Source of the DNA: Burkholderiales bacterium
Lineage (GTDB): Bacteria; Pseudomonadota; Gammaproteobacteria; Burkholderiales; Casimicrobiaceae
NCBI GenBank assembly: GCA_905339295.1
Contig: CAJPFI010000006.1
Location: 186,001-250,000 of the forward strand
Reading direction: 5' to 3'
Length of the DNA: 64,000 nucleotides
This document shows, piece after piece, positions 1-64,000 of this stretch. Within the stretch, counting starts at the first letter, position 1. The number at the start of each line of letters is the position of its first letter. The notes under the pieces are model-generated. The model had not been told where the DNA came from and searched no databases. It saw nothing but the letters and a program-made list of their open reading frames with translations. Position numbers and translations under genes: made by a program.

Positions 1-1
1 C

Positions 2-616
2 GAGACCTGCCCGATCGCGGCGTACCAGCGCATCGACGACGCGGCGCGCCATCCGGGCTCGGTCGGCAAGGCCGCGCTGCACTGCGAGCTGCGTCTCGTC
101 GACGACGACGGGCGGGATGTCCCCGCCGGCACGCCCGGCGAAATCCTGGTCCGCGGCCCGAACGTGATGGACGGCTACTGGAACCAGCCGCGCGAGACGG
201 CCGCGGCGCTCGACGGCGGCTGGTACCACACCGGTGACGTCGCGCATGCCGACGCCGACGGCTGGCTCCACGTCGACGGCCGGCGCCGCGACGTGATCAT
301 CTCCGGCGGCGAGAACATCTATCCGGCCGAGGTCGAGAACGCGCTCGGCGACTGTCCCGACATCGCCGAGGTCGCCGTGGTCGGCCGGCCCGACGAGCGC
401 TGGGGCGAGGCCGTGGTCGCCGTCGTCGTCCCCGCGCGCGGCGCTTCGCTCACGCGCGATGCGGTGTGCGCGCTGCTCGACGGGCGCGTCGCGCGCTACA
501 AGCATCCGCGCGACGTCGTGTTCGCGGCGAGCCTCCCGCGCACGGCGCTCGGCAAGGTGAAGCGCGACGAACTGAAGCGCATGGCGCGCGGCGAGCCGGT
601 CGCCGGTCCGGCCTGA
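2..616 (+). CDS. AMP-dependent acyl-CoA ligase, C-terminal part (5' end outside window)
   Basis: About 204 codons are open in frame from base 2 to a TGA, with no start, so the gene begins to the left. The C-terminal adenylation fold is clear: the A8 hinge region with W-Y-H-T-G-D-V then G-R-R-R-D-V-I-I-S-G-G-E-N-I-Y, and near the end the P-R-T-A-L-G-K-V-K segment whose Lys is the catalytic A10 lysine of the ANL family. Such enzymes make an acyl-AMP and then an acyl-CoA. It stands 16 bp ahead of hyuA in a row that matches the anaerobic indoleacetate (iaa) set, where a CoA ligase active on indoleacetate (IaaB) is known. The specific substrate is inferred from context only; the substrate-binding N-domain is not visible. 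Confidence 0.85.
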   Translation, partial: ETCPIAAYQRIDDAARHPGSVGKAALHCELRLVDDDGRDVPAGTPGEILVRGPNVMDGYWNQPRETAAALDGGWYHTGDVAHADADGWLHVDGRRRDVIISGGENIYPAEVENALGDCPDIAEVAVVGRPDERWGEAVVAVVVPARGASLTRDAVCALLDGRVARYKHPRDVVFAASLPRTALGKVKRDELKRMARGEPVAGPA

Positions 617-632
617 CCCGAAAGGAACGACG

Positions 633-2762
633 ATGGGCGCCAGAATCGGCATCGACGTCGGCGGCACGTTCACCGACTTCATCCTCACTCGCGACGACGC
701 GCCGCCGATCCTGCACAAGGTGCTGTCGACGCCCGCCGACCCGTCGATCGCCGTGGTCGCCGGGCTCGCGGAGCTGGCGTCGATGGCGGGACCCGCGCGC
801 GACGCGGGGGCGTTCGTCGCCTCGATCGAGACGATCGTGCACGGGACGACGGTCGCGACCAACGCGACGCTGACCGGCACCGGCGCGAAGTCGGCGCTGC
901 TGACGACCGCCGGCGTGCGCGACGCCCTCGAGATGCGCCGCGGCATCCGCGAGGAGCAGTACAACAATGAGTACACGAACGTGAGGCCGCTGGTTCCGCG
1001 CTACCTGCGCGCGGGCATCCGGGGCCGCCTCGACCGGTCCGGTCGCGAGATCGAGCCGCTGTCGCTCGCCGACGTCGACGAGGCGATCGCGCGCTTCCGG
1101 CGCGAAGGCGTCGAGGCCGTGTCGGTCTGCTTCATGCACTCGTACGCGAACCCGGCGCACGAGGCGGCCGCGGCCGAGCGCGTTCGCGCGGCGATGCCGG
1201 AGGCGTTCCTCACCGTGTCGTCGACGCTGCTGCCGTCCATCCGCTTCTACGAGCGCGTGTCGACGACCGCGCTCAATTCCTACGTCGGGCCGAAGCTCAA
1301 CCGCTACGTCGAGCGCCTCGTCGCGCGGCTCGCGGAGGCCGGCTTCCGCGGCACGCTGCTGATCATGCAGAGCAACGGCGGCGTGATGGCGCCGGAGGTG
1401 GCGCGGGCGAGCCCGGCGCTCACGCTGCTGTCCGGGCCGGCCGGCGGCCCCGGCGCGGGACTTTTCTACGCGAAGGCGCTGGGGCGGGACCGTGCGATCA
1501 CCACCGACATGGGCGGGACGAGCTTCGAGGCCTCGGTCGCGGTCGGCGCGCCGCTCCTCGTCAACGACGGCGAGGTCGCGCGCCACAAGATCGCGCTGCC
1601 GATGCTCGACATCCACACGATCGGCGCGGGCGGCGGCTCGATCGGCTGGCTCGACCCGGGGGGCATGCTGCGCATGGGTCCGCAGAGCGCGGGTGCCGAC
1701 CCGGGCCCGGCCTGCTACGGCAAGGGCGGCGCGCTGCCGGCCTCCACCGACGCCAACCTCGTGCTGGGCTACCTCGACCCGGACTATTTCGCCGGCGGGC
1801 GGATGCGCCTGTCGGTCGAGGCCGCGCGCGAGGCCATCCGCACGCACATCGCCGAGCCGATGGGGATGTCGGTGGAGGACGCCGCCGCGGGCATGTTCCG
1901 CGTCGTCTGCAACAACATGGCGCAGGGCGTGCGCGAGGTGACGATCAAGCGCGGCTGGGATCCGCGCGAGTTCCCGTTCGTCGCCGCGGGCGGCGCCGGA
2001 CCGATCCACTCGTGCCAGATCTGCAACGAGCTCGAGATCCCGCTGCAGATCGTGCCGCGCGAGTCGTCGGTGCTGTGCGCGATGGGGATGCTGCTCTCCG
2101 ACCTCCAGCACGACTTCGTGCGCACGTTCGTCGCCGATCTCGCGACACTCGACTGGGCGCGACTCGCCGGGCTGGTCGACGAGATGGTCGCGGAGGGCGA
2201 CCGCCAGCTCGCCGCCGAGCGCATCCCGCCCGCGCGGCGCCGCTTCGCTGTCAAGCTCGACTGCCGCTACGTCAAGCAGTACCACGAGGTCGGCGTCGAC
2301 GTGCCTCGCGAGGCGATCCGCGCGGGCGATTCGGCCGCCGTCGCGCAGGGCCTGCATCGCGAGCACAATCGTCTCTACGGCTACTCGCTCGAGCACGAGA
2401 ACGCCCCGGTCGAGGTCATCAACGTCCGGGTCCAGGCGATCGGCGCCGTCGACAAGCCCCGCCATCCCGAGGAGGACTGGTCCGACGCGGATCCGGCGTC
2501 GGCGCGGAAGGGGTCCCGCGACGCCTACGTGCCGGAGGAAGGCGCGTTCCGCAGCGTGCCGGTCTACGACGGCCACCGGCTGCGCTTCGGGCAGCGCATC
2601 GCGGGTCCGGCGATCATCGAGGAGGTGACGACGTCGGTCGTGCTGACCGGCGGCTGGGACGCGATCGTCGACCGCTACGGCTCGTTCGTCCTCCACCGCA
2701 AGGGACGCGAGGATCTCGTCGCGGCCGTATCCGGCGCGCGCAGCAAGGAGGTAACGGCATGA
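633..2762 (+). CDS. Hydantoinase/oxoprolinase family protein, HyuA-type ATPase subunit
   Basis: This 709-residue protein has the HyuA order: an N-terminal Hydant_A_N domain starting with an actin-like phosphate loop (I-G-I-D-V-G-G-T-F-T-D at about residues 5-15), then a hydantoinase_A core (GAGGGS around 335, GADPGPACYGKGG around 355) and a C-terminal HyuA domain. The family hydrolyses or carboxylates lactam, amide or ketone substrates at the cost of ATP. A purine-rich AAAGGA lies 9 bp before the ATG. The stop overlaps the start of hyuB (ATGA), so the two are probably translated as a pair. In the indoleacetate cluster a hydantoinase-like enzyme is proposed to open the pyrrole ring of 2-oxo-indoleacetate. 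Alternative family activities such as acetophenone or acetone carboxylase are less likely given the neighbours. Confidence 0.88.
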   Translation: MGARIGIDVGGTFTDFILTRDDAPPILHKVLSTPADPSIAVVAGLAELASMAGPARDAGAFVASIETIVHGTTVATNATLTGTGAKSALLTTAGVRDALEMRRGIREEQYNNEYTNVRPLVPRYLRAGIRGRLDRSGREIEPLSLADVDEAIARFRREGVEAVSVCFMHSYANPAHEAAAAERVRAAMPEAFLTVSSTLLPSIRFYERVSTTALNSYVGPKLNRYVERLVARLAEAGFRGTLLIMQSNGGVMAPEVARASPALTLLSGPAGGPGAGLFYAKALGRDRAITTDMGGTSFEASVAVGAPLLVNDGEVARHKIALPMLDIHTIGAGGGSIGWLDPGGMLRMGPQSAGADPGPACYGKGGALPASTDANLVLGYLDPDYFAGGRMRLSVEAAREAIRTHIAEPMGMSVEDAAAGMFRVVCNNMAQGVREVTIKRGWDPREFPFVAAGGAGPIHSCQICNELEIPLQIVPRESSVLCAMGMLLSDLQHDFVRTFVADLATLDWARLAGLVDEMVAEGDRQLAAERIPPARRRFAVKLDCRYVKQYHEVGVDVPREAIRAGDSAAVAQGLHREHNRLYGYSLEHENAPVEVINVRVQAIGAVDKPRHPEEDWSDADPASARKGSRDAYVPEEGAFRSVPVYDGHRLRFGQRIAGPAIIEEVTTSVVLTGGWDAIVDRYGSFVLHRKGREDLVAAVSGARSKEVTA

Positions 2763-4432
2763 AGATCGACCCGATCCTGCTGTCGGTGTACGCGCGGACG
2801 TTCAAGTCCATCACCGACGAGATGAGCATCTCGATGGAGCAGACGACGCGCTCGCCGATCCTGTGCGAGGCGAAGGACTTCGTCACCGGCCTCTACGACG
2901 CGGAAGGGCGGATGCTCGAGCAGACCGAGAACCTGCCGATCCTCGCGTTCTCGCTCGCGCCCGTCTGCAAGCACATCCGGGCGACGTTCGGCGACGAGAT
3001 CTATCCGGGCGACGTCATCTTCCACAACGACGTGTTCAGCCTCGGCAACCAGAACAACGACGTCGCCGTGTTCAAGCCGGTGTTCTTCGAGGGCCGGCTC
3101 GCCGCCTGGACCGCGGTCAAGGGTCACCAGGCGGACATCGGCGGCGCGGTCGCCGGCGGCTACAACCCGAACGCGACCGAGGTGTGGCAGGAGGCGCTGC
3201 GCATCCCGGCGGTCAAGGTGGTCGAGAAGGGCAAGCTCCGCAAGGACGTCTGGGAGCTCATCTTCGCCAACATCCGCTTCGACATCGTGCGCCACGACAT
3301 GCAGGCCCAGATCGGCGCCTGCACGATCGGCGAGCGCCGTTTCGTCGAGCTGCTCGCGAAGCACGGCCGGGAGCACTACGAGGCGCACCGCGACGCGCTC
3401 TTCGACGCGACGCGGCGCATGATGGAGGCCGAGATCGCGAAGATCCCGAACGGCCGCTACTCGGGCGAGGGCCGCGTCTTCTACGACGGCCGCCACGAGG
3501 GATCGGCGTTCACGATCCGCGTCGACATCGACGTCGGCGACCGGACGATCAGGTTCGACTACTCGCGCACCGACCCGCAGACCAACGGCTTCGTCAACGG
3601 CACGTTCACGTCGAGCGCGTCGGCGACGATCCTGACACTGCTGCAGATGATCAATCCCGACATCCCGCACAACGAGGGGATGGTCCTGCCGGTGGAGATC
3701 GTGATCCCCGAGGGCACGATCCTCAACGCGTCCTATCCGAAGGCGACGACGTTCGGGAACCACCTGTGCCCGCCCAACGCCGACGCGATCCAGCGCGCGC
3801 TCGCGCCCGCGCTGCCCGGGCGCGTCACCGCGGGCTGGAACAACCTGCTGTGCTCGCTCACCACCGGCATCGACCCCGGGAAGAACGACAAGTACGTCGA
3901 CATCGGCTTCATGGGGCTGAAGGGCGGCTCGGGCGCGATGCGCGGGACCGACGGCTACGATCACATCGGGATGATCGACGCGTCCGGGGGCCTGCTCGAC
4001 CAGGACTACGAGATGTTCGAGCTGCAGACGCCGCACCTGCTGGTCAAGCACGAGTACCTGCCCGATTCCGCGGGCCCCGGGCAGTGGCGCGGCGGGCTCG
4101 GCGTCGAGACCGTGTTCCGCATCGGATCGGACGACACGCAGATGGTCACTTTCGGCGACGGCGACGTCGAGCCGGCGTTCGGCCTGTTCGGCGGAGGCGA
4201 GGGGACGCTCAACTTCATCCGGCTCACCTACCCGGACGGCCGCACCGTCGTCCCGCGCAACAAGGACCTGATCACCGGCGTGCCGAAGGGAACGCTCTAC
4301 CACCAGCAGGCGGGCGGCGGCGGCGGGTACGGGGACCCGAAGCTGCGCGACCGCGACGTGCTGCGCGAGGAGGTCCGCAACGGCGTGGTCTCGCCCGCGG
4401 CGGCACGCGACCACTACGGGTTGGCCGGGTAG
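2759..4432 (+). CDS. Hydantoinase family protein, HyuB-type subunit
   Basis: The 557-residue product begins M-K-I-D-P-I-L and is a full-length hydantoinase_B domain, the partner of HyuA. Recognisable features are the N-terminal E-M-S-I-S-M-E-Q-T-T-R-S segment, the H-N-D-V-F-S-L-G-N-Q stretch and the C-terminal Q-A-G-G-G-G-G-Y-G-D-P motif typical of this family. The chosen ATG overlaps the hyuA stop by four bases; a much longer upstream extension of the same frame runs through hyuA and is rejected. The next gene starts directly after the TAG with no gap. Together HyuA and HyuB would form the ATP-dependent ring-opening enzyme, inferred here to act on oxindole-3-acetate and give 2-aminophenylsuccinate. 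Confidence 0.88.
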   Translation: MKIDPILLSVYARTFKSITDEMSISMEQTTRSPILCEAKDFVTGLYDAEGRMLEQTENLPILAFSLAPVCKHIRATFGDEIYPGDVIFHNDVFSLGNQNNDVAVFKPVFFEGRLAAWTAVKGHQADIGGAVAGGYNPNATEVWQEALRIPAVKVVEKGKLRKDVWELIFANIRFDIVRHDMQAQIGACTIGERRFVELLAKHGREHYEAHRDALFDATRRMMEAEIAKIPNGRYSGEGRVFYDGRHEGSAFTIRVDIDVGDRTIRFDYSRTDPQTNGFVNGTFTSSASATILTLLQMINPDIPHNEGMVLPVEIVIPEGTILNASYPKATTFGNHLCPPNADAIQRALAPALPGRVTAGWNNLLCSLTTGIDPGKNDKYVDIGFMGLKGGSGAMRGTDGYDHIGMIDASGGLLDQDYEMFELQTPHLLVKHEYLPDSAGPGQWRGGLGVETVFRIGSDDTQMVTFGDGDVEPAFGLFGGGEGTLNFIRLTYPDGRTVVPRNKDLITGVPKGTLYHQQAGGGGGYGDPKLRDRDVLREEVRNGVVSPAAARDHYGLAG

Positions 4433-5566
4433 ATGGACTTCGCGCTCACGCCCGAGCAGCGGCAGATCCGCGACACGTTCGCGCGGTTCGTCGACGCGGA
4501 GGTCGCGCCGCAGGCGGCGGCAATCGACGCCGCGCACGCCTACCCGCACGCGCACGTGCGCCGGCTCGCCGACCTCGGGTTCTTCGCGATGCGCTACCCG
4601 GAGGACGCCGGAGGGCTGGGCCTCGACCTCGCGACGTTCTGCCTCGCGCTCGCCGAGATCGCCCGCGGCTCGATGTCGCTCGCCGGCTGCGCGGCGATGC
4701 AGGCGCTGATGGGCACGAAGTTCCTGCACCTGCTCGGCGGCGCCGACATCGTCGAGCGCCTGTTCCGGCCGGCGCTCGCCGCGGAGAAGATCGGCGCGAT
4801 CTGCATGACCGAGCCGAACGCCGGGTCGGACCTCGACGCGATCGCGACGACCGCGCGCAAGGTCGACGGCGGCTACGTCCTCGACGGGCAGAAGACCTGG
4901 GTGACCGCGGCGCCGGTGGCCGACTTCTTCACCGTGTTCGCGCGCGCCGGCGAGGCGAGGAAGCTCACGATCTTCCTCGTCGAGCGCGGCTTCGCCGGCC
5001 TCGCCGTCGGCCGCGCGATCGAGAAGATGGGCGTCTGGGCGCTGCCGACCTCGGAGCTCGCGCTCGACGGGTGCTTCGTGCCCGACAGCCATCGCCTGTC
5101 GCGCGTGGAAGGCGACGGCGAGGAGCACCTGAGGAAGACGCTCGCCGAGATCCGCATCATCACCGGCGCGATGGCGCTCGGCGTCGCGCGCGCGGCGCTG
5201 GACGAGGCGGTGCGCTACGCGGGCGAGCGCCGGCAGTTCGGCAAGCCGATCAACCGCTTCCAGGCGATCCAGTCGAAGCTCGCCGAGATGGCGACCGACC
5301 ACGAGGCGGCGCTCCACCTCGTCGGCTACGCCGCCTGGTGCCACGACAGCGGCGCGCCGCACCACCGGGAGGCCGCGATGGCGAAGCTCTTCGCGACCGA
5401 GGCGGCGGCGCGCATCTGCGACCAGGCGGCGCGCGTTCTGGCGTCCTACGGCTTCGCGATGGAGTTCCCCGTGCAGCGCTACCTGCGCGACGTGCGTTTC
5501 ACGCTGATCGGAGGCGGCACGAGCGAGATCCTCAAGCTCGTCATCGCCAGGGAGATGACGAGGTGA
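4433..5566 (+). CDS. iaaF: Acyl-CoA dehydrogenase, probable (2-aminobenzyl)malonyl-CoA dehydrogenase type
   Basis: The 377-residue protein shows a complete acyl-CoA dehydrogenase: the M-T-E-P-N-A-G-S-D substrate loop at 125-133, G-Q-K-T-W at 152-156, R-R-Q-F-G at 266-270, and the catalytic Glu in Y-G-F-A-M-E-F-P at about residue 344. FAD is the expected cofactor. The ATG begins on the base after the hyuB stop. In the iaa set the matching enzyme (IaaF) oxidatively decarboxylates a benzylmalonyl-CoA to a cinnamoyl-CoA, and the position just ahead of the B12 mutase genes fits that role. The family and full length are certain; the decarboxylating activity and substrate are inferred from the cluster. 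Confidence 0.85.
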   Translation: MDFALTPEQRQIRDTFARFVDAEVAPQAAAIDAAHAYPHAHVRRLADLGFFAMRYPEDAGGLGLDLATFCLALAEIARGSMSLAGCAAMQALMGTKFLHLLGGADIVERLFRPALAAEKIGAICMTEPNAGSDLDAIATTARKVDGGYVLDGQKTWVTAAPVADFFTVFARAGEARKLTIFLVERGFAGLAVGRAIEKMGVWALPTSELALDGCFVPDSHRLSRVEGDGEEHLRKTLAEIRIITGAMALGVARAALDEAVRYAGERRQFGKPINRFQAIQSKLAEMATDHEAALHLVGYAAWCHDSGAPHHREAAMAKLFATEAAARICDQAARVLASYGFAMEFPVQRYLRDVRFTLIGGGTSEILKLVIAREMTR

Positions 5567-5570
5567 CATC

Positions 5571-6014
5571 GTGAGCGCGACGGCGCGCGTGCGCCCGATC
5601 CGGGTGGTCCTGGCCAAGCCGGGGCTCGACGGGCACGACCAGGGCGCGAAGGTCGTCGTGCGCGCCATGATGGAGGCCGGGATGGAGGTGATCTACACCG
5701 GTCTTCGCCAGACCCCCGAGGCCGTCGCGCGGATCGCGCTCGAGGAGGACGTCGACGTGATCGCGCTGTCCAGCATGGCGGGCTCGCACCTCGCGTTCTG
5801 CCGGCGGCTCAAGCCGCTGCTCGAGGACGCGGGACTCGGCGACCGGCTCTGGATCATCGGCGGCAACCTGCCGAAGCAGGACCACGATGCATTGCGCGCG
5901 CTCGGCTTCAAGGGCGTGTTCCAGACCGGCTCGCGCCTCGACGACATCACCGGTTTCATCGAAAGGGACGCCGGCGCGGCGACGCCCGCCGCCGGCGAGG
6001 GGGCTCTCCCATGA
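5571..6014 (+). CDS. B12-binding small subunit of acyl-CoA mutase
   Basis: The 147-residue product is a stand-alone cobalamin-binding domain. The D-x-H-x-x-G signature is present as D20-G-H22-D-Q-G25, His22 being the lower axial cobalt ligand, and later S-S-M-A-G-S-H and I-I-G-G-N-L segments cradle the nucleotide tail. Separate small subunits occur in isobutyryl-CoA, 2-hydroxyisobutyryl-CoA and IAA-type mutases, while most methylmalonyl-CoA mutases carry this domain fused. It starts with GTG 4 bp after the dehydrogenase stop and overlaps the large subunit by four bases (ATGA), so the subunits are likely made in fixed ratio. The enzyme should carry out a radical carbon-skeleton rearrangement with adenosylcobalamin. 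Confidence 0.93.
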   Translation: MSATARVRPIRVVLAKPGLDGHDQGAKVVVRAMMEAGMEVIYTGLRQTPEAVARIALEEDVDVIALSSMAGSHLAFCRRLKPLLEDAGLGDRLWIIGGNLPKQDHDALRALGFKGVFQTGSRLDDITGFIERDAGAATPAAGEGALP

Positions 6015-7627
6015 ACGACCGACTTCCCCCGGACGTCGCTCCGGTGATCAACGAGTCCGGCATCCCGATCCGGCCGCTCTACACGGCGGACGACGTCGCG
6101 GCGAGCGGCGGCCAGTCGATGCTGGGCCTGCCCGGCGAGTACCCGTTCACGCGCGGCATCCATCCGCTGATGTACCGAAGGCAGCCGTGGACGATGCGCC
6201 AGTACACCGGCTTCGGCAACGCCTCCGACACGAACGCGCGCTTCAAGTACCTGATCGCCAACGGCCAGACCGGCCTGAACGTCGCGTTCGACCTGCCGAC
6301 GCAGTGCGGGCTCGACTCCGACGACCCGCTCGCCGAGGGCGAGGTCGGGCGCGTCGGCATGGCGATCGACACCCTGCGCGACGTCGAGATCGCGTTCGAC
6401 GGCATCGACCTCGATCGCATCACCGTGTCGCTGACGATCAACGGGTCGGCCGCCATCCTGATCGCGATGTACCTCGCGATGGCCGAGCGGCGCGGGTTCG
6501 ACGTGAAGGCGCTGCGCGGCACCGCGCAGAACGACATCCTGAAGGAGTACATCGGGCGCGGCACCTGGATCTTTCCGGTCGAGCCGTCGCTGCGGCTGGT
6601 CGGCGACACGATCGAGTACTGCGCGCAGCACGCGCCCAAGTACAGCCCGGTGTCGGTGTGCGGATACCACATCCGCGAATCGGGCGCGAACCCGGCGCAG
6701 GAGATGGCCTACGCGTTCTGCATCGCGTCGGCCTACGCCGACGAGGTGTTGCGGCGCGGCGTGCCGATCGACGAGTTCGCCGGGCGCCTGTCGTTCAACT
6801 TCAACATCTACGGCAACCTGTTCGAGCAGGTCGCCAAGTTCCGCGCCGGGCGCGGGCTGTGGGCGAAGATCGTCCGCGAGCGCTTCGGCGCGAGGAAGCC
6901 GGGCTCGATGTGGCTGCGGATGATCGCGGGCGGCGGCGGCTCCGGCCTCACGTTCGAGCAGCCGGAGCTCAACATCGTGCGCGGCGCGTACTACGCGCTG
7001 ATCAGCGCGCTCTCCGGCGCGCAGACGATGGCGCTGTGCTGCTACGACGAGGCGTACACGATCCCGAGCGAGTACGCGCAGCGCATCTCGCTGCGGACGA
7101 TGCAGCTACTGATCGAGGAAATGGGGCTCTGCGACACCGTCGACCCGCTCGGCGGCTCCTACTACGTCGAGACGCTGACCAACCAGATGCGCGACGAGAT
7201 GGAGCGGATCGTCGCCGACGTCGACGCGCGCGGAGGCATCGTCGGGCTGATCTCCAGCGGCGCCATCCAGTCGCAGGTCTCGGCGCAGGCCTACCGGCGG
7301 CAGCGCGACATCGAGGCAGGGAGGTTCCGCAAGGTCGGCGTCAACTGCTACCGCACCGACGCCGGGGAGCAGGACGTCGAGTTCCATCCCTACGACGAGG
7401 CGGATGCCCGGGCGCAGGTCGAGCGCCTCGCGGACGTGCGGCGCACGCGCGACGCCGGTGCCGTCGGTCGCGCGCTCGAGGACGTGCGCCGCGCCGCGGC
7501 GGACGGCGTCAACACGATGCCGGCGATCGTCGGGGCGGTGAAGGCGTACGCGAGCGTCGGCGAGATCACCGCCGCGCTGACCTCCGTCGTCGGCCGCTAC
7601 CGCGAGCCGGTTCGCTTCGAGGACTGA
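6011..7627 (+). CDS. B12-dependent acyl-CoA mutase large subunit, divergent, probable arylsuccinyl/benzylmalonyl-CoA mutase
   Basis: This 538-residue TIM-barrel subunit keeps the methylmalonyl-CoA mutase frame: F-T-R-G at 46-49, T-x-Q-N-D-I-L-K-E at 171-179, G-Y-H at 218-220 and D-P-L-G-G-S-Y-Y. By alignment Tyr65 stands for Tyr89 and Arg183 for Arg207 of methylmalonyl-CoA mutase, the residues that hold a free carboxylate; isobutyryl- and 2-hydroxyisobutyryl-CoA mutases have Phe or Ile and Gln there. The usual H-x-Q-T-x-x and S-L-H-T-N stretches are instead M-I-A-G-G-G-G-S (304-311) and T-M-A-L-C-C-Y (339-345), so the pocket has been rebuilt. Context suggests 2-aminophenylsuccinyl-CoA to 2-aminobenzylmalonyl-CoA. 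Ordinary methylmalonyl-CoA turnover cannot be excluded but is less likely. Confidence 0.9.
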   Translation: MNDRLPPDVAPVINESGIPIRPLYTADDVAASGGQSMLGLPGEYPFTRGIHPLMYRRQPWTMRQYTGFGNASDTNARFKYLIANGQTGLNVAFDLPTQCGLDSDDPLAEGEVGRVGMAIDTLRDVEIAFDGIDLDRITVSLTINGSAAILIAMYLAMAERRGFDVKALRGTAQNDILKEYIGRGTWIFPVEPSLRLVGDTIEYCAQHAPKYSPVSVCGYHIRESGANPAQEMAYAFCIASAYADEVLRRGVPIDEFAGRLSFNFNIYGNLFEQVAKFRAGRGLWAKIVRERFGARKPGSMWLRMIAGGGGSGLTFEQPELNIVRGAYYALISALSGAQTMALCCYDEAYTIPSEYAQRISLRTMQLLIEEMGLCDTVDPLGGSYYVETLTNQMRDEMERIVADVDARGGIVGLISSGAIQSQVSAQAYRRQRDIEAGRFRKVGVNCYRTDAGEQDVEFHPYDEADARAQVERLADVRRTRDAGAVGRALEDVRRAAADGVNTMPAIVGAVKAYASVGEITAALTSVVGRYREPVRFED

Positions 7628-7630
7628 ACG

Positions 7631-8494
7631 ATGGCTGTCGAGGAATACTGGGCACCGGCAACGCTCTCCGACGCGCTCGAGCGCCTGCGGGGCGGGGACG
7701 TCACGATCCTGGCGGGCGGCACCGACCTGATGCCGCAGAGCCACGCGGGACGGGTGACGCTCGCGCGCGGGCTGCTCAACGTCCGGCGCGTCCCCGAGCT
7801 GCGGGGCATCGAGGCCGCGGACGGCGGCGTCCGCATCGGCGCGCTGTGCACGATGAGCGAGCTCATGCGCGACCCGCTCGTCCGCGAGCATTTCGGCATC
7901 CTGGCCGAGGCCTGCGACCATTTCGCCAGCGACCAGCTGCGCAACGCCGCGACGCTCGGCGGGAACGTCTGCAACGCGTCGCCCGCCGGCGACACGCTGG
8001 TCCCGCTGCTGGTGCTCGACGCCGAGGCCGAGCTCGCCTCGAAGCCCGACGGGCGCGTGCAGTTCCGGCGCGTGCCGCTGTCGGCGTTCTTCTCCGGTCC
8101 CGGCAGGACCGCCCGCGCTCCGGACGAGCTCCTGTGCGCGATCCGGCTGCCGCGGCCCCCGGCGGGGTTCGTCGGCCGCTTCTACAAGGCGGGCCTGCGC
8201 CCCGCCCTCGACATCTCGGCGATCTCGATCGGCATCGGCGGCGTGCCGGGCGGGCGCGCGCTCGGGCAGGCGCGCGTCGCGTACGGCGCGGTCGCGCCGG
8301 TCCCGATGCGCGCGCGCAGGACGGAGCAGGCGCTCGAGGGCGCCGTCCTCGACGCCGCGACGGTCGAGCGCGTCGCCGCGATCGCCCGCGACGAGGTGCG
8401 ACCGATCGACGACGTGCGCGCGTCGGCGTGGTACCGCAGGGAACTGGTGTTCAACATGACGAGAAGGATGCTCGGCGATGTCGCACATGCGTGA
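7631..8494 (+). CDS. Molybdenum hydroxylase FAD subunit (CoxM-like)
   Basis: The 287-residue protein has the FAD-binding domain of medium subunits in the xanthine oxidase family: I-L-A-G-G-T-D-L at about 31-38 and T-L-G-G-N-V-C-N-A-S-P-A-G-D at about 113-126 for FAD, followed by a CO_deh_flav_C region ending near residue 270. It should pass electrons from the iron-sulfur subunit to NAD+ or another acceptor. It starts 3 bp after the mutase stop and its end overlaps the 2Fe-2S gene by 17 bp. Three neighbouring genes make one heterotrimer, inferred to be the indoleacetate dehydrogenase that adds a water-derived oxygen at C2 of the indole ring without O2. Confidence 0.9.
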   Translation: MAVEEYWAPATLSDALERLRGGDVTILAGGTDLMPQSHAGRVTLARGLLNVRRVPELRGIEAADGGVRIGALCTMSELMRDPLVREHFGILAEACDHFASDQLRNAATLGGNVCNASPAGDTLVPLLVLDAEAELASKPDGRVQFRRVPLSAFFSGPGRTARAPDELLCAIRLPRPPAGFVGRFYKAGLRPALDISAISIGIGGVPGGRALGQARVAYGAVAPVPMRARRTEQALEGAVLDAATVERVAAIARDEVRPIDDVRASAWYRRELVFNMTRRMLGDVAHA

Positions 8495-8951
8495 GATCGA
8501 ATTCGAGCTGAACGGCGTGCGGACCCGCGCGACCGTTCGGCTGGACATGAGCGCGCTCGCAATGCTGCGCGACGTGATGGGGCTGACCGGCACCAAGTAC
8601 GCCTGCGGCGAGGGCGAGTGCGGCGCGTGCACGATCATCGTCGACGGCGTATCGGTGTGCTCGTGCCTTATGTTCGCGGTCGACTGCGAGGACCGCACGC
8701 TCACGACGATCGAGGGCGTCGGGCGGGAGCCGCTCGGCGCGAGGCTCGAGCGGGCGTTCGTCGACTGCGGGGCGGTCCAGTGCGGCTTCTGCACGCCCGG
8801 CGTCGTGATGCAGGCGAAGCACTGGCTCGAGGCCCACCCGAACCCGACGCGCGACGAGATCAAGCGCGGCATCGAGGGCAACCTCTGCCGATGCACGGGC
8901 TACGTGAAGATCGTCGACGCGATCGAGGCCGCCTCGCGCGCGGAAGGCTGA
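8478..8951 (+). CDS. Molybdenum hydroxylase 2Fe-2S subunit (CoxS-like)
   Basis: The 157-residue product carries both clusters of the small subunit. A plant-type 2Fe-2S site has Cys in C-G-E-G-E-C-G-A-C with a fourth Cys about 20 residues later, and a second 2Fe-2S domain has C-G-F-C-T-P-G and C-R-C-T-G-Y near the C-terminus. ATG at 8478 gives a normal N-terminus; a second ATG three codons on is possible. The subunit links the molybdopterin centre of the large subunit with the FAD subunit. Its 17-bp overlap with the upstream gene and the 11-bp gap to the large-subunit gene point to co-expression. Confidence 0.93.
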
Positions 8952-8962
8952 CGGAGGTTCCG

Positions 8963-11341
8963 ATGACGGTGATCGAGAAGTCGTCGCTGATCGGCAGGCG
9001 CATCGCGAAGCTCGACGCGCCCGAGAAGGCCAGCGGCCAGACCCGCTACGTGCACGACCTCGACCTGCCGGGGCAGCTCCACGGCAGTATCCTGCGCTCC
9101 GCCCGCGTCCACGCGCGGATCCGCCGGATCGACGTGAGCAAGGCGCGTGCGCTGCCCGGGGTACACGCGGTGCTCACCGCGGCCGACGTGCCCTACCAGC
9201 GTCCGCTCGGCGTCGGCAAGGACCAGTTGCCACTCAAGGGAGACAAGGTCCGCAGCCGTCGCGACGAGGTCGCCGCGGTCGCCGCCGAGACCGTGGAGAT
9301 CGCGGAGGCCGCGCTCGCGCTGATCGAGGTCGAGTACGAGGACCTTCCGGTGCTCACCGACCCGTCGAAGGCGCTCGAGCCCGGCGCGCCGGTGATCCAC
9401 GGCGAGAATCTCGCGCCCCCGTCCCCGCACGATTCGCTGAAGCCGGGCGAGCCGGGCGACGCCGAGGCGCACCGGCACAACGTCGCGATGACCTTCGACT
9501 ACGCGCAGGGCGACGTCGCCGCCGGCGAGGCGGAGTCCGACGTCGTCGTCGACGACTGGTTCCGCCTGCACTACGTGACCCACTGCTGCATGGGCGTCTC
9601 GGGTGTCATCGCCGAATTCGACCGGTCGGGCAACCTGACGCTGCACTCGAACACGCAGGTGCCGTTCCTGCACAAGCGCGAGTTCGCCGAGATCCTCGGC
9701 ATGGACCCGGGCCGCATCCGCATCATCCAGCCGCCGATCGGCGGCGGCTTCGGCTCGAAGCTCGACATCTATCCGTTCGAGCCCATCGCGGTGTTCCTCG
9801 CGAAGGCGACGGGGCGTCCCGTGAAGCTCGTGTTCTCGCGCGAGGAGGAGTTCGTCGCATCGCCGACGCGGCAGCCGGTGCTGCTGCGGCTGCGCAGCGG
9901 CGCGAAGCGGGACGGCACGCTCACGTTCCGCGTCTGCGAGACGCTGCACGACAACGGTGCCTACACGTCGTGGGGCGCGACGACGCCGTTCGTCATGATG
10001 CAGACGATCTCGTCGCTGTACCGGGTGCCGCACTGCAGCTACCACACGACTGCCGTCTACACGAACAACCCGTACGCGGGCTCGTTCCGCGGCTACGGCA
10101 ACCTGCAGGCGACGTTCGCGGTCGAGCAGCAGATGGACGAGCTGGCGGAGAAGCTCGGGATCGACCCGCTCGAGATGCGGCTCAGGAACGCGCAGGAACC
10201 GGGCGAGGTCACGCCGCAGGGCATGCACTTCCGGACCTGCGGGCTCAGGCAGTGCCTGACGACCGCCGCCGAGGCGTCAGGGTACCGCGAGAAGCACCGT
10301 GCGGCGCTGGCCGCGCAGAAGGCGCCTGGCCACCGCAAGCGCGGCGTCGGCATGGCGTCGATGCTGCACGTCGGCGGCGGCGCGAAGATCTACCCGTCCG
10401 ACGGCTGCGGCACGATCCTCAAGATCGACGACTTCGCGCACGTCACGCTGATGACGGGCGCCTCCGAGATCGGGCAGGGCTCCGAGACGGTGCTTGCGCA
10501 GCTCGTGTGCGAGGAACTGGGCATACCGCTCGATGCCGTCACGGTCGTCAACAACGACACCGACATCACGCCCTGGGACGTCGGCGTGCACGCGAGCCGC
10601 ACGACGTTCATCGGCGGCAATTCGGCCATCGGCGCGGCTCGCAAGGCGAAGGCCAAGATCCTCGCCGCGGCGGCGAAGGTCGCGGGCGTCGCGGAGGCCG
10701 AGCTCGAGCTGCGCGCCGGGCACATCGTCCGCGCGGCGAGCGGCGAGGCGCTCATGAGCCTTGCGAAGCTGCTGCGCTCGCTGCACTTCTCCGACAAGGC
10801 CGAGCTCGTGATGACGACGCACTACTACGAGCCGCCGTCGCGTCACCAGGACAAGGCGTTCAAGGGCGACGTCTCGGCCGCGTACGCGTGGGCCACGCAG
10901 GTCGTCGAGGTCGAGGTCGACACCGACACCGGCGTCGTCCGCCTCGTCAAGGTCACCGGCGCGCACGACGTCGGCCGCGTGCTCAACCGCCTCGGCATCG
11001 AGGGCCAGATCGAGGGCGGCATCGTGATGGGGCAGGGCTATGCGGTCACCGAGGACCTCATCGTCGAGGACGGCGTCGTGCGCAACCCGGGCTTCCGCGA
11101 CTACAAGCTCGTCACGGCGCCCGAGATCCCCGAGATGGACATCCACTTCATCGAGACGATGGACGGCGAGGGGCCGCAGGGGGCGAAGGGCGTGGGCGAG
11201 GCGCCCGCGATCTGCATGGCGGCGGCCACGGCGAACGCGATCTGCAACGCGACCGGCGTGCGCATCCGCGACCTGCCGTTCACGCCCGAGAAGGTCTATC
11301 GCGCGCTGCACGCCGCCGCCGCGCCGGCGAAGGCGCCCTGA
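8963..11341 (+). CDS. Molybdenum hydroxylase large, molybdopterin-binding subunit (CoxL/XdhB-like)
   Basis: The 792-residue protein is a full aldehyde oxidase/xanthine dehydrogenase large subunit: a/b hammerhead domain (about 20-130) and two MoCo-binding domains. Cofactor motifs include [10 protein letters not shown] at about 255-264, S-F-R-G-Y-G-N near 375, E-I-G-Q-G-S-E-T and the C-terminal [10 protein letters not shown], whose last Glu is the base that activates water. The sequence R-G-Y-G-N-L-Q replaces the usual R-G-F-G-x-P-Q, a family-level difference rather than a loss. The ATG at 8963 has GGAGG a few bases upstream (8953-8957). The stop overlaps the CoA-transferase start (ATGA). Inferred substrate is indole-3-acetate or its CoA ester. 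Confidence 0.9.
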
Positions 11342-12537
11342 TGCGCCGGCGCACGGTCCTGTCGCTCGAGCAGGCGCTTTCGTTGCCCTGCGCGACCCTG
11401 CGCTTCGTGCAACTGGGCTGGCGCGTGATCCGGATCGAGTCGACGCCCTCCGGCGGCGGGCTCCCCGGCGACCCGAATCGCTACATCGGCCGCAACGCGG
11501 TCGACGACGACCGCCGCACGTACTTCGTCGCGCCCAACGTCGGCAAGGAGGCGATCGCGCTCAACCTCAAGGATCCGCGCGGCCGCGCGGCGCTCGCGCG
11601 CCTCGTCGCCGCGCTCGAGGTCGACGTGTTCTGCTGCAACGTCCTGCCGTCGCGCTACGAGGCGCTGGGCATCGACTACGGGACGCTCGCCGCGGCGAAG
11701 CCCGACCTGGTCTGGGCCGCCATCTCGGCGCTCGGGCCCGCGTATCCGGACGTGCCCGGCTACGACCCGGTGCTGCAGGCGATGGCCGGGTTCATGGAGA
11801 TCACCGGGGACCCGGAGGGGCCGCCGATGGTGACCGGCGTGCCGCTCGTCGACCTCAAGGCGGGCGACGAGGTCTACGCCAACGTGCTGCTCGCGCTCCT
11901 CGAGCGCGCGGAAACCGGGCGCGGGAAGCGCATCGACGTGTCGATGCTCCAGGCCGCAGCGTCGTGGCTGATCACGACGCTGCCGCTCGTCGACTTCGAC
12001 TGCGAGCCCGCCGAGATCACGCGCGCCGGGAACGAGCACCGCAAGTTCATTCCGACCAACGTCTACCCGACGCGCGACGGCTTCATCTACCTCGCCGTCG
12101 GCTCCGACGTGCAATGGAAGCGGCTGACCGCGACGGCGATGTTCGCGCCGGTGGCCACGCCGTTGCGCGCGACCAACGCCGGCCGCCAGCAGGACCGCGC
12201 CGCCTTGAGGCGCGACATGACGGACGTGACGCGGGCGCACACGACCGACGAGGTGTCAGCAACGCTGTCCCGGGCCACGATCCCGTGGGCCGCGATCAAC
12301 GACATCCGCCAGGTCCGCGAGATGGCTGCGCTCGCCTCCGCGTTCACGACGACGAGCACCCCCGACGGACGCACGATCCGGATGCAGCCGGCGGCGACGA
12401 GCCTGCCGGGCATGAGAAGCGAGTACCCGTTTCCGCCCAAGTACGGCGCCCATACGCGCGCCGTGCTCGCGGAAGCCGGGTTCACCGACGACGAGATCGC
12501 CGCGCTCGCGCACGCGGGCGTGGCGGCCGGACCCTGA
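11341..12537 (+). CDS. iaaL: Class III (CaiB/BaiF) CoA-transferase, probable arylsuccinyl-CoA transferase
   Basis: The 398-residue protein is a full-length family III CoA-transferase. The catalytic Asp, which forms the acyl-aspartyl anhydride, is Asp171 in V-P-L-V-D-L-K-A-G, and C-terminal [10 protein letters not shown] is the usual substrate-cap segment. The N-terminus lacks the standard L-D-L-T glycine-rich opening and reads [12 protein letters not shown], an oddity also found in family members that act on dicarboxylates. The start overlaps the molybdenum subunit stop. In the iaa set the equivalent, IaaL, moves CoA onto phenylsuccinate-like acids, which would feed the B12 mutase encoded upstream. 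Family assignment is firm; donor and acceptor are inferred. Confidence 0.87.
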
Positions 12538-12593
12538 GTGCCGCGGCGCGAGCCGTACGAGGCGACGAACGTCAACCTGGAGGACAACGAACC

Positions 12594-13742
12594 ATGAAGT
12601 CATCGACCTGGATTTGCGCCGCGCTGGCGCTGGCGTTCACCTCGACCGCCGCGACCGCGCAGGTGAAGATCGGCGTGATCGCCTCGACGACGGGACCGAC
12701 CGCGGTCGTCGGCATCCCGCAGAAGAACACGGCGGCGCTGTTGCCGAAGAAGATCGGCGATCTTTCCGTCGAGTACATCGTGCTCGACGACGCGAGCGAC
12801 CCGACGCAGAGCGTGATGAACGTCAAGAAGCTGCTCGCCGAGCACAGGATCGACGCGCTGATCGGGCCGTCGGGCTCGCCGAACGCGGTCGGCGTCGTCC
12901 CGTTCATGGCCGAGAGCGGCACGCCGATGCTGGCGCCCGTCGGCACGACGGCGGTCGTGCTGCCCATGGACGAAAGGAAGCGCTGGGTGTTCAAGACGAC
13001 GCAGAACGACGCGCTGATCTCCGAGGCGCTGGTCGGGCACATGACGCGGCGCGGCGTGAAGACCGTCGGCTTCATCGGATTCAACGACCCCTTCGGCGAG
13101 AACTGGTACCAGGTGTTCAGCGCGCAGGCGCAGAAGGCCGGCATCCAGGTCGTCGCGAGCGAGCGCTACCTGCGCTCGGACGGGTCGGTCACCGGGCAGG
13201 TCGCGAAGCTGATGGCGGCGAAGCCGGATGCCGTGCTGGTCGCGGCCGCGGGCGGTCCGACCGTCCTGCCGCACACGACGCTCGTCGACGCGGGCTACAA
13301 GGGCCGCATCTACCAGACGCACGGCGCGGCGTCGCCCGACTTCCTGCGCGCGGGGGGCGCCAAGGTCGAGGGCGCGATCCTCGCCGCGAGCCTGATGCTG
13401 GTGCTGCCGGAGATGGCCGACAGCGTCCCGTCGAAGTCGGTCGCGCAGGCGTACATCAGCGAGTACGAGAAGGTCTACGGCAACAAGCCGGCGACGTTCG
13501 GCGCAAATGTCTACGACGCCGGGCTGCTCCTGACCCGCGCGGTGCCGGAAGCGGCGAAGCGCGGCAAGCCGGGCACGCCGGAGTTCCGCGCGGCGCTGCG
13601 CGATGCGCTCGAGACCACGCGCGAGCTGGTCGGCACGCAGGGCGTCTACAACATGTCGCCCGCCGACCACTCGGGATTCGACGAGCGCGGCCGCGTGCTG
13701 ATCACCGTGCGCGGCGGCGCCTGGCGTCTCCTGAAGGAATGA
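12594..13742 (+). CDS. ABC transporter periplasmic binding protein, LivJ/branched-chain type
   Basis: The 382-residue protein starts with a typical signal peptide of about 22 residues (M-K-S-S-T-W-I-C-A-A-L, cut after A-T-A-Q) and continues as a Peripla_BP_6 fold with I-G-V-I-A-S-T-T-G-P at the mature N-terminus. Relatives bind amino acids, aromatic acids or amides and deliver them to LivHMGF-type importers. No permease or ATPase for this type lies in the window. A binding protein of this kind is part of the described indoleacetate gene set, so uptake of indoleacetate or its breakdown products is the likely role. The ATG follows a GAGGA motif (12580-12584), and a strong hairpin ends the operon 8 bp after the stop. 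Confidence 0.9.
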   Translation: MKSSTWICAALALAFTSTAATAQVKIGVIASTTGPTAVVGIPQKNTAALLPKKIGDLSVEYIVLDDASDPTQSVMNVKKLLAEHRIDALIGPSGSPNAVGVVPFMAESGTPMLAPVGTTAVVLPMDERKRWVFKTTQNDALISEALVGHMTRRGVKTVGFIGFNDPFGENWYQVFSAQAQKAGIQVVASERYLRSDGSVTGQVAKLMAAKPDAVLVAAAGGPTVLPHTTLVDAGYKGRIYQTHGAASPDFLRAGGAKVEGAILAASLMLVLPEMADSVPSKSVAQAYISEYEKVYGNKPATFGANVYDAGLLLTRAVPEAAKRGKPGTPEFRAALRDALETTRELVGTQGVYNMSPADHSGFDERGRVLITVRGGAWRLLKE

Positions 13743-13750
13743 CCGATCGC

Positions 13751-13782
13751 GGGGCGCGCCCGTCGTCCGACGGGCGCGCCCC
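13751..13782. terminator. Strong bidirectional hairpin terminator
   Basis: A perfect 15-bp inverted repeat (13751-13765 with 13768-13782) leaves a two-base centre, or a four-base loop if the inner pair opens. It sits between the convergent ends of the binding-protein gene and the AidB-like gene. There is no T-run on either side, which is common in very GC-rich genomes. Confidence 0.75.
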
Positions 13783-13789
13783 GTCCCGG

Positions 13790-15286
13790 TCAGGGGCGGA
13801 TCCGCGCCAGCACGCGGTCGCCCAGCGCGTCGACGATGCGCTCGGACAGTGCCGGCATGCGCGGCATCGCCCGCGGCTCGCTCGCTGACGCCGCGAGCAC
13901 GGCGTCGATCTCGCCCGCGAGCGCGTCGTCGCGCGTTCCCGACACGTGCTGCGCGAAGTCGCCCGCGTCGACCTTCAGCCGCGTCATGTCGCGCAGCGCC
14001 TGCGCGAGCAGCACGTTGTGCGGACCTTCCCAGGTCTCCATCACGGCCGAATCGCGGTACAGGCGCGGGAGCGGCGAGAAGCGTTCCTCGATCCCGTTGG
14101 CGCCGAGCAGGAGCATCGCCTCGTGAACGAGCGCGCTCGCGCGGCGCGTGATCACCGGCTTCGCGAGCGACAGCAGGATGCGGAAGCGGGCGTCGTCTGC
14201 GGTGCCGTCCTCGGACGGCCACAGCCGGATCAGCTCGAACGCGACCGCCAGCGCGCGCTCGCGCGCCTGCGCGATCGCGTCGACCGAGCCGCGCACCAGC
14301 GCGTAGCCGGCGATCGGCCGCCCGAACGCCGTGCGCGTGGCCGTGTAGGCGCGCACCGTGCGCTCGGCCTGTCGCAGCGTCGCGGCCGCGAACAGCACGC
14401 ACGCGATGCGCGACGTGACGAGCACGACGTCGACGAGGTTGGCGAGGCCGCGGTCGAGCGGGCCGATCGGCCAGGCGAGCGCGCCGTCGAACGTGAGCTC
14501 GGCGGTCGCGAGCTCGCGCGTGCCGAGCTTGTCCTTCAGACGGTCGATCGTGCAGCCGTTCCGGACCGCGTCGCCGTCGGCGGCGAACGCCGGAACGAGG
14601 AAGATCGCGATGCCGCGCGACCCCGCGGGCGCGCCGCGCGGCCTCGCGGTCACGACGAACCAGTCCGCGTTCACGTTCGAGCAGAACCACTTCTGCCCGG
14701 ACAGCCGCCAGGCGTCGCCGTCGGGCACGGCCTCGACGACGTTCGCGCCGACGTCCGAGCCGCCCTGGATCTCGGTGACGAACTGCGCCGCGTGCCAGAC
14801 GCGCCCGGCGTCCGACGCGCGCACCCGTTCCAGCGCATCACGGTGCCCGGGCCGGTCGCCCAGCGCCTCGAGCAGCCGCACCATGCCATCGGTGCACGCG
14901 AGCGAGCACGCGACGCCGGCCTCCCCGTTCTGGTGCGCGAGGTAGGTCTTCGCGTAGAACGCGAACGGATCGCCGTGGCACGCGCCCAGGCGCTCGATGC
15001 CCGCGACCTCGGCGAGCGCGGCGCGCGTCGACGCGGGGAGCACGATCTCGTCGACGCGGCGGTGCCATGCGTCGTAGGAACGCAGCACCGGCGCGTTCTC
15101 CGGCCGCGCCGAGTCGTCGGCAAGGCGCGCGAGCGGCCCGGCGACACGCGCGCCGAAGCGCGACAACCCGGCGTCGGCCGCCGCGCCGGGTCGCGCGTAG
15201 GCGGCGAGCAGCACGGCGAGCAGCGCGTCGTCGTCGTACCAGTTGCCGCCGGCGGCGGCGAGGAAGGCATCGAACGTGTAGGACAT
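13790..15286 (-). CDS. AidB-like acyl-CoA dehydrogenase family protein
   Basis: The 498-residue product resembles E. coli AidB and its long acyl-CoA dehydrogenase relatives: V-T-E-I-Q-G-G-S-D-V, G-Q-K-W-F-C-S-N, R-L-K-D-K-L-G-T-R and the C-terminal L-Y-R-D-S-A-V-M-E-T-W-E-G-P with a W-E-G in place of the catalytic Glu arrangement of normal dehydrogenases. AidB binds FAD and DNA and is linked with protection from alkylation damage, but many relatives are annotated only as acyl-CoA dehydrogenases. I start at the ATG coding M-S-Y-T-F-D-A-F; in-frame starts at 15319 or 15385 would add a Pro/Ala-rich, unconserved tail. It is a single-gene unit facing the iaa cluster and divergent from pobA. Confidence 0.82.
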   Translation of the reverse strand: MSYTFDAFLAAAGGNWYDDDALLAVLLAAYARPGAAADAGLSRFGARVAGPLARLADDSARPENAPVLRSYDAWHRRVDEIVLPASTRAALAEVAGIERLGACHGDPFAFYAKTYLAHQNGEAGVACSLACTDGMVRLLEALGDRPGHRDALERVRASDAGRVWHAAQFVTEIQGGSDVGANVVEAVPDGDAWRLSGQKWFCSNVNADWFVVTARPRGAPAGSRGIAIFLVPAFAADGDAVRNGCTIDRLKDKLGTRELATAELTFDGALAWPIGPLDRGLANLVDVVLVTSRIACVLFAAATLRQAERTVRAYTATRTAFGRPIAGYALVRGSVDAIAQARERALAVAFELIRLWPSEDGTADDARFRILLSLAKPVITRRASALVHEAMLLLGANGIEERFSPLPRLYRDSAVMETWEGPHNVLLAQALRDMTRLKVDAGDFAQHVSGTRDDALAGEIDAVLAASASEPRAMPRMPALSERIVDALGDRVLARIRP

Positions 15287-15361
15287 CGCGGGCCTCGGCG
15301 CGGACGAATCCGGATCCATTATCCCGCCGCCGGATGCGCGCCGCGCGGGCGCGTCGATTGA

Positions 15362-16609
<1,248 letters not shown>

Positions 16610-16620
16610 CGGCGCGGCTT

Positions 16621-16635
16621 CGTCGGCGAGGGGCC
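16621..16635 (+). repeat. 15-bp direct repeat, copy 1
   Basis: The 15 bases from 16621 recur exactly at 16748-16762, 127 bp on, on both flanks of the pobA terminator region. The second copy starts the same way but is followed by different sequence. Too short to classify; it may be chance in GC-rich spacer DNA. Confidence 0.3.
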
Positions 16636-16656
16636 CCGGCCGCGAAGCGGCCGGGG
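16634..16656 (+). terminator. Hairpin terminator after pobA
   Basis: A perfect 10-bp stem (16634-16643 with 16647-16656) closes a three-base GAA loop, 25 bp after the pobA stop. No T-run follows. The same hairpin could also end transcripts coming from the opposite side. Confidence 0.65.
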
Positions 16657-16912
16657 ATCGACGACGAGAGCTTGCCGTCGCCGCTGGCGGCCGACACGCG
16701 ACGCTGCTTGTCACGCAAACCATGCAAGGAGGCCGCCGGCGTCGCTGCGTCGGCGAGGGGCCGGCGATGAACCGTGCCCAGGGGGTCAGACCCAGGTCGC
16801 TGGCGCGTCGCGAGCGACGTCCCGGTGGATTGCGCGCGGCCGCCCGGCGCCGCGACGGATCGCCGTTTCCCGGGAACCGGGGTCGTTCGCCGATCGGACC
16901 GGGGCCAGCCGC
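16657..16912. other. Spacer between pobA terminator and MliC-like gene
   Basis: I see no convincing gene in this stretch. It holds the second copy of the 15-bp direct repeat (16748-16762). Open frames here on both strands are short, arginine-rich and without recognisable domains. Confidence 0.6.
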
Positions 16913-17341
16913 CTAGAAGCGGTACTGCCGCATCGCCGGCGCCTTCGAAAGCGGCGTGGTCGAGCGGCATTGCGCCGCCACGACGCGCCCGTCGCTTTCC
17001 AGCATCGCCGACTCGCCGTCGAGATAGAGCGCGGTCGTGCCCTGCGCGTACTTTTCCTGCGCCGCGCCGTCCACGCGCGGCAGCGTCCAGGCAAGCGAGC
17101 CCGCGATCACCGTGGCGCTCTTCGCGTCGGCAGTTCGCTCGACGACGAGCGTCCTGCCGTACTCGCACGCGTAGTCGATGCGCGCGGGCAGGATCGTCGT
17201 CTCGAGGCCCGGCGACAGCCGGTCGGACGCGCAGGCCGAGAGCGCCAGCGCCACGCAGGCGACGAGCAGGCGGCGGGCGGGCGACGGCGCGGGCGACGGC
17301 GCGGGCGCCCCGGCGGGGCGGGGGGGGTCGCAACGGCTCAT
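16913..17341 (-). CDS. MliC-like lysozyme-inhibitor lipoprotein
   Basis: This 142-residue protein has a Pro-rich start, a hydrophobic segment (L-L-V-A-C-V-A-L-A-L) and a lipobox L-S-A-C at about 34-37, so it should be a lipoprotein. The rest fits the MliC/YdhA fold: D-Y-A-C-E-Y-G near the start of the mature part, an A-x-V-x-x-G-S-L strand, the G-x-x-A-x-L loop and a closing Cys in V-A-A-Q-C that would pair with the first Cys. MliC proteins inhibit c-type lysozyme in the periplasm. The start could be later than shown because the N-terminal P-A-P-S-P-A-P-S-P repeat is unusual, being encoded by a G/C repeat at 17281-17310. It is divergent from the next gene. Confidence 0.72.
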   Translation of the reverse strand: MSRCDPPRPAGAPAPSPAPSPARRLLVACVALALSACASDRLSPGLETTILPARIDYACEYGRTLVVERTADAKSATVIAGSLAWTLPRVDGAAQEKYAQGTTALYLDGESAMLESDGRVVAAQCRSTTPLSKAPAMRQYRF

Positions 17342-17434
17342 GTCGGCACTGCGCTCCTCGCATGACCGGACCGGTCGCGGCGGACTGTATCATCCCGCTC
17401 TTTCCCACGCATCCGCCCGAGCCTCTCCGCCACG

Positions 17435-18238
17435 ATGACGCCCGACGACCTCGATGCCAGGCTGCGCTTCGCCGTCTCCGCCGCGCGCCGGGCCGCGGAG
17501 ATCGCGCTCGCGCATGCGCGCGACCCCGCCGGGCTGGGCGTCGAGGCCAAAGGCGTGCAGGACGTCGTGACGGCGGCGGACAAGGCGATCGAGAAGATGC
17601 TGCGCGAGGCCGCCGCCGCCGCGTTCCCGGGCGATGCGATGCTGGGCGAGGAGGATGGCCTCACGCCGGGATGGGACGGCCGGACGCCGCTGTGGATCGT
17701 CGACCCGATCGACGGCACGGCGAATTTCGCGCGGCGGCTGCCGCTGTGGTGCGTGTCGATCGGGCTCCTCGCGGACGGCGACGCGGTGCTCGGCGTCATC
17801 CTCAACCCGGTCGCGGACGAGCTGCACGCGGCGGCGCGGGGGCGCGGCGCGACGCTCAACGGCCAGCCGATCCGCGTGTCGGGTGTCAGTACGCCGGAGC
17901 ACTCGCGCATCGGTCTCGGCTTCTCGTATCGCCGCGAGCAGCGCCTGCACGTCGCGGCCGTCGACCGCCTGCTTGCGCGCCACTGCGAATACAGCCGGCT
18001 CGGCAGCGGCGCGCTCGGCATGGCCCAGGTGGCCGACGGGCGCTTCGAAGGCTACTTCGAGCCGCACATCAATTCGTGGGACGTCGCCGCCGGCCTCGTG
18101 ATCGTGCGCGAGGCGGGCGGCTTCACCAACGACTTCTTCGCCGGCGAGGGCCTCATGCGCGGCAATCCGATCCTCGCCGGGGCGCCCGGCGTGCGCGCCT
18201 TCCTCGAGGCGACGCTCGGCGACCTGATGGTCCCATGA
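17435..18238 (+). CDS. Inositol monophosphatase family phosphatase (SuhB/HisN/CysQ-like)
   Basis: The 267-residue enzyme carries the complete metal-binding signatures of the family: G-E-E at about 71-73, W-I-V-D-P-I-D-G-T-A-N-F at 88-99 and W-D-V-A-A-G near residue 216. These residues bind two or three Mg ions that act on a sugar- or nucleotide-type phosphate ester. Members include inositol monophosphatase, histidinol-phosphatase HisN and PAP phosphatase; the motifs alone do not tell them apart, and no histidine genes are nearby. The ATG lies 93 bp from the divergent MliC-like gene, so the short spacer must hold both promoters. Confidence 0.85.
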   Translation: MTPDDLDARLRFAVSAARRAAEIALAHARDPAGLGVEAKGVQDVVTAADKAIEKMLREAAAAAFPGDAMLGEEDGLTPGWDGRTPLWIVDPIDGTANFARRLPLWCVSIGLLADGDAVLGVILNPVADELHAAARGRGATLNGQPIRVSGVSTPEHSRIGLGFSYRREQRLHVAAVDRLLARHCEYSRLGSGALGMAQVADGRFEGYFEPHINSWDVAAGLVIVREAGGFTNDFFAGEGLMRGNPILAGAPGVRAFLEATLGDLMVP

Positions 18239-18311
18239 TCGCCGCCGGGCAGACCCGCCTCGCCTCCCGGCGACCGAAGGGCGGCGCCGAGCGGTCGCGC
18301 CGCGGCGACGC

Positions 18312-18842
18312 TTGAGCGCGGAAGCCTATTCGTTCTGGCTCGTCCCGGAGGCGCCGGTCGAGCGCGAGTTCGGGACGCTGGTGCGCGCGCTCGCCCCGCT
18401 GTTCGGCATGCCGGCGTTCGCGCCGCACGCCACCGTGCAGGGGGACCTCGACCTGTCGGCCGACGAGGCGGAATCGATCGCACGGGAACTCGTCGACGGC
18501 GAGTCGCCGCTCGCGTGGCGCGCCTGGGGCATCCAGTGGACCGAGCATCCGTTCCGCACGTTCTTCGTCGCGTTCGACCGCGCGGACCGATTCCACGCGC
18601 TGCTCGAGCGCGCCGCGAGGCTCACGGGCACGCGCGAGGGCCTCTCGCCGTTCCCGCACCTGTCGCTCGCCTACGGGTCGCTGCCGGTGCGCGAGAAGAT
18701 CGCCCGCTCGCGCCCGCTCGCCGGCGCGGTGGAAGGGCGGACGATCCGCTTCGACCGGCTCGTCGTCGCGCTGTCCGGCAAGGAGATCCCGGTCGGGGAC
18801 TGGCGCGTCGTCGCGACGGTGAACCTGGGGCCCGATCCCTGA
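18312..18842 (+). CDS. 2H phosphoesterase (2'-5' RNA ligase / cyclic phosphodiesterase-like)
   Basis: A 176-residue protein with the two H-x-T/S motifs of the 2H superfamily: P-H39-A-T41 and, about 75 residues later, P-H116-L-S118. The spacing and length fit the small cyclic phosphodiesterase/LigT-like group, which open 2',3'-cyclic phosphates or act on RNA ends. The only suitable start is TTG at 18312; no Shine-Dalgarno is evident and no in-frame ATG occurs before residue 33. It follows the phosphatase gene by 73 bp on the same strand, so it may be co-transcribed. The true substrate is unknown. Confidence 0.75.
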   Translation: MSAEAYSFWLVPEAPVEREFGTLVRALAPLFGMPAFAPHATVQGDLDLSADEAESIARELVDGESPLAWRAWGIQWTEHPFRTFFVAFDRADRFHALLERAARLTGTREGLSPFPHLSLAYGSLPVREKIARSRPLAGAVEGRTIRFDRLVVALSGKEIPVGDWRVVATVNLGPDP

Positions 18843-18858
18843 GGCGCGCAGCGTCCCG

Positions 18859-18885
18859 GGGTCCGGGCGTGCGGGGGTCGGACCC
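18859..18885. terminator. Possible weak hairpin between convergent genes
   Basis: A 7-bp inverted repeat (18859-18865 with 18879-18885) with a 13-base loop sits between the convergent ends of the 2H phosphoesterase and the permease genes. It could act as a shared terminator but is modest for this base composition. Confidence 0.35.
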
Positions 18886-18900
18886 TCCGCCGCGCCCGTC

Positions 18901-19725
18901 TCACCGCCCGATCATCGCGAGCACGTCGGCCTTCAGGAATCGCTCGACGGCCAGCATGAACGCGATCGACGGCAGGAGCAGCAGGATCGCGGTGATCGAC
19001 GCGATCTGGTAGTTGCCGCCCATGCTCGCGTTGAACATGAGCAGCGGCAGCGTCGTCACGTCGGGCACGCCGACGAAATAGGTGCCGGTGAACTCGTCGA
19101 GCGACTCGAGGAACACGAAGATGGCGCTGGCGATCAGGCCCGGAAGCGCGAGCGGCAGCGTGACGGTCGTCCAGCAGCGCCACGCCGACGCGCCCATGTT
19201 GCGCGCGGCCTCCTCCAGCGACGCGTCGACCGACGCGAATGCCGCCGACGCGATCCACACCGCCAGCACCAGTCCGTGCGCGGCGTGCACGAGTACGACG
19301 CCGGTGATCGTGCCGTTCAGCCGGATCTCGTAGAACACGCGCGCGATGTTCACGTAGACGGGCAGGTTCGGCACCGCCTGCGGCAGCAGGAACACGAGCA
19401 GGATCAGCGTGCGCGCCGGGAGCCTGAGGCGCGCGAGCGCGTAGCCCGCCGGTACCGCGACCGCGAGCGTGGACAGCACCGTGAGGCACGCGATGCCGAC
19501 GCTCGTCCACAGCGACGCGAGCGCGCTGCCGCGCGGCGCGAACACGCGCGCCCAGAACGTGAGCCCGAACTCCTGCGGCAGCTTGTGCGGGAAATACCAG
19601 CGCTCGGCGAACGCCCACAGCACGAGGTTGGCGAGCGGGCCGAAGATCGCGAACGCGAGCAGCAGGATCACGACGACGCGCGCGAGCGTGTCGCCCCAGC
19701 GGACGCCGGCGAGGGACCCGGTCAT
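18901..19725 (-). CDS. ABC transporter permease 2 (PotC-type)
   Basis: The 274-residue membrane protein has about six hydrophobic segments and the cytoplasmic EAA loop E-E-A-A-R-N-M-G-A-S near residue 177 that docks on the ATPase. It is the last gene of a four-gene importer on the minus strand (ATPase, binding protein, permease 1, permease 2), starting 43 bp after permease 1. The set belongs to the spermidine/putrescine, iron, thiamine and phosphonate-type group with family 1 binding proteins. The sequence does not show which solute is carried. Confidence 0.9.
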   Translation of the reverse strand: MTGSLAGVRWGDTLARVVVILLLAFAIFGPLANLVLWAFAERWYFPHKLPQEFGLTFWARVFAPRGSALASLWTSVGIACLTVLSTLAVAVPAGYALARLRLPARTLILLVFLLPQAVPNLPVYVNIARVFYEIRLNGTITGVVLVHAAHGLVLAVWIASAAFASVDASLEEAARNMGASAWRCWTTVTLPLALPGLIASAIFVFLESLDEFTGTYFVGVPDVTTLPLLMFNASMGGNYQIASITAILLLLPSIAFMLAVERFLKADVLAMIGR

Positions 19726-19768
19726 CGCGGGGCCGCTCCCGGACCCGCCGCCGCGCCGACGGCGGCGC

Positions 19769-20602
19769 TCAAGTCCGCTCCACCTTGCGCGCGGCCTCGC
19801 GCAGGTAGAACCACGCGCCGAACGACGCCAGCACGAGCGACATCAGGCACAGCGCGTTGGCCACCGCGTAGTCGCCGTGCGAATTGATCCGGTAGGCGAT
19901 GTCGACGGTCAGCATCGTCGGCGAGTTGGGGTTGATCATCATCGGGACCGACAGCACCGACAGCATCGTCACGAACGACAGCACGAGCCCGACGAGCAGC
20001 GTGCGGCGCGACTGCGGCAGCACGATCCCGAACAGGACGCGAAGCCGCCCGGCGCCGAGGTTGCGCGCTGCCTCGATGTGCTGGCGGTCGATCGCCGCCA
20101 TCGCGCCGGCGAGCAGCAGCGTCACGAACGGCGCCTGCTTCCAGACGAACGCGATCACGATGCCGCGCCAGTCGAGAAGGCTCTGCGCCTGCAGCGGGTC
20201 GATCAGCCCGCCGCCGATCAGCACGTGGTTCAGCATCCCGTTCTTGGCGAGGAACGTCCGCATCACCTGCGCGGTGACGATGAACGGGATGAACAGCGGC
20301 CAGCGATACAGCCAGCGCAGGATCGCCTGCGTGCGCGGATGCTCGCCCAGCGTCAGGTAGCCGGCGATCGCAATGGCGACCGCGCCGATCGCGGCCGTCG
20401 ACACGACGACGATCACCGCCGAGAACAGGAGGTCGGTCGAGTAGAGCTCGAAGGCCTTCGCGAAGTGCTCGGTCGTGAAGCCGCCGTCCTTGCCCCGGAA
20501 GGCGAGGACGGCGGACATCATGAGCGGTCCGACGAAGAAGATCGCGACGAGCGCCAGGGCCGGCGCCGCGAGCGCGAGGCCGGCCCAGGGGCGGGATCTC
20601 AT
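19769..20602 (-). CDS. ABC transporter permease 1 (PotB-type)
   Basis: The 277-residue permease starts with a hydrophobic helix (A-L-A-L-V-A-I-F-F-V-G-P), has about six membrane segments and an EAA loop E-A-A-R-N-L-G-A-G at about 180-188. It lies 31 bp after the binding-protein gene and is followed by its partner permease. The pair would form the heterodimeric channel of the importer. Function beyond transport cannot be read from the sequence. Confidence 0.9.
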   Translation of the reverse strand: MRSRPWAGLALAAPALALVAIFFVGPLMMSAVLAFRGKDGGFTTEHFAKAFELYSTDLLFSAVIVVVSTAAIGAVAIAIAGYLTLGEHPRTQAILRWLYRWPLFIPFIVTAQVMRTFLAKNGMLNHVLIGGGLIDPLQAQSLLDWRGIVIAFVWKQAPFVTLLLAGAMAAIDRQHIEAARNLGAGRLRVLFGIVLPQSRRTLLVGLVLSFVTMLSVLSVPMMINPNSPTMLTVDIAYRINSHGDYAVANALCLMSLVLASFGAWFYLREAARKVERT

Positions 20603-20633
20603 GCCCGGCGAACGATCCGCGCGACCACGCCGC

Positions 20634-21791
20634 CTACTTCAGCACCACGCGCTCGTAGCCCTCGAGGATGTCGGTGAAGTACTCGGACAGCGGGAACGGC
20701 CGGCCGTAGCTCGCGAGCGCTTCGGGCGAGATGTCGGTGAACAGCTTGTTCCAGCTCTTCTCGTCCATCTTCGACCTGACGTGCTGCGCGTCGATCCCCG
20801 GATACCAGTTGAACTGCTTGACGATGCCCTCGGCCTGGATCTCCGGGCTCGCCGCGAAGTCGACGAACCTGCGCGCGAGCTGCGCGTTCGCGGCCTTCGC
20901 CGGCACGACGTAGTACATCGGCTGGCCGGGCAGCCCGGGCCGCGGAAGCTCGAGCTTGATGTTGGGCGGCATCTTGCCGTCGGCGACCCACGTGTAGAAC
21001 ATGTCGACCCACACCGGCCCCATCGCGATCTCGCCGCGGTTCAGCATGTCGAGCGTGCCTGCGTTGCCCGGCGTCATCACGACGTACTGGTTGAACTCCT
21101 TGAGGCTCGCGAGCGAACGGTCGATGACCGCCTTCTTCGCCGGGTCGTACGGCCCCTTCTCGAGCTGGTCGGCCATGCCGCTGTTCGCGGAGACCCAGCC
21201 CATCACGAACCCGACGCCCGACATGCCGCCCTTGACGCCGTTGTAGCCGAACTGCTTCGGGTTCTTCTTCACCCATTCGGCGAGTTCGCTGTAGCTCCTC
21301 GGCGGCTGCCTGACGACCGCGGGGTTGTACGCGAACGCGATCTGGCTGTGGAACATCGGGATCACGTAGCCGTCGACGTTCTGGCCGAGCGCGTTCCTCG
21401 CGGTGTCGCGCGTGACGAGCCTGCCCGCCGCGACGTCGTTGCGGTAGGGCGCGAGCAGGTTCTCCTTGACCATCGTCGCGGCGCCGCGCTGGTGCACGAC
21501 CGCGACGTCGGTGTCCCACGACGCAATGCCGGCCTTCTGCTGCGCCGAGAGCTTCTCGTAGATCTTCTGCGAGCCGGCGTCGCCGGGGCCGGTGCCGACC
21601 GCGCGCACCTTGACGCCGGGGTTCTGCTTCTCGAAGCGCGGACCGAGGAAGTTGTTGACGTAGTCGACCATGTTCTGGTCGCCGGCGGTGACGACGTTGA
21701 TCGTCGTCTGGGCGGCGGCCGGACCGGCGAAGCCGAGCGCGCCGCCGACGGCGACGAGCGCGGCACACAGGGTGATGCGGGCGTTGCGCAT
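20634..21791 (-). CDS. ABC transporter family 1 solute-binding protein
   Basis: The 385-residue product begins with a clear signal peptide (about residues 1-28, ending G-P-A-A-A-Q) and then a mature start T-T-I-N-V-V-T-A-G-D. The remaining sequence, with several W/Y-rich binding-cleft segments such as W-Y-P-G and P-V-W-V-D-M-F-Y, fits periplasmic binding proteins of the iron/polyamine/phosphonate group. It sits between the ATPase gene and the two permease genes. The abundant aromatic residues in the cleft suggest a small organic or cationic ligand, but this is a guess. Confidence 0.88.
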   Translation of the reverse strand: MRNARITLCAALVAVGGALGFAGPAAAQTTINVVTAGDQNMVDYVNNFLGPRFEKQNPGVKVRAVGTGPGDAGSQKIYEKLSAQQKAGIASWDTDVAVVHQRGAATMVKENLLAPYRNDVAAGRLVTRDTARNALGQNVDGYVIPMFHSQIAFAYNPAVVRQPPRSYSELAEWVKKNPKQFGYNGVKGGMSGVGFVMGWVSANSGMADQLEKGPYDPAKKAVIDRSLASLKEFNQYVVMTPGNAGTLDMLNRGEIAMGPVWVDMFYTWVADGKMPPNIKLELPRPGLPGQPMYYVVPAKAANAQLARRFVDFAASPEIQAEGIVKQFNWYPGIDAQHVRSKMDEKSWNKLFTDISPEALASYGRPFPLSEYFTDILEGYERVVLK

Positions 21792-21836
21792 GAATGCCTC
21801 CTTGGGTGGAACGCGGGCGCGCGGCCTGTGGTTCGG

Positions 21837-22886
21837 TCAGGCCGCGGCGGGAAAGACGAGCAGGGCATCGGGCGGGACGAGGACCCGGACCGCCGCGCCC
21901 TCGTCGCGGCGCTCCGGATCGTCGACCCAGAAATCGTCCGCGCCGGCGTGGACGCGGTAGCGGTACTGCGTGCCGAGGTACACGCGCTGGACCACGGCGC
22001 CGTCGATGGCCAGCGTGCCGCGGCCCGCATCGGTCCCCGGCGGCGCGAGCCGCGCGCGGTCGGCGCGGAAATGCGCGCGCGCGCGCGTGCCGGCGCCGCC
22101 GGCCGGCCACGACCAGCCGTCGCCCGCGTGCACGACGTCGATCGCGTTGTCCGCGCCCATGAAGCCGGCGACGAACGGGCTCACCGGCCGGTGGAACACC
22201 TCGTCCGGCGTGCCGAGCTGCGCGATGCGCCCGGCGTCGATCACAGCGATGCGGTCGGCGAGCGTCAGCGCCTCCTCGCGGTCGTGCGTCACGTAGACCG
22301 CGGTGATGCCGACGCGCTGCTGGAGCGCGCGCAGCTCGTGGCGCAGCTCGAGGCGCACGCGGTAGTCGAGGTTGGACATCGGCTCGTCGAGCAGCAGCAC
22401 GGACGGGTCGACGGCGAGCGCACGGCCGAGCGCGACGCGCTGCTTCTGCCCGCCGGAGAGCGCCGCGATCGAGCGCTCGCCGTAGCCGTCGAGCTGCAGG
22501 AGCCGCAGCATCTCGCCGACGCGCTTCGCGATCTCGTCGCGCGGCCTGCCGCGCATGCGCAGCCCGTAGCCGATGTTCGCGGCGACATTCATGTGCGGCC
22601 ACAGCGCGTAGGACTGGAACATCATCGCGGTGCCGCGCGCCTCGGGCGGCAGCCGCGTGATGTCGCGTCCGTCGACGACGATGCGGCCCTCGGTCGGCGT
22701 CACGAAGCCGGCGATCGCGCGCAGCAGCGTCGTCTTGCCGCAACCCGAGCTGCCGAGCAGCGCCACGAGCTCGCCGCGCGCGACGGTGAGCGACACACGG
22801 TCGAGGACCCGCGTGGCGCCGTACGACACGCTGACGGCGTCGGCGTGGAGATACGGGGATCCGGTCGCCTGGGACGGTGGGGACAT
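21837..22886 (-). CDS. ABC transporter ATP-binding protein (PotA-type)
   Basis: A 349-residue ATPase with Walker A G-S-S-G-C-G-K-T-T near residue 44, signature L-S-G-G-Q-K-Q-R near 141, Walker B L-L-L-D-E-P and the switch His in Y-V-T-H-D. The last third is a TOBE_2 regulatory domain, usual for this importer class. The ATG at 22886 gives the expected N-terminus; the open frame reaches far upstream but that part is Arg-rich and not conserved. It is the first gene of the four-gene importer, and the 163-bp gap to the divergent Kbp-like gene should contain the promoter. Confidence 0.92.
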   Translation of the reverse strand: MSPPSQATGSPYLHADAVSVSYGATRVLDRVSLTVARGELVALLGSSGCGKTTLLRAIAGFVTPTEGRIVVDGRDITRLPPEARGTAMMFQSYALWPHMNVAANIGYGLRMRGRPRDEIAKRVGEMLRLLQLDGYGERSIAALSGGQKQRVALGRALAVDPSVLLLDEPMSNLDYRVRLELRHELRALQQRVGITAVYVTHDREEALTLADRIAVIDAGRIAQLGTPDEVFHRPVSPFVAGFMGADNAIDVVHAGDGWSWPAGGAGTRARAHFRADRARLAPPGTDAGRGTLAIDGAVVQRVYLGTQYRYRVHAGADDFWVDDPERRDEGAAVRVLVPPDALLVFPAAA

Positions 22887-22993
22887 GCGCGAAGGGCGGA
22901 TTATCGGCCCTGCAGATGAACGGAAGATGATTCGCGGGTGACGACGGCGTGTCAAGGCGCAGCGCAGCGGGGCCGCCCGCCTTCCCGCGCGGG

Positions 22994-23001
22994 TATAGAA
23001 T
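22994..23001 (+). promoter_or_regulatory. Probable -10 element of the BON/LysM gene
   Basis: The bases TATAGAAT stand out in GC-rich spacer about 50 bp before the start codon and contain a 5-of-6 match to the -10 consensus. No good -35 hexamer lies at the normal distance, so an activator or alternative sigma factor may be needed. Confidence 0.45.
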
Positions 23002-23049
23002 GGACAGGAAGGATCGCACTCCCTGCGGTCCGGGAACCGGAGAAGACGA

Positions 23050-23553
23050 ATGGGCCTCATCGATTTCATGAAGGAAGCGGGCGAGAAGCTGTTCGGCCGC
23101 GGATCCGCACAGGCGGCCATGGCCGCGGCGAAGGCGGATCCGGCCAGCGACGCGAAGGTCAAGGCGGCCAACGATGCGGCGGCCGACGCCGTCCTCGCGT
23201 ACATCAAGGCGCAGAACCTGTCCGCCACCGGGCTCACGGTGACGTTCGACGGCGCGTCGTCGAGCGTCTCGGTGTTCGGCGTCGCCCCCGACCAGGCGAC
23301 GCGCGAGAAGATCGTGCTGTGCGCGGGCAACGTCGCCGGCGTCGCGAAGGTCAACGACATGATGACCGTCGACAAGAGCGCGCCCGCGGCGCAGTACTAC
23401 ACGGTCAAGTCCGGCGACACGCTGTCCAAGATCAGCAAGCAGTACTACGGCGACGCGAACGCCTACATGAAGATCTTCGAGGCGAACAAGCCGATGCTCG
23501 CCCACCCGGACAAGATCTACCCGGGGCAGAACCTGCGAATCCCGCCGAAGTAG
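23050..23553 (+). CDS. kbp: BON and LysM domain protein (Kbp/YgaU-like)
   Basis: The 167-residue protein has a short helical start (M-G-L-I-D-F-M-K-E-A-G-E-K-L-F), a BON domain at about 40-105 and a C-terminal LysM domain at about 115-166 (Y-T-V-K-S-G-D-T-L-S-K-I to P-G-Q-N-L-R-I-P). This order is exactly that of E. coli YgaU/Kbp, a K+-sensing cytoplasmic protein of 149 residues induced by osmotic stress. There is no signal peptide, in line with Kbp. GGAG lies about 8 bp before the ATG. It is a single gene divergent from the ABC importer. Confidence 0.88.
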   Translation: MGLIDFMKEAGEKLFGRGSAQAAMAAAKADPASDAKVKAANDAAADAVLAYIKAQNLSATGLTVTFDGASSSVSVFGVAPDQATREKIVLCAGNVAGVAKVNDMMTVDKSAPAAQYYTVKSGDTLSKISKQYYGDANAYMKIFEANKPMLAHPDKIYPGQNLRIPPK

Positions 23554-23607
23554 CGGTCGCGCGGCGGGAACGCGGGACGGCGCCGGGCGGGAAAGGGAGG
23601 CCGCACG

Positions 23608-24261
23608 GTGCTGTTCCGCGATCGCCGCGACGCGGGATCGAAGCTCGCCGTCGCGCTCGAGGCGTGGCGCGGCCGGCGGCCGCTCGTGTGCGCGATCCCG
23701 CGCGGCGCGGTGCCGATGGCGAAAGTCGTCGCCGACGCGCTCGGCGGAGAACTCGACGTCGTCCTGACGCGCAAGATTCCCGCACCCGGCCAGCCCGAGT
23801 TCGCGATCGGCGCGGTCGACGAAAGCGGCTGGAGCCACGTTTCCGCCGATGCGGTCCTGGCCGGAGCGTCGCGCGACTATCTCGACCGGGCGATCGCCGC
23901 CGAGCGCGAGACGATGCGCCGGCGCCGCGCGCAGTACACGCCGGTCCGCCCGCCGATCGATCCGGCCGGCCGCGACGTGATCGTGGTCGACGACGGGCTC
24001 GCGACCGGAGCGACGATGATCGCGGCGCTGCATGCGCTGCGCGCCCGCCATCCCGCGCGCCTGGTGTGCGCGGTGCCGGTCGCCTCGCACGAGGCGCTCG
24101 AGCGCGTGCGTCCGTACGCGGACGACGTCGTGTGCCTGGACGTCCCGCGGGACTTTCGCGCCGTCGGGCAGTTCTACCTGGACTTCCGGCAGGTCGGCGA
24201 CGACGAGGTCGTCGCGATCCTGCGCGAGGCGGGCGAGCGGGCTGCCGCGCCGCCGCGCTAG
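23608..24261 (+). CDS. Phosphoribosyltransferase family protein
   Basis: The 217-residue product has the type I PRTase signature V-I-V-V-D-D-G-L-A-T-G-A-T at about 129-141, the PRPP-binding loop, and an N-terminal P-R-G-A-V-P-M substrate loop. Similar PRTases often sit next to, or fused to, alpha/beta hydrolases of dienelactone-hydrolase type; here the hydrolase gene is convergent and overlaps by four bases. A GTG start is used, preceded by GGGAGG. The nucleobase or other acceptor is unknown. Confidence 0.85.
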   Translation: MLFRDRRDAGSKLAVALEAWRGRRPLVCAIPRGAVPMAKVVADALGGELDVVLTRKIPAPGQPEFAIGAVDESGWSHVSADAVLAGASRDYLDRAIAAERETMRRRRAQYTPVRPPIDPAGRDVIVVDDGLATGATMIAALHALRARHPARLVCAVPVASHEALERVRPYADDVVCLDVPRDFRAVGQFYLDFRQVGDDEVVAILREAGERAAAPPR

Positions 24262-24929
24262 CGCCGCGGCGCGACCGCGGCCGGCGCGAAGTGCCTCAGG
24301 AACCAGTCGCGCGCGGCGACCGCGGCGGCCTCGAGCGTTCCCGGCTCCTCGAACAGGTGCGTCGCGCGCGGGACGATCGCGATCTCGCAGGGGGCGCGCA
24401 TCCGGTCGCGCGCGGCGCGATTGAGCGCGAGCACCTCGCGGTCCTCGCTGCCCACGACGAGCAGCGTCGGCGCGGTGACGCGCGCCAGCGCGCCCGCGCC
24501 GGCGAGGTCCGGCCGCCCGCCGCGCGAGACGACCGCACGCACGCTCGTCCCGGCGTCCGCGGCGGCGACCAGCGCGGCGGCCGCGCCGGTGCTCGCGCCG
24601 AAATAGCCGAGCGGCAGCGGCGCGAGCGAGGGCTCGTGCGCCAGCCACGCGGTCGCGCCGGCCAGGCGCGCGGTCAGGAGCGCGATGTCGAACCGCGCCT
24701 CGTGGATGCGGTCCTCGGACGGCGTCAGCAGGTCGAAGAGCAGCGTCGCGATGCCGGCGTCGACGAGAACGCCGGCGACGAAGCGGTTGCGCGGGCTCGC
24801 CCGCGAGCTGCCGCTGCCGTGCGCGAACAGCACGAGCCCGCGCGGTGCGGCGGGCAGCGTCAGCGTGCCGGGCAGCGCGAGGCGCCCGAGCGGGATCGCG
24901 ACCTCGCGCGTCGCCGCGGCTGCGCTCAT
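24258..24929 (-). CDS. Alpha/beta hydrolase (dienelactone-hydrolase-like)
   Basis: A 223-residue alpha/beta hydrolase with oxyanion-hole segment F-A-H-G-S-G-S-S near 34-41, nucleophile elbow G-A-S-T-G at about 112-116, an Asp in V-G-S-E-D-R and a His in R-A-T-H-L-F, forming a plausible Ser-Asp-His triad. The start at 24929 is backed by the ATGA overlap with the upstream small gene; an in-frame start 57 bp earlier is not needed. Its stop shares the palindrome CTAG with the stop of the convergent phosphoribosyltransferase. Such PRTase-hydrolase pairs are common, but the joint function is not known to me. Confidence 0.82.
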   Translation of the reverse strand: MSAAAATREVAIPLGRLALPGTLTLPAAPRGLVLFAHGSGSSRASPRNRFVAGVLVDAGIATLLFDLLTPSEDRIHEARFDIALLTARLAGATAWLAHEPSLAPLPLGYFGASTGAAAALVAAADAGTSVRAVVSRGGRPDLAGAGALARVTAPTLLVVGSEDREVLALNRAARDRMRAPCEIAIVPRATHLFEEPGTLEAAAVAARDWFLRHFAPAAVAPRR

Positions 24930-25180
24930 CGAAGCCGCCGCCGCAGGCGCCGCGCCCCGGCCTGCCCGCGGCCCGTCGCGAGCCACGGCGGCGTGACGTT
25001 GCCGATCCTCCCGGCGCGCCGCGCGCCCCAGCGCCTGGCGGCGGCGATCGCCATCCGGAGGGCGCGTCCGTCGTCGATGCCGTCGGCGAGCATCGCGTTC
25101 GCGATCTCGATCGCCTTCGCGCGCAGCACCGGCGGCAGGCCGCGCATCGCGGGCGGGTAGCGGAGAGGGGACCAGGGCAT
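24926..25180 (-). CDS. Small basic protein, YdaT-like N-terminal motif
   Basis: The 84-residue product begins M-P-W-S-P-L-R-Y-P-P-A-M and continues with L-P-P-V-L-R-A-K-A-I-E-I-A-N-A-M-L and G-R-A-L-R-M-A-I-A-A-A-R-R-W. This pattern is shared by many small bacterial proteins whose members begin M-P-W-x-x-x-x-Y-P and resemble the start of Bacillus YdaT; function is unknown. The C-terminus is Arg-rich. The stop overlaps the hydrolase start by four bases, and the gene begins 11 bp after the stop of the FAD oxidoreductase, suggesting one operon from the fatty-acid methyltransferase to the hydrolase. Confidence 0.7.
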   Translation of the reverse strand: MPWSPLRYPPAMRGLPPVLRAKAIEIANAMLADGIDDGRALRMAIAAARRWGARRAGRIGNVTPPWLATGRGQAGARRLRRRLR

Positions 25181-25191
25181 GGTCTCGGACG

Positions 25192-26541
25192 TCAGGCGGC
25201 GCGGCGGCGCACGCACTTGTCGTAGAGATCGCGCAGGCGCGAATCCGGATCGTACCGCTTCCTGAGCGCGAGGTAGGCGTCGCGGTCGAAGATGCGCCAG
25301 AACGCGTCCTCGGTGTAGTAGGAGTCCGAGTACAGCGACTTCAGGCCGCCCAGCGCCTCGACGATGCGCTCGATCGCCCTGTTCACCTCGCCGGGCGGCC
25401 GCGCCTCGCGACTCTCGACGACGTCCCAGAAACCGACGTTGACGTAGAGCCGCCCCGGCTCGAGCGGATAGAGCGTCGCGCGCGCCGCCCCGGCGGGCGC
25501 GCGTATCGGGCACAGCCAGACGGGCAGGATGCCGACCTCGCGGTGCAGGAAGTCGAGGAACTCGGCCGCGCGCTCGACCGGAATGTCGACGTCCTGGATC
25601 ACCGGCTCGACGTGACGTCCGCGCAGCCGCGCGTACGCTCGCGAGAGCCCGACGCGGCTGTTCCAGCGCATGATCCGCTGGTAGGTGACCGAATTGAGGC
25701 GCCGCCGGCCGAGGAGCCTGCGCAGCGGCGGCCACTGCGCGCCGACGTTCTTCGAGCACCAGAACCAGTCGGTGTCCCAGCGCCACAGCCAGTCGCGCGT
25801 GGCGAGGTAGTCGCGCTCGCGCTCGCGCAGCGACCGGTAGTAGATGCGCTCGTACGTGTAGTCGCTCGCCCACGGCGCGGCGTCGACGAAGCGGCCCTCG
25901 GTCAGCAGGATCTCGCCGGGCGCGAACACGACGCCGTCGAGGAAGTCGACGCCCGGGTCGTCGCAGCGCATGGCGAGGTCGTCGAACGCGCGCGCGGCGT
26001 CCGTGTGGCGGACGTGCGTCGCCTCGACGTAGCGTCGCACGGGCAGCGTCCGCATCGTGACGCCGAGCGCGTAGCCCAGCGTCCCGTACGAGTTCGCGAA
26101 GCCTCGGAACAGGTCCGCGTGCTCGTTGTCCGCCGTGCAGCGCACGATGCGGCCGTCGCCGGTCAGCACGTCGAGGGCGACGACCGCGTCGTGCACGAGC
26201 CCGTGCCGGAAGGACGTGGCCTCGATGCCGACGCCGGCGACCGCGCCACCGAGCGTGATCGACTTCAGTTGCGGAACGACGGCGGGCATCGTGCCGCGCG
26301 CGAGCGTGGCGTCCGCGAGCGCCTCGAAAGTCGTCATCCCCTCGGCCTCGACGACACCCGCCTCGGGGTCGACGCGCACGACCTCGTCGAAGCCCGACAG
26401 GTCGATGCGCGGCCGCGGCGCCGCCGACCGGTCGCGGAACAGGTTCGACGTGCGTTTCGCGAGGCCGAACGCGGGCGCGCCGTCCGCGCCCGCCGCCGCG
26501 AGCGAGGCGGCGAGGCGGGCCTTCTTCCGCGCGTAGTCCAC
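25192..26541 (-). CDS. FAD-binding oxidoreductase, TmsA/DHCR24-like (10-methylene fatty acyl reductase candidate)
   Basis: The 449-residue protein has an FAD_binding_4 domain with E-G-M-T-T-F-E-A-L at about 67-75, P-Q-L-K-S-I-T-L-G-G-A-V-A-G near 90-103 and G-T-L-G-Y-A-L-G near 153-160, followed by a long substrate domain rich in W and Y. It is related to sterol delta-24 reductases and to the actinobacterial TmsA/BfaA enzymes, which reduce a 10-methylene fatty acyl chain to the 10-methyl form. The direct upstream neighbour, one base away, is a cyclopropane-synthase-like methyltransferase, exactly the partner of that pathway. Function is inferred from pairing; other FAD oxidase roles remain open. 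Confidence 0.78.
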   Translation of the reverse strand: MDYARKKARLAASLAAAGADGAPAFGLAKRTSNLFRDRSAAPRPRIDLSGFDEVVRVDPEAGVVEAEGMTTFEALADATLARGTMPAVVPQLKSITLGGAVAGVGIEATSFRHGLVHDAVVALDVLTGDGRIVRCTADNEHADLFRGFANSYGTLGYALGVTMRTLPVRRYVEATHVRHTDAARAFDDLAMRCDDPGVDFLDGVVFAPGEILLTEGRFVDAAPWASDYTYERIYYRSLRERERDYLATRDWLWRWDTDWFWCSKNVGAQWPPLRRLLGRRRLNSVTYQRIMRWNSRVGLSRAYARLRGRHVEPVIQDVDIPVERAAEFLDFLHREVGILPVWLCPIRAPAGAARATLYPLEPGRLYVNVGFWDVVESREARPPGEVNRAIERIVEALGGLKSLYSDSYYTEDAFWRIFDRDAYLALRKRYDPDSRLRDLYDKCVRRRAA

Positions 26542-26542
26542 G

Positions 26543-27802
26543 TCAGGCGTCGCGGTGGAGGTGCGCCCGGGTCATCGGGTAGCCGGCCCCGACGTTTCCC
26601 TTGCTGACGGTGACCTGGAACAGGTGCGTGCGCCCGTGGCGCGAGCGGAACATCTCCGCGCAGGACACGAGGTAGGTCCGCCAGACGCGGCGGAACCGCT
26701 CGTCGAAGCGGTCCGGGGCGAGCGCGTGGATCGCGGGCCAGTTGCGCTCGAAGCGCTCGGCCCAGCAGTCGAGCGTCAGCGCGTAGTGGCGGCGCAGGTT
26801 CTCGACGTCGAGCACCTCGAGCCCGCAGCGCTCCATTTCGTCGATCGCCCGCGCCAGGCTCGGGATCCATCCCCCGGGGAAGACGTGCTTGCGGATGTAG
26901 AACTCGGTGTCGCGCACGCCGACGTGGCCGATGAAATGGATCACGCCGAGTCCGCCCGGCTTCAGCGCGTCGGCGTGCGCGCGTATCACGCGGGGCAACT
27001 GGTCGCGGCCGGCATGCTCGAGCGTGCCGATCGACAGGAGCTTGTCGTACTGGCCGGGGATCTCGCGGAAGTCGCATTCGATCACGCGCAGGCGCGACGC
27101 GAGTCCGCGGCGGCCGATCTCCGCGGAGAGCTCGGCGACCTGCTCGGGCGTCGTGTTGATGCCCGTGCCGAGCGCTCCGTAGCGCTCCCACGCGTGGAAC
27201 AGGAGGCCGCCCCAGCCGGTGCCCACGTCGACGAAGGTCTCGCCCGGCGCGAGCCGCACCTTGCGGCACACGTGGTCCATCTTGTTGCGCTGCGCCTCCT
27301 CGAGCGTCGTCGTGCCCTCGGTCCAGTACGCGCACGTGTACGTCATCGACGGCAGGTCGAGCCACTGCCGGTAGAACGGCGCACCGAGCCCGTAGTGGAA
27401 GCGCGCGTTCAGGCGCGCCTGCGCGACCGACCGGTTGGAGGTCTTCCGCTCGAGCCAGGCATTGCGCAGCCGGACGATCGGGTTCGGGACCGAGTCGAAC
27501 TCCGCCTCCATCGCGGCGCGGAAGGCGAGCGCGAAGTCGCCGTCCACGTCGAGGTCACCGTCGAAGTAGCTCTCGATGAGCCCGACGTGGCCGAGCCGCA
27601 ACGTGCGCCGCTGCGCCGACCGCGTGCGGAAGGCGATCGTGAAGGCGGGATCGCCCGCGCCGTGGCGGAAGTCGGTGCCGTTCGCGAAGGCGATGCGGAA
27701 CGGGATGCCGGTCGACTCGCTCATCCGCGCGACCAGCCGGCCGATGGCCCGCGAGAACGGGTCGCCGAGCGAGGTGCGTGGGTCTGCGCGCGGCACCGTC
27801 AT
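26543..27802 (-). CDS. CFA-synthase-family SAM methyltransferase, TmsB/UfaA-like
   Basis: This 419-residue enzyme matches cyclopropane fatty acid synthase over its catalytic half: Y-T-C-A-Y-W near 165-170, the SAM-binding V-D-V-G-T-G-W-G-G-L near 198-207, G-T-L-E-H-A-G with the Glu of the active site and Y-I-R-K-H-V-F-P-G-G. The N-terminal 130 residues form the lipid-binding domain. CFA-family enzymes add a methylene group from SAM to an unsaturated phospholipid acyl chain; with a reductase next door the product may be a 10-methyl branched chain. It opens the minus-strand operon; its 5' flank (27803-28053) is noncoding. Confidence 0.85.
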   Translation of the reverse strand: MTVPRADPRTSLGDPFSRAIGRLVARMSESTGIPFRIAFANGTDFRHGAGDPAFTIAFRTRSAQRRTLRLGHVGLIESYFDGDLDVDGDFALAFRAAMEAEFDSVPNPIVRLRNAWLERKTSNRSVAQARLNARFHYGLGAPFYRQWLDLPSMTYTCAYWTEGTTTLEEAQRNKMDHVCRKVRLAPGETFVDVGTGWGGLLFHAWERYGALGTGINTTPEQVAELSAEIGRRGLASRLRVIECDFREIPGQYDKLLSIGTLEHAGRDQLPRVIRAHADALKPGGLGVIHFIGHVGVRDTEFYIRKHVFPGGWIPSLARAIDEMERCGLEVLDVENLRRHYALTLDCWAERFERNWPAIHALAPDRFDERFRRVWRTYLVSCAEMFRSRHGRTHLFQVTVSKGNVGAGYPMTRAHLHRDA

Positions 27803-28053
27803 GCGCCGCTCGAGCGATCGCGATCCTTCCGCGGGCGAGCGGGACGGTGCGGGGATGTCGTCATCGGGCGGCCATTATCGTCCCTGCCGGCGGTCCGCGG
27901 GGAACGCGGTATCGAGCAGGTCGACCCGCTCGACCGGCGGGAAGCACGCGTTTCGCGCGCGCAGGCTATTGAGGCGCGCCGGGGACTGCGCTAACGTAGC
28001 CGGGAGGCGGGGTGGCGAGCGCGCCCCGGGTCCTGTATCCGCGAGGCACTCCG

Positions 28054-28479
28054 ATGGAACTGCCAGCCAGCCTGATCGTCGACTGCATGCCGGTCGCGTG
28101 GCCGGAACGGCGGCTGCGCGTTTCGCCGCGGTGCGGACGCGCGCGCATCGCCGGCCCCGGCGACGACGAGGACGACGACGAGGATGAAACGCCGATCGGC
28201 GACCCGGACGAGGACGACTGGGAGGGGGAGGACTGGGACGACGACGACGACGAGCCGATCCACGCCTGCCCGCGCCCGCCGCGCGGCCCCGGGGACGCGG
28301 ACGAGGATGACGAGGCGCCGATGGGCGACCCGCCCGACGACGACCCCACCGACGATCCGGACGACGAGGACGAAGGCGAGGGTGACGACGAGCCGCTGCA
28401 CGGTCGAGGCGCGCCGTCCGCGGCGTCGCGGACAGGGGGGCGGTGCTGCCGTCAGATCGCGCCGGCGAAACGCCGGTAG
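28054..28479 (+). CDS. Asp/Glu-rich small hypothetical protein
   Basis: The frame from ATG 28054 codes 141 residues: a short ordinary start (M-E-L-P-A-S-L-I-V-D-C-M-P-V-A-W-P), then about 80 residues dominated by Asp and Glu, with two related units P-I-G-D-P-D-E-D-D and P-M-G-D-P-P-D-D-D-P, and a basic Cys-containing tail. No domain is recognised. A GTG at 28012 could extend it by 14 residues. The end overlaps the convergent paaX by 28 bp. The acidic run could be a metal-binding or disordered tail, or merely a low-complexity GAC/GAG stretch that is not translated. Confidence 0.35.
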   Translation: MELPASLIVDCMPVAWPERRLRVSPRCGRARIAGPGDDEDDDEDETPIGDPDEDDWEGEDWDDDDDEPIHACPRPPRGPGDADEDDEAPMGDPPDDDPTDDPDDEDEGEGDDEPLHGRGAPSAASRTGGRCCRQIAPAKRR

Positions 28480-29402
28480 AACGACGGCTGCACCGGCGGA
28501 AGCGCTTCGCCCTCGGCGGCGAATGCGGCCGCGAGATGCGATTGGGCCAGCGGTTGCGCGACCCGGTAGAAGTCGCGGCACAGCCGGTAGGCGTCCGCAC
28601 CGGGCCAGTCGGGAGGCAGCACTTCGCGCGGCAGTTGCGGATCGCGCAGGCGCACGCGGCGGTAGGCGTGGACGAGCAGCGTCCGGATCGCGAACGCCTG
28701 CGCCGGGTCGGGGCTCACGCGCCGGCGGAACGCCGCGGTGACGCCCGAGAAGCGCGCGAGGAAGCGGCGATAGTCGCCGGCGAGCGCGGCCAGCGCGTAC
28801 ACGGACTCGGCGCGCGACGCAAGCGTCGGCAGGTCCGCGTCCGGCGATTCGCGCGCGTCGAACCCGATCACCGCGCGGCCGGCGCCGAGCGCGTCGACGA
28901 TCCGCGCCGGCGCGCCGTCGCGCCGCGCCGGACGCAGGTGGACGCCGGGCGCGAACGCCGCGAAGCCGGCCCACGCGAGCTCGTCGCGCAGGCGCCGTCG
29001 CGCAGCCGGCCCCGCGCCCTCGCCGTGCGCGACGACCGCCTCCCACTCGCCGTCCCAGGGCTCGAACGGGGCGTCGTACACGCGGTGGAACGCGCGCGCG
29101 AAGCGTTCGCTTCCGCCGGCTGTCAGGCGGTAGCGGCTGCGCCGGCCGACCGGCTCGGCCTCGAGCCAGCCGTCGCGGGCGACGCGGAAGATGCCGGTGC
29201 GCACCGCGCGCTCGTTGACGCCGAGGTCGGCGAGGAGCCTGATGAGCGCGGCGAGCCAGGCGACGCCGCCGTGCGGCACCAGCGCGTCGCCCCACACGGT
29301 GACGATCAGCGACGGCACGCGCGGCGGGTCGGCGGCGAGCTCGTGCCGGATCCAGCGCGCGAGGACGGGATCCGCGGCGGCGACCGGGCGCGTGGCGGGC
29401 AT
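28452..29402 (-). CDS. paaX: Phenylacetate-responsive transcriptional repressor PaaX
   Basis: The 316-residue protein has the three PaaX regions: an N-terminal winged helix (P-S-L-I-V-T-V-W-G-D and R-T-G-I-F-R-V-A-R-D-G-W-L near 30-80), a middle domain and the C-terminal D-P-Q-L-P-R-E-V-L-P-P-D-W-P-G signature. PaaX represses paa genes and releases DNA when phenylacetyl-CoA binds. The gene is divergent from paaA across 124 bp. The ATG at 29402 gives the family length; the longer open frame upstream would run through the promoter. No Shine-Dalgarno is seen and a good -10 lies only 7 bp upstream, so the mRNA may be leaderless. Confidence 0.93.
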   Translation of the reverse strand: MPATRPVAAADPVLARWIRHELAADPPRVPSLIVTVWGDALVPHGGVAWLAALIRLLADLGVNERAVRTGIFRVARDGWLEAEPVGRRSRYRLTAGGSERFARAFHRVYDAPFEPWDGEWEAVVAHGEGAGPAARRRLRDELAWAGFAAFAPGVHLRPARRDGAPARIVDALGAGRAVIGFDARESPDADLPTLASRAESVYALAALAGDYRRFLARFSGVTAAFRRRVSPDPAQAFAIRTLLVHAYRRVRLRDPQLPREVLPPDWPGADAYRLCRDFYRVAQPLAQSHLAAAFAAEGEALPPVQPSFYRRFAGAI

Positions 29403-29526
29403 CGATAAAATGATACAGGCTTTACGACGAATGTCGCAGTAGCGTATCGTATCTTCGACGCTGCGGACGAGTCCGGCCCCCGCCACGGAGGCCGGCGCGG
29501 TCCGCGCGACGCGAGGAGGCCTGGCG
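29403..29526. promoter_or_regulatory. Divergent paaX-paaA control region
   Basis: This is an AT-richer island. For paaA, TTTACG (29421-29426) and TATCGT (29445-29450) form a -35/-10 pair with an 18-bp spacer, each matching consensus at 4 of 6. For paaX, TATCAT on the minus strand (29410-29415) is a 5-of-6 match and ends 7 bp before the ATG. The half sites GATAC (29412-29416) and GTATC (29444-29448, repeated 29449-29453) form an interrupted inverted repeat overlapping both -10 elements, a natural place for PaaX to bind. The operator assignment is inference. Confidence 0.5.
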
Positions 29527-30522
29527 ATGTACGCGCAACTGGTCGACACCGGACTGAAGAAGGTCGTCGACCCGGCCGAGATGACGCCCGAGGAGCGCGC
29601 GTTCCAGGCGCGCGTCGACGCGGACGTGAAGGTCGAGCCGAAGGACTGGATGCCCGACGCGTACCGCCGCACGCTCGTCCGCCAGATCCAGCAGCACGCG
29701 CACTCCGAGATCGTCGGGATGCTCCCCGAGGGCAACTGGGTGACGCGCGCGCCGACGCTCAAGCGCAAGGCGATCCTGATGGCGAAGATCCAGGACGAGG
29801 GCGGGCACGGGCTCTACCTGTACTCGGCCGCCGAGACGCTGGGCGTATCGCGCGACGACCTCATCGACGACCTGCATGCCGGCAAGGTCAAGTACTCGTC
29901 GATCTTCAACTACCCGACGCTCAACTGGGCCGACATCGGCGCGATCGGCTGGCTGGTCGACGGCGCGGCGATCATGAACCAGATCCCGCTGTGCCGCTGC
30001 AGCTACGGGCCCTACGCGCGCGCGATGGTGCGCATCTGCAAGGAGGAGTCGTTCCACCAGCGCCAGGGCTTCGACATCATGCTGTCGATGTGCCGCGGCA
30101 CGCCCGAGCAGAAGGCGATGGCGCAGGACTCGCTCGATCGCTGGTGGTGGCCGTCGCTGATGATGTTCGGGCCGCCCGACGCGGAGAGCGTCCACTCGGC
30201 GCAGTCGATGCGCTGGAAGATCAAGCTCCTGTCGAACGACGAGCTGCGCCAGCGCTTCGTCGACCAGACCGTGCCGCAGGCGGAGTTCCTCGGGCTGACC
30301 GTGCCCGATCCCGCGCTGCGCTGGAACGAGGAGCGCGGCCACCATGACATCGGCCCGATCGACTGGAGCGAGTTCCAGGACGTGCTGCGCGGCCACGGGC
30401 CGTGCAACCGCGATCGCCTGCGCACGAGGAAGCAGGCGTGGGAGGACGGCGAGTGGGTGCGCGAGGCCGCGATGGCGCACGCGCGCAAGCGGGCGGAGCG
30501 CGCGGCGCGGGCGGCGGCGTGA
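29527..30522 (+). CDS. paaA: Phenylacetyl-CoA 1,2-epoxidase catalytic subunit PaaA
   Basis: The 331-residue diiron subunit shows [10 protein letters not shown] near 61-70, K-I-Q-D-E-G-G-H at about 87-94 and K-E-E-S-F-H-Q-R near 173-180, which supply the carboxylate and His ligands of the metal pair. The complex PaaABCE uses O2 and NADPH to epoxidise the ring of phenylacetyl-CoA. GAGGAGG stands 9 bp before the ATG. It is the first gene of the paa operon and lies 13 bp before paaB. Confidence 0.97.
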
Positions 30523-30535
30523 GGGAGGCGGGGCG

Positions 30536-30820
30536 ATGACCAGCGAATGGCCGTTGTGGGAGGTGTTCATCCGCAGCCAGCACGGGCTCGCGCACAAGCA
30601 CGCGGGCAGCCTGCATGCGAGCGACGCGGCGATGGCGGTCAAGAACGCGCGCGACGTCTACACGCGGCGCAACGAGGGCGTGTCGATCTGGGTCGTGCGC
30701 TCGTCGGACATCGTCGCGTCGTCGCCGGGCGACCGCGCGGCGCTGTTCGATCCGGCGCAGAGCAAGGTCTACCGGCATCCGACGTTCTTTCCGATGCCCG
30801 ACGACGTCAAGCACATCTGA
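30536..30820 (+). CDS. paaB: Phenylacetyl-CoA epoxidase subunit PaaB
   Basis: This 94-residue protein is the small PaaB subunit, with the usual W-P-L-W-E-V-F-I-R-S start, A-R-D-V-Y-T-R-R in the middle and Y-R-H-P-T-F-F-P near the end. PaaB bridges the PaaA-PaaC units in the epoxidase complex. The ATG is preceded by GAGGCGGGG, and paaC follows after 29 bp. Confidence 0.96.
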   Translation: MTSEWPLWEVFIRSQHGLAHKHAGSLHASDAAMAVKNARDVYTRRNEGVSIWVVRSSDIVASSPGDRAALFDPAQSKVYRHPTFFPMPDDVKHI

Positions 30821-30849
30821 CGGGGATCCCTGCTCCCCGTCCCGCGCCC

Positions 30850-31605
30850 ATGAAGGACACCGACCGCTTCGAGTTCCTGCTCCGCTTCGGCGACAGCGCG
30901 CTCGTGCTCGCGCAGCGTCTGTCCGAATGGGTCGGCAAGGGGCCGATCGTCGAGGAGGACATCGCGCTCACCAACGTCGGGCTCGACCTGGTCGGGCAGG
31001 CGCGCATGTGGCTCTCCTGCGCCGGCGAGGTCGAGGGGCGCGGTCGCGACGAGGACGCGCTCGCGTTCCGGCGCGACGCGCACGAGTTCCGCAACGCCCT
31101 TCTGGTCGAGCAGCCCAACGGCGGATACGCGGACACGATGGCGCGGCAGTTCCTGTTCGACCACTGGCACCTGCTCGCGCTGAAGGCGATGGAAGGATCG
31201 CGCGACGAGCGGGTCGCGGCGATCGCGGCGAAGTCGGCGAAGGAGGTCGCCTACCACGTCGAGCGGTCGACCGACTGGGTGATCCGGCTGGGCGACGGCA
31301 CCGACGTCTCGCACGAGCGGATGCAGGACGCGATCGACGGCCTGTGGATGTTCGCCGGCGAGCTGTTGCTGCCGGACGCGGTCGACGATGCGGCCGCGCG
31401 AGCAGGCATCGGCCCCGACCTCGCGGCGCTCGCGTCGCCCTGGCGCGAAGCGGTCGGCGCGGCGCTCGCCGAGGCGACGATCGCCGTCCCCGCGGACGAC
31501 TGGGCGCAGCGCGGCGGGCGGCAGGGACGGCACACCGAGCACCTGGGCCACCTGCTCGCCGAGCTGCAGTTCCTGCAGCGCGCCTATCCCGGCGCGCAGT
31601 GGTGA
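30850..31605 (+). CDS. paaC: Phenylacetyl-CoA epoxidase structural subunit PaaC
   Basis: The 251-residue helical subunit has the PaaC features L-R-F-G-D-S-A-L-V-L-A-Q-R-L, E-D-I-A-L-T-N-V-G-L-D-L and F-L-F-D-H-W-H. It is a ferritin-like fold without a working metal site and holds PaaA in the complex. The ATG at 30850 gives the expected N-terminus. The stop overlaps a GTG that can start paaD. Confidence 0.96.
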   Translation: MKDTDRFEFLLRFGDSALVLAQRLSEWVGKGPIVEEDIALTNVGLDLVGQARMWLSCAGEVEGRGRDEDALAFRRDAHEFRNALLVEQPNGGYADTMARQFLFDHWHLLALKAMEGSRDERVAAIAAKSAKEVAYHVERSTDWVIRLGDGTDVSHERMQDAIDGLWMFAGELLLPDAVDDAAARAGIGPDLAALASPWREAVGAALAEATIAVPADDWAQRGGRQGRHTEHLGHLLAELQFLQRAYPGAQW

Positions 31606-32174
31606 GCGCGATGCCGATCGACACGCAGCGTGCGGTCGACGAGGCCGCGGCGCCCGACCGCGGAGTCGCAGACCTCGCGGCGGTCTGGCTCGCGCTCGCC
31701 GCGATTCCCGACCCGGAGATCCCGGTCGTGTCGATCGTCGATCTCGGCATCGTGCGCGCGGTCGCCCGCGAGGGCGCGGGCGTGGTGGTCCGCGTGACGC
31801 CGACCTACTCGGGCTGCCCGGCGACCGAGCTGATCTTCGGCGCGATCCGCGACTCGCTCGCGGCGATCGGCCTTCCCGATGCGCGCGTCGAGGTGCAGCT
31901 CGCGCCGGCGTGGACGACCGACTGGATCGCGGCCGACGGAAAGCGCCGGCTGCGCGAGTACGGCATCGCGCCGCCGGGGTCCGCGATCCCCGGCGTCGCC
32001 GCCATCGACGTACGCGGCATCAGCCCGCTGCGCGCCGCCGGGGTCGTCGTGCCGTGTCCGCGCTGCGGTTCCACGCGCACGCGCCTCACCGCGCAGTTCG
32101 GGTCGACGGCGTGCAAGGCGCTCTACCGGTGCGACGAGTGCCTGGAGCCGTTCGACTATTTCAAGCCGCATTGA
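31602..32174 (+). CDS. paaD: PaaD, DUF59/MIP18-type maturation protein for the epoxidase
   Basis: A 190-residue protein with an N-terminal MIP18/DUF59 domain (I-P-D-P-E-I-P-V-V-S-I-V-D-L-G and Y-S-G-C-P-A-T) and a C-terminal zinc-ribbon-like part with C-P-R-C-G-S and C-D-E-C. PaaD is required for the epoxidase to work, probably by helping cluster or metal insertion into the PaaE/PaaA system. GTG at 31602 overlaps the paaC stop (GTGA); an ATG nine bases later is an equally reasonable start (187 residues). A 186-bp spacer with an inverted repeat separates it from paaE. Confidence 0.93.
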   Translation: MSAMPIDTQRAVDEAAAPDRGVADLAAVWLALAAIPDPEIPVVSIVDLGIVRAVAREGAGVVVRVTPTYSGCPATELIFGAIRDSLAAIGLPDARVEVQLAPAWTTDWIAADGKRRLREYGIAPPGSAIPGVAAIDVRGISPLRAAGVVVPCPRCGSTRTRLTAQFGSTACKALYRCDECLEPFDYFKPH

Positions 32175-32221
32175 CCGGAGGGCGGGACGCGGAGCCGTGA
32201 ACGTGGGTCTCGGGAGCGCGT

Positions 32222-32305
32222 TGCGGGTCGGGCTTCGGCCCGGCGACGGTCGATGCCGGGTCGACGCGCGTCGTCGGTCGACGTCGGGCCGAAGCCCGAC
32301 CCGCA
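32222..32305. repeat. 21-bp inverted repeat (REP-like) between paaD and paaE
   Basis: The arms 32222-32242 and 32285-32305 are perfectly complementary over 21 bp with a 42-base centre. Each arm by itself contains a short hairpin, C-GGGC-TTCG-GCCC-G in the left arm and its complement on the right. The centre also holds GTCGAC sites. This twin-hairpin arrangement is that of a REP/BIME-type element, which can stabilise or weaken read-through inside an operon. Only this copy was noticed in the window. Confidence 0.7.
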
Positions 32306-32360
32306 GGACGAGCGCCATCCTCGACGCCCGCACCCCTTCGCCGCATCCGACGCTGCGTCC

Positions 32361-33443
32361 ATGAGCCGCTTCCACGCCCTTCCGATCGCGCGCATCGACA
32401 GGGAAACGCGCGACGCGGTCGCGATCACGTTCGAGGTGCCCGAGCGCCTGCGCGACCAGTTCCGCTACGAGCCGGGCCAGCACCTGACGCTCAGGGCCGC
32501 CATCGCCGGCCGCGACGTGCGCCGCTCGTATTCGATCTGCTCGGCCGCGCAGGACGGGGTGCTGCGCATCGCCGTGAAGCGCGACCCGGGCGGCGTGTTC
32601 TCGACCTGGGCGAACGAATCGCTCAAGGTCGGCGACACGGTCGACGTGATGCCGCCGATGGGGCACTTCAACGTTCCGATCGACGCGGGGGCGCGGCATC
32701 ACTACGTCGGCTTCGCCGCGGGCAGCGGCATCACGCCGCTCCTGTCGATCGTCAAGACGACGCTCGCGGCCGAGCCGCGATCCCACTTCACGCTGTTCTA
32801 CGGCAACCGCGCGTCGGGCAGCGTGATGTTCCGCGAGGAGCTTGCCGCGCTGAAGGACCGCTGGCTCGACCGCTTCAACCTCGTGCACGTGCTCTCGCGC
32901 GAGGCGCAGGACATCGAGCTCCTGCACGGGCGCATCGACCGCGCGCGCGCCGACGCGCTGCTCGACCGCTGGGTGCCGCTCGCCGAAGTGGACGCCGTGT
33001 TCGTCTGCGGGCCGGAGGGCATGATGGGCGCGGTGACGGAGGCGCTCGCGGCGCGCGGCTTCCCGGCGGCGAAGGTCAAGGTCGAGCGCTTCGCGTCGAG
33101 CATCCCGAGGCACGAGCACCAGCCGGCGCGCGTCCCGCCCGCGGGGCGCTCGCAGACCGAGGTCACGGTCGTCATCGACGGGATGCGCAAGACGTACACG
33201 CTCGACCGGACGAAGGAGAGCCTGCTCGACGGGGCGCTCGCGAACGGGATCGAGATGCCGTATTCCTGCAAGGGCGGCGTATGCTCGACCTGCCGCTGCA
33301 GGCTGGTCGAAGGCGAGGTCGACATGGACGTCAACTTCGCGCTCGAGGACTACGAAGTCGCGCGCGGGTTCGTGCTCGCCTGCCAGAGCTATCCGGCGAC
33401 CGACAAGGTCGTCGTCGACTTCGACCAGACCGGAATGGGATGA
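32361..33443 (+). CDS. paaE: Phenylacetyl-CoA epoxidase reductase PaaE
   Basis: The 360-residue reductase has a ferredoxin-reductase FAD domain (R-R-S-Y-S-I-C-S at about 51-58), an NAD(P) domain (A-A-G-S-G-I-T-P-L near 117-125, C-G-P-E-G-M-M near 216-222) and a C-terminal plant-type 2Fe-2S domain with C-K-G-G-V-C-S-T-C and a fourth Cys in L-A-C-Q-S. It passes electrons from NADPH to the PaaA diiron site. The ATG at 32361 starts M-S-R-F-H; the open frame extends left into the repeat but without family similarity. Confidence 0.96.
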   Translation: MSRFHALPIARIDRETRDAVAITFEVPERLRDQFRYEPGQHLTLRAAIAGRDVRRSYSICSAAQDGVLRIAVKRDPGGVFSTWANESLKVGDTVDVMPPMGHFNVPIDAGARHHYVGFAAGSGITPLLSIVKTTLAAEPRSHFTLFYGNRASGSVMFREELAALKDRWLDRFNLVHVLSREAQDIELLHGRIDRARADALLDRWVPLAEVDAVFVCGPEGMMGAVTEALAARGFPAAKVKVERFASSIPRHEHQPARVPPAGRSQTEVTVVIDGMRKTYTLDRTKESLLDGALANGIEMPYSCKGGVCSTCRCRLVEGEVDMDVNFALEDYEVARGFVLACQSYPATDKVVVDFDQTGMG

Positions 33444-33586
33444 CGTCCGCGGGCATCCGCGCGGGGAACGGCGGCGTGGCCGACTCGCGGCACGTCGGGG
33501 GAGGCGCGCGTGGGGGAGGAGCGCGAGGCGGGCGGCACGGCAACGCCGTCCCGCCGTCCCGGGGCGCCATTCCCCTCCGGGGGCGG

Positions 33587-33604
33587 CGCGACGCCGGCGT
33601 CGCG
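33587..33604. repeat. 18-bp perfect palindrome in paaE-paaN spacer
   Basis: The bases 33587-33604 form a 9+9 perfect palindrome inside the 226-bp spacer between paaE and paaN. Downstream, TGCTACATT (33621-33629) resembles an extended -10 element, so the spacer may hold an internal promoter with the palindrome as an operator-like site. Both readings are tentative. Confidence 0.35.
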
Positions 33605-33669
33605 GGAGGGTCGTCCGCTCTGCTACATTCGCACCTCCGGCGCGGGGGCACGCACGCAAGGAGCAGGCC

Positions 33670-35334
33670 TTGAGTCATCCGATGTTCGAGAAGCACCGAG
33701 CGACGCTGGAGCGCGCGCTGACGGCGATCGCCGAGCGCGGCTACTGGTCGCCGTTTCCGGAATCCGCGAGCCCGAAGGTCCATGGCGAAGGCAGCGCGGA
33801 GGCCGGCAAGGCCGCGTACGACGCGCTGCTCGGCAAGCCGTTCCCGATCACGCTGCCCGGCACGGCGGGCACGGTGGGGGGCGAACGCTCGCCCTACGGC
33901 GTCGATCTCGGCGTCACCTACCCGAAGGTCGACCTCGACCGGCTCTTCGCCGCCGTCACCGCCGCGCAGGAGCCGTGGCGCGCCGCGGGCCCCGAGACGT
34001 GGGTCGGCGTGTGCGTCGAGGCATTGACACGCATCAACAGGGCGAGCTTCGAGATCGCCAACGCGGTGATGCACACGACCGGGCAGGCGTTCCTGATGGC
34101 GTTCCAGGCCGGCGGACCGCACGCGCAGGACCGCGGGCTCGAGGCGGTCGCCTACGCGTGGGACCAGATGCGCCGCGTGCCGGCCATGTCGCTGTGGGAG
34201 AAGCCGCAGGGGAAGGGCGACCCGCTGCGCATGGAGAAGCACTTCCGCATCGTCCCGCGCGGCGTCGGGCTGGTGATCGGCTGCTGCACGTTCCCGACCT
34301 GGAACGGCTATCCTGGCCTGTTCGCGAGCCTCGCGACCGGCAACGCCGTCGTCGTCAAGCCGCACCCGGCGGCGATCCTGCCGCTCGCGATCACCGTGAG
34401 GATCGTGCGCGAGGTGCTCGCCGAGGCCGGATTCGATCCGGATGTCGTGACGCTGGTGGCGCACGCCGCCGGCGACGACACGGCGCAGAAGCTCGCGCTG
34501 CGGCCCGAGGTGCGCATCATCGACTTCACGGGCTCGTCCGCGAACGGCAACTGGCTCGAGCAGAACGCGCGGCAGGCGCAGGTCTACACCGAGAAGTCGG
34601 GCGTCAATCAGGTGATCGTCGACTCGACGCGCGACCTCCCCGCCGTCGCGCGCAACCTCGCGTTCTCGCTGTCGCTCTACACCGGACAGATGTGCACCGC
34701 GCCGCAGAACATCTACATCCCGCGCGGCGGCATCGACACCGCGGACGGCCACAGCAGCTTCGACGACGTCGCGAACGCGATCGCCGAGGGCGTTCGCAAG
34801 CTCCTCGGCGACCCGGCTCGCGCGGTCGAGGTGCTGGGCGCGGTGCAGAACCGCGGCGTGCTCGACCGGCTCGACAAGGCGCGCGGCCTCGGCCCGATCC
34901 TGCTCGACTCGCAGGCGGTGCGCCACCCGGCGTTCCCCGGCGCGAACGTGCGCACGCCGCTGATCGTGAGGCTCGACGCGAGCGACGGCGACAAGTACCT
35001 GTCCGAGTGGTTCGGGCCGATCGCCTTCGTCATCGCCACCGACTCGACCGACCAGAGCCTTTCGATCGCGCGCGACGCCGCGAAGCGCCATGGCGCGCTC
35101 ACGCTTTCGCTCTACTCGACGGACCCGAAGGTGGTCGACCGCGCGATCGAGGTCGCCGAGGACGCGGGCGTCGCGCTGTCGATCAACCTGACCTCCGGCG
35201 TGTTCGTCAACCAGTCGGCCGCGTTCTCGGATTTCCACGGCACGGGCGCCAACCCGGCCGCGAATGCCGCGCTCACCGACGCGGCGTTCGTCGCGAACCG
35301 GTTCCGGGTGGTGCAGCACAGGATGCATGTCTGA
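33670..35334 (+). CDS. paaN: PaaN, aldehyde dehydrogenase of phenylacetate degradation
   Basis: The 554-residue protein is an aldehyde dehydrogenase with catalytic Cys342 in G-Q-M-C-T-A-P and the E-K-S-G-V-N-Q stretch carrying the general base region near 311. It lacks the C-terminal MaoC hydratase domain found in E. coli PaaZ, so ring opening of the oxepin must be done by a separate hydratase. The TTG at 33670 is chosen because AAGGAG (33658-33663) is at the right distance; the ATG 12 bp later would be too far. It oxidises the 3-oxo-5,6-dehydrosuberyl-CoA semialdehyde. Confidence 0.92.
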   Translation: MSHPMFEKHRATLERALTAIAERGYWSPFPESASPKVHGEGSAEAGKAAYDALLGKPFPITLPGTAGTVGGERSPYGVDLGVTYPKVDLDRLFAAVTAAQEPWRAAGPETWVGVCVEALTRINRASFEIANAVMHTTGQAFLMAFQAGGPHAQDRGLEAVAYAWDQMRRVPAMSLWEKPQGKGDPLRMEKHFRIVPRGVGLVIGCCTFPTWNGYPGLFASLATGNAVVVKPHPAAILPLAITVRIVREVLAEAGFDPDVVTLVAHAAGDDTAQKLALRPEVRIIDFTGSSANGNWLEQNARQAQVYTEKSGVNQVIVDSTRDLPAVARNLAFSLSLYTGQMCTAPQNIYIPRGGIDTADGHSSFDDVANAIAEGVRKLLGDPARAVEVLGAVQNRGVLDRLDKARGLGPILLDSQAVRHPAFPGANVRTPLIVRLDASDGDKYLSEWFGPIAFVIATDSTDQSLSIARDAAKRHGALTLSLYSTDPKVVDRAIEVAEDAGVALSINLTSGVFVNQSAAFSDFHGTGANPAANAALTDAAFVANRFRVVQHRMHV

Positions 35335-35373
35335 AGGGCGGGAGGCGATTCCCGATTCCGGCGCCCCGATTCC

Positions 35374-36165
35374 ATGGCCTACGACCACATCGTGTACGAC
35401 GCGCGCGACGGCGTCGCCCGGCTGACGCTCAATCGCGCGGACCGGCTCAACAGCTTCAACGACGCGATGCACGCCGAGTTGCGCGACGCGCTCGCCGCCG
35501 CGCGCGGCGACGGGTCGATGCGCGTGCTGCTGCTCACCGGCGCGGGTCGCGGATTCTGCGCGGGGCAGGACCTCTCCGACCGGGCCGTGGCGCCGGGTGC
35601 GGCGCCGGTCGACCTGGGCGCGTCGATCGAGCGCAACTACCGGCCCTTGGTGCTCGCGCTGCGCGCGATGCCCGTGCCGACCGTGTGCGCGGTGAACGGC
35701 GTGGCGGCCGGCGCCGGCGCGAACCTCGCGCTCGCCTGCGACATCGTCGTCGCGAAGAAGTCGGCGAGCTTCATCCAGGCGTTCTGCAAGATCGGCCTGA
35801 TTCCCGACTCCGGCGGCACCTACGTGCTGCCGCGCCTCGTCGGCACGGCGCGTGCGATGGGACTGGCGATGCTCGGCGACCGGCTCTCGGCCGAGCAGGC
35901 GGCGGCGTGGGGGATGATCTGGCAGGCGGTCGACGACGAGGCGTTCGACGCGACCGTCGACAAGTTGGTGATGCACCTCGCCGCGGCGCCCACGAAGGGG
36001 CTCGTCGCGGCGCGCCGCGCGATCCACGCGGCGTCCGCGAACTCGCTGGAGGAGCAGCTCGACCTCGAGCGCGACCTGCAGCGCGAGCTCGGGTTCGGCG
36101 AGGACTATCGCGAGGGCGTGGCGGCGTTCATCGGCAAGCGCGCGCCGCGCTTCACCGGGCGCTGA
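35374..36165 (+). CDS. paaG: PaaG, ring-1,2-epoxyphenylacetyl-CoA isomerase
   Basis: The 263-residue crotonase has the oxyanion-hole segments G-F-C-A-G-Q-D-L-S near 62-70 and N-G-V-A-A-G-A-G near 108-115, and the catalytic Asp145 in I-P-D-S-G-G-T-Y, the hallmark of PaaG. It isomerises the epoxide to oxepin-CoA and later shifts a double bond in the beta-oxidation part of the pathway. It follows paaN by 39 bp and precedes paaH by one base, so it is in the operon. Confidence 0.95.
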   Translation: MAYDHIVYDARDGVARLTLNRADRLNSFNDAMHAELRDALAAARGDGSMRVLLLTGAGRGFCAGQDLSDRAVAPGAAPVDLGASIERNYRPLVLALRAMPVPTVCAVNGVAAGAGANLALACDIVVAKKSASFIQAFCKIGLIPDSGGTYVLPRLVGTARAMGLAMLGDRLSAEQAAAWGMIWQAVDDEAFDATVDKLVMHLAAAPTKGLVAARRAIHAASANSLEEQLDLERDLQRELGFGEDYREGVAAFIGKRAPRFTGR

Positions 36166-36166
36166 C

Positions 36167-37702
36167 GTGGCGGGGGCGCTTCCGCGCAACGCCGCCGTCG
36201 CCGTCATCGGCGCCGGCGCGATGGGCGCGGGCATCGCGCAGATCGCCGCGCAGGCGGGCCACCGCGTGCTGCTCTTCGACGCGCGCACCGGCGCGGCGGA
36301 GGATGCGAAGCGCAGGCTCGCCGCGACGTTCGATCAGCTCGCGGCCAAGGGTCGGATGGCGACCGACGACGCGCGCGCGGCCGCGTCGCGCATCGAGCCG
36401 GTGCACAATCCCGGCGCCTGCGTGGTCACGAAACTCGTGGTCGAGGCGATCGTCGAGGACCTCGACGCGAAGCGCGAGTTGTTCCTCGAGCTCGAGGGTT
36501 TCGTCCCCGCCGACGCGATCCTCGCGTCGAACACGTCGTCGCTGTCGATCACCGCGCTCGCGGCCGGCATGAAGCGGCCGGGACGCGTGGCCGGGCTGCA
36601 CTTCTTCAACCCGGCGCCGCTGATGCCGCTGGTCGAGATCGTGCGCGGGCTCGCGACCGATCCCGACGTGACCGACACGCTGTTCGCGACCGCGGCGGCG
36701 TGGGGCAAGGTGCCGGTGCACGCGACGTCGACGCCGGGCTTCATCGTCAATCGCTGCGCGCGGCCGTTCTACGGCGAGGCGCTGCGGCTCGCCGCCGAGA
36801 GCGCCGCCGATCCGGCGACGATCGACGCCGTCATGCGCGAGGCGGGCGGCTTCCGGATGGGGCCGTTCGAGCTGATGGACCTGATCGGCCACGACGTGAA
36901 CCACGCGGTGACGAAGAGCGTCTGGGAAGCGACGTTCCACGACGCGCGCTACGCGCCGTCGCCGATCCAGCGCGAGCTGGTCGCGGCCGGCTACCTCGGC
37001 CGCAAGTCGGGACGCGGGTTCTACGACCATGGCGCGGGCGCGGTCGCGCCGGCGCCGGCGTCGCTCGCGCCGTCGACCGCGCCCGCGCGCGTCGCCGTGC
37101 ACGGGGACCCCGGATTGCTGCGGCCGCTGATCGAGCGGCTCGCGCGCGCCGGCGTGGCGGTGCTGCACCGCCCGCTGCTCCCGGCGTTCCCCGACGGCGC
37201 GCTCGACGCCGGCGGCGCGTGGATCGCGCTCTCCGACGGGCGCACGGCGACCGCGCGCGCGGCGGCGACCGGCGTGCCGAACGTGGTCCTCGTCGATCTC
37301 GCGTTCGACTACGCGAGCGCGAAGCGGGTCGCCATCGCGTGCGCGGATCGCTGCGATCCCGGGGCGGCCGCGGCGGCGGCGGGCGTGTTGCAGGAAGCCG
37401 GCTTCGCGGTGTCGCGCCTCGACGACGTCGCGGGGCTCGCCGTCCTGCGCACCGTCGCGATGCTGGTCAACGAGGCGGCCGACGCCGCGATGCGGGGCGT
37501 CGCGACGCCTCGCGACATCGACCTCGCGATGCAGAAGGGCGTCAGCTATCCGCGCGGCCCGCTCGCATGGGGCGACATGATCGGCGCGGCCCGCGTCGCG
37601 GCGGTCGTCGCGAACCTGGGCGCGCATTACGGCGAGGACCGCTACCGGGTCTCGCCGCGGCTCGCGCGCGCGGCGCAGGCCGACGGCCGGCTCTCGGGCT
37701 GA
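36167..37702 (+). CDS. paaH: PaaH, 3-hydroxyadipyl-CoA dehydrogenase
   Basis: The 511-residue protein has an N-terminal NAD-binding Rossmann domain (V-I-G-A-G-A-M-G-A-G-I-A-Q at about 10-22) with S-N-T-S-S-L and F-F-N-P-A-P motifs, a 3HCDH C-domain around 190-285 and a second 3HCDH domain from about 405 to 500. This duplicated layout is that of PaaH, which oxidises 3-hydroxyadipyl-CoA with NAD+. It starts with GTG one base after paaG and ends 17 bp before paaI. Confidence 0.94.
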   Translation: MAGALPRNAAVAVIGAGAMGAGIAQIAAQAGHRVLLFDARTGAAEDAKRRLAATFDQLAAKGRMATDDARAAASRIEPVHNPGACVVTKLVVEAIVEDLDAKRELFLELEGFVPADAILASNTSSLSITALAAGMKRPGRVAGLHFFNPAPLMPLVEIVRGLATDPDVTDTLFATAAAWGKVPVHATSTPGFIVNRCARPFYGEALRLAAESAADPATIDAVMREAGGFRMGPFELMDLIGHDVNHAVTKSVWEATFHDARYAPSPIQRELVAAGYLGRKSGRGFYDHGAGAVAPAPASLAPSTAPARVAVHGDPGLLRPLIERLARAGVAVLHRPLLPAFPDGALDAGGAWIALSDGRTATARAAATGVPNVVLVDLAFDYASAKRVAIACADRCDPGAAAAAAGVLQEAGFAVSRLDDVAGLAVLRTVAMLVNEAADAAMRGVATPRDIDLAMQKGVSYPRGPLAWGDMIGAARVAAVVANLGAHYGEDRYRVSPRLARAAQADGRLSG

Positions 37703-37719
37703 GGGCGGAGGCGCCGCCG

Positions 37720-38187
37720 ATGGGCGAGCACCACCCGCCGCACGGCGCCGACGAGGCGCAGCGCCTCGCGGAGCGCGTGGCGGACGCGATGTACGAGCGC
37801 GACCGCGCGTCGATCGCGCTCGGCATCCGGGTGGAGTCCTGCGCCCCGGGCCGGGCGGAGCTGTCGATGGGCGTGCGCGGCGACATGCTCAACGGCCACG
37901 CGATCTGCCACGGCGGCTTCATCTTCACACTGGCGGACAGCGCGTTCGCGTACGCCTGCAACAGCTACAACCTCGTGACGGTCGCCTCGGGCTGTTCGAT
38001 CGACTTCCTCGCGCCGGCGCGCGAAGGGGACGTGCTGACCGCGAGAGGCGTGGAGCGGAGCACGTCCGGCCGCACCGGAGTCTACGACATCGAGGTGACC
38101 AACCAGCGCGGCGAGAAGATCGCGCTGTTCCGCGGCAAGAGCTACCGGATCAAGGGGCACGTGATCGACGGGCCGCCGCACGGGTGA
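37720..38187 (+). CDS. paaI: PaaI, hydroxyphenylacetyl-CoA thioesterase
   Basis: The 155-residue hot-dog thioesterase has the PaaI signature N-G-H-A-I-C-H-G-G-F-I-F-T-L-A-D-S-A-F near 53-71, with the catalytic Asp in L-A-D, and the strand G-C-S-I-D-F-L-A-P. PaaI rescues CoA from ring-hydroxylated dead-end products. The ATG at 37720 follows GGGCGGAGG. It lies between paaH and paaK. Confidence 0.95.
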   Translation: MGEHHPPHGADEAQRLAERVADAMYERDRASIALGIRVESCAPGRAELSMGVRGDMLNGHAICHGGFIFTLADSAFAYACNSYNLVTVASGCSIDFLAPAREGDVLTARGVERSTSGRTGVYDIEVTNQRGEKIALFRGKSYRIKGHVIDGPPHG

Positions 38188-38236
38188 GTCCGGGCGCGGC
38201 GCCGCGGGCGCTCGGCGCGACGAGGAGGAGGAAACG

Positions 38237-39544
38237 ATGCCGTCGAAGCATGCGCGAGCCGAGGATCTGGAACCGATCGAACGCGCGAGCCGCGACGAGC
38301 TCGCCGCGCTGCAGCTCGAGCGCATGCGCTGGTCGCTCGCGCACGCGTACCGCAACGTTCCGCACTACAGGCGCGCGTTCGACGCCGCGGGCGTCGCGCC
38401 CGGGGACCTGCGCTCGCTCGCCGATCTCGCGAGGTTCCCTCTCACGGCCAAGGCGGACCTGCGCGCGAACTACCCGTTCGGGATGTTCGCGGTGCCGCGG
38501 CCGCAGGTCGTGCGCATCCACGCGTCGTCGGGCACGACGGGCAAGCCGACCGTCGTCGGCTACACGGCGAAGGACGTCGACACCTGGGCCACCGTGATGG
38601 CCCGCTCGATCCGCGCGGCGGGCGGACGTCCCGGCGACATCGTGCATGTCGCGTACGGCTACGGGCTGTTCACCGGGGGGCTGGGCGCGCACTACGGCGC
38701 CGAGAAGCTCGGCTGCACGGTGATCCCGATGTCGGGCGGGCAGACGGAGAAGCAGGTCCAGATCATCTTCGACTTCGAGCCCCGGATCATCATGGTTACG
38801 CCGTCGTACATGCTGGCGATCGCCGAGGAGATGGAGCGGCAGGGGCACGACCCGCGCTCGTCGCCGCTCGAGATCGGCATCTTCGGCGCGGAGCCGTGGA
38901 CCCCGGCGATGCGCGAGGCGATCGAGACGAAGCTCTCGATCGACGCGATCGACATCTACGGGCTGTCCGAGGTGATCGGCCCGGGCGTGGGACAGGAGTG
39001 CATCGAGACCAAGGACGGCCTCACGATCTGGGAGGACCACTTCTACCCGGAAGTGATCGACCCGGAGTCCGGGCGCGTGCTCCCCGACGGCGAGAAGGGC
39101 GAGCTCGTGTTCACCTCGCTCACCAAGGAGGCGATGCCGGTCATCCGCTATCGCACGCGCGACCTGACGCGCCTGCTGCCGCCGACCGCGCGCCCGATGC
39201 GCCGCATCGAGAAGATCACCGGCCGTTCGGACGACATGATGATCATCCGCGGCGTGAACGTGTTCCCCACGCAGGTCGAGGAGCTGATCCTGAAGCAGCG
39301 GGAACTGGTGCCGCACTACCAGATCGAGATCACGCGGCCGCAGCACCTTGACGAGATGACCGTGCTGGTCGAGCGCGCGCCCGACGCGGGCAGCGTCGAC
39401 GGCGAGCGCGCCGGGTCCGCGCTCGCGCACATGATCAAGTCGCTGATCGGCGTTTCCGCCGACGTGCGCGTCGTCGCGCCGGGCGGCATCGAGCGCTCGC
39501 TCGGCAAGGCGAGGCGGGTCGTGGACAAGCGGCCGAAAGGCTAG
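38237..39544 (+). CDS. paaK: Phenylacetate-CoA ligase PaaK
   Basis: The 435-residue AMP-forming ligase has the P-loop S-S-G-T-T-G-K-P-T near 95-103, Y-G-Y-G-L-F-T-G near 140-147, the Y-G-L-S-E motif near 238 and the C-terminal R-S-D-D-M-M-I-I-R-G-V-N-V-F-P. All agree with PaaK, which activates phenylacetate, the first step of the pathway and source of the PaaX inducer. GAGGAGGA is 7 bp before the ATG. It is the last gene of the paa operon; a palindromic hairpin follows the stop. Confidence 0.96.
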   Translation: MPSKHARAEDLEPIERASRDELAALQLERMRWSLAHAYRNVPHYRRAFDAAGVAPGDLRSLADLARFPLTAKADLRANYPFGMFAVPRPQVVRIHASSGTTGKPTVVGYTAKDVDTWATVMARSIRAAGGRPGDIVHVAYGYGLFTGGLGAHYGAEKLGCTVIPMSGGQTEKQVQIIFDFEPRIIMVTPSYMLAIAEEMERQGHDPRSSPLEIGIFGAEPWTPAMREAIETKLSIDAIDIYGLSEVIGPGVGQECIETKDGLTIWEDHFYPEVIDPESGRVLPDGEKGELVFTSLTKEAMPVIRYRTRDLTRLLPPTARPMRRIEKITGRSDDMMIIRGVNVFPTQVEELILKQRELVPHYQIEITRPQHLDEMTVLVERAPDAGSVDGERAGSALAHMIKSLIGVSADVRVVAPGGIERSLGKARRVVDKRPKG

Positions 39545-39547
39545 CGT

Positions 39548-39565
39548 GCCGTCCCGCGGGACGGC
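39548..39565 (+). terminator. Palindromic hairpin after paaK
   Basis: A perfect 18-bp palindrome begins three bases after the paaK stop and can fold with a 7-bp stem and CGCG loop. It is the natural end point of the paa operon. The rest of the 39566-39865 spacer shows no gene; a weak TATTCT at 39729-39734 may belong to the next promoter. Confidence 0.55.
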
Positions 39566-39865
39566 TCGGCGGTTCGCGGCTTAACGGCCGCCGTGCGGAT
39601 TGAGTCGGCGCCGCCGCGCCACGGGCGGCGGTGGCGGGTTTTCGTGTTGCCCGGTCGCCGGTGTCGACCGCTTGCCATCGGAACCTGCGTGACGGCGCGC
39701 TCCGGCGCGCGATGGCGGAACGGGATGCTATTCTCGGGGTCGGCCTGCGCACGGGACGCCCATCCGCGCCCCGCGGTCGGCGGGCCGGCACCGCGGCACC
39801 CGGGCGCGCGTCGCCCGCGCCGACCGGCCGCCCGGCATCGCCGCGGCCCTCCGAGGAACCACGAG

Positions 39866-40819
39866 ATGAACCAGAGAACGTTCGCGTCGCACGCCGACGT
39901 CGAGGAGAAGAAGGTCAGCTTCGACAAGCTGTCCGATCACGCGTACGCCTACACGGCCGAGGGCGATCCCAACACCGGGATCGTCGTGGGCGACGACGCG
40001 GTGATGGTGATCGACACGCAGGCGACGCCGGTGATGGCGCAGGACGTGATCCGCCGCATCCGCGCGGTCACCGACAAGCCGATCCGCTACGTCGTGCTGT
40101 CGCACTACCACGCGGTGCGCGTCCTGGGCGCGTCGGGCTACCGCCCCGAGCACGTCATCGCGAGCCGCGACACCTACGACCTCATTGTCGAGCGCGGCGA
40201 GGCCGACATGAGGAGCGAGATCGAGCGCTTCCCGCGCCTGTTCCGCGCGGTCGAGTCGGTGCCCGGGCTCACGTGGCCGACGATCGTGTTCGAGAAGCGC
40301 CTGACGCTGATGCTCGGCAAGCTGCGCGTGGAGATCATGCAGCTCGGCCGCGGCCACACGAAGGGCGACACCGTCGTCTGGCTGCCGGACGACCGCGTGC
40401 TGTTCTCCGGCGACCTGGTCGAATACGACGCGACGCCCTACACCGGCGACGCGTACCTCGGCGACTGGCCGGCGACGCTGGATGCGATCGCCGCGCTCGC
40501 GCCCGAGAAGCTCGTGCCCGGCCGCGGCGCGGCGCTCAGGAACCCGGCGGAAGTACGGGCCGGCCTCGACGGCACGCGCGCGTTCGTCACCGAGATGTTC
40601 GGCGCGGTGCGCGAGGGCGCGCGCGCGGGCAAGGACCTGCGCACGGTCTACCGCGAGACCTACGCCCGCCTGAAGCCGAAGTTCGGCCACTGGGTGATCT
40701 TCGACCACTGCCTGCCGTTCGACGTGACGCGCGCCTACGACGAGGCGACGCGCTATCCGGACCCGCGCATCTGGACCGCACAGCGCGACAAGGAGATGTG
40801 GCAGGCGCTGGAGGGGTGA
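39866..40819 (+). CDS. Metallo-beta-lactamase-fold protein with altered metal motif
   Basis: The 317-residue product folds as an MBL hydrolase: V-I-D-T-Q-A-T-P after the first strands, L-S-H-Y-H-A-V-R at 79-85, G-R-G-H-T-K-G-D with His164 and F-S-G-D-L-V-E with Asp183. The normal H-x-H-x-D-H motif reads H80-Y-H82-A-V84-R85, so the Asp-His pair of metal site 2 is missing while His80, His82, His164 and Asp183 remain. It may bind one metal or act differently. The ATG at 39866 follows GAGGA. It precedes the mhaA-like monooxygenase and hmgA, suggesting a role in aromatic acid breakdown. Confidence 0.82.
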   Translation: MNQRTFASHADVEEKKVSFDKLSDHAYAYTAEGDPNTGIVVGDDAVMVIDTQATPVMAQDVIRRIRAVTDKPIRYVVLSHYHAVRVLGASGYRPEHVIASRDTYDLIVERGEADMRSEIERFPRLFRAVESVPGLTWPTIVFEKRLTLMLGKLRVEIMQLGRGHTKGDTVVWLPDDRVLFSGDLVEYDATPYTGDAYLGDWPATLDAIAALAPEKLVPGRGAALRNPAEVRAGLDGTRAFVTEMFGAVREGARAGKDLRTVYRETYARLKPKFGHWVIFDHCLPFDVTRAYDEATRYPDPRIWTAQRDKEMWQALEG

Positions 40820-40969
40820 GGGCGGGGATCGGGGAGCGAAGCCTGGAAAGTTCGCGGGCCGGATGCCCGTGGGTGCGGATCGCCCGGGCGGCGTGCGGGC
40901 CTCACCGATTCCGGCGCCGGGTCCCCGCGACAGGACCGGCATGATCGCGTCGCGCAGCGCCCGCCATCG

Positions 40970-42613
40970 ATGAAGACCTACCAGAATCCCACCTACCCCT
41001 ACGTGCGCGTTCCCGACCAGGACGCCGCGCCGGCGATCAGGCCGGTGATCGTCGTCGGCGCGGGGCCGATCGGACTCGCGCTCGCGATCGACCTCGGCAT
41101 GCGCGGCGTGCCGGTGGTCGTGCTCGACGACGACGACACCGTGAGCGTCGGCTCGCGCGCGATCTGCTATGCGAAGCGCTCGCTCGAGATCCTCGACCGG
41201 CTCGGGTGCGCCGACGCGATCTGCGCCAGGGGCGTCGGCTGGAACGTCGGCAAGGTGTTCCACCGCGACGAGCTGGTCTACCGGTTCGAGCTCGTGCACG
41301 AGCGCGGCCACCACCGGCCGGGCATGGTCAACCTGCAGCAGTACCACCTCGAGGAGGCGCTGGTGAACCGCGCGCGCGAGGTGCGCGGCGTCGAGTTGCG
41401 CTGGAAGAACAAGGTGATCGGCGTGCGGCCGGGCCGCGACCGCGTCGACGTCACCGTCGATACCCCCGACGGCCCGTATTCGTTGTCGTGCGAGTGGCTG
41501 GTCGCGTGCGACGGCGCGCGCAGCCCGGTGCGCGGAATGCTCGGCGTCGAGAGCGAGGGGCAGGTGTTCCGCGACCGGTTCCTGATCGCGGACATCCACA
41601 TGAAGTCGGACTTCCCGCCCGAGCGGTGGTTCTGGTTCGACCCGCCGTTCCACCCTGGCCAGTCTGTCCTGCTGCACCGGCAGGCCGACGACGTGTGGCG
41701 GGTCGACTTCCAGCTGGGCTGGGACGCCGATCCCGACGAGGAGAGGAAGTCCGATCGCATCCTGCCGCGCCTTGCCGCGATGCTGGGCCCGGACGCGCGC
41801 TTCGACATCGAGTGGGCGAGCGTCTACACGTTCCAGTGCCGCCGGATGAAGCGCTTCCGGCACGGCCGCGTGATCTTCGCCGGCGACTCGGCGCACCTCG
41901 TGTCGCCGTTCGGCGCGCGTGGCGCGAACAGCGGCTTCCAGGACACGGACAACCTCGCCTGGAAGCTCGCGCTGGTCATCGACGGGCGCGCGCCCGAGGC
42001 GCTGCTCGAGTCGTACGATGCCGAGCGCACGCGCGCCGCGGACGAGAACCTCCGGAACTCGACACGCTCGACCGATTTCATCACGCCGAAGACCCCGGTC
42101 TCGCGCACGTTCCGCGACGCGACGCTGCAGCTCGCGAAGCGCCACCCGTTCGCGCGCCGCCTCGTCAACAGCGGACGGCTGTCGGTGCCCGCCGTGCTTG
42201 CGGACTCGCCGCTCAACACGCCGGACCGCGATCCGGACTTTCCGTCCGGTCCGGGCGCGATGGTGCCCGGCGCGCCCGCGGCGGACGCGCCGGTGTCGGG
42301 CGCGGAGGGACCGTGGCTGCTGCGCTACCTCGAGCGCGGCTTCACGCTCCTCGCGTTCGGGCCGCTGCCGGACGACGCGGTCGCGGCGCTCGCCCGGGCT
42401 CCGGTGCCGGTGAACGTGGTGCAGGTCGACGCGCCCGCCGCGCCCGGCGCCGAGGCGATCGGCGACACCGAAGGGCTCGTGGCGTCGCGCTACGCCGCGC
42501 TCCCGGGCACCTGCTACCTGCTGCGGCCCGACCAGCACGTTTGCGCGCGCTGGCGCGCGTTCGACCTGCCGGCCGTCGCAGCCGCGTGCGCGCGCGCGAC
42601 CGCGCGCAACTGA
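40970..42613 (+). CDS. FAD-dependent aromatic monooxygenase, MhaA-like (3-hydroxyphenylacetate 6-hydroxylase candidate)
   Basis: The 547-residue flavoprotein belongs to the UbiH/phenol-hydroxylase-like group: V-V-G-A-G-P-I-G-L near 29-37, the conserved D-G-A-R-S-P-V-R near 180-187 and F-A-G-D-S-A-H-L-V-S-P-F-G-A-R near 302-316. A C-terminal thioredoxin-like part extends to the end. Its next neighbours are a DUF2783 small protein and homogentisate dioxygenase. This matches the two-part 3-hydroxyphenylacetate 6-hydroxylase MhaAB of Pseudomonas putida U, which makes homogentisate. Substrate choice is inferred from the neighbours; 3-hydroxybenzoate or 3-(3-hydroxyphenyl)propionate hydroxylases are relatives. 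Confidence 0.82.
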   Translation: MKTYQNPTYPYVRVPDQDAAPAIRPVIVVGAGPIGLALAIDLGMRGVPVVVLDDDDTVSVGSRAICYAKRSLEILDRLGCADAICARGVGWNVGKVFHRDELVYRFELVHERGHHRPGMVNLQQYHLEEALVNRAREVRGVELRWKNKVIGVRPGRDRVDVTVDTPDGPYSLSCEWLVACDGARSPVRGMLGVESEGQVFRDRFLIADIHMKSDFPPERWFWFDPPFHPGQSVLLHRQADDVWRVDFQLGWDADPDEERKSDRILPRLAAMLGPDARFDIEWASVYTFQCRRMKRFRHGRVIFAGDSAHLVSPFGARGANSGFQDTDNLAWKLALVIDGRAPEALLESYDAERTRAADENLRNSTRSTDFITPKTPVSRTFRDATLQLAKRHPFARRLVNSGRLSVPAVLADSPLNTPDRDPDFPSGPGAMVPGAPAADAPVSGAEGPWLLRYLERGFTLLAFGPLPDDAVAALARAPVPVNVVQVDAPAAPGAEAIGDTEGLVASRYAALPGTCYLLRPDQHVCARWRAFDLPAVAAACARATARN

Positions 42614-42631
42614 CCGCCCACGGGGAAACCG

Positions 42632-42838
42632 ATGGCCGCGCTCCTGACCGAACCCAACCTCGCCTCGCCCGACGATTTCTACGAACGGGTCATCGCCGCG
42701 CACCGCGGCCTTGACGACGCGCAAAGCGCGACGGTGAACGCGAAGCTTATCCTGCTGCTCGCCAACCACATCGGGGACGCGCAGGTGCTCGAGCAGGCGA
42801 TCGCGGCCGCGCGCGAGGACGTCGCGCCGGCCCCCTGA
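42632..42838 (+). CDS. DUF2783 small protein, MhaB-like coupling protein
   Basis: A 68-residue protein with S-P-D-D-F-Y-E-R-V-I-A-A-H-R-G-L and S-A-T-V-N-A-K-L-I-L-L-L-A-N-H-I, the DUF2783 pattern. Such genes are found directly after flavin monooxygenases beside hmgA. In P. putida U the corresponding small MhaB is needed for productive hydroxylation by MhaA. It lies 18 bp after the monooxygenase gene and 21 bp before hmgA, so one transcript is likely. Confidence 0.8.
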   Translation: MAALLTEPNLASPDDFYERVIAAHRGLDDAQSATVNAKLILLLANHIGDAQVLEQAIAAAREDVAPAP

Positions 42839-42859
42839 CTTCCGAACGCGGAGACTGCG

Positions 42860-44206
42860 ATGACCCACGACACGACCGCCGCCGCGCGGACCGCCGCGCT
42901 CCTGTCCCACGCGCCGCTCGCGTACATGACCGGGTTCGGCAACGAGTTCGCGACGGAGTCGCTGCCGGGCGCGCTGCCGGTCGGGCAGAACTCGCCGCAG
43001 AAGTGCCCGTACGGACTGTACGCCGAGCAGTTGTCGGGGACGGCGTTCACGGCGCCGCGGCACGCGAACCGGCGCACGTGGACCTACCGGATCCGTCCCG
43101 GCGCGATGCACGAGCCGTTCCGGCGCATCGACCACCGCCGCCTCGGGAGCGCGTTCGGCGACGTCGTGGCTCCGCCCGACCAGATGCGCTGGGACCCGCT
43201 GCCGCTGCCCGCCGACCCGACCGACTTCGTCGACGGCCTCGTCACGATGGCGGGCAACGGTGCGCCCGCCGCGATGTCCGGTTGCGCGATCCACCTGTAC
43301 GCCGCGAACCGGTCGATGAAGGACCGCTATTTCTACGATGCCGACGGCGAGCTCCTGATCGTCCCTGAGCAGGGCCGCCTGCGCATCGCCACCGAGCTCG
43401 GTCACCTCGACGTCGCGCCGACCGGGATCGCGGTGATCCCGCGCGGCGTCCGCTTCGCGGTCGACCTGCCGGACGGCGCGGCGCGCGGCTACGTCTGCGA
43501 GAACTACGGCGCGCCGTTCCGGCTGCCCGACCTCGGCGTCATCGGGTCGAACGGGCTCGCGAACCCGCGCGACTTCGAGATCCCGGTGGCGCGCTACGAG
43601 GACCGGGAGGGTGAATTCGAGCTGGTCGCGAAGTTCATGGGCAACCTGTGGTCGGCGAGGATCGGCCACTCGCCGCTCGACGTGGTCGCGTGGCACGGCA
43701 ACTACGCGCCGTACCGCTACGACCTCAGGCGCTTCAACGTGATGGGCTCGATCAGTTTCGACCACCCGGACCCGTCGATCTTCCTCGTGCTGCAGTCGCA
43801 GAGCAACACGCCCGGCGTCGACGCGATCGACTTCGCGGTGTTCGCGCCGCGCATCCTCGCGATGCAGCACACGTTCCGCCCGCCCTGGTTCCACCGCAAC
43901 GTCGCCTCCGAGTTCATGGGCCTCGTGCAGGGCGTCTACGACGCCAAGGCGGAAGGCTTCGTCCCCGGCGGCGCGAGCCTGCACAACTGCTGGACCGGAC
44001 ACGGCCCCGACGCGACGACCTTCGAGCAGCAGAGCAACGCCGACCTCTCGAAGCCCACGGTCATCCGCGACACGATGGCATTCATGTTCGAGACCTGCCT
44101 GCCTATCCTGCCGACGCGCTACGCGCTCGAGTCGGCGCAGCTCCAGCACGAGTACTACCGTTGCTGGCAGGGGCTGCGCAAGCATTTCGATCCGGCGAAG
44201 CCCTGA
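42860..44206 (+). CDS. hmgA: Homogentisate 1,2-dioxygenase
   Basis: The 448-residue enzyme is a complete homogentisate dioxygenase, beginning Y-M-T-G-F-G-N-E-F near 23-31. The iron ligands of the human enzyme (H335, E341, H371) correspond to His345, Glu351 and His381 here, with identical spacing. It cleaves homogentisate to maleylacetoacetate with O2. The later enzymes (maleylacetoacetate isomerase, fumarylacetoacetase) are not in the window. The gene ends 32 bp from the convergent kinase gene. Confidence 0.96.
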
Positions 44207-44238
44207 CCGCGCCGGACCGGCCTCGTGGCGCGCGGACG

Positions 44239-45432
44239 TCAGCGCGCGTCGACAGGCAGGTCGTCGAAGCGCTCGCGCGCCTCCAGCGGCAGCTCCAGCA
44301 CGGCCTCGGTCGCGCGATCGTCGCGGCGCTGCAGCTCGAGCGTCGCGTCGCCGTGGTAGAGCGCGTCGAGGCGCTGGCGGATCGATCCGATGCCGTCCCC
44401 TTCGAGCTCGGGGACGAGTCCCGCCCCGCCGTCCACGATGTTCATGCGAAGGCGCCCGCCCAGGACCCTCGCGACGATCCCGATCGTTCCGTCGCCGGAG
44501 GTTCGCTCGAGTCCATGCACGATCGCGTGGTCGATCAGCGGCAGGAGCATCATCGGCGGCATGCGTGCAGCTCCTGCGTCCGACGGCACGTCGATCGACA
44601 CCTGCAGCCGGTCGCCGAGCCGCAGGCGTGCGATGTCGAGATAGGCCCGCGCGAGCTCGACCTCCTGCGCAACCGTGGACGAGGTGTCGCGCATGAGCGG
44701 CATCGCGGCGCGCAGGTAGGCGATGAGGTCGTCGAGCATCCGCGCGGCCAGCGTCGGATCGATCTCGTACAGCCGCTCGACCTGCGCGAGCGTGTTGAAC
44801 AGGAACTTCGGTTCGACGCGAGCCTGCAGCGCCTGGAGCCGCGATTCGAGCGCCGCCTTCGAGCGTCGGATGCGATCGAGCTCGGCCGCGTGCAGCCGGC
44901 CTTCGGTCCTGCGGGCCGCCCGGCGGTCGGCGTAGAAGAAGACCGCGGCGCTGCCGACGAGCAGCCAGTAGGTCAGGTGGAAGACCGGCATGTAGAGCCA
45001 GCGCGCCGGGTCGTGCAGCCAGGTGAAGTGCGCGGGCCAGCGGACATCCAACAGCCAGTCCTGCCAGGCCACGTTGACCGGCAAGGAGACGAGGACGCCG
45101 AGCAGGGACCCGCCGATCGCGGCGACGACATAGGCGCGCCGCATCGGTGCGCCCCGGTCGACGGCGCGATCGGCGATGACGATGGCGGCGAGCAGCGCGA
45201 ACGCGCGGATCTGGTCCAGGACGGCGAAGCCCGCCAACACCATGGGCACCGAGGTCGTCCGCGCGAAGTTGACGAGCGGGATGGCGAAGGTGATGGCGTT
45301 GACCACGGAAATGACGAGCCCGAAGACCATCGCGGCGACCACCTGGCCTCCGCGGATGTCCCGCAGCGCGCCGATCGCCAGCTCGGCGAAGGACGTGCTG
45401 TCGTCGCGGTGCGTGGACGCGGCGGGGTTCAC
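44239..45432 (-). CDS. Degenerate LytS-type sensor kinase (probable pseudokinase)
   Basis: The 397-residue protein has four to five membrane segments (about 30-165) and a His_kinase domain of the LytS group. The motif that should read E-P-H-F-L-F-N reads E-P-K-F-L-F-N, so the phosphoacceptor His is Lys209. The N-box, normally E-N-A-x-K-H-G, reads D301-H302-A-I-V-H-G, losing the Mg-binding Asn, and the G-box D-N-G-x-G reads D-G-G-A-G. It should not phosphorylate itself, and may act as a partner or regulator of the intact kinase just upstream. It starts with GTG overlapping that kinase's stop (GTGA) and ends the four-gene operon. Confidence 0.85.
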   Translation of the reverse strand: MNPAASTHRDDSTSFAELAIGALRDIRGGQVVAAMVFGLVISVVNAITFAIPLVNFARTTSVPMVLAGFAVLDQIRAFALLAAIVIADRAVDRGAPMRRAYVVAAIGGSLLGVLVSLPVNVAWQDWLLDVRWPAHFTWLHDPARWLYMPVFHLTYWLLVGSAAVFFYADRRAARRTEGRLHAAELDRIRRSKAALESRLQALQARVEPKFLFNTLAQVERLYEIDPTLAARMLDDLIAYLRAAMPLMRDTSSTVAQEVELARAYLDIARLRLGDRLQVSIDVPSDAGAARMPPMMLLPLIDHAIVHGLERTSGDGTIGIVARVLGGRLRMNIVDGGAGLVPELEGDGIGSIRQRLDALYHGDATLELQRRDDRATEAVLELPLEARERFDDLPVDAR

Positions 45433-46574
45433 GGTCGTGGGCCTCCGGCACCAGCCGGCGCGACCGGCAGCACGATCGTCGCGGTGACGCCGCCCGGTTC
45501 GTTGAGAGCGAGCGAGAGTCCCGCGGCCGAGCCGTAGCTGGATGCGAGCCTGGCCCGGATGTTGGCGAGCCCGGTGCCGCCTCCCGTCGACTGGACGAAC
45601 CCGCGACCGTTGTCGGAGACGTCGATGCGCAGGCGTCCGTCGACCGCCGTCGCGCGCACCTCGATCCGCCCGCCTTCTGTCAGCGGTCCCACGCCGTGCT
45701 TCACGGCGTTCTCGATCAGCGTCAGGATCATCAGCGAAGGCATGGGCGTGTCGCGCAGCCTGTCCGGCACGTCGATCGCGTAGGCGAGCCGCCGTCCCAT
45801 GCGGATCTGCTGGATGCCCAGGTAGGCGACCGCATGGTCGATCTCGCGTCCGAGCGTCGACCCGCCATCGCGCATCCGCGGCAGGGCGATCGAGAGGTAG
45901 TCCTTGAGGTTGCGCAGCATCCGCGCGCCCGCGATCGGGTCGGTCTCGTAGAGTCGACGCACGTGGGCGAGCGTGTTGAACAGGAAGTGCGGCTCGATCT
46001 GCGCCTCCAGCATCTGCAGGTGCGCCTCGGCGGTCTCGCGGTCCATCCGCTCGGCGTCGAACGCACAGACCTCGATCGCGGCCTTGTGCTCGGCTTCCGT
46101 GCACAGGTACAACCAGGCGCTGGTGATCGTCAGCCCGACGAACCAGTACCGGAACACGTCGCTGGCGAGCACCTGCGCGATGATCGCCGGGGTCACCTCC
46201 GGGTCGTGCACATAGGGCGTGGTGAGGTAGTGCCAAAGTTCCCACGCCAGGACGGTTGCGGCGGTGGCCAGCGCGATCGCGACGGCCGCCGCGACGTACT
46301 GCCGCACGCCGCGGGCAGGAACGTTCCGGCGCGTCCACACGGCCGCGGCGAGGATGGCGAAGCCGATGGACGCGTGATAGACGCTGTCGTGCACGAATCG
46401 CGAGAACCAGACGTCCAGCGGCTCGGTGGCGAGGAACTTCGCCGTGGTGTTGAGCGACTGGGCGAACACGACGAGGAGCACGAGCGCAAGGCCGGCACGG
46501 CCGACGCGGACCGGCGGCCGCGCGTCCCGGAACGCCGGCGCGGCAGGTGCCTGCGCGTGCGTGCTTGCGTTCAT
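45429..46574 (-). CDS. LytS-type sensor histidine kinase
   Basis: The 381-residue protein has four membrane segments (about 26-42, 64-81, 90-112 and 138-158) and an intact LytS-type kinase: phosphoacceptor His196 in I-E-P-H-F-L-F-N, Asn289 in the N-box L-I-E-N-A-V-K-H-G and D-N-G-R-G-F at 321. There is no separate periplasmic domain, so it probably senses something in or at the membrane or interacts with other proteins. It follows the TonB-dependent receptor with an ATGA overlap. The LytTR regulator at the head of the operon is the probable partner. Confidence 0.9.
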   Translation of the reverse strand: MNASTHAQAPAAPAFRDARPPVRVGRAGLALVLLVVFAQSLNTTAKFLATEPLDVWFSRFVHDSVYHASIGFAILAAAVWTRRNVPARGVRQYVAAAVAIALATAATVLAWELWHYLTTPYVHDPEVTPAIIAQVLASDVFRYWFVGLTITSAWLYLCTEAEHKAAIEVCAFDAERMDRETAEAHLQMLEAQIEPHFLFNTLAHVRRLYETDPIAGARMLRNLKDYLSIALPRMRDGGSTLGREIDHAVAYLGIQQIRMGRRLAYAIDVPDRLRDTPMPSLMILTLIENAVKHGVGPLTEGGRIEVRATAVDGRLRIDVSDNGRGFVQSTGGGTGLANIRARLASSYGSAAGLSLALNEPGGVTATIVLPVAPAGAGGPRP

Positions 46575-49273
46575 CGGAACGCGTACGCGAGCTGCAGGTA
46601 CCAGGTCCGGCCGCGCGGATCGGCGTAGGACGGGTCGTAGCCGACCTGCGGGAAGAAGACCTGGTTGGAGAAGGGCGGGTCGCGATCGAGCAGGTTCTTG
46701 ATCCCCAGCACGACCGTCGTGTTCTTCCATCCGGTGTAGCGGCCCTGCACGTCCCAGACCTCGTAGTTCGACACCTGGCGCGGCGTAGGCGGCGGAACGG
46801 TGTTGAACAGGTTGACGTCCTCGTAGCCGGACTGGAAGGTCTGCGCCAGGGTCCCGCTCCACGCGCCGTATTGCCAGCCGAGCGAAGCGTGGTGCCGCCA
46901 GCGCGGAATCGGGCCGGGCACGTCCGTGCCGTTCCGCCCGAGGGCGGACACGTAGCCGAGCGCCGACCCCTGCGGCTGCAACTTCCACTCGGCGATGTAG
47001 GTGCCGTTGAGCGAGAAACTGAACCGACCGGCCGGCGTCGCGGGGCCGCGCCAGGCGATGTCCACGTCGATACCCGACGTCTTGAGGGTGCCGAGGTTCT
47101 GCTGCGTCAGGATCACGTTCTCGATCGGCCCCGGCAGGGTCGGATACAGCGGGTCGACCGGGCCGCGGACGATGTTCGTGTCGCCGTACAACTCGGGATG
47201 TCCGAGGACCGTTTCCGGAAAGAGCCCGCCGATGAGGTTCGACTTGCGCAGGTTCCAGTAGTCGACCGCGATCGACAGGCCGCGAACCGGCTCGAACACG
47301 ATGCCCGCGCTGAACTGCTCGGAGGTTTCCGGCCGCAGGTCGGGATTGCCGCCATTGACCGCGGGCAACACGATGCAGTCCGTGTCGGCGCCGGTCGTCG
47401 GGCAGCGCAGCGGATCCTCGTAGAAGAGCAGGAAGGACGACTGCTGCGGGGTGTGCAGGTCGTAGATCGGCGGAGCGCGGAATCCCTGTCCCCAGGAGGA
47501 CCGCAGCAGCAGTCTGGGGTCCGGCTGCCATCGCAGGGCGAACTTGGGATTCGTCGTGCTCCCGAAGTCGCTGTAGTGGTCGTAGCGAACCGCGGCCTGG
47601 GCCTCGAAGCCCGCCGCGAACGGCAGGCTCGCCTCTGCGAACAGCGCCTGGGCGTTCCTGCTGCCGGACGCCGATTGGAAGGCGATCGGAATGCCCAGGA
47701 CATCGCCCTCCGTGACGATCGAGGTGTACGCGTTGTCCAGCCGCTCGCGCCGGGCTTCCATGCCGAGCGCGACCACGAGTGGCCCGCCGGGAAGCGCGAC
47801 GAGCTCGCGGGAGCCCTTGACCAGGAAGTCGAGCGTCGTTCCCCTGGCGGCGTGCGTTTCGCCCATGACCTGCGTGCCGGCCAGCAACGCATCGCCCTCG
47901 GGTCCGGACTCGCCGAAGGGATTGACGAGTCCGGTCGCCATGGCCTGCTGCAACCGGCTCAGCGACACCCAGCCGTTTCGCAGCGAGTCGCTCTGGTCGT
48001 TGCGGCTCCAGGTGAGCGACGCGTCGTAGTCCCACCCGGCGACGACGCCGTCCGCGCCGAGCACGGCGCGCCCCGCCGACGTATCGACGCGACTGACGCG
48101 CCCACCGAGCGGCGTCGTCCGGTAGACGAGATCGAGGTCGCCCGTGATGCCGTTGGCTTCGGCGAACGCGGTCGGGTAGTAGGGACCGCCCGCCGGGTAG
48201 TAGGTCGATTCGAAGCCGGGGTTGGTGAACGCCGCCACCGGTGTCGGCGACACGCTTGAGGTGAACTTCGTGTCGGCCCAGGCCAGCTCGACGTAGACCG
48301 CGTGGTCCGGCGCGACGCGCAGCGTCCCGCGGCCGTAAATGTTCACGCGCTCGGTCTGCGGGAGGGTCATGCGGTAGGCGGCCTCGTCGAACCCGCACTT
48401 GTCTCCGGGGGTGCGGGCGCTGGAGACGGGCAGCGAGTACGGGGGAGCGCACCCGCTCGAGAACGACGGGTTGTAGAGGCGTACGCTCGGCAGGTCGAAG
48501 ATGTTGGAAGGAAAGGTCGTCGGCGGCATCTGGATCACGCCGGCGTCCGGCAGGTATCCCGTACGCGAGAACGACCGATCGATCGCCTGGAGCGGATCGT
48601 CCTTCTGCCAGGTGACGGTCGCGAACAGGTTATAGCCGTCCTTCACGAGGTCGCCGGTGCCCGCCGTGACCGAGGCCTGGCGCTGGCGACCGCCGCCCTG
48701 CTCGGGCCAGCTGCCGAGGCCGGACACTTCGAGTCCGGCGAAGCTCTTGCGCAGGATGAAGTTCACGACGCCCGCCACCGCGTCGGTACCGTAGATCGCC
48801 GACGCGCCGTCCTTGAGGATCTCGATCCGTTCGATCGCGGCGAGCGGGATCGCATTCACGTCGACGGCGCTGCCGTCGAACGCGTAGTTCGCGACCCGGC
48901 GCCCGTTCAGCAGGACGAGCGTGTCGCCTGCGCCGATGCCACGCAGGTTGATGCTGGACAGCCCCGGGTTGAACGAACCCAGCGTCGTCGCGTCCGTCGC
49001 GCCGAGGAGGTTGGCGCTCACCTGCGACATGAGCCCCGCGACGCTCGTTGCGCCGCTGCGCGCGATGTCCTCGCTGGTGATCACCTGCAGGGGCAGCGCG
49101 GACTCGAGCTCCGGACGCGGGATGTGCGAGCCGGTCACCTCGACGCGGAGGCGGTCCCGGACTTCGGCTGCGTTCTCCTGGGCGGTGACCGGCGTGCCGG
49201 ACACGGCCAGAGAGAACGCTGCGATGCACGCGATCCCGCTCGGCAAGGGTCGCAGGAAAGGCGCGATGGACAT
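46571..49273 (-). CDS. TonB-dependent outer-membrane receptor
   Basis: The 900-residue protein begins with a signal peptide (about 1-31, ending V-T-A-Q), then an S-H-I-P-R-P-E-L-E-S-A-type plug start, the plug domain (L-P-L-Q-V-I-T-S-E-D-I near 61-71, I-N-L-R-G-I-G near 107-113, L-N-G-R-R-V near 121-126) and a long beta-barrel ending in L-Q-L-A-Y-A-F-R. No N-terminal sigma-regulator (STN) domain is present. The ligand is unknown; its place between a LytTR regulator and two LytS-type kinases points to uptake of a nutrient or signal sensed by that system. The end overlaps the first kinase gene by four bases. Confidence 0.93.
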   Translation of the reverse strand: MSIAPFLRPLPSGIACIAAFSLAVSGTPVTAQENAAEVRDRLRVEVTGSHIPRPELESALPLQVITSEDIARSGATSVAGLMSQVSANLLGATDATTLGSFNPGLSSINLRGIGAGDTLVLLNGRRVANYAFDGSAVDVNAIPLAAIERIEILKDGASAIYGTDAVAGVVNFILRKSFAGLEVSGLGSWPEQGGGRQRQASVTAGTGDLVKDGYNLFATVTWQKDDPLQAIDRSFSRTGYLPDAGVIQMPPTTFPSNIFDLPSVRLYNPSFSSGCAPPYSLPVSSARTPGDKCGFDEAAYRMTLPQTERVNIYGRGTLRVAPDHAVYVELAWADTKFTSSVSPTPVAAFTNPGFESTYYPAGGPYYPTAFAEANGITGDLDLVYRTTPLGGRVSRVDTSAGRAVLGADGVVAGWDYDASLTWSRNDQSDSLRNGWVSLSRLQQAMATGLVNPFGESGPEGDALLAGTQVMGETHAARGTTLDFLVKGSRELVALPGGPLVVALGMEARRERLDNAYTSIVTEGDVLGIPIAFQSASGSRNAQALFAEASLPFAAGFEAQAAVRYDHYSDFGSTTNPKFALRWQPDPRLLLRSSWGQGFRAPPIYDLHTPQQSSFLLFYEDPLRCPTTGADTDCIVLPAVNGGNPDLRPETSEQFSAGIVFEPVRGLSIAVDYWNLRKSNLIGGLFPETVLGHPELYGDTNIVRGPVDPLYPTLPGPIENVILTQQNLGTLKTSGIDVDIAWRGPATPAGRFSFSLNGTYIAEWKLQPQGSALGYVSALGRNGTDVPGPIPRWRHHASLGWQYGAWSGTLAQTFQSGYEDVNLFNTVPPPTPRQVSNYEVWDVQGRYTGWKNTTVVLGIKNLLDRDPPFSNQVFFPQVGYDPSYADPRGRTWYLQLAYAFR

Positions 49274-49301
49274 GAGCGGAACCCGGAGCGTGGAAGTCGG
49301 G

Positions 49302-50066
49302 TTACATCTGCTTGAACAACCCGTAGTAAGGCTCGCTCACGGCGAGGGTCTCCTTGCGGCCCTTGACGCGCACGCGCATGCGCCCGCCCATGTCGCGGGT
49401 CACGCCGGCGATCGCGTTGACGTTGACCAGCGTGCTGCGGTGGATCTGCCAGAACGCCTGCGGATCGAGCTCGTCGATCAGCTCCTTGATCGGCCGGCGG
49501 ATCAGCGACTCCTTGTCCGCGGTCACGACGAGCGTGTACTTGTTGTCCGCCTGAAAGTAGAGGACCTCCTCGACGGTGATCAGTCGCAGCTCGCTGCCCT
49601 GCGACGCGGTGATCCAGCGCATGTACTCCTTGCGCGTGCCCGCCGCGTCGGCGAGCGCGCGGATCAGGCCGTCGAGGTTCGCGGGGGCGCTGGCGGCCTT
49701 GGCCTTCAGTCGCTCGATCGTCGTCGCGAGCCGCGCCGCCGAGAACGGCTTCATCACGTAGTCGACGGCACCCTGCTCGAAGGCCGAGAGCGCGTAGTTG
49801 TCGTAGGCGGTCACGAACACGACGTGGCATTTGCCGTTCGCGTGCTTGGCGACCTCGAGCCCGGAAAGGCCGGGCATCTGGATGTCGAGGAAGAGGATGT
49901 CGGGCGCGTGCGCGGCGATCTCGCGCAGCGCCGCGATGCCGTCCTCGGCTTCGGCGCAGACGTCGAGCTCGGGCCAAAGCTTCGCCAGCGAATCGCGGAG
50001 CTCGACGCGCAGGACCGGCTCGTCCTCGGCGATGACGGCTTTCAGCGTGCGCGCGACGGTTCCCAT
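49302..50066 (-). CDS. LytTR-family response regulator
   Basis: A 254-residue regulator with a receiver domain (acidic E14-D15-E16, phosphoacceptor Asp61 in L-F-L-D-I-Q-M-P-G, and Y-V-M-K-P-F near 105-110) and a C-terminal LytTR DNA-binding domain at about 150-250. LytTR proteins bind direct-repeat sites and often act on outer-membrane or export genes. It is the first gene of the operon with the TonB receptor (28-bp gap) and two LytS-like kinases. The start is ATG at 50066; the open frame continues left but without receiver similarity. Confidence 0.93.
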   Translation of the reverse strand: MGTVARTLKAVIAEDEPVLRVELRDSLAKLWPELDVCAEAEDGIAALREIAAHAPDILFLDIQMPGLSGLEVAKHANGKCHVVFVTAYDNYALSAFEQGAVDYVMKPFSAARLATTIERLKAKAASAPANLDGLIRALADAAGTRKEYMRWITASQGSELRLITVEEVLYFQADNKYTLVVTADKESLIRRPIKELIDELDPQAFWQIHRSTLVNVNAIAGVTRDMGGRMRVRVKGRKETLAVSEPYYGLFKQM

Positions 50067-50317
50067 CGATCTCCCATGTGTCGATGGCCGGAGGCGGTGC
50101 GGCGGCGTCCGTGGCAATCGGACGCCGGGTGGCAGCATAAGGAACGGGAGCAGGCGGACGCAAGTGGCATGCCGCCACGGTACGGCGGTTCGGGGCGCGC
50201 GGGCGGCATTGCGACGGACCCGGAGATTCGCGGCGTGGATTCGCTGTTGCGCGGAGTGAATCCACCCGCCGCGACCGGGGAAAGGAGGAACGCCCGATGT
50301 TGCGTCCTCGGCCCAAG
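50067..50317. other. Spacer upstream of the LytTR regulator
   Basis: About 250 bp without a supported gene. It should hold the promoter of the LytTR-receptor-kinase operon, but I cannot point to a clear -10/-35 pair. The hairpin ending the small exported-protein gene lies at its right edge. Confidence 0.5.
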
Positions 50318-50347
50318 GCGCCGCCCGGGTTCGTGCCCGGGCGGCGC
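50318..50347 (-). terminator. Hairpin after the small exported protein gene
   Basis: A perfect 12-bp stem (50318-50329 with 50336-50347) and a six-base TTCGTG loop begin 9 bp beyond the minus-strand stop at 50357. It probably separates this gene from the LytTR operon. Confidence 0.65.
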
Positions 50348-50356
50348 ATGCCGCGG

Positions 50357-50647
50357 TCAGCGGCTCTCGGACGCGACCGAGGCGACGCGCGGTTCGCCGG
50401 CGGCCGCGCGCGCCTGCGCTCTGCGCGCGGCCTCGTACGACTTGATGACCTGCACGTAGTCGAGCTGGTAGATCATCCGCGTGCGGTGGACGAAGCGGCG
50501 GAGTTCCTCCGGCCCCTGCTCTAGGTGAACGAACGCCTTCTGGACGACGGGGTTGACGGATGGCGGCTGCGCGGATGCCACGGGGGGCCCCAGCAGCGCG
50601 ACGGCGACGAGGGCGCCGAAGGTGAACATGCGACGGCGTGCGAACAT
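50357..50647 (-). CDS. Small exported protein of unknown function
   Basis: The 96-residue product has a positively charged start (M-F-A-R-R-R) and a hydrophobic stretch ending V-A-S-A-Q, a good signal peptide of about 25 residues. The mature part is about 70 residues with E-E-L-R-R-F-V-H-R-T-R-M-I-Y-Q-L-D-Y and an Ala/Arg-rich helical end. No family is recognised. A second ATG six codons on could be the real start. The hairpin after the stop suggests a single-gene transcript. Confidence 0.6.
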   Translation of the reverse strand: MFARRRMFTFGALVAVALLGPPVASAQPPSVNPVVQKAFVHLEQGPEELRRFVHRTRMIYQLDYVQVIKSYEAARRAQARAAAGEPRVASVASESR

Positions 50648-50907
50648 GGTTTGGCTCCCGAGGTGACGGCCCGACCGGGATGGGTTCGGTGCCGGGCTCG
50701 CGCTGATCGCGAGGTGGGCCCACTGTCGGGCCGTCCCGCGCACGACGCGAGCGGGATGCGATGGATCGGCGCTTCCGCGTCGCCAACACGGCGGACGCGC
50801 GACGATTCCGCCGAGGGAGTCCGGGGGATGGGTGCGGCAGCGTATCCTTCCAAGGTTACGGGGCGCGCCGCGCCCCGCTCAGTCGACCGCGAGCTTCCCT
50901 TCCCGCC

Positions 50908-51684
50908 ATGACCTACGAGAACATCCTCACCGAAACGCGCGACCGCGTCGCGATCATCACGCTCAACCGGCCGCAGCGGCTCAACGCGCTCAACGACGCG
51001 ATCGCCGACGAGCTCGAGGCGGCGCTCGCCGGCTTCGACGCCGACCCCGGCATCTCGGTGATCGTGATCACCGGCAGCGCGAAGGCGTTCGCCGCCGGCG
51101 CCGACATCGGCGCGATGGCGGACTGGAACTACGCGAAGGTCCTCTCCGACAACTACATCACGCGCAACTGGGAGGCGGTGCGCCACACGCGCAAGCCGGT
51201 GATCGCCGCGGTCGCCGGCTACGCGCTCGGCGGCGGGTGCGAGCTCGCGATGGCCTGCGACTTCATCGTCGCGGCCGATACCGCGAAGTTCGGGCAGCCG
51301 GAGATCACGATCGGCACGATGCCGGGCTTCGGCGGCACCCAGCGCCTGCCCCGCGCCGTCGGGAAGGCGAAGGCGATGGACTGGTGCCTGACCGGGCGAA
51401 TGATCGACGCGTCCGAAGCCGAGAAGTCGGGGCTGGTCTCGCGCGTCGTGCCGGCCGATCGCCTTCTCGACGAGGCGCTCGCCGTCGCGAGCACGATCGC
51501 GTCGTACTCGCTGCCGGTCGTGATGAAGGTGAAGGAGGCGGTCAACCGTGCGTACGAGTCCTCGCTCGCGGAAGGCCTGCTGTTCGAGCGGCGCGAGTTC
51601 CACGCGACGTTCGCGCTCGACGACCAGAAGGAGGGAATGCGCGCGTTCGTCGAGAAGCGCAAGCCGGCGTTCAGGCACAGGTGA
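50908..51684 (+). CDS. paaF: Enoyl-CoA hydratase (PaaF-like crotonase)
   Basis: The 258-residue crotonase has both catalytic Glu residues, in G-G-G-C-E-L-A-M and F-G-Q-P-E-I-T-I-G, and the oxyanion-hole segments A-A-G-A-D-I-G and G-Y-A-L-G-G. It agrees with general enoyl-CoA hydratases such as PaaF, which hydrates 2,3-dehydroadipyl-CoA. It is 11 kb from the paa operon, so the symbol is a best guess; a role in the indoleacetate or fatty acid pathways is possible. The next crotonase follows after 40 bp. Confidence 0.8.
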
Positions 51685-51724
51685 TCGCGCGTCGCCGCCG
51701 CGCCGCTCACGTTACAATGCGCGG

Positions 51725-52537
51725 ATGACGAACGCCGACGCCGCGCGCGCCGAGGGTGAGCGCGCCAACGAGGACATCCGGGTCGCGCGACCCGCGGACG
51801 GCGTGCTGCTGCTGACCATCGACCGGCCCGCCGTCCGCAACGCGCTGCGCACGCGCACGCTGGCCGAGATCGCGGCCGAGCTCGCGGCCGCGACGGACGA
51901 CCCGGCGATTCGCGCGGTCGTCGTCACCGGCGGCATCGAGAGCTTCGCCGCGGGAGCGGACCTGAGGGAGATGGCGACGCTCGGTCCGATCGAGGTGCTG
52001 ATGCACGAGCGCCAGCGCCACTGGCGCGCGATCGGCGCGTTCCCGAAGCCGCTCGTCGCCGCGGTCTGCGGCCATGCGCTCGGCGCGGGCTGCGAGCTCG
52101 CGCTCGCGTGCGACTTCGTCGTCGCCGGCGCGAACGCCCGGTTCGGACAGCCGGAAGTCAACCTCGGCATGATCCCCGGCGCGGGCGGCGCATCGCGGCT
52201 CGCGCGCACCTGCGGCAAGTCGCTCGCGATGCAGATGGTGATGACCGGGCTTCCGATCGACGCTCGCACCGCGCTCGCGGCGGGCATCGCAGTCGAGGTC
52301 GACGAGCCGGAGAGCGCGCTCGCCCGCGCGATCGAGCTGGCGACGCTCATGGCATCGAAGCCGCCCCTCGCGGTCCGGCTGGCGAAGGAGGCGGTCCGGC
52401 GCGCGCTCGAGATCCCGCTCGGCGACGCCGTGGAAGCCGACCGGCAGGCATTCGCGCTGCTCGCGGCGAGCGACGACCGGCGCGAGGGCATCGCCGCGTT
52501 CCTCGAGAAGCGCCCGCCGCGCTTCACCGGACGTTGA
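51725..52537 (+). CDS. Enoyl-CoA hydratase/isomerase family protein
   Basis: The 270-residue crotonase has A-A-G-A-D-L-R near 77-83, G-A-G-C-E-L-A-L near 121-128 and F-G-Q-P-E-V-N-L-G near 141-149, so both acid/base Glu residues are present. The N-terminus carries about 18 extra residues (A-R-A-E-G-E-R-A-N-E-D) before the domain. It lies behind the PaaF-like gene and may take part in the same beta-oxidation steps. Which substrate it uses is not visible. Confidence 0.85.
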   Translation: MTNADAARAEGERANEDIRVARPADGVLLLTIDRPAVRNALRTRTLAEIAAELAAATDDPAIRAVVVTGGIESFAAGADLREMATLGPIEVLMHERQRHWRAIGAFPKPLVAAVCGHALGAGCELALACDFVVAGANARFGQPEVNLGMIPGAGGASRLARTCGKSLAMQMVMTGLPIDARTALAAGIAVEVDEPESALARAIELATLMASKPPLAVRLAKEAVRRALEIPLGDAVEADRQAFALLAASDDRREGIAAFLEKRPPRFTGR

Positions 52538-52550
52538 ACGGAGGATGGCG

Positions 52551-53159
52551 ATGACGAGACAGGCATGGCTCGGCGGATCGGCGGCCGTCGCCGCCATCGT
52601 GGTCGCGGCGTGTGCGACGACGACGATCCGCGACTCGTGGTTCGACGCGTCGGTGCGCACGGCCCCGTTCGCGAAGGTGCTGGTCGTGACCGTGGGCGGC
52701 GACCTGGCGCGGCGCCGCATCTTCGAGGACACGCTCGCCGGGAAGCTCCGCGCGGCGGGGGTCGAGGGCGTGCAGGCGTACCAGGTCCTGCGCGACGGCC
52801 AGTCGACCGAGGCCGAGATGGACGCCGCGGTCGCGCGCGTCGGCGCCGACGGCCTGATGCTGGTCCGCTTCAAGGGCGTGCGCACCGAGACCGAGGTGCG
52901 CCCGACGATGGTGCCCGGGCCGGCCGTGCCCGGATGGTACGGCTGGTACGGACGCTGGTACGCGGTGCCGGAGGTCCACCGGACGCGGATCGCGACGGTC
53001 GAGACCTCGCTGTTCGACGTCGCCACGAAGAAGCTCGCATGGACCGGCGTCACCGAGACGTTCGACCCGGCGTCGTTCCGCAAGGAGGCGGGTGCGCTCG
53101 CCGATGTCATCGTGGGCGCGATCGCGGGACACAAGCTCACGCCGCGAGGGAGACAGTGA
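52551..53159 (+). CDS. DUF4136-like lipoprotein
   Basis: A 202-residue protein with a signal peptide and lipobox V-A-A-C around residues 18-21, then a mixed alpha/beta domain with D-S-W-F-D and a late W-T-G-V-T-E-T-F. It resembles small outer-membrane lipoproteins of the DUF4136 kind. The ATG at 52551 is preferred to that at 52545 because GGAGG (52540-52544) would be too close to the earlier one. A Gly/Trp/Tyr-rich loop, G-W-Y-G-W-Y-G-R-W-Y near residue 125, is notable. The next lipoprotein gene starts on the last base of its stop. Confidence 0.75.
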   Translation: MTRQAWLGGSAAVAAIVVAACATTTIRDSWFDASVRTAPFAKVLVVTVGGDLARRRIFEDTLAGKLRAAGVEGVQAYQVLRDGQSTEAEMDAAVARVGADGLMLVRFKGVRTETEVRPTMVPGPAVPGWYGWYGRWYAVPEVHRTRIATVETSLFDVATKKLAWTGVTETFDPASFRKEAGALADVIVGAIAGHKLTPRGRQ

Positions 53160-53770
53160 TGGGACTCCGCAGGGGAGCGGCGCTCGTTTGCGCCGCGCTC
53201 GTCGCGACCGGTTGCGCGACGAACCAGCGCACGGTGCTGCGCGAGATCGAGGACGCCTCGGGCACGGCGACGGCCCGGCTGCAGCGCGTGGCGGTCGTGG
53301 CGATCGATCGCGACGCGGCGTCGAGGACGGCGTGGGAGGGTGCGATCGCCTCGCGGCTCGCGTCGCGCGGCGTGGCGACGACGACCGGCGACGCGTTGCG
53401 CGCCGGCGCGCAACGCGTCGCGGGCGCGGTCACGGTCGACGGCGGGCCGGTGATCGAGGCGGCGCGCAGGTCGGGCGCCGATGCCATCCTGTTCGTTCAG
53501 CCGCCGGCCGCCGTGCCGATCGCGCCGGGAAGCGGCGCGTATCGCTGGCTCGATGCGCGGTCGTCCCCCGATCCGCGGACCGATCTCGACACGGCGCCCG
53601 CGTCGGTCACCGAGCTGCGCCTCTACAACCTGACGACCAACGCGGCCGCATGGCGCGCGATGGTGATGGTCTACTACCCGTCGGCGGGCGCGTCGGACGC
53701 GGACAAGGTGGCCGACGCGGTCGCGACGGGGCTCGCGAAGCGCGGGTTCGTGCGGGCCGACGGACGCTGA
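53159..53770 (+). CDS. Second small lipoprotein, unknown function
   Basis: The 203-residue product has a signal peptide with lipobox A-T-G-C near residue 19, followed by a domain that looks distantly similar to the preceding lipoprotein, with the pattern of a strand after D-R-D-A, A-D-A-I-L-F-V and a C-terminal helix. The one-base TGATG overlap with the first gene suggests that they are translated together and may form a pair in the outer membrane or periplasm. No partner enzyme is nearby. Confidence 0.7.
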   Translation: MGLRRGAALVCAALVATGCATNQRTVLREIEDASGTATARLQRVAVVAIDRDAASRTAWEGAIASRLASRGVATTTGDALRAGAQRVAGAVTVDGGPVIEAARRSGADAILFVQPPAAVPIAPGSGAYRWLDARSSPDPRTDLDTAPASVTELRLYNLTTNAAAWRAMVMVYYPSAGASDADKVADAVATGLAKRGFVRADGR

Positions 53771-53789
53771 CCGCGCCCGCCGACGGCGC

Positions 53790-54218
53790 TCACCTCGGCA
53801 GTGCGCGAAAGCGCATCGTCGTGCCGTCGTTGCCCGTCAGCACGAGCTGGCCGGCATCGAGGCGCCAGCGGTCGATCCGCGCCAGATCGGCGATGAACGC
53901 GGCATCGAGCGTGCCGTCCGGGCATTTCATCTTCGTCGCGGCGACCGCCGGCAGCAGCGTGAGCGAAGCGCCATCCTGCACCCAGCGCGTGGCGCCGCGG
54001 TTGCAGTCGAGGCGCAGCAGCGCGCGCCCGCCGGCCTCGAACGTGATCGTGTAGCGCGTCGCGTCGGCCGGTGCGCTCCGAACCGCGCCGCCGGCGTCGG
54101 TGCGAAGCCACGCGTGCGCGACGCCCGCGGGGATCGACGGCGGGTCCGCGGACGGCGACGCGCTCGCGCAGGCGGCCAGGAGCAACGCGCCGGCGAGCAC
54201 GAGTCGGCTCGCGCTCAT
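53790..54218 (-). CDS. META/HslJ-domain lipoprotein
   Basis: The 142-residue protein has a lipobox L-A-A-C near residue 17 and a META-like domain: F-E-A-G-G-R-A-L-L-R-L-D-C-N-R-G-A-T followed by a T-K-M-K-C-P-D-G segment and L-V-L-T-G-N-D-G-T-T-M-R-F near the end. META domains of this type occur in HslJ and in lipoproteins linked with envelope stress. The start overlaps the stop of the IclR regulator gene by four bases (ATGA), so they may be one transcript. Confidence 0.75.
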   Translation of the reverse strand: MSASRLVLAGALLLAACASASPSADPPSIPAGVAHAWLRTDAGGAVRSAPADATRYTITFEAGGRALLRLDCNRGATRWVQDGASLTLLPAVAATKMKCPDGTLDAAFIADLARIDRWRLDAGQLVLTGNDGTTMRFRALPR

Positions 54219-55078
54219 CGCAACGGTTCGCGTTCGCGCGTCCGCGCGGGCAGTCCGCCCAGCGCGGCGGTGATGTCGCGCGCGGCGGCGCGCACGCGCT
54301 CGCCCAGCTCGGCGAGGCGTTCCTGCGGCAGGCGCGAGGTCGGCCCGGCGAGCGACACGGCGGCCCACGGCCGGCCGGACTCGTCGGTGATCGCCGCCGC
54401 GACGCAACGCAATCCGACCGCGTGTTCCTCGTCGTCGACCGCGTAGCCTCGCAGCGCGGCATGCGCCAGCGTGTCGGCCAGCGCCGCGCGCGACACCAGC
54501 GTCCGCTCGGTGTAGCGCGCGAGCGCGCCGCGGCCGAGGAGGGCGTCCACGTCGCGCGGGGGCATCGCCGAGAGCATCGCCTTGCCCACGCCGGACGCGT
54601 GCATGGGCGCGCGCGCACCGAGCCGGGCGTTCATGCGCATCAGCTCGCGGCAGGGGACCTGCGCGACGAAGACGGCCGCGCCGCTCTCGATCACCGCGAG
54701 GTTCGCGGTCTCGCCCGAGGTCTCCATCAGCCGCTCGAGCCGGGGCAGCGCCTCGGCGACGAGGTTGCGGTGCTCGAGGAACGCGCTGCCGACGCGGTAG
54801 GCGCGCACGCCGACACGGTAGCGTCCGTCGTCGCCCGCCTGCACGTAGTCCGCGTCCTCGAGCGCGGCCAGCAGCCGGTGCGCGGTCGGCGCGGGCAGGT
54901 GCAGCGCGGCGGCGAGGGCGGTCAGCGTCGCGCCGCCGGGTGTCGACGCGAGGAACTCGAGCACGGCGAGTCCACGCGAGAGCGCCTGGGTGTGGCCGGC
55001 GCCGCGCCTGGCGGCGCCGCCGCGGGGGCGCGAGGCGGCAGGGACGCGTGCGGGCGTCGAGAGGGACGAACGGGTCAT
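54215..55078 (-). CDS. IclR-family transcriptional regulator
   Basis: The 287-residue protein has a winged-helix domain near 30-90 (T-Q-A-L-S-R-G-L-A-V-L-E and P-A-P-T-A-H-R-L-L-A-A-L) and the IclR effector domain (A-P-M-H-A-S-G-V-G-K-A-M-L near 155-167, C-V-A-A-A-I near 236). IclR proteins often control aromatic or organic-acid breakdown. The 25-residue N-terminal arm is Arg/Ala-rich. No obvious target lies upstream within the 398-bp gap; the META lipoprotein overlaps its 3' end. Confidence 0.92.
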   Translation of the reverse strand: MTRSSLSTPARVPAASRPRGGAARRGAGHTQALSRGLAVLEFLASTPGGATLTALAAALHLPAPTAHRLLAALEDADYVQAGDDGRYRVGVRAYRVGSAFLEHRNLVAEALPRLERLMETSGETANLAVIESGAAVFVAQVPCRELMRMNARLGARAPMHASGVGKAMLSAMPPRDVDALLGRGALARYTERTLVSRAALADTLAHAALRGYAVDDEEHAVGLRCVAAAITDESGRPWAAVSLAGPTSRLPQERLAELGERVRAAARDITAALGGLPARTREREPLR

Positions 55079-55476
55079 GGACGGGCGGCGTGGTCGCCGC
55101 CTGCGCATTCTAGGGCCTGGCGACGCCGTCGGGACACTCGCGCCCGTGTCGCGCGCGCCGGACGGCCGGGCGCGAGCGGGGCGGTGTTTCCGATGCACGC
55201 CGGGAGCGGGCGACGACGCCCTGCGGCCGGCGCGGGCGCACGCTCGCCGGATCGCCCTCGCGCGGGCTGGGTCCAGGCGAACACGATCGCGGTGCGGCGC
55301 GCCGCCGCCGACAGCACCCGACCGGCGAGGCGGCCGTTTCCGGCATGAAGCCATGCCGCGAACACGTGCCGCAAGTCGGGCCAGGCGAGGAGCGCCATCG
55401 CGAACGTCCTCGCTGCCCGGTTCGCCGCAGGCGTGACGCCGATGCCGCCCCTGGAGGCCCGGGACTTCCCGAAGCG
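55079..55476. other. Spacer upstream of the IclR regulator
   Basis: Roughly 400 bp that should hold the IclR-gene promoter. A 107-residue minus-strand frame (55075-55398) exists but has no domain, is Arg/Ala-rich and overlaps the IclR start, so I do not call it. No strong hairpin or repeat was noticed. Confidence 0.5.
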
Positions 55477-57114
55477 TCAGCCGACCCACGTCCGCATCGC
55501 CCACGCCACCAGCGCGACGAGCGTCGCCGTCGCGACGACGCCCCAGACCGCGAGCGGAAGGTCGGAGGGAGGGCGCGGCACCGGCAGCAGGTCGGGGTCG
55601 CGCAGCTCCGGCGGGAACGCGCGCGGCGGAACGGGGACGACCACCCTCGCCTCGGGATCCTTCGGCACCACGCGTTCGTACTCGGCGGGGGACGCGATGG
55701 GCCACGAGCCGAAGGCTCGCGACGACGGGAACTGCGGAACGCGGACCCACACCAGCGCCTCGAGGTCGCGCGCGAGCAGACGCTCGACCTCGCTCGCGTC
55801 CCCGCTCGCGCCGCCGGTGGCGAGCCGAAGCAGGTCCGCGCCGAGCGTCTCGAACGCCACGGCCGGAAACAGGCGCGTCCGGTCCTGCGTCAGGTATTCG
55901 TAGGCGGTGCGCGTGGCCTCGACCGAGCGCGTCCTCGCGAGCGTCCACGGCACTGCGAGCCACGCGAGCAAGACCTCCGCGGCGCCCGCGTCGTTCGCCG
56001 GCACGTTCCAGCCCATCGCGCGCAGCGTGTCGACGCTGATGCCGGTGCAGTTCATCGTCGAGTGCCGGTAGGGAAGCTGGTGGCGCCAGAATTGCGCGTA
56101 GACGCGGTCGAGCGCCCCCTGCACGCGCGCGGCGGCGCCGTCGTCGGCCAGGATGCCGACGAGAAGCGCGGACGGCCGGTACCACGCCTGCCCGCTGTTG
56201 AGGTCCGCGAGGTAGTTGTCGAGCGGCACCGGCGCGGCGAGGATGCCCTTCTCGCTTTCGATGTCGAGCGAGTAGAAGTTGTCGACGACGAGGTCGGCGA
56301 TGCCGCCGTCGGCGCCGACACGGCCGGTCCCCAGCGCGAAGTGCCCGCCCCACGCCTCGTCGTCGTCGCCCTGCGAGCCGTTCACCATGACGACGAGCGC
56401 GGCCTTTCCCGCCCACGGCCGCGTGCCGGCGTCGCGCTTCCACAGGAGCCGCGTCGAGAACGGCGCGCGGGCGCCGCCCCCGTCCGCACGCACCAAGTCG
56501 CGCAGCGACCGCGCGGCGGGGCGGTCCGCAGGAAGCGGGGCGAGCCGCGCCGCGTCGTCGAGGCGGAAGTCCTCGGGCCAGAGCGTGCGCGCCACGAACG
56601 TGTCGCCGTTCCACCGGCCGCGCAGCGCGACATCGCGCGCCGCAAGGAACGCCGCCGAGGTCGCGTCGAACCACGAGCGGTTCAGCGCGAGTCTGGGCGC
56701 GAGCGCGAAACGGTGATCGCGGCCGTCCACGGCGATCCGCGATGCGTCCGGCGCGAGTCGCGCGCGGCGCAGGCGACTGGGCGAGGCAAGCCAGACTAGC
56801 GGCGGATGCGCGTCGCGCGCCTGCGCGGACGCGCGCGACGCCGCCCAAGCGCGCACGTCATCGAAGGCGCGCACGCCGCGCGCGAAGCCGGACACCGGCA
56901 CGCCGTCGCGCGGGACCGCGATCCACTCGTTCGCGAAGTAGAACGCCGCCGATGGCGCGATGGGCGACGCGTCGCCCGTCGTGACGACAAAGTCGCCCTC
57001 GGGGTGCAGGCCGAGGTGCGTCGCAGCCGCCGGAGCGTCCGGGGGCGCAGGGGCAGCGGGAGTCGCGAAGGTCATGACGGAGGTGCCGGCGCGCGAACGC
57101 CTGCGCGCGATCAT
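55477..57114 (-). CDS. Uncharacterised membrane-anchored protein with N-C motif
   Basis: The 545-residue product has no recognised family. It has an ordinary soluble body with W-x-x-x-x-x-Y-x-F-A-N-E-W near 55, D-N-F-Y-S-L-D-I-E-S-E-K-G, a compact H-S-T-M-N-C-T-G-I-S-V-D-T-L segment near residue 355 that could carry a Cys-His active site, and a single C-terminal membrane helix (A-V-W-G-V-V-A-T-A-T-L-V-A-L-V). The N-C-T/S-V-D-T-L layout recalls DUF4105/Lnb-like acyltransferase or NlpC-type proteins, but I cannot confirm either. A start at 57075 is also possible. Confidence 0.6.
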   Translation of the reverse strand: MIARRRSRAGTSVMTFATPAAPAPPDAPAAATHLGLHPEGDFVVTTGDASPIAPSAAFYFANEWIAVPRDGVPVSGFARGVRAFDDVRAWAASRASAQARDAHPPLVWLASPSRLRRARLAPDASRIAVDGRDHRFALAPRLALNRSWFDATSAAFLAARDVALRGRWNGDTFVARTLWPEDFRLDDAARLAPLPADRPAARSLRDLVRADGGGARAPFSTRLLWKRDAGTRPWAGKAALVVMVNGSQGDDDEAWGGHFALGTGRVGADGGIADLVVDNFYSLDIESEKGILAAPVPLDNYLADLNSGQAWYRPSALLVGILADDGAAARVQGALDRVYAQFWRHQLPYRHSTMNCTGISVDTLRAMGWNVPANDAGAAEVLLAWLAVPWTLARTRSVEATRTAYEYLTQDRTRLFPAVAFETLGADLLRLATGGASGDASEVERLLARDLEALVWVRVPQFPSSRAFGSWPIASPAEYERVVPKDPEARVVVPVPPRAFPPELRDPDLLPVPRPPSDLPLAVWGVVATATLVALVAWAMRTWVG

Positions 57115-57259
57115 GCCCGATCCCGCCGCCCCGCGGGCTTCGCCGTCCCCTGCGCCGGGCGCGCGGCGCATCGCCGCCGTCGGGGTGCGCGCGCACGGCC
57201 TCGCGCCGCTTCGCGCGATCACGCGCCGCCCGACGCGCCGAGGACGGCGCGTGGCCGCG

Positions 57260-58105
57260 TTACGGCGATCGCGTGCGTCGCGAAGGGGCCGATTGGCAGC
57301 TCGGGCATTCGAACAGGCCGCGCCCGGCCGCCTCGGTCCGGCGGATCGTCCGTCCGCAATGCCAGCACGGCTGTCCGGCGCGTCCGTAGACGAGGAATCG
57401 GCGGTTGTCGAAGTCGACGCCCTGCGCGGCGAGCCGGCGCGCGCGCTCCGGATCGTTGGTGATGCCCGCGGTGCGGTAGCTTCGCCTCGGCAGCGCGACG
57501 ATCGCGCGGGCGAGCCGCGCGATCGCCTCGGCGTCGAGGTCCGCGGGACGCGAGCATGCGCGCACGCCGGCCGCGTGCAGGATCTCGCTGCGAAGGTAGT
57601 TGCCGAGACCCGCGACGAAGCGCTGGTCGAGAAGCAGGCGGGCGAGCGGCGCACGCGCGAACGCCGGCTCGAGCAGGCGCGCGGCGATGCGCGAAGGCGT
57701 CGTCGCGCGGTCGAGCGCATCGGGCCCGAGGCGGGCGAGGAACGGGTGAGCGTCGAGCTCGCCCGGGTCGAGCAGCTCGATCTCGGTCGCGCTGTAGAGG
57801 ATTGCCGCGTGCGACCCGGTCGCGAGCACGACGCGCACGGCGCGGACTGCGTCGGGCTCCTGCGCCGCGGGCCCCACGCGCCACCGGCCGTAGAGCTGGT
57901 TGTGCGAGTAGTGGACCAGCCCGCGGTCGAACGCGATCAGCAGTGCCTTGCCGTGCGACCAGGCGCGTGTCACGCGCGCGCCCCGCAGGCGCCGCGCGAG
58001 GCGCCCGAGTCCGCGAACGCGATACTCGACGCGCTCGAGCGGCCGGCCGGCGAGCGCCCGCGACAGGGCGTCGGCCTCGCGCCGGATCTCCGGCCCCTCC
58101 GGCAT
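57260..58105 (-). CDS. nei: Endonuclease VIII (Nei)
   Basis: The 281-residue glycosylase begins M-P-E-G-P-E-I-R-R, with the catalytic Pro2 and Glu3 exposed after Met removal. The Y-S-H-N-Q-L-Y-G-R-W-R-V stretch near 65-76, the helix-two-turn-helix (L-L-L-D-Q-R-F-V-A-G-L-G-N-Y) and a C-terminal zinc finger C-W-H-C and C-P-S-C follow the E. coli Nei pattern rather than MutM. It removes oxidised pyrimidines. The start overlaps the stop of the upstream small membrane-protein gene (TGATG). Confidence 0.93.
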   Translation of the reverse strand: MPEGPEIRREADALSRALAGRPLERVEYRVRGLGRLARRLRGARVTRAWSHGKALLIAFDRGLVHYSHNQLYGRWRVGPAAQEPDAVRAVRVVLATGSHAAILYSATEIELLDPGELDAHPFLARLGPDALDRATTPSRIAARLLEPAFARAPLARLLLDQRFVAGLGNYLRSEILHAAGVRACSRPADLDAEAIARLARAIVALPRRSYRTAGITNDPERARRLAAQGVDFDNRRFLVYGRAGQPCWHCGRTIRRTEAAGRGLFECPSCQSAPSRRTRSP

Positions 58106-58449
58106 CAGCGGAATCCGGCGAGCGCGTTCTGGCAGACGGCGCCGTCGAAGTCGGCGCGGCAGGCGTCGCGCACGGCGCCGCACACCGCGGCGGACATGCC
58201 GGCGGTGACACCCTTCGCGAGGTCGGTCATCGCCTTGCCCAGCGACTCGGCCATCGTCGCGCCGGGGACGCCGGCCTCCGTCGCCGGCGCCGCGGCGGGC
58301 GCGCGCGCCGCCCCGCCGAACTGGCTCATGCACGTCGCGTAGGCGTGCTCGATTCGTGCCTCGTTCGAATAGACCTGCTGCCATGCGATCGACGCGACGA
58401 TCGCGACGGCGAGGACCACCAGCGCGATCCGGGCCAGCGCGCGGCGCAT
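58105..58449 (-). CDS. Small single-span membrane protein
   Basis: The 114-residue product has one N-terminal membrane segment (about 6-24) and then a periplasmic part with four Cys (A-T-C-M-S, A-V-C-G-A, D-A-C-R-A and V-C-Q-N) that could form two disulfides. No family is recognised. It overlaps selD upstream and nei downstream by one base each, forming a tightly joined selD-orf-nei string. Confidence 0.65.
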   Translation of the reverse strand: MRRALARIALVVLAVAIVASIAWQQVYSNEARIEHAYATCMSQFGGAARAPAAAPATEAGVPGATMAESLGKAMTDLAKGVTAGMSAAVCGAVRDACRADFDGAVCQNALAGFR

Positions 58450-59504
58450 CAGCGCACGACCACGCGCGGCGCTCCCGCCACGATCCCGCCGACCACCGCG
58501 GCCCGATCGAACCCTTCGCGGGCGAAGACGTCGAGCACCGCGCCGACATCGTCGGGTGCGCACGCGACGAGCAGTCCTCCCGACGTCTGCGGATCGGTCA
58601 CGAGCGTGCGCACGAGTCCGGCGTCGGGCGCATCGATCGCGACCTCCGTGCCGTAGCCGGCCCAGTTCCGGCCCGAAGCGCCCGTGAGGAACCCTGCGCG
58701 CGCGAGATCGGCGACGCCCGGCAGCAGCGGAACGCGCGCGAAGTCGACGACGGCGCCCGCGCCGGACGCGCGGCAGATCTCGATCAGGTGTCCCGCGAGG
58801 CCGAACCCGGTCACGTCGGTGAGCGCATGGACCCCCGGCATGGCACCGAGCGCGACGCCGGGCGTGTTGAGTTTCGTCGTGCTCGCGAGCATCGCGGCGT
58901 AGCCGTCGGCGTTCAGCGTCCCCTTCCTGAGGGCCGCGCTGTAGATGCCCACGCCGAGGGGCTTCCCCAGCACCAGCCGGTCGCCGGGCCGGGCGCCGGC
59001 ATTGCGCTTGAGGTTCGCCGGATCGACGAGGCCGATCGCCACGAGACCGTAGATCGGCTCGACCGAGTCGATCGTGTGGCCGCCTGCGATCGGGATGCCG
59101 GCCTTCGCGCACACGGCTTCGCCGCCCTCGAGGACGCGCCGGATCGTGTCGACCGGAAGCCGGGCCACCGGCATGCCGACGAGCGCGAGCGCGAACAGCG
59201 GCGTCCCGCCCATCGCGTAGACGTCCGAGATCGCGTTGGTCGCGGCGATCGCGCCGAAGTCGTAGGGATCGTCGACGATCGGCATGAAGAAATCGGTGGT
59301 CGCGACGATTGCCTGGCGGTCGTTGATCCGGTAGACGGCCGCGTCGTCCGAGGTCTCGATGCCGACCAGCAGTTCCTTCGGGAGGATCGACGGTCCTGCC
59401 CTGGCGATGATGTCCCTGAGCAGGCCGGGCGCGATCTTGCAGCCGCAGCCGCCGCCGTGGCTGAACTCGGTGAGGCGCAACGGGACGGGGTCGGGGGCGT
59501 TCAT
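58449..59504 (-). CDS. selD: Selenide, water dikinase (SelD)
   Basis: The 351-residue enzyme has the SelD start L-T-x-F-S-H-G-G-G-C20-G-C-K, matching E. coli Cys17 and Lys20 (a Cys, not selenocysteine, form), then D-D-A-A-V-Y, T-T-D-F-F-M-P-I-V-D, G-G-H-T-I-D and D-P-Q-T-S-G-G-L. It makes selenophosphate for selenocysteine or 2-selenouridine. No selA, selB, selC or mnmH is in the window. The minus-strand start is ATG 59504. A TAAAAT on the minus strand near 59530-59536 is a candidate -10. Confidence 0.94.
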   Translation of the reverse strand: MNAPDPVPLRLTEFSHGGGCGCKIAPGLLRDIIARAGPSILPKELLVGIETSDDAAVYRINDRQAIVATTDFFMPIVDDPYDFGAIAATNAISDVYAMGGTPLFALALVGMPVARLPVDTIRRVLEGGEAVCAKAGIPIAGGHTIDSVEPIYGLVAIGLVDPANLKRNAGARPGDRLVLGKPLGVGIYSAALRKGTLNADGYAAMLASTTKLNTPGVALGAMPGVHALTDVTGFGLAGHLIEICRASGAGAVVDFARVPLLPGVADLARAGFLTGASGRNWAGYGTEVAIDAPDAGLVRTLVTDPQTSGGLLVACAPDDVGAVLDVFAREGFDRAAVVGGIVAGAPRVVVR

Positions 59505-60019
59505 GCGCGAGCCGGTGAAACCGATGGCGCATTTTACCGTCCAATACCGAGGGCGCTGCCGGCAGGCGGGTTTCGCGGGGTGCTTGCGGCGATGCGCAGG
59601 CGGACGACGGCGACATCGACGGGGTTCGGCTCGCGCGTTTCGGGCGCCCCCGGACAAGGCTCTCGCCGCGGCGCGATTCACCCTGCCGCCGGCGAGGGAA
59701 ATCGCGGGCGCCGCGGGCAGGACACGTGGGCCCCTGTGTCGCGAACCCCGGCATGCCCCTTGCTGCACATGACGCTCAAGGCACAGGCACGCGGCCTGCC
59801 CGTCCGGCACCGGGCGTCCGCTGCGCCGCAGCACGCCCCCGCCGCGCCGACGCGTGACGCGATTGAGAACGCGTGTCGGTTCCCGCCGGGGCGCGAACGG
59901 CGTAGCATGCGGCAAGCGTTCGCGGCGCCCTCGGGTGACCCGCCGGCACCGTGGGCCGGGCGAGGAAGACGGCCTGCCTCAACGGGCCCGTGCGCCGCGG
60001 ACGTCGTACAGGAGAACGC
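59505..60019. other. Divergent spacer between selD and korC-like gene
   Basis: About 515 bp with no gene I can support. The left end holds the probable selD promoter (TAAAAT on the minus strand). Toward the right, a TAGCAT at about 59905-59910 with a poor -35 could serve the oxidoreductase operon. No clear riboswitch or tRNA fold was found by eye. Confidence 0.45.
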
Positions 60020-61888
60020 TTGAAACCGACGGACATCGCGCATCCGGACTACTTTCACAAGGTTGTCGATTGCCAATGGGCGTGCCCGGCGCACACGCCC
60101 GTCCCCGAGTACATCAGGCTGATCTCGCAGGGTCGCTACGACGACGCCTACCTGATCAACTGGAAGTCGAACGTGTTCCCGGGAATCCTCGGGCGCACCT
60201 GCGACCGCCCTTGCGAGCCGGCCTGCCGGCGGGTGCGCGTCGAGGAGGGTTCGCCCGAGCATCGCAAGGCGCACCTGAAGCCCGAGGCGGTCGCGATCTG
60301 CCGCCTCAAGCGGGCGGCGGCCGACTACAAGGGTGACATCCGCCCGCGGTTGCCGAAGCCCGCTCCCAAAGGGAACGGCAAGCGGGTCGCGCTGGTCGGC
60401 GCCGGTCCCGCGTCGCTCACGGTCGCGCGCGACCTCGCGCCGCTGGGCTACGAGTGCGTGGTGTTCGACGGCGATCCCAAGGCCGGCGGCATGATGCGCA
60501 CGCAGATCCCCAAGTTCCGGCTGCCCGATCGCGTGATCGACGAGGAGTGCGGCTACATCCTCGACCTCGGCATCGACTTCCGCGGCGGCACGCGCATCGA
60601 CTCGATGGCCGCGCTCCTCGAGCAGGGCTACGACGCGGTCTTCGTCGGCAGCGGCGCGCCGCGCGGCCGCGACCTCGACATCCCGGGGCGCCAGGCCGCG
60701 GCGAAGCACATCCACATCGGCATCGACTGGCTCTCGTCGGTGTCGTTCGGCCACACGACGTCGATCGGCAAGCGCGTCGTCGTGCTCGGCGGCGGCAACA
60801 CGGCGATGGACTGCTGCCGCAGCGCGCGCCGGCTCGGCGGCGAGAAGGTCGACGTCGTCGTGCGCTCGGGCTTCGACGGGATGAAGGCGTCGCCGTGGGA
60901 GAAGGAGGACGCGCAGCACGAGGGCATCCCGATCCACAACTTCCTCGTGCCCAGGGCGTTCCTGCACGAGAACGGGAAGCTCACCGGCATCACGTTCGAC
61001 AAGGTGGAGGCGCGCTACGACGACAAGGGCCGGCGCGAGCTCGTGCCGACCGGCGAGCCGGAAGTGCGCTTCGAGTGCGACGACGTGCTGGTCGCGGTCG
61101 GGCAGGAGAACGCGTACCCGTGGATCGAGCGCGGGCTCGGCATCGAGTTCGACCGCTGGAACATGCCGGTGGTCGACAAGGCGACGATGGCCTCGACGCG
61201 GCCCGGGGTCTACTTCGGCGGCGACGCGGCGTTCGGGCCGAAGAACATCATCTGGGCGGTCGCGCACGGCCACGACGCCGCGATCTCGATCGACAAGCAT
61301 TGCCGCGGCGAGGACGTCGCGAAGCGCCCCGGGCCCACGTTCCTGCTCGTGTCGCAGAAGATGGGCATCCACGAGTGGAGCTACGACAACGCGATCACCA
61401 GCGACAAGCGCCACCGCGTGCCGCTCAAGGACACGGTGATCGCGCTGAAGGACATCCGGCAGGAGGTCGAGCTGGGCTTCGACGCGCGCCTCGCGTTCGC
61501 CGAGGCGCAGCGCTGCCTCAACTGCGACGTGCAGACGGTGTTCACCGACCGGCTGTGCATCGAGTGCGACGCCTGCGTCGACATCTGCCCGATGGACTGC
61601 ATCACGTTCACCGCGAACGGCGACGAGGCCGACCTGCGCGGGCGGCTTCGCGCCCCGGCGGTGAACCGGACGCAGGACCTCTACGTGTCGGGCACGCTCG
61701 CCAGCAAGCGCGTGATGGCCAAGGACGAGGACGTGTGCCTGCACTGCGGGCTGTGCGCGGAGCGCTGCCCGACCGGCGCCTGGGACATGAAGAAGTCCTA
61801 CATCGAGATGAGCCACTGCGGCGATACGCCGCGCGTGCACCTGCCGAAATCCGCTCCCGCGCCGGCGGTCGCCGAGGCGGCGGAGTAG
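60020..61888 (+). CDS. NAD(P)H-binding FAD/iron-sulfur subunit, KorC-like (GltD-type with ferredoxin domain)
   Basis: The 622-residue protein has an N-terminal GltD-like 4Fe-4S part (C-Q-W-A-C-P-A-H-T-P-V-P, C-D-R-P-C-E-P-A-C), two dinucleotide-binding motifs (V-A-L-V-G-A-G-P-A-S-L near 125-135, V-V-V-L-G-G-G-N-T-A-M near 248-258) and a C-terminal 8Fe ferredoxin (C-I-E-C-D-A-C-V-D-I-C-P and C-L-H-C-G-L-C-A-E-R-C-P). The layout is that of KorC, which links NADP+ with ferredoxin and the KorAB 2-oxoglutarate:ferredoxin oxidoreductase of Thauera. The TTG at 60020 is used since AGGAG (60010-60014) is well placed. korA-like follows after 4 bp. Confidence 0.87.
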   Translation: MKPTDIAHPDYFHKVVDCQWACPAHTPVPEYIRLISQGRYDDAYLINWKSNVFPGILGRTCDRPCEPACRRVRVEEGSPEHRKAHLKPEAVAICRLKRAAADYKGDIRPRLPKPAPKGNGKRVALVGAGPASLTVARDLAPLGYECVVFDGDPKAGGMMRTQIPKFRLPDRVIDEECGYILDLGIDFRGGTRIDSMAALLEQGYDAVFVGSGAPRGRDLDIPGRQAAAKHIHIGIDWLSSVSFGHTTSIGKRVVVLGGGNTAMDCCRSARRLGGEKVDVVVRSGFDGMKASPWEKEDAQHEGIPIHNFLVPRAFLHENGKLTGITFDKVEARYDDKGRRELVPTGEPEVRFECDDVLVAVGQENAYPWIERGLGIEFDRWNMPVVDKATMASTRPGVYFGGDAAFGPKNIIWAVAHGHDAAISIDKHCRGEDVAKRPGPTFLLVSQKMGIHEWSYDNAITSDKRHRVPLKDTVIALKDIRQEVELGFDARLAFAEAQRCLNCDVQTVFTDRLCIECDACVDICPMDCITFTANGDEADLRGRLRAPAVNRTQDLYVSGTLASKRVMAKDEDVCLHCGLCAERCPTGAWDMKKSYIEMSHCGDTPRVHLPKSAPAPAVAEAAE

Positions 61889-61892
61889 CGCG

Positions 61893-63749
61893 ATGCGGCC
61901 GCTCGAGCGCACCAACGACTTCGTCGTCAAGTTCGCGAACGTCAACGGATCGGGATCGGCTTCCGCGAACGGACTGTTCGCCAAGGCGATCCTGCGCATG
62001 GGCGTGCCCGTCGCGGCGCGAAACATCTTCCCGTCGAACATCCAGGGCATGCCGACCTGGTACGAGGTGCGCGTCGTCGAGGACGGATGGCGCGGCCGTC
62101 GCGGCGGCGTCGACCTGATGGTCGCGATGAACCCGGAGACGTGGAAGGCGGACCTGGCCGAGGTCGAGCCCGGCGGCTACCTGCTCCACGATGCGACGAA
62201 GCCGCTCGCGGCGGACCGCATGCGCGCCGACGTGACCGCCGTCGGCGTCCCGCTCACGGCACTGTGCCACGAGGCGTTCTCCGACGCGCGCCAGCGGCAG
62301 CTGTTCAAGAACATCGTCTACCTCGGCAGCCTCGCGTCGCTGCTCTCGATCGACCCCGAGCTCGTCGAGGCGATGCTCGCCGAGCAGTACCGGGGCAAGG
62401 CGCCGCTGCTCGAGGCGAACCGGCAGGCGTTCCGGCTGGGCTTCGACTGGACGCGCGAGCACGCCGGGCCGATCGGGCTCAGGGTCGAGCGGCGCGACCG
62501 CGTCGGCGACCGCATCTTCGTCGACGGCAACAGCGCGGCGGCGCTGGGCGCGGTGTACGGCGGGGCGACCGTGTGCGCGTGGTACCCGATCACGCCGTCG
62601 ACGTCCCTCGCCGAGGCGTTCATGCGCTACTGCCGCAAGTTCCGGGTCGACAAGGCGACCGGCAAGCACCGTTACGCGATCGTGCAGGCCGAGGACGAGC
62701 TCGCCTCGATCGGCATGGTCGTGGGCGCCGGCTGGAACGGCGCGCGCGCGTTCACGGCGACGTCCGGCCCCGGCATCTCGCTGATGCAGGAATTCATCGG
62801 GCTCGCCTACTTCGCCGAGATTCCCGCGGTGCTGTTCGACGTGCAGCGCGGCAGTCCGTCGACCGGCATGCCGACCAAGACGCAGCAGGCGGACGTCCTG
62901 TCGGCAGCCTACGCGTCGCACGGCGACACCAAGCATCCGCTGCTCTTCCCCGAGGATCCGACCGAGGCGTTCGAGATGGGCGCGCAGGCGTTCGACCTCG
63001 CCGACCGCCTGCAGACGCCGGTGTTCGTGATGCTCGAGCTGGACATCGGGATGCAGGACTGGCTCACCGCGCCGTTCCGCTGGGACGACTCGCGCGCGCT
63101 CGACCGCGGCAAGGTGATGAGCGCCGAGGAGCTCGAGGCGGGCCGCGACTTCGGCCGCTACCTCGACGTCGACGGGGACGGCATTGCCTGCCGCACGCTG
63201 CCCGGCACCCACCCGAGGCGCGGGGCGTACTTCACGCGCGGCACGTCGAAGGACCGCTACGCGCGCTACACCGAGGAGGGCCCGGCGTACGTCGACAACA
63301 TGCAGCGGCTTCTGCGCAAGTTCGAGACGGCGAAATCGCTCGTCCCCGGGCCGGTGATCGAGCGCGCCGCGCAGCCGACGCGCGCCGGGATCGTCTGGTA
63401 CGGCTCGACCGGCGCGCCGATGGCCGAGTCGCTCGCTGCGCTGGAAGGGCAGGGCATCCATCTCGACCGGATGCGCGTCCGCGCCTTCCCGTTCGCGGAC
63501 GCGATCCCGGAGTTCGTCGCCGCGCACGACCGCGTGTTCGTGGTCGAGCAGAACCGCGACGCGCAGTTGCGCGCGCTGCTGGTCAACGAGTGCGGCATCG
63601 CGCCCGACAAGCTGATCGCGGTCCTCCATTACGACGGCAACCCGCTGACGGCGCGCTTCATCACCAGCGAGATCGGCGAGAAGGCGCGCGCGCTGGGCAT
63701 CGCGAGCCGGATGCCGGTGGAAGGCCGGCAGAAGAGCGCCGCCGATTGA
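61893..63749 (+). CDS. korA: 2-Oxoacid:ferredoxin oxidoreductase, gamma-alpha fusion subunit (KorA-like)
   Basis: The 618-residue protein joins an N-terminal gamma domain (N-V-N-G-S-G-S-A-S-A-N-G-L-F near 17-30) with the alpha-type pyruvate/2-oxoacid oxidoreductase domain (W-Y-P-I-T-P-S-T-S-L near 230, A-T-S-G-P-G-I-S-L near 290, Q-R-G-S-P-S-T-G-M-P-T near 325) and a C-terminal transketolase-like part. With KorB it oxidises a 2-oxoacid to an acyl-CoA and reduces ferredoxin. The beta subunit starts 93 bp later. The precise oxoacid (2-oxoglutarate or another) is inferred from KorABC. Confidence 0.9.
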   Translation: MRPLERTNDFVVKFANVNGSGSASANGLFAKAILRMGVPVAARNIFPSNIQGMPTWYEVRVVEDGWRGRRGGVDLMVAMNPETWKADLAEVEPGGYLLHDATKPLAADRMRADVTAVGVPLTALCHEAFSDARQRQLFKNIVYLGSLASLLSIDPELVEAMLAEQYRGKAPLLEANRQAFRLGFDWTREHAGPIGLRVERRDRVGDRIFVDGNSAAALGAVYGGATVCAWYPITPSTSLAEAFMRYCRKFRVDKATGKHRYAIVQAEDELASIGMVVGAGWNGARAFTATSGPGISLMQEFIGLAYFAEIPAVLFDVQRGSPSTGMPTKTQQADVLSAAYASHGDTKHPLLFPEDPTEAFEMGAQAFDLADRLQTPVFVMLELDIGMQDWLTAPFRWDDSRALDRGKVMSAEELEAGRDFGRYLDVDGDGIACRTLPGTHPRRGAYFTRGTSKDRYARYTEEGPAYVDNMQRLLRKFETAKSLVPGPVIERAAQPTRAGIVWYGSTGAPMAESLAALEGQGIHLDRMRVRAFPFADAIPEFVAAHDRVFVVEQNRDAQLRALLVNECGIAPDKLIAVLHYDGNPLTARFITSEIGEKARALGIASRMPVEGRQKSAAD

Positions 63750-63842
63750 CACCGGGCTCGCTGCAATGGTCGATCGCTCGTTGTGGTACTCGCTGACTGC
63801 CGTCCCCGGCACCGACTTCCGACCTCCGACTCCTGGCTCCCG

Positions 63843-64000
63843 ATGACCTATCTCGCGAAACCGAAGATCCACCACCCGTCGCTGCCGGTCAACGCGCTCG
63901 GCTTCACGCGGCGCGACTACGAGGGCCCGGTGTCGACGCTGTGCGCGGGCTGCGGGCACGATTCGATCAGCGCGGCGATCATTCAGGCGTTCTTCGACCT
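63843..64000 (+). CDS. korB: 2-Oxoacid:ferredoxin oxidoreductase beta subunit, 5' part (KorB-like)
   Basis: Only the first 52 codons are in the window, starting with ATG at 63843 (M-T-Y-L-A-K-P-K-I-H-H-P). They include the T-L-C-A-G-C-G-H-D-S segment that is diagnostic of the thiamine-diphosphate and 4Fe-4S beta subunit. The gene runs off the right edge. It completes the KorC-A-B order with the two genes to its left. Confidence 0.9.
   Translation, partial: MTYLAKPKIHHPSLPVNALGFTRRDYEGPVSTLCAGCGHDSISAAIIQAFFD

Follow-up and report, generated by a model that had tools for sequence, protein, structure and literature searches.

The 64,000-nucleotide stretch of DNA analysed here (the window) carries two adjacent LytS-type genes, an intact histidine kinase (K1) and a pseudokinase (K2). 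We think it reasonably likely that K2 is a non-catalytic subunit of a heterodimeric LytS-type sensor formed with K1, within a three-part K1-K2-LytTR system, and there is no physical evidence of a dimer. Comparison of the locus with related loci supports a probable K1:K2 heterodimer, with heterodimerization itself being an inference from aligned sequences. The evidence comes from the recurrence of the pair, the consistent loss of catalytic residues from K2, the natural absence of its ATPase domain in three loci, and losses in the dimerization region (DHp) of K1 that match those of K2.

Gene Organization of the Window Locus

The genes concerned lie on the minus strand in the order LytTR regulator, TonB-dependent receptor, K1 and K2, with the following features:

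50066-49302, minus strand: LytTR response regulator of 254 aa, counted from the start adopted in this analysis
49273-46571, minus strand: TonB-dependent receptor, 900 aa, whose stop overlaps the K1 start by four bases (ATGA)
46574-45429, minus strand: K1, intact LytS-type histidine kinase, 381 aa, with H196, E288-N289 and D321-N-G-x-G
45429..45432, minus strand: GTGA, where the K2 start overlaps the K1 stop (TGA) by four bases
45432-44239, minus strand: K2, LytS-type pseudokinase, 397 aa, with a membrane part, a DHp-like region and a degenerate ATPase region
44600..44841, minus strand: PF06580 region of K2, residues 198-276, with K209 (in place of His) and N213 on helix 1, and I237 and R241 kept on helix 2

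K2 starts with GTG at 45432-45430 and stops at 44241-44239. It reads EPKFLFN at the phosphoacceptor site, with K209, and D301-H302-A-I-V-H-G where E-N-A-x-K-H-G is expected, followed by D334-G-G-A-G338. Re-reading the sequence bore out the coordinates, strand, frame and letters (K209, D301-H302, DGGAG) given for K2 in the initial annotation, and likewise the overlap of its start with the intact kinase gene (four bases, GTGA). That annotation also described the fold as intact, which stands for the reading frame (397 aa) and could not be upheld for the ATPase half: the PF06580 match of K2 reaches 61.6 bits against a curated cut-off of 25.2, whereas a Pfam search at E 0.01 did not find HATPase_c in K2, although it is present in K1. 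Its listing of DGGAG as a lost motif does not hold. In the G1 box (D-x-G-x-G), the residue at the second position can be T, S, N or D among the 21 K1 compared and T, N, S, D or P among the 46 unpaired kinases, and the Asp and both flanking Gly are kept in the window K2. Since this residue varies among intact kinases, we rejected the DGGAG box as a sign of loss; the G1 box is lost in many other K2.

The TonB-dependent receptor is a candidate target or signal source of the system by inference only, and neither the signal sensed nor the targets are established. The window receptor does not reach the cut-off of any NCBIfam receptor model listed. On the plus strand (40970-44206), genes for an FAD-dependent oxidoreductase (NF006002) and a homogentisate 1,2-dioxygenase (TIGR01015) converge on K2, with no sign of a link between these genes and the K1-K2 system. 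The genome encodes five PF06580 proteins.

Distribution of K1-K2 Pairs

We searched 64 genomes of the family with K2, and 63 had a K2-like match at E 1e-10; among the matches listed, these were mostly ordinary kinases. Stretches were fetched around the better matches (60, plus 3, plus 20 with one repeat, plus 12 with one repeat and one overlapping), and every LytS-type frame in all of them was read. This yielded 21 K1-K2 pairs, 16 in the genus of the window and 5 in other genera, spread over five families (f1, f6, f11, f20, and f23) of one order:

Within the genus (16): window, L037 (twice), L038, L039, L040 (twice), L042, L045, L047, L048, L049, L061, L066, L070, L079
Outside the genus (5): L127, L128, L178, L179, L198

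Three incomplete loci stand outside the 21, namely L064 (K1 present, contig ending within K2), and L191 and L192 (K2 present, K1 off the contig). K2 is patchy even within the genus, having been seen in 12 of 22 genomes, including G048 as a cut end only; where it was not observed it may be absent or lie at a contig end, possibly so in G060 (L190). A scan of named genomes using K2 alone returned one distant relative.

The arrangement of the pairs recurs. K2 directly follows K1 in 20/21 pairs, 19 of them with the four-base overlap. Counting any following gene, a four-base overlap between the K1 stop and the next start codon occurs in 20/21; in L042 that start belongs to the regulator, which sits between K1 and K2. 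A LytTR regulator homolog on the same strand is found in all 21 clusters, as a fragment at the contig end in L045 and as one copy common to both pairs in L040. The TonB-dependent receptor is specific to a subgroup (the window, the second pair of L037, L038, L064, and L190), and L066 has a receptor-like frame on the opposite strand.

Several loci have unusual layouts. L037 (1267-9700, G043:C78) contains a six-gene run, K1-K2-regulator-receptor-K1-K2, with two pairs around one regulator and one receptor, and L040 (979-6477, G043:C7) contains two consecutive pairs and a single regulator, an arrangement that looks like a tandem duplication of the pair. Between the ATPase-free K2 of L128 and the regulator lies a small cupin-like frame (about 4760-5180), which may carry a signal peptide.

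An order-wide search with the regulator gave 28 matches outside its own genome, the best four of which have K2; none was seen beside the other 24, among which G219 could not be assessed because of a contig end, and G418 and G392 are close to such ends. Widened to the class at E 1e-82, the regulator search returned only its own genome (1/369, with at most 7 candidates scored per genome). The regulator score was tried as a marker of pairs and set aside as not clean, with unpaired loci reaching 319.5 bits (L180) and paired ones falling to about 290 (L070).

Loss of Catalytic Residues and of the ATPase Domain

In the alignment, the phosphoacceptor His is present in 22/22 K1 and 45/46 unpaired kinases and in none of 23 K2. 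The N-box Asn follows the same pattern (22/22 K1; 46/46 unpaired, or 43/43 without the remote singles), being absent from all 20 K2 that have the region. The pseudokinase reading of the initial annotation, based on the loss of phosphoacceptor and N box from a single gene, is thus supported by comparison: the second gene lacks His in 21/21 pairs, so that the finding which would have refuted it, homologs that keep His and Asn with this strain alone changed, did not materialize. K2 proteins carry Q (10), R (4), A (2), E (2), K, G, T and D (1 each) at the His site (n = 22), plus D in L198, and Lys occurs in the window K2 only. The one unpaired kinase among 46 without His is in L068 (2066-3352, G052:C290), where Gln occupies the site and the N box is intact.

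The ATPase domain is affected as well. HATPase_c was identified in 17/17 K1 and 1/16 K2 (Pfam, E 0.01), with PF06580 found in all proteins of both sets. In three loci from three families, the domain is entirely absent from K2: L127 (253 aa), L128 (248 aa), and L178 (236 aa). In L178, a one-contig genome, the regulator starts about 20 bases before the K2 stop, and there is therefore no room for an ATPase domain between them; downstream of the L127 and L128 K2, no ATPase region was seen when all three frames were read. The view that the function of K2 may reside in its membrane part and DHp-like region finds its strongest support in these three proteins.

Conservation of K2

The regions of K2 differ in how well they are kept. 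Across the 16 pairs of the genus, mean pairwise identity in the DHp region is 0.575 for K1 and 0.497 for K2, compared with 0.542 and 0.304 in the ATPase region; the N-terminal part stands at 0.201 and 0.212. Within the closest trio, the DHp region reaches 0.772 for K1 and 0.813 for K2. Judged by these identities, the DHp region of K2 is nearly as conserved as that of K1, and its ATPase half is decaying. The three comparisons in the closest trio gave NG86 dN/dS values of 0.41, 0.33, and 0.30 for K1 and 0.40, 0.35, and 0.23 for K2, at dS values near saturation (0.97 to 1.85). K2 homologs at 20-55% identity keep an open frame, and third-position GC in K2 is 0.92. The earlier view that K2 is kept by selection rather than decaying agrees with the 21 pairs and with a dN/dS of K2 like that of K1. 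Distances among K1 and among K2 are correlated (r 0.768, 0/5000 permutations, n = 16), as would be expected for any genes travelling together in a shared operon.

Complementary Losses in the DHp Helices

Starting at K1 residue 166, we searched the alignment for positions that are relaxed in only one of the partners. The scan was exploratory, its thresholds were our own choice, and the remote singles L082, L083, and L093 were left out of it and of the residue counts (leaving 43 unpaired kinases). In K2 only, the relaxed DHp positions are His196 and Asn200 (K1 numbering) on helix 1, and in K1 only they are 224 and 228 on helix 2; a third K1 flag, at 379, is a gap artefact. The helix-1 Asn, four residues past the His (+4), is found in 22/22 K1, 6/23 K2, and 43/43 unpaired kinases. 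On helix 2, the Ile at 224 is kept by only 3/22 K1, against 21/23 K2 and 38/43 unpaired kinases, and the Arg at 228 by 8/22 K1, 23/23 K2, and 42/43 unpaired kinases. The K1 of the window carries K224 and S228 at these two positions, which are mostly Ile and Arg in unpaired kinases.

The losses in the two partners therefore look complementary on sequence grounds, helix 1 being affected in K2 and helix 2 in K1. Both relaxed pairs are spaced i, i+4. If the D212-P213 loop is counted as the turn, residues 224 and 228 are inferred to lie opposite about 201 and 197, at the level of Asn200 and His196. On a tree from which these columns had been removed, K1 and unpaired rows need no fewer than 8 changes in Arg/not-Arg state and no fewer than 8 in Ile-Leu-Val/other state, which argues for repeated loss and not one inherited event. 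The pattern is not universal, as Arg is kept in 8/22 K1 and the K1 of L128 keeps both residues.

Phylogeny and Structure

A tree including the catalytic columns placed K2 on one side of a branch (SH-aLRT 97). A quick tree without the catalytic columns required 2 changes for K2 and 2 for K1; eight rows were left out of it, namely five K2 (L127, L128, L178, L079, and L070) and three remote singles. Holding K2 or K1 together gave a higher likelihood than the quick tree (p-AU 0.80 and 0.82, respectively), and K1 plus K2 were separated from the singles with a support of 85. A repeat tree that also excluded the helix-2 columns, with the same five K2 and the remote singles omitted, was similar. A single origin is allowed by these trees, without being established. 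The nearest PDB relative of both the K1 and K2 profiles is 6swj/6swk. AlphaFold, given K1 as the sole additional row, modelled K2 with a mean pLDDT of 45.

Proposed Mechanism and Alternative Explanations

If K2 is a subunit of a heterodimeric sensor, K1 and K2 would pair via their DHp helices and K2 would bring its own membrane sensing part. ATP would be bound by K1 only, and K1 His196 would be the sole phosphoacceptor, from which phosphate would pass to the regulator. A more specific version, which we offer tentatively and hold at somewhat less than even, is that the heterodimer is obligate and its active face split, each subunit retaining the half that its partner has lost, in which case neither should function alone. 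The live face would then consist of K1 helix 1 (His and Asn) and K2 helix 2 (Ile237 and Arg241), and the dead face of K2 helix 1 and K1 helix 2. The initial annotation proposed that K2 tunes the active kinase; this may be too weak a wording, because K1 has itself lost residues in a way that suggests dependence on K2.

The same sequence facts would fit an inhibitory K2 as well, which we regard as unlikely without dismissing it. In that case, K1 homodimers would be active and K2 would titrate K1 into inactive heterodimers for as long as K2 has not sensed its signal, in the manner reported for RetS inhibiting GacS (PMC12675982). Such an inhibitor does not predict that K1 should lose helix-2 residues conserved in unpaired kinases, and the four-base overlap in 19 of the 20 adjacent pairs suggests a matched dosage that fits a fixed complex at least as well. 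K2 might instead act on the response regulator, either as a decoy dock or as a phosphatase that needs no His, a rather improbable option. An Asn at a position such as that of N213, which the window K2 keeps four residues past the lost His, can serve phosphatase activity by analogy with other kinase families. A kinase without His, DivL, can also bind a regulator (PMC4211667). Asn(+4) occurs in only 6/23 K2, so this is not the general job of the K2 family, and a His-free phosphatase was rejected as a general K2 function on that count.

We give little credence to the idea that K2 relies on a component other than K1 for its sensing or action and that their adjacency is merely inherited from a duplication. 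It would account for N-terminal membrane parts that differ strongly both between K1 and K2 and among homologs (mean identity about 0.2), and it is at odds with the conserved DHp region, the gene overlap and the complementary pattern. It seems hardly tenable that a kinase was recently duplicated and that K2 is the copy now decaying as a pseudogene: the loss of catalytic residues is what such a gene would show, and yet homologs keep an open frame, dN/dS resembles that of K1, third-position GC is 0.92, the DHp region is conserved, and the same losses occur in other families. Decay confined to a single strain was rejected on the same losses across 21 pairs in five families. A heterodimeric sensor with K2 as its non-catalytic subunit thus remains our preferred explanation.

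Comparison with Known Systems

FasA is a LytTR-type regulator, and FasB and FasC belong to another kinase subfamily than K1 and K2. This group A Streptococcus system is nonetheless the nearest precedent, as it also combines two sensor-kinase-like proteins with one regulator. FasB and FasC interact mutually and not with themselves in two-hybrid assays, FasC cut to its membrane part plus DHp still works, FasC H246 is needed and is proposed to be phosphorylated by FasB, and FasA binds a ComE-like site (PMC12675982). As in FasB/FasC, the ATPase domain of one partner appears dispensable in K1-K2, since it is naturally absent in three loci; unlike FasC, which keeps its His, K2 has none at the site. 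Set against this precedent, the expected three-component architecture of two kinase-like genes clustered with one regulator is met, and a dispensable ATPase domain in one partner is met through its natural absence in L127, L128, and L178, without an experiment, whereas a FasC-style His carried by the pseudokinase partner is absent from K2 (0/23), the chief departure from the FasC model.

The ordinary kinases of the LytS/AlgZ type that accompany LytTR regulators, represented here by the 46 unpaired rows, share PF06580 and the kind of regulator with K1-K2, but are single genes with His and N box in which the helix-2 Ile and Arg are mostly kept. The RetS and GacS genes of Pseudomonas aeruginosa are not known to be linked in the manner of the K1-K2 operon. 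As in the proposed K1-K2 sensor, a kinase-like protein there controls another via heterodimer contact, although GacS and RetS also homodimerize and are of a different kinase family (PMC12675982). Caulobacter DivL resembles K2 in that its His is replaced (by Tyr) and it acts without kinase activity while retaining the dimer; it differs in keeping its N, G1, F, and G2 boxes, in working via CckA and DivK, and in not being a tandem LytS partner (PMC4211667). The ChrS pseudokinase of Corynebacterium glutamicum is ATPase-dead and, as we suppose for K2, acts through heterodimers, in its case with HrrS; it is a laboratory-evolved frameshift and not a natural conserved gene family (PMC9491836).

Pseudokinases and kinase heterodimers are therefore already known from DivL, RetS, ChrS, and FasC. 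A conserved LytS-family partner that has lost its His and then its ATPase domain, and whose losses have a counterpart in the active partner, appears new: no description of such a partner was found in the open-licence full-text literature, a scope that leaves out most subscription papers.

Pseudokinase partners of bacterial sensor kinases have been known only as scattered cases. The K1-K2 loci, all in one order, form a natural gradation between a K2 whose ATPase region is near-complete and a K2 that has shed it, with an intact partner and a clustered regulator throughout. If the complementary losses do mark one live face, they would offer a direct way to ask which subunit, and which of its helices, makes up the surface for phosphorylation and docking in LytS-type kinases.
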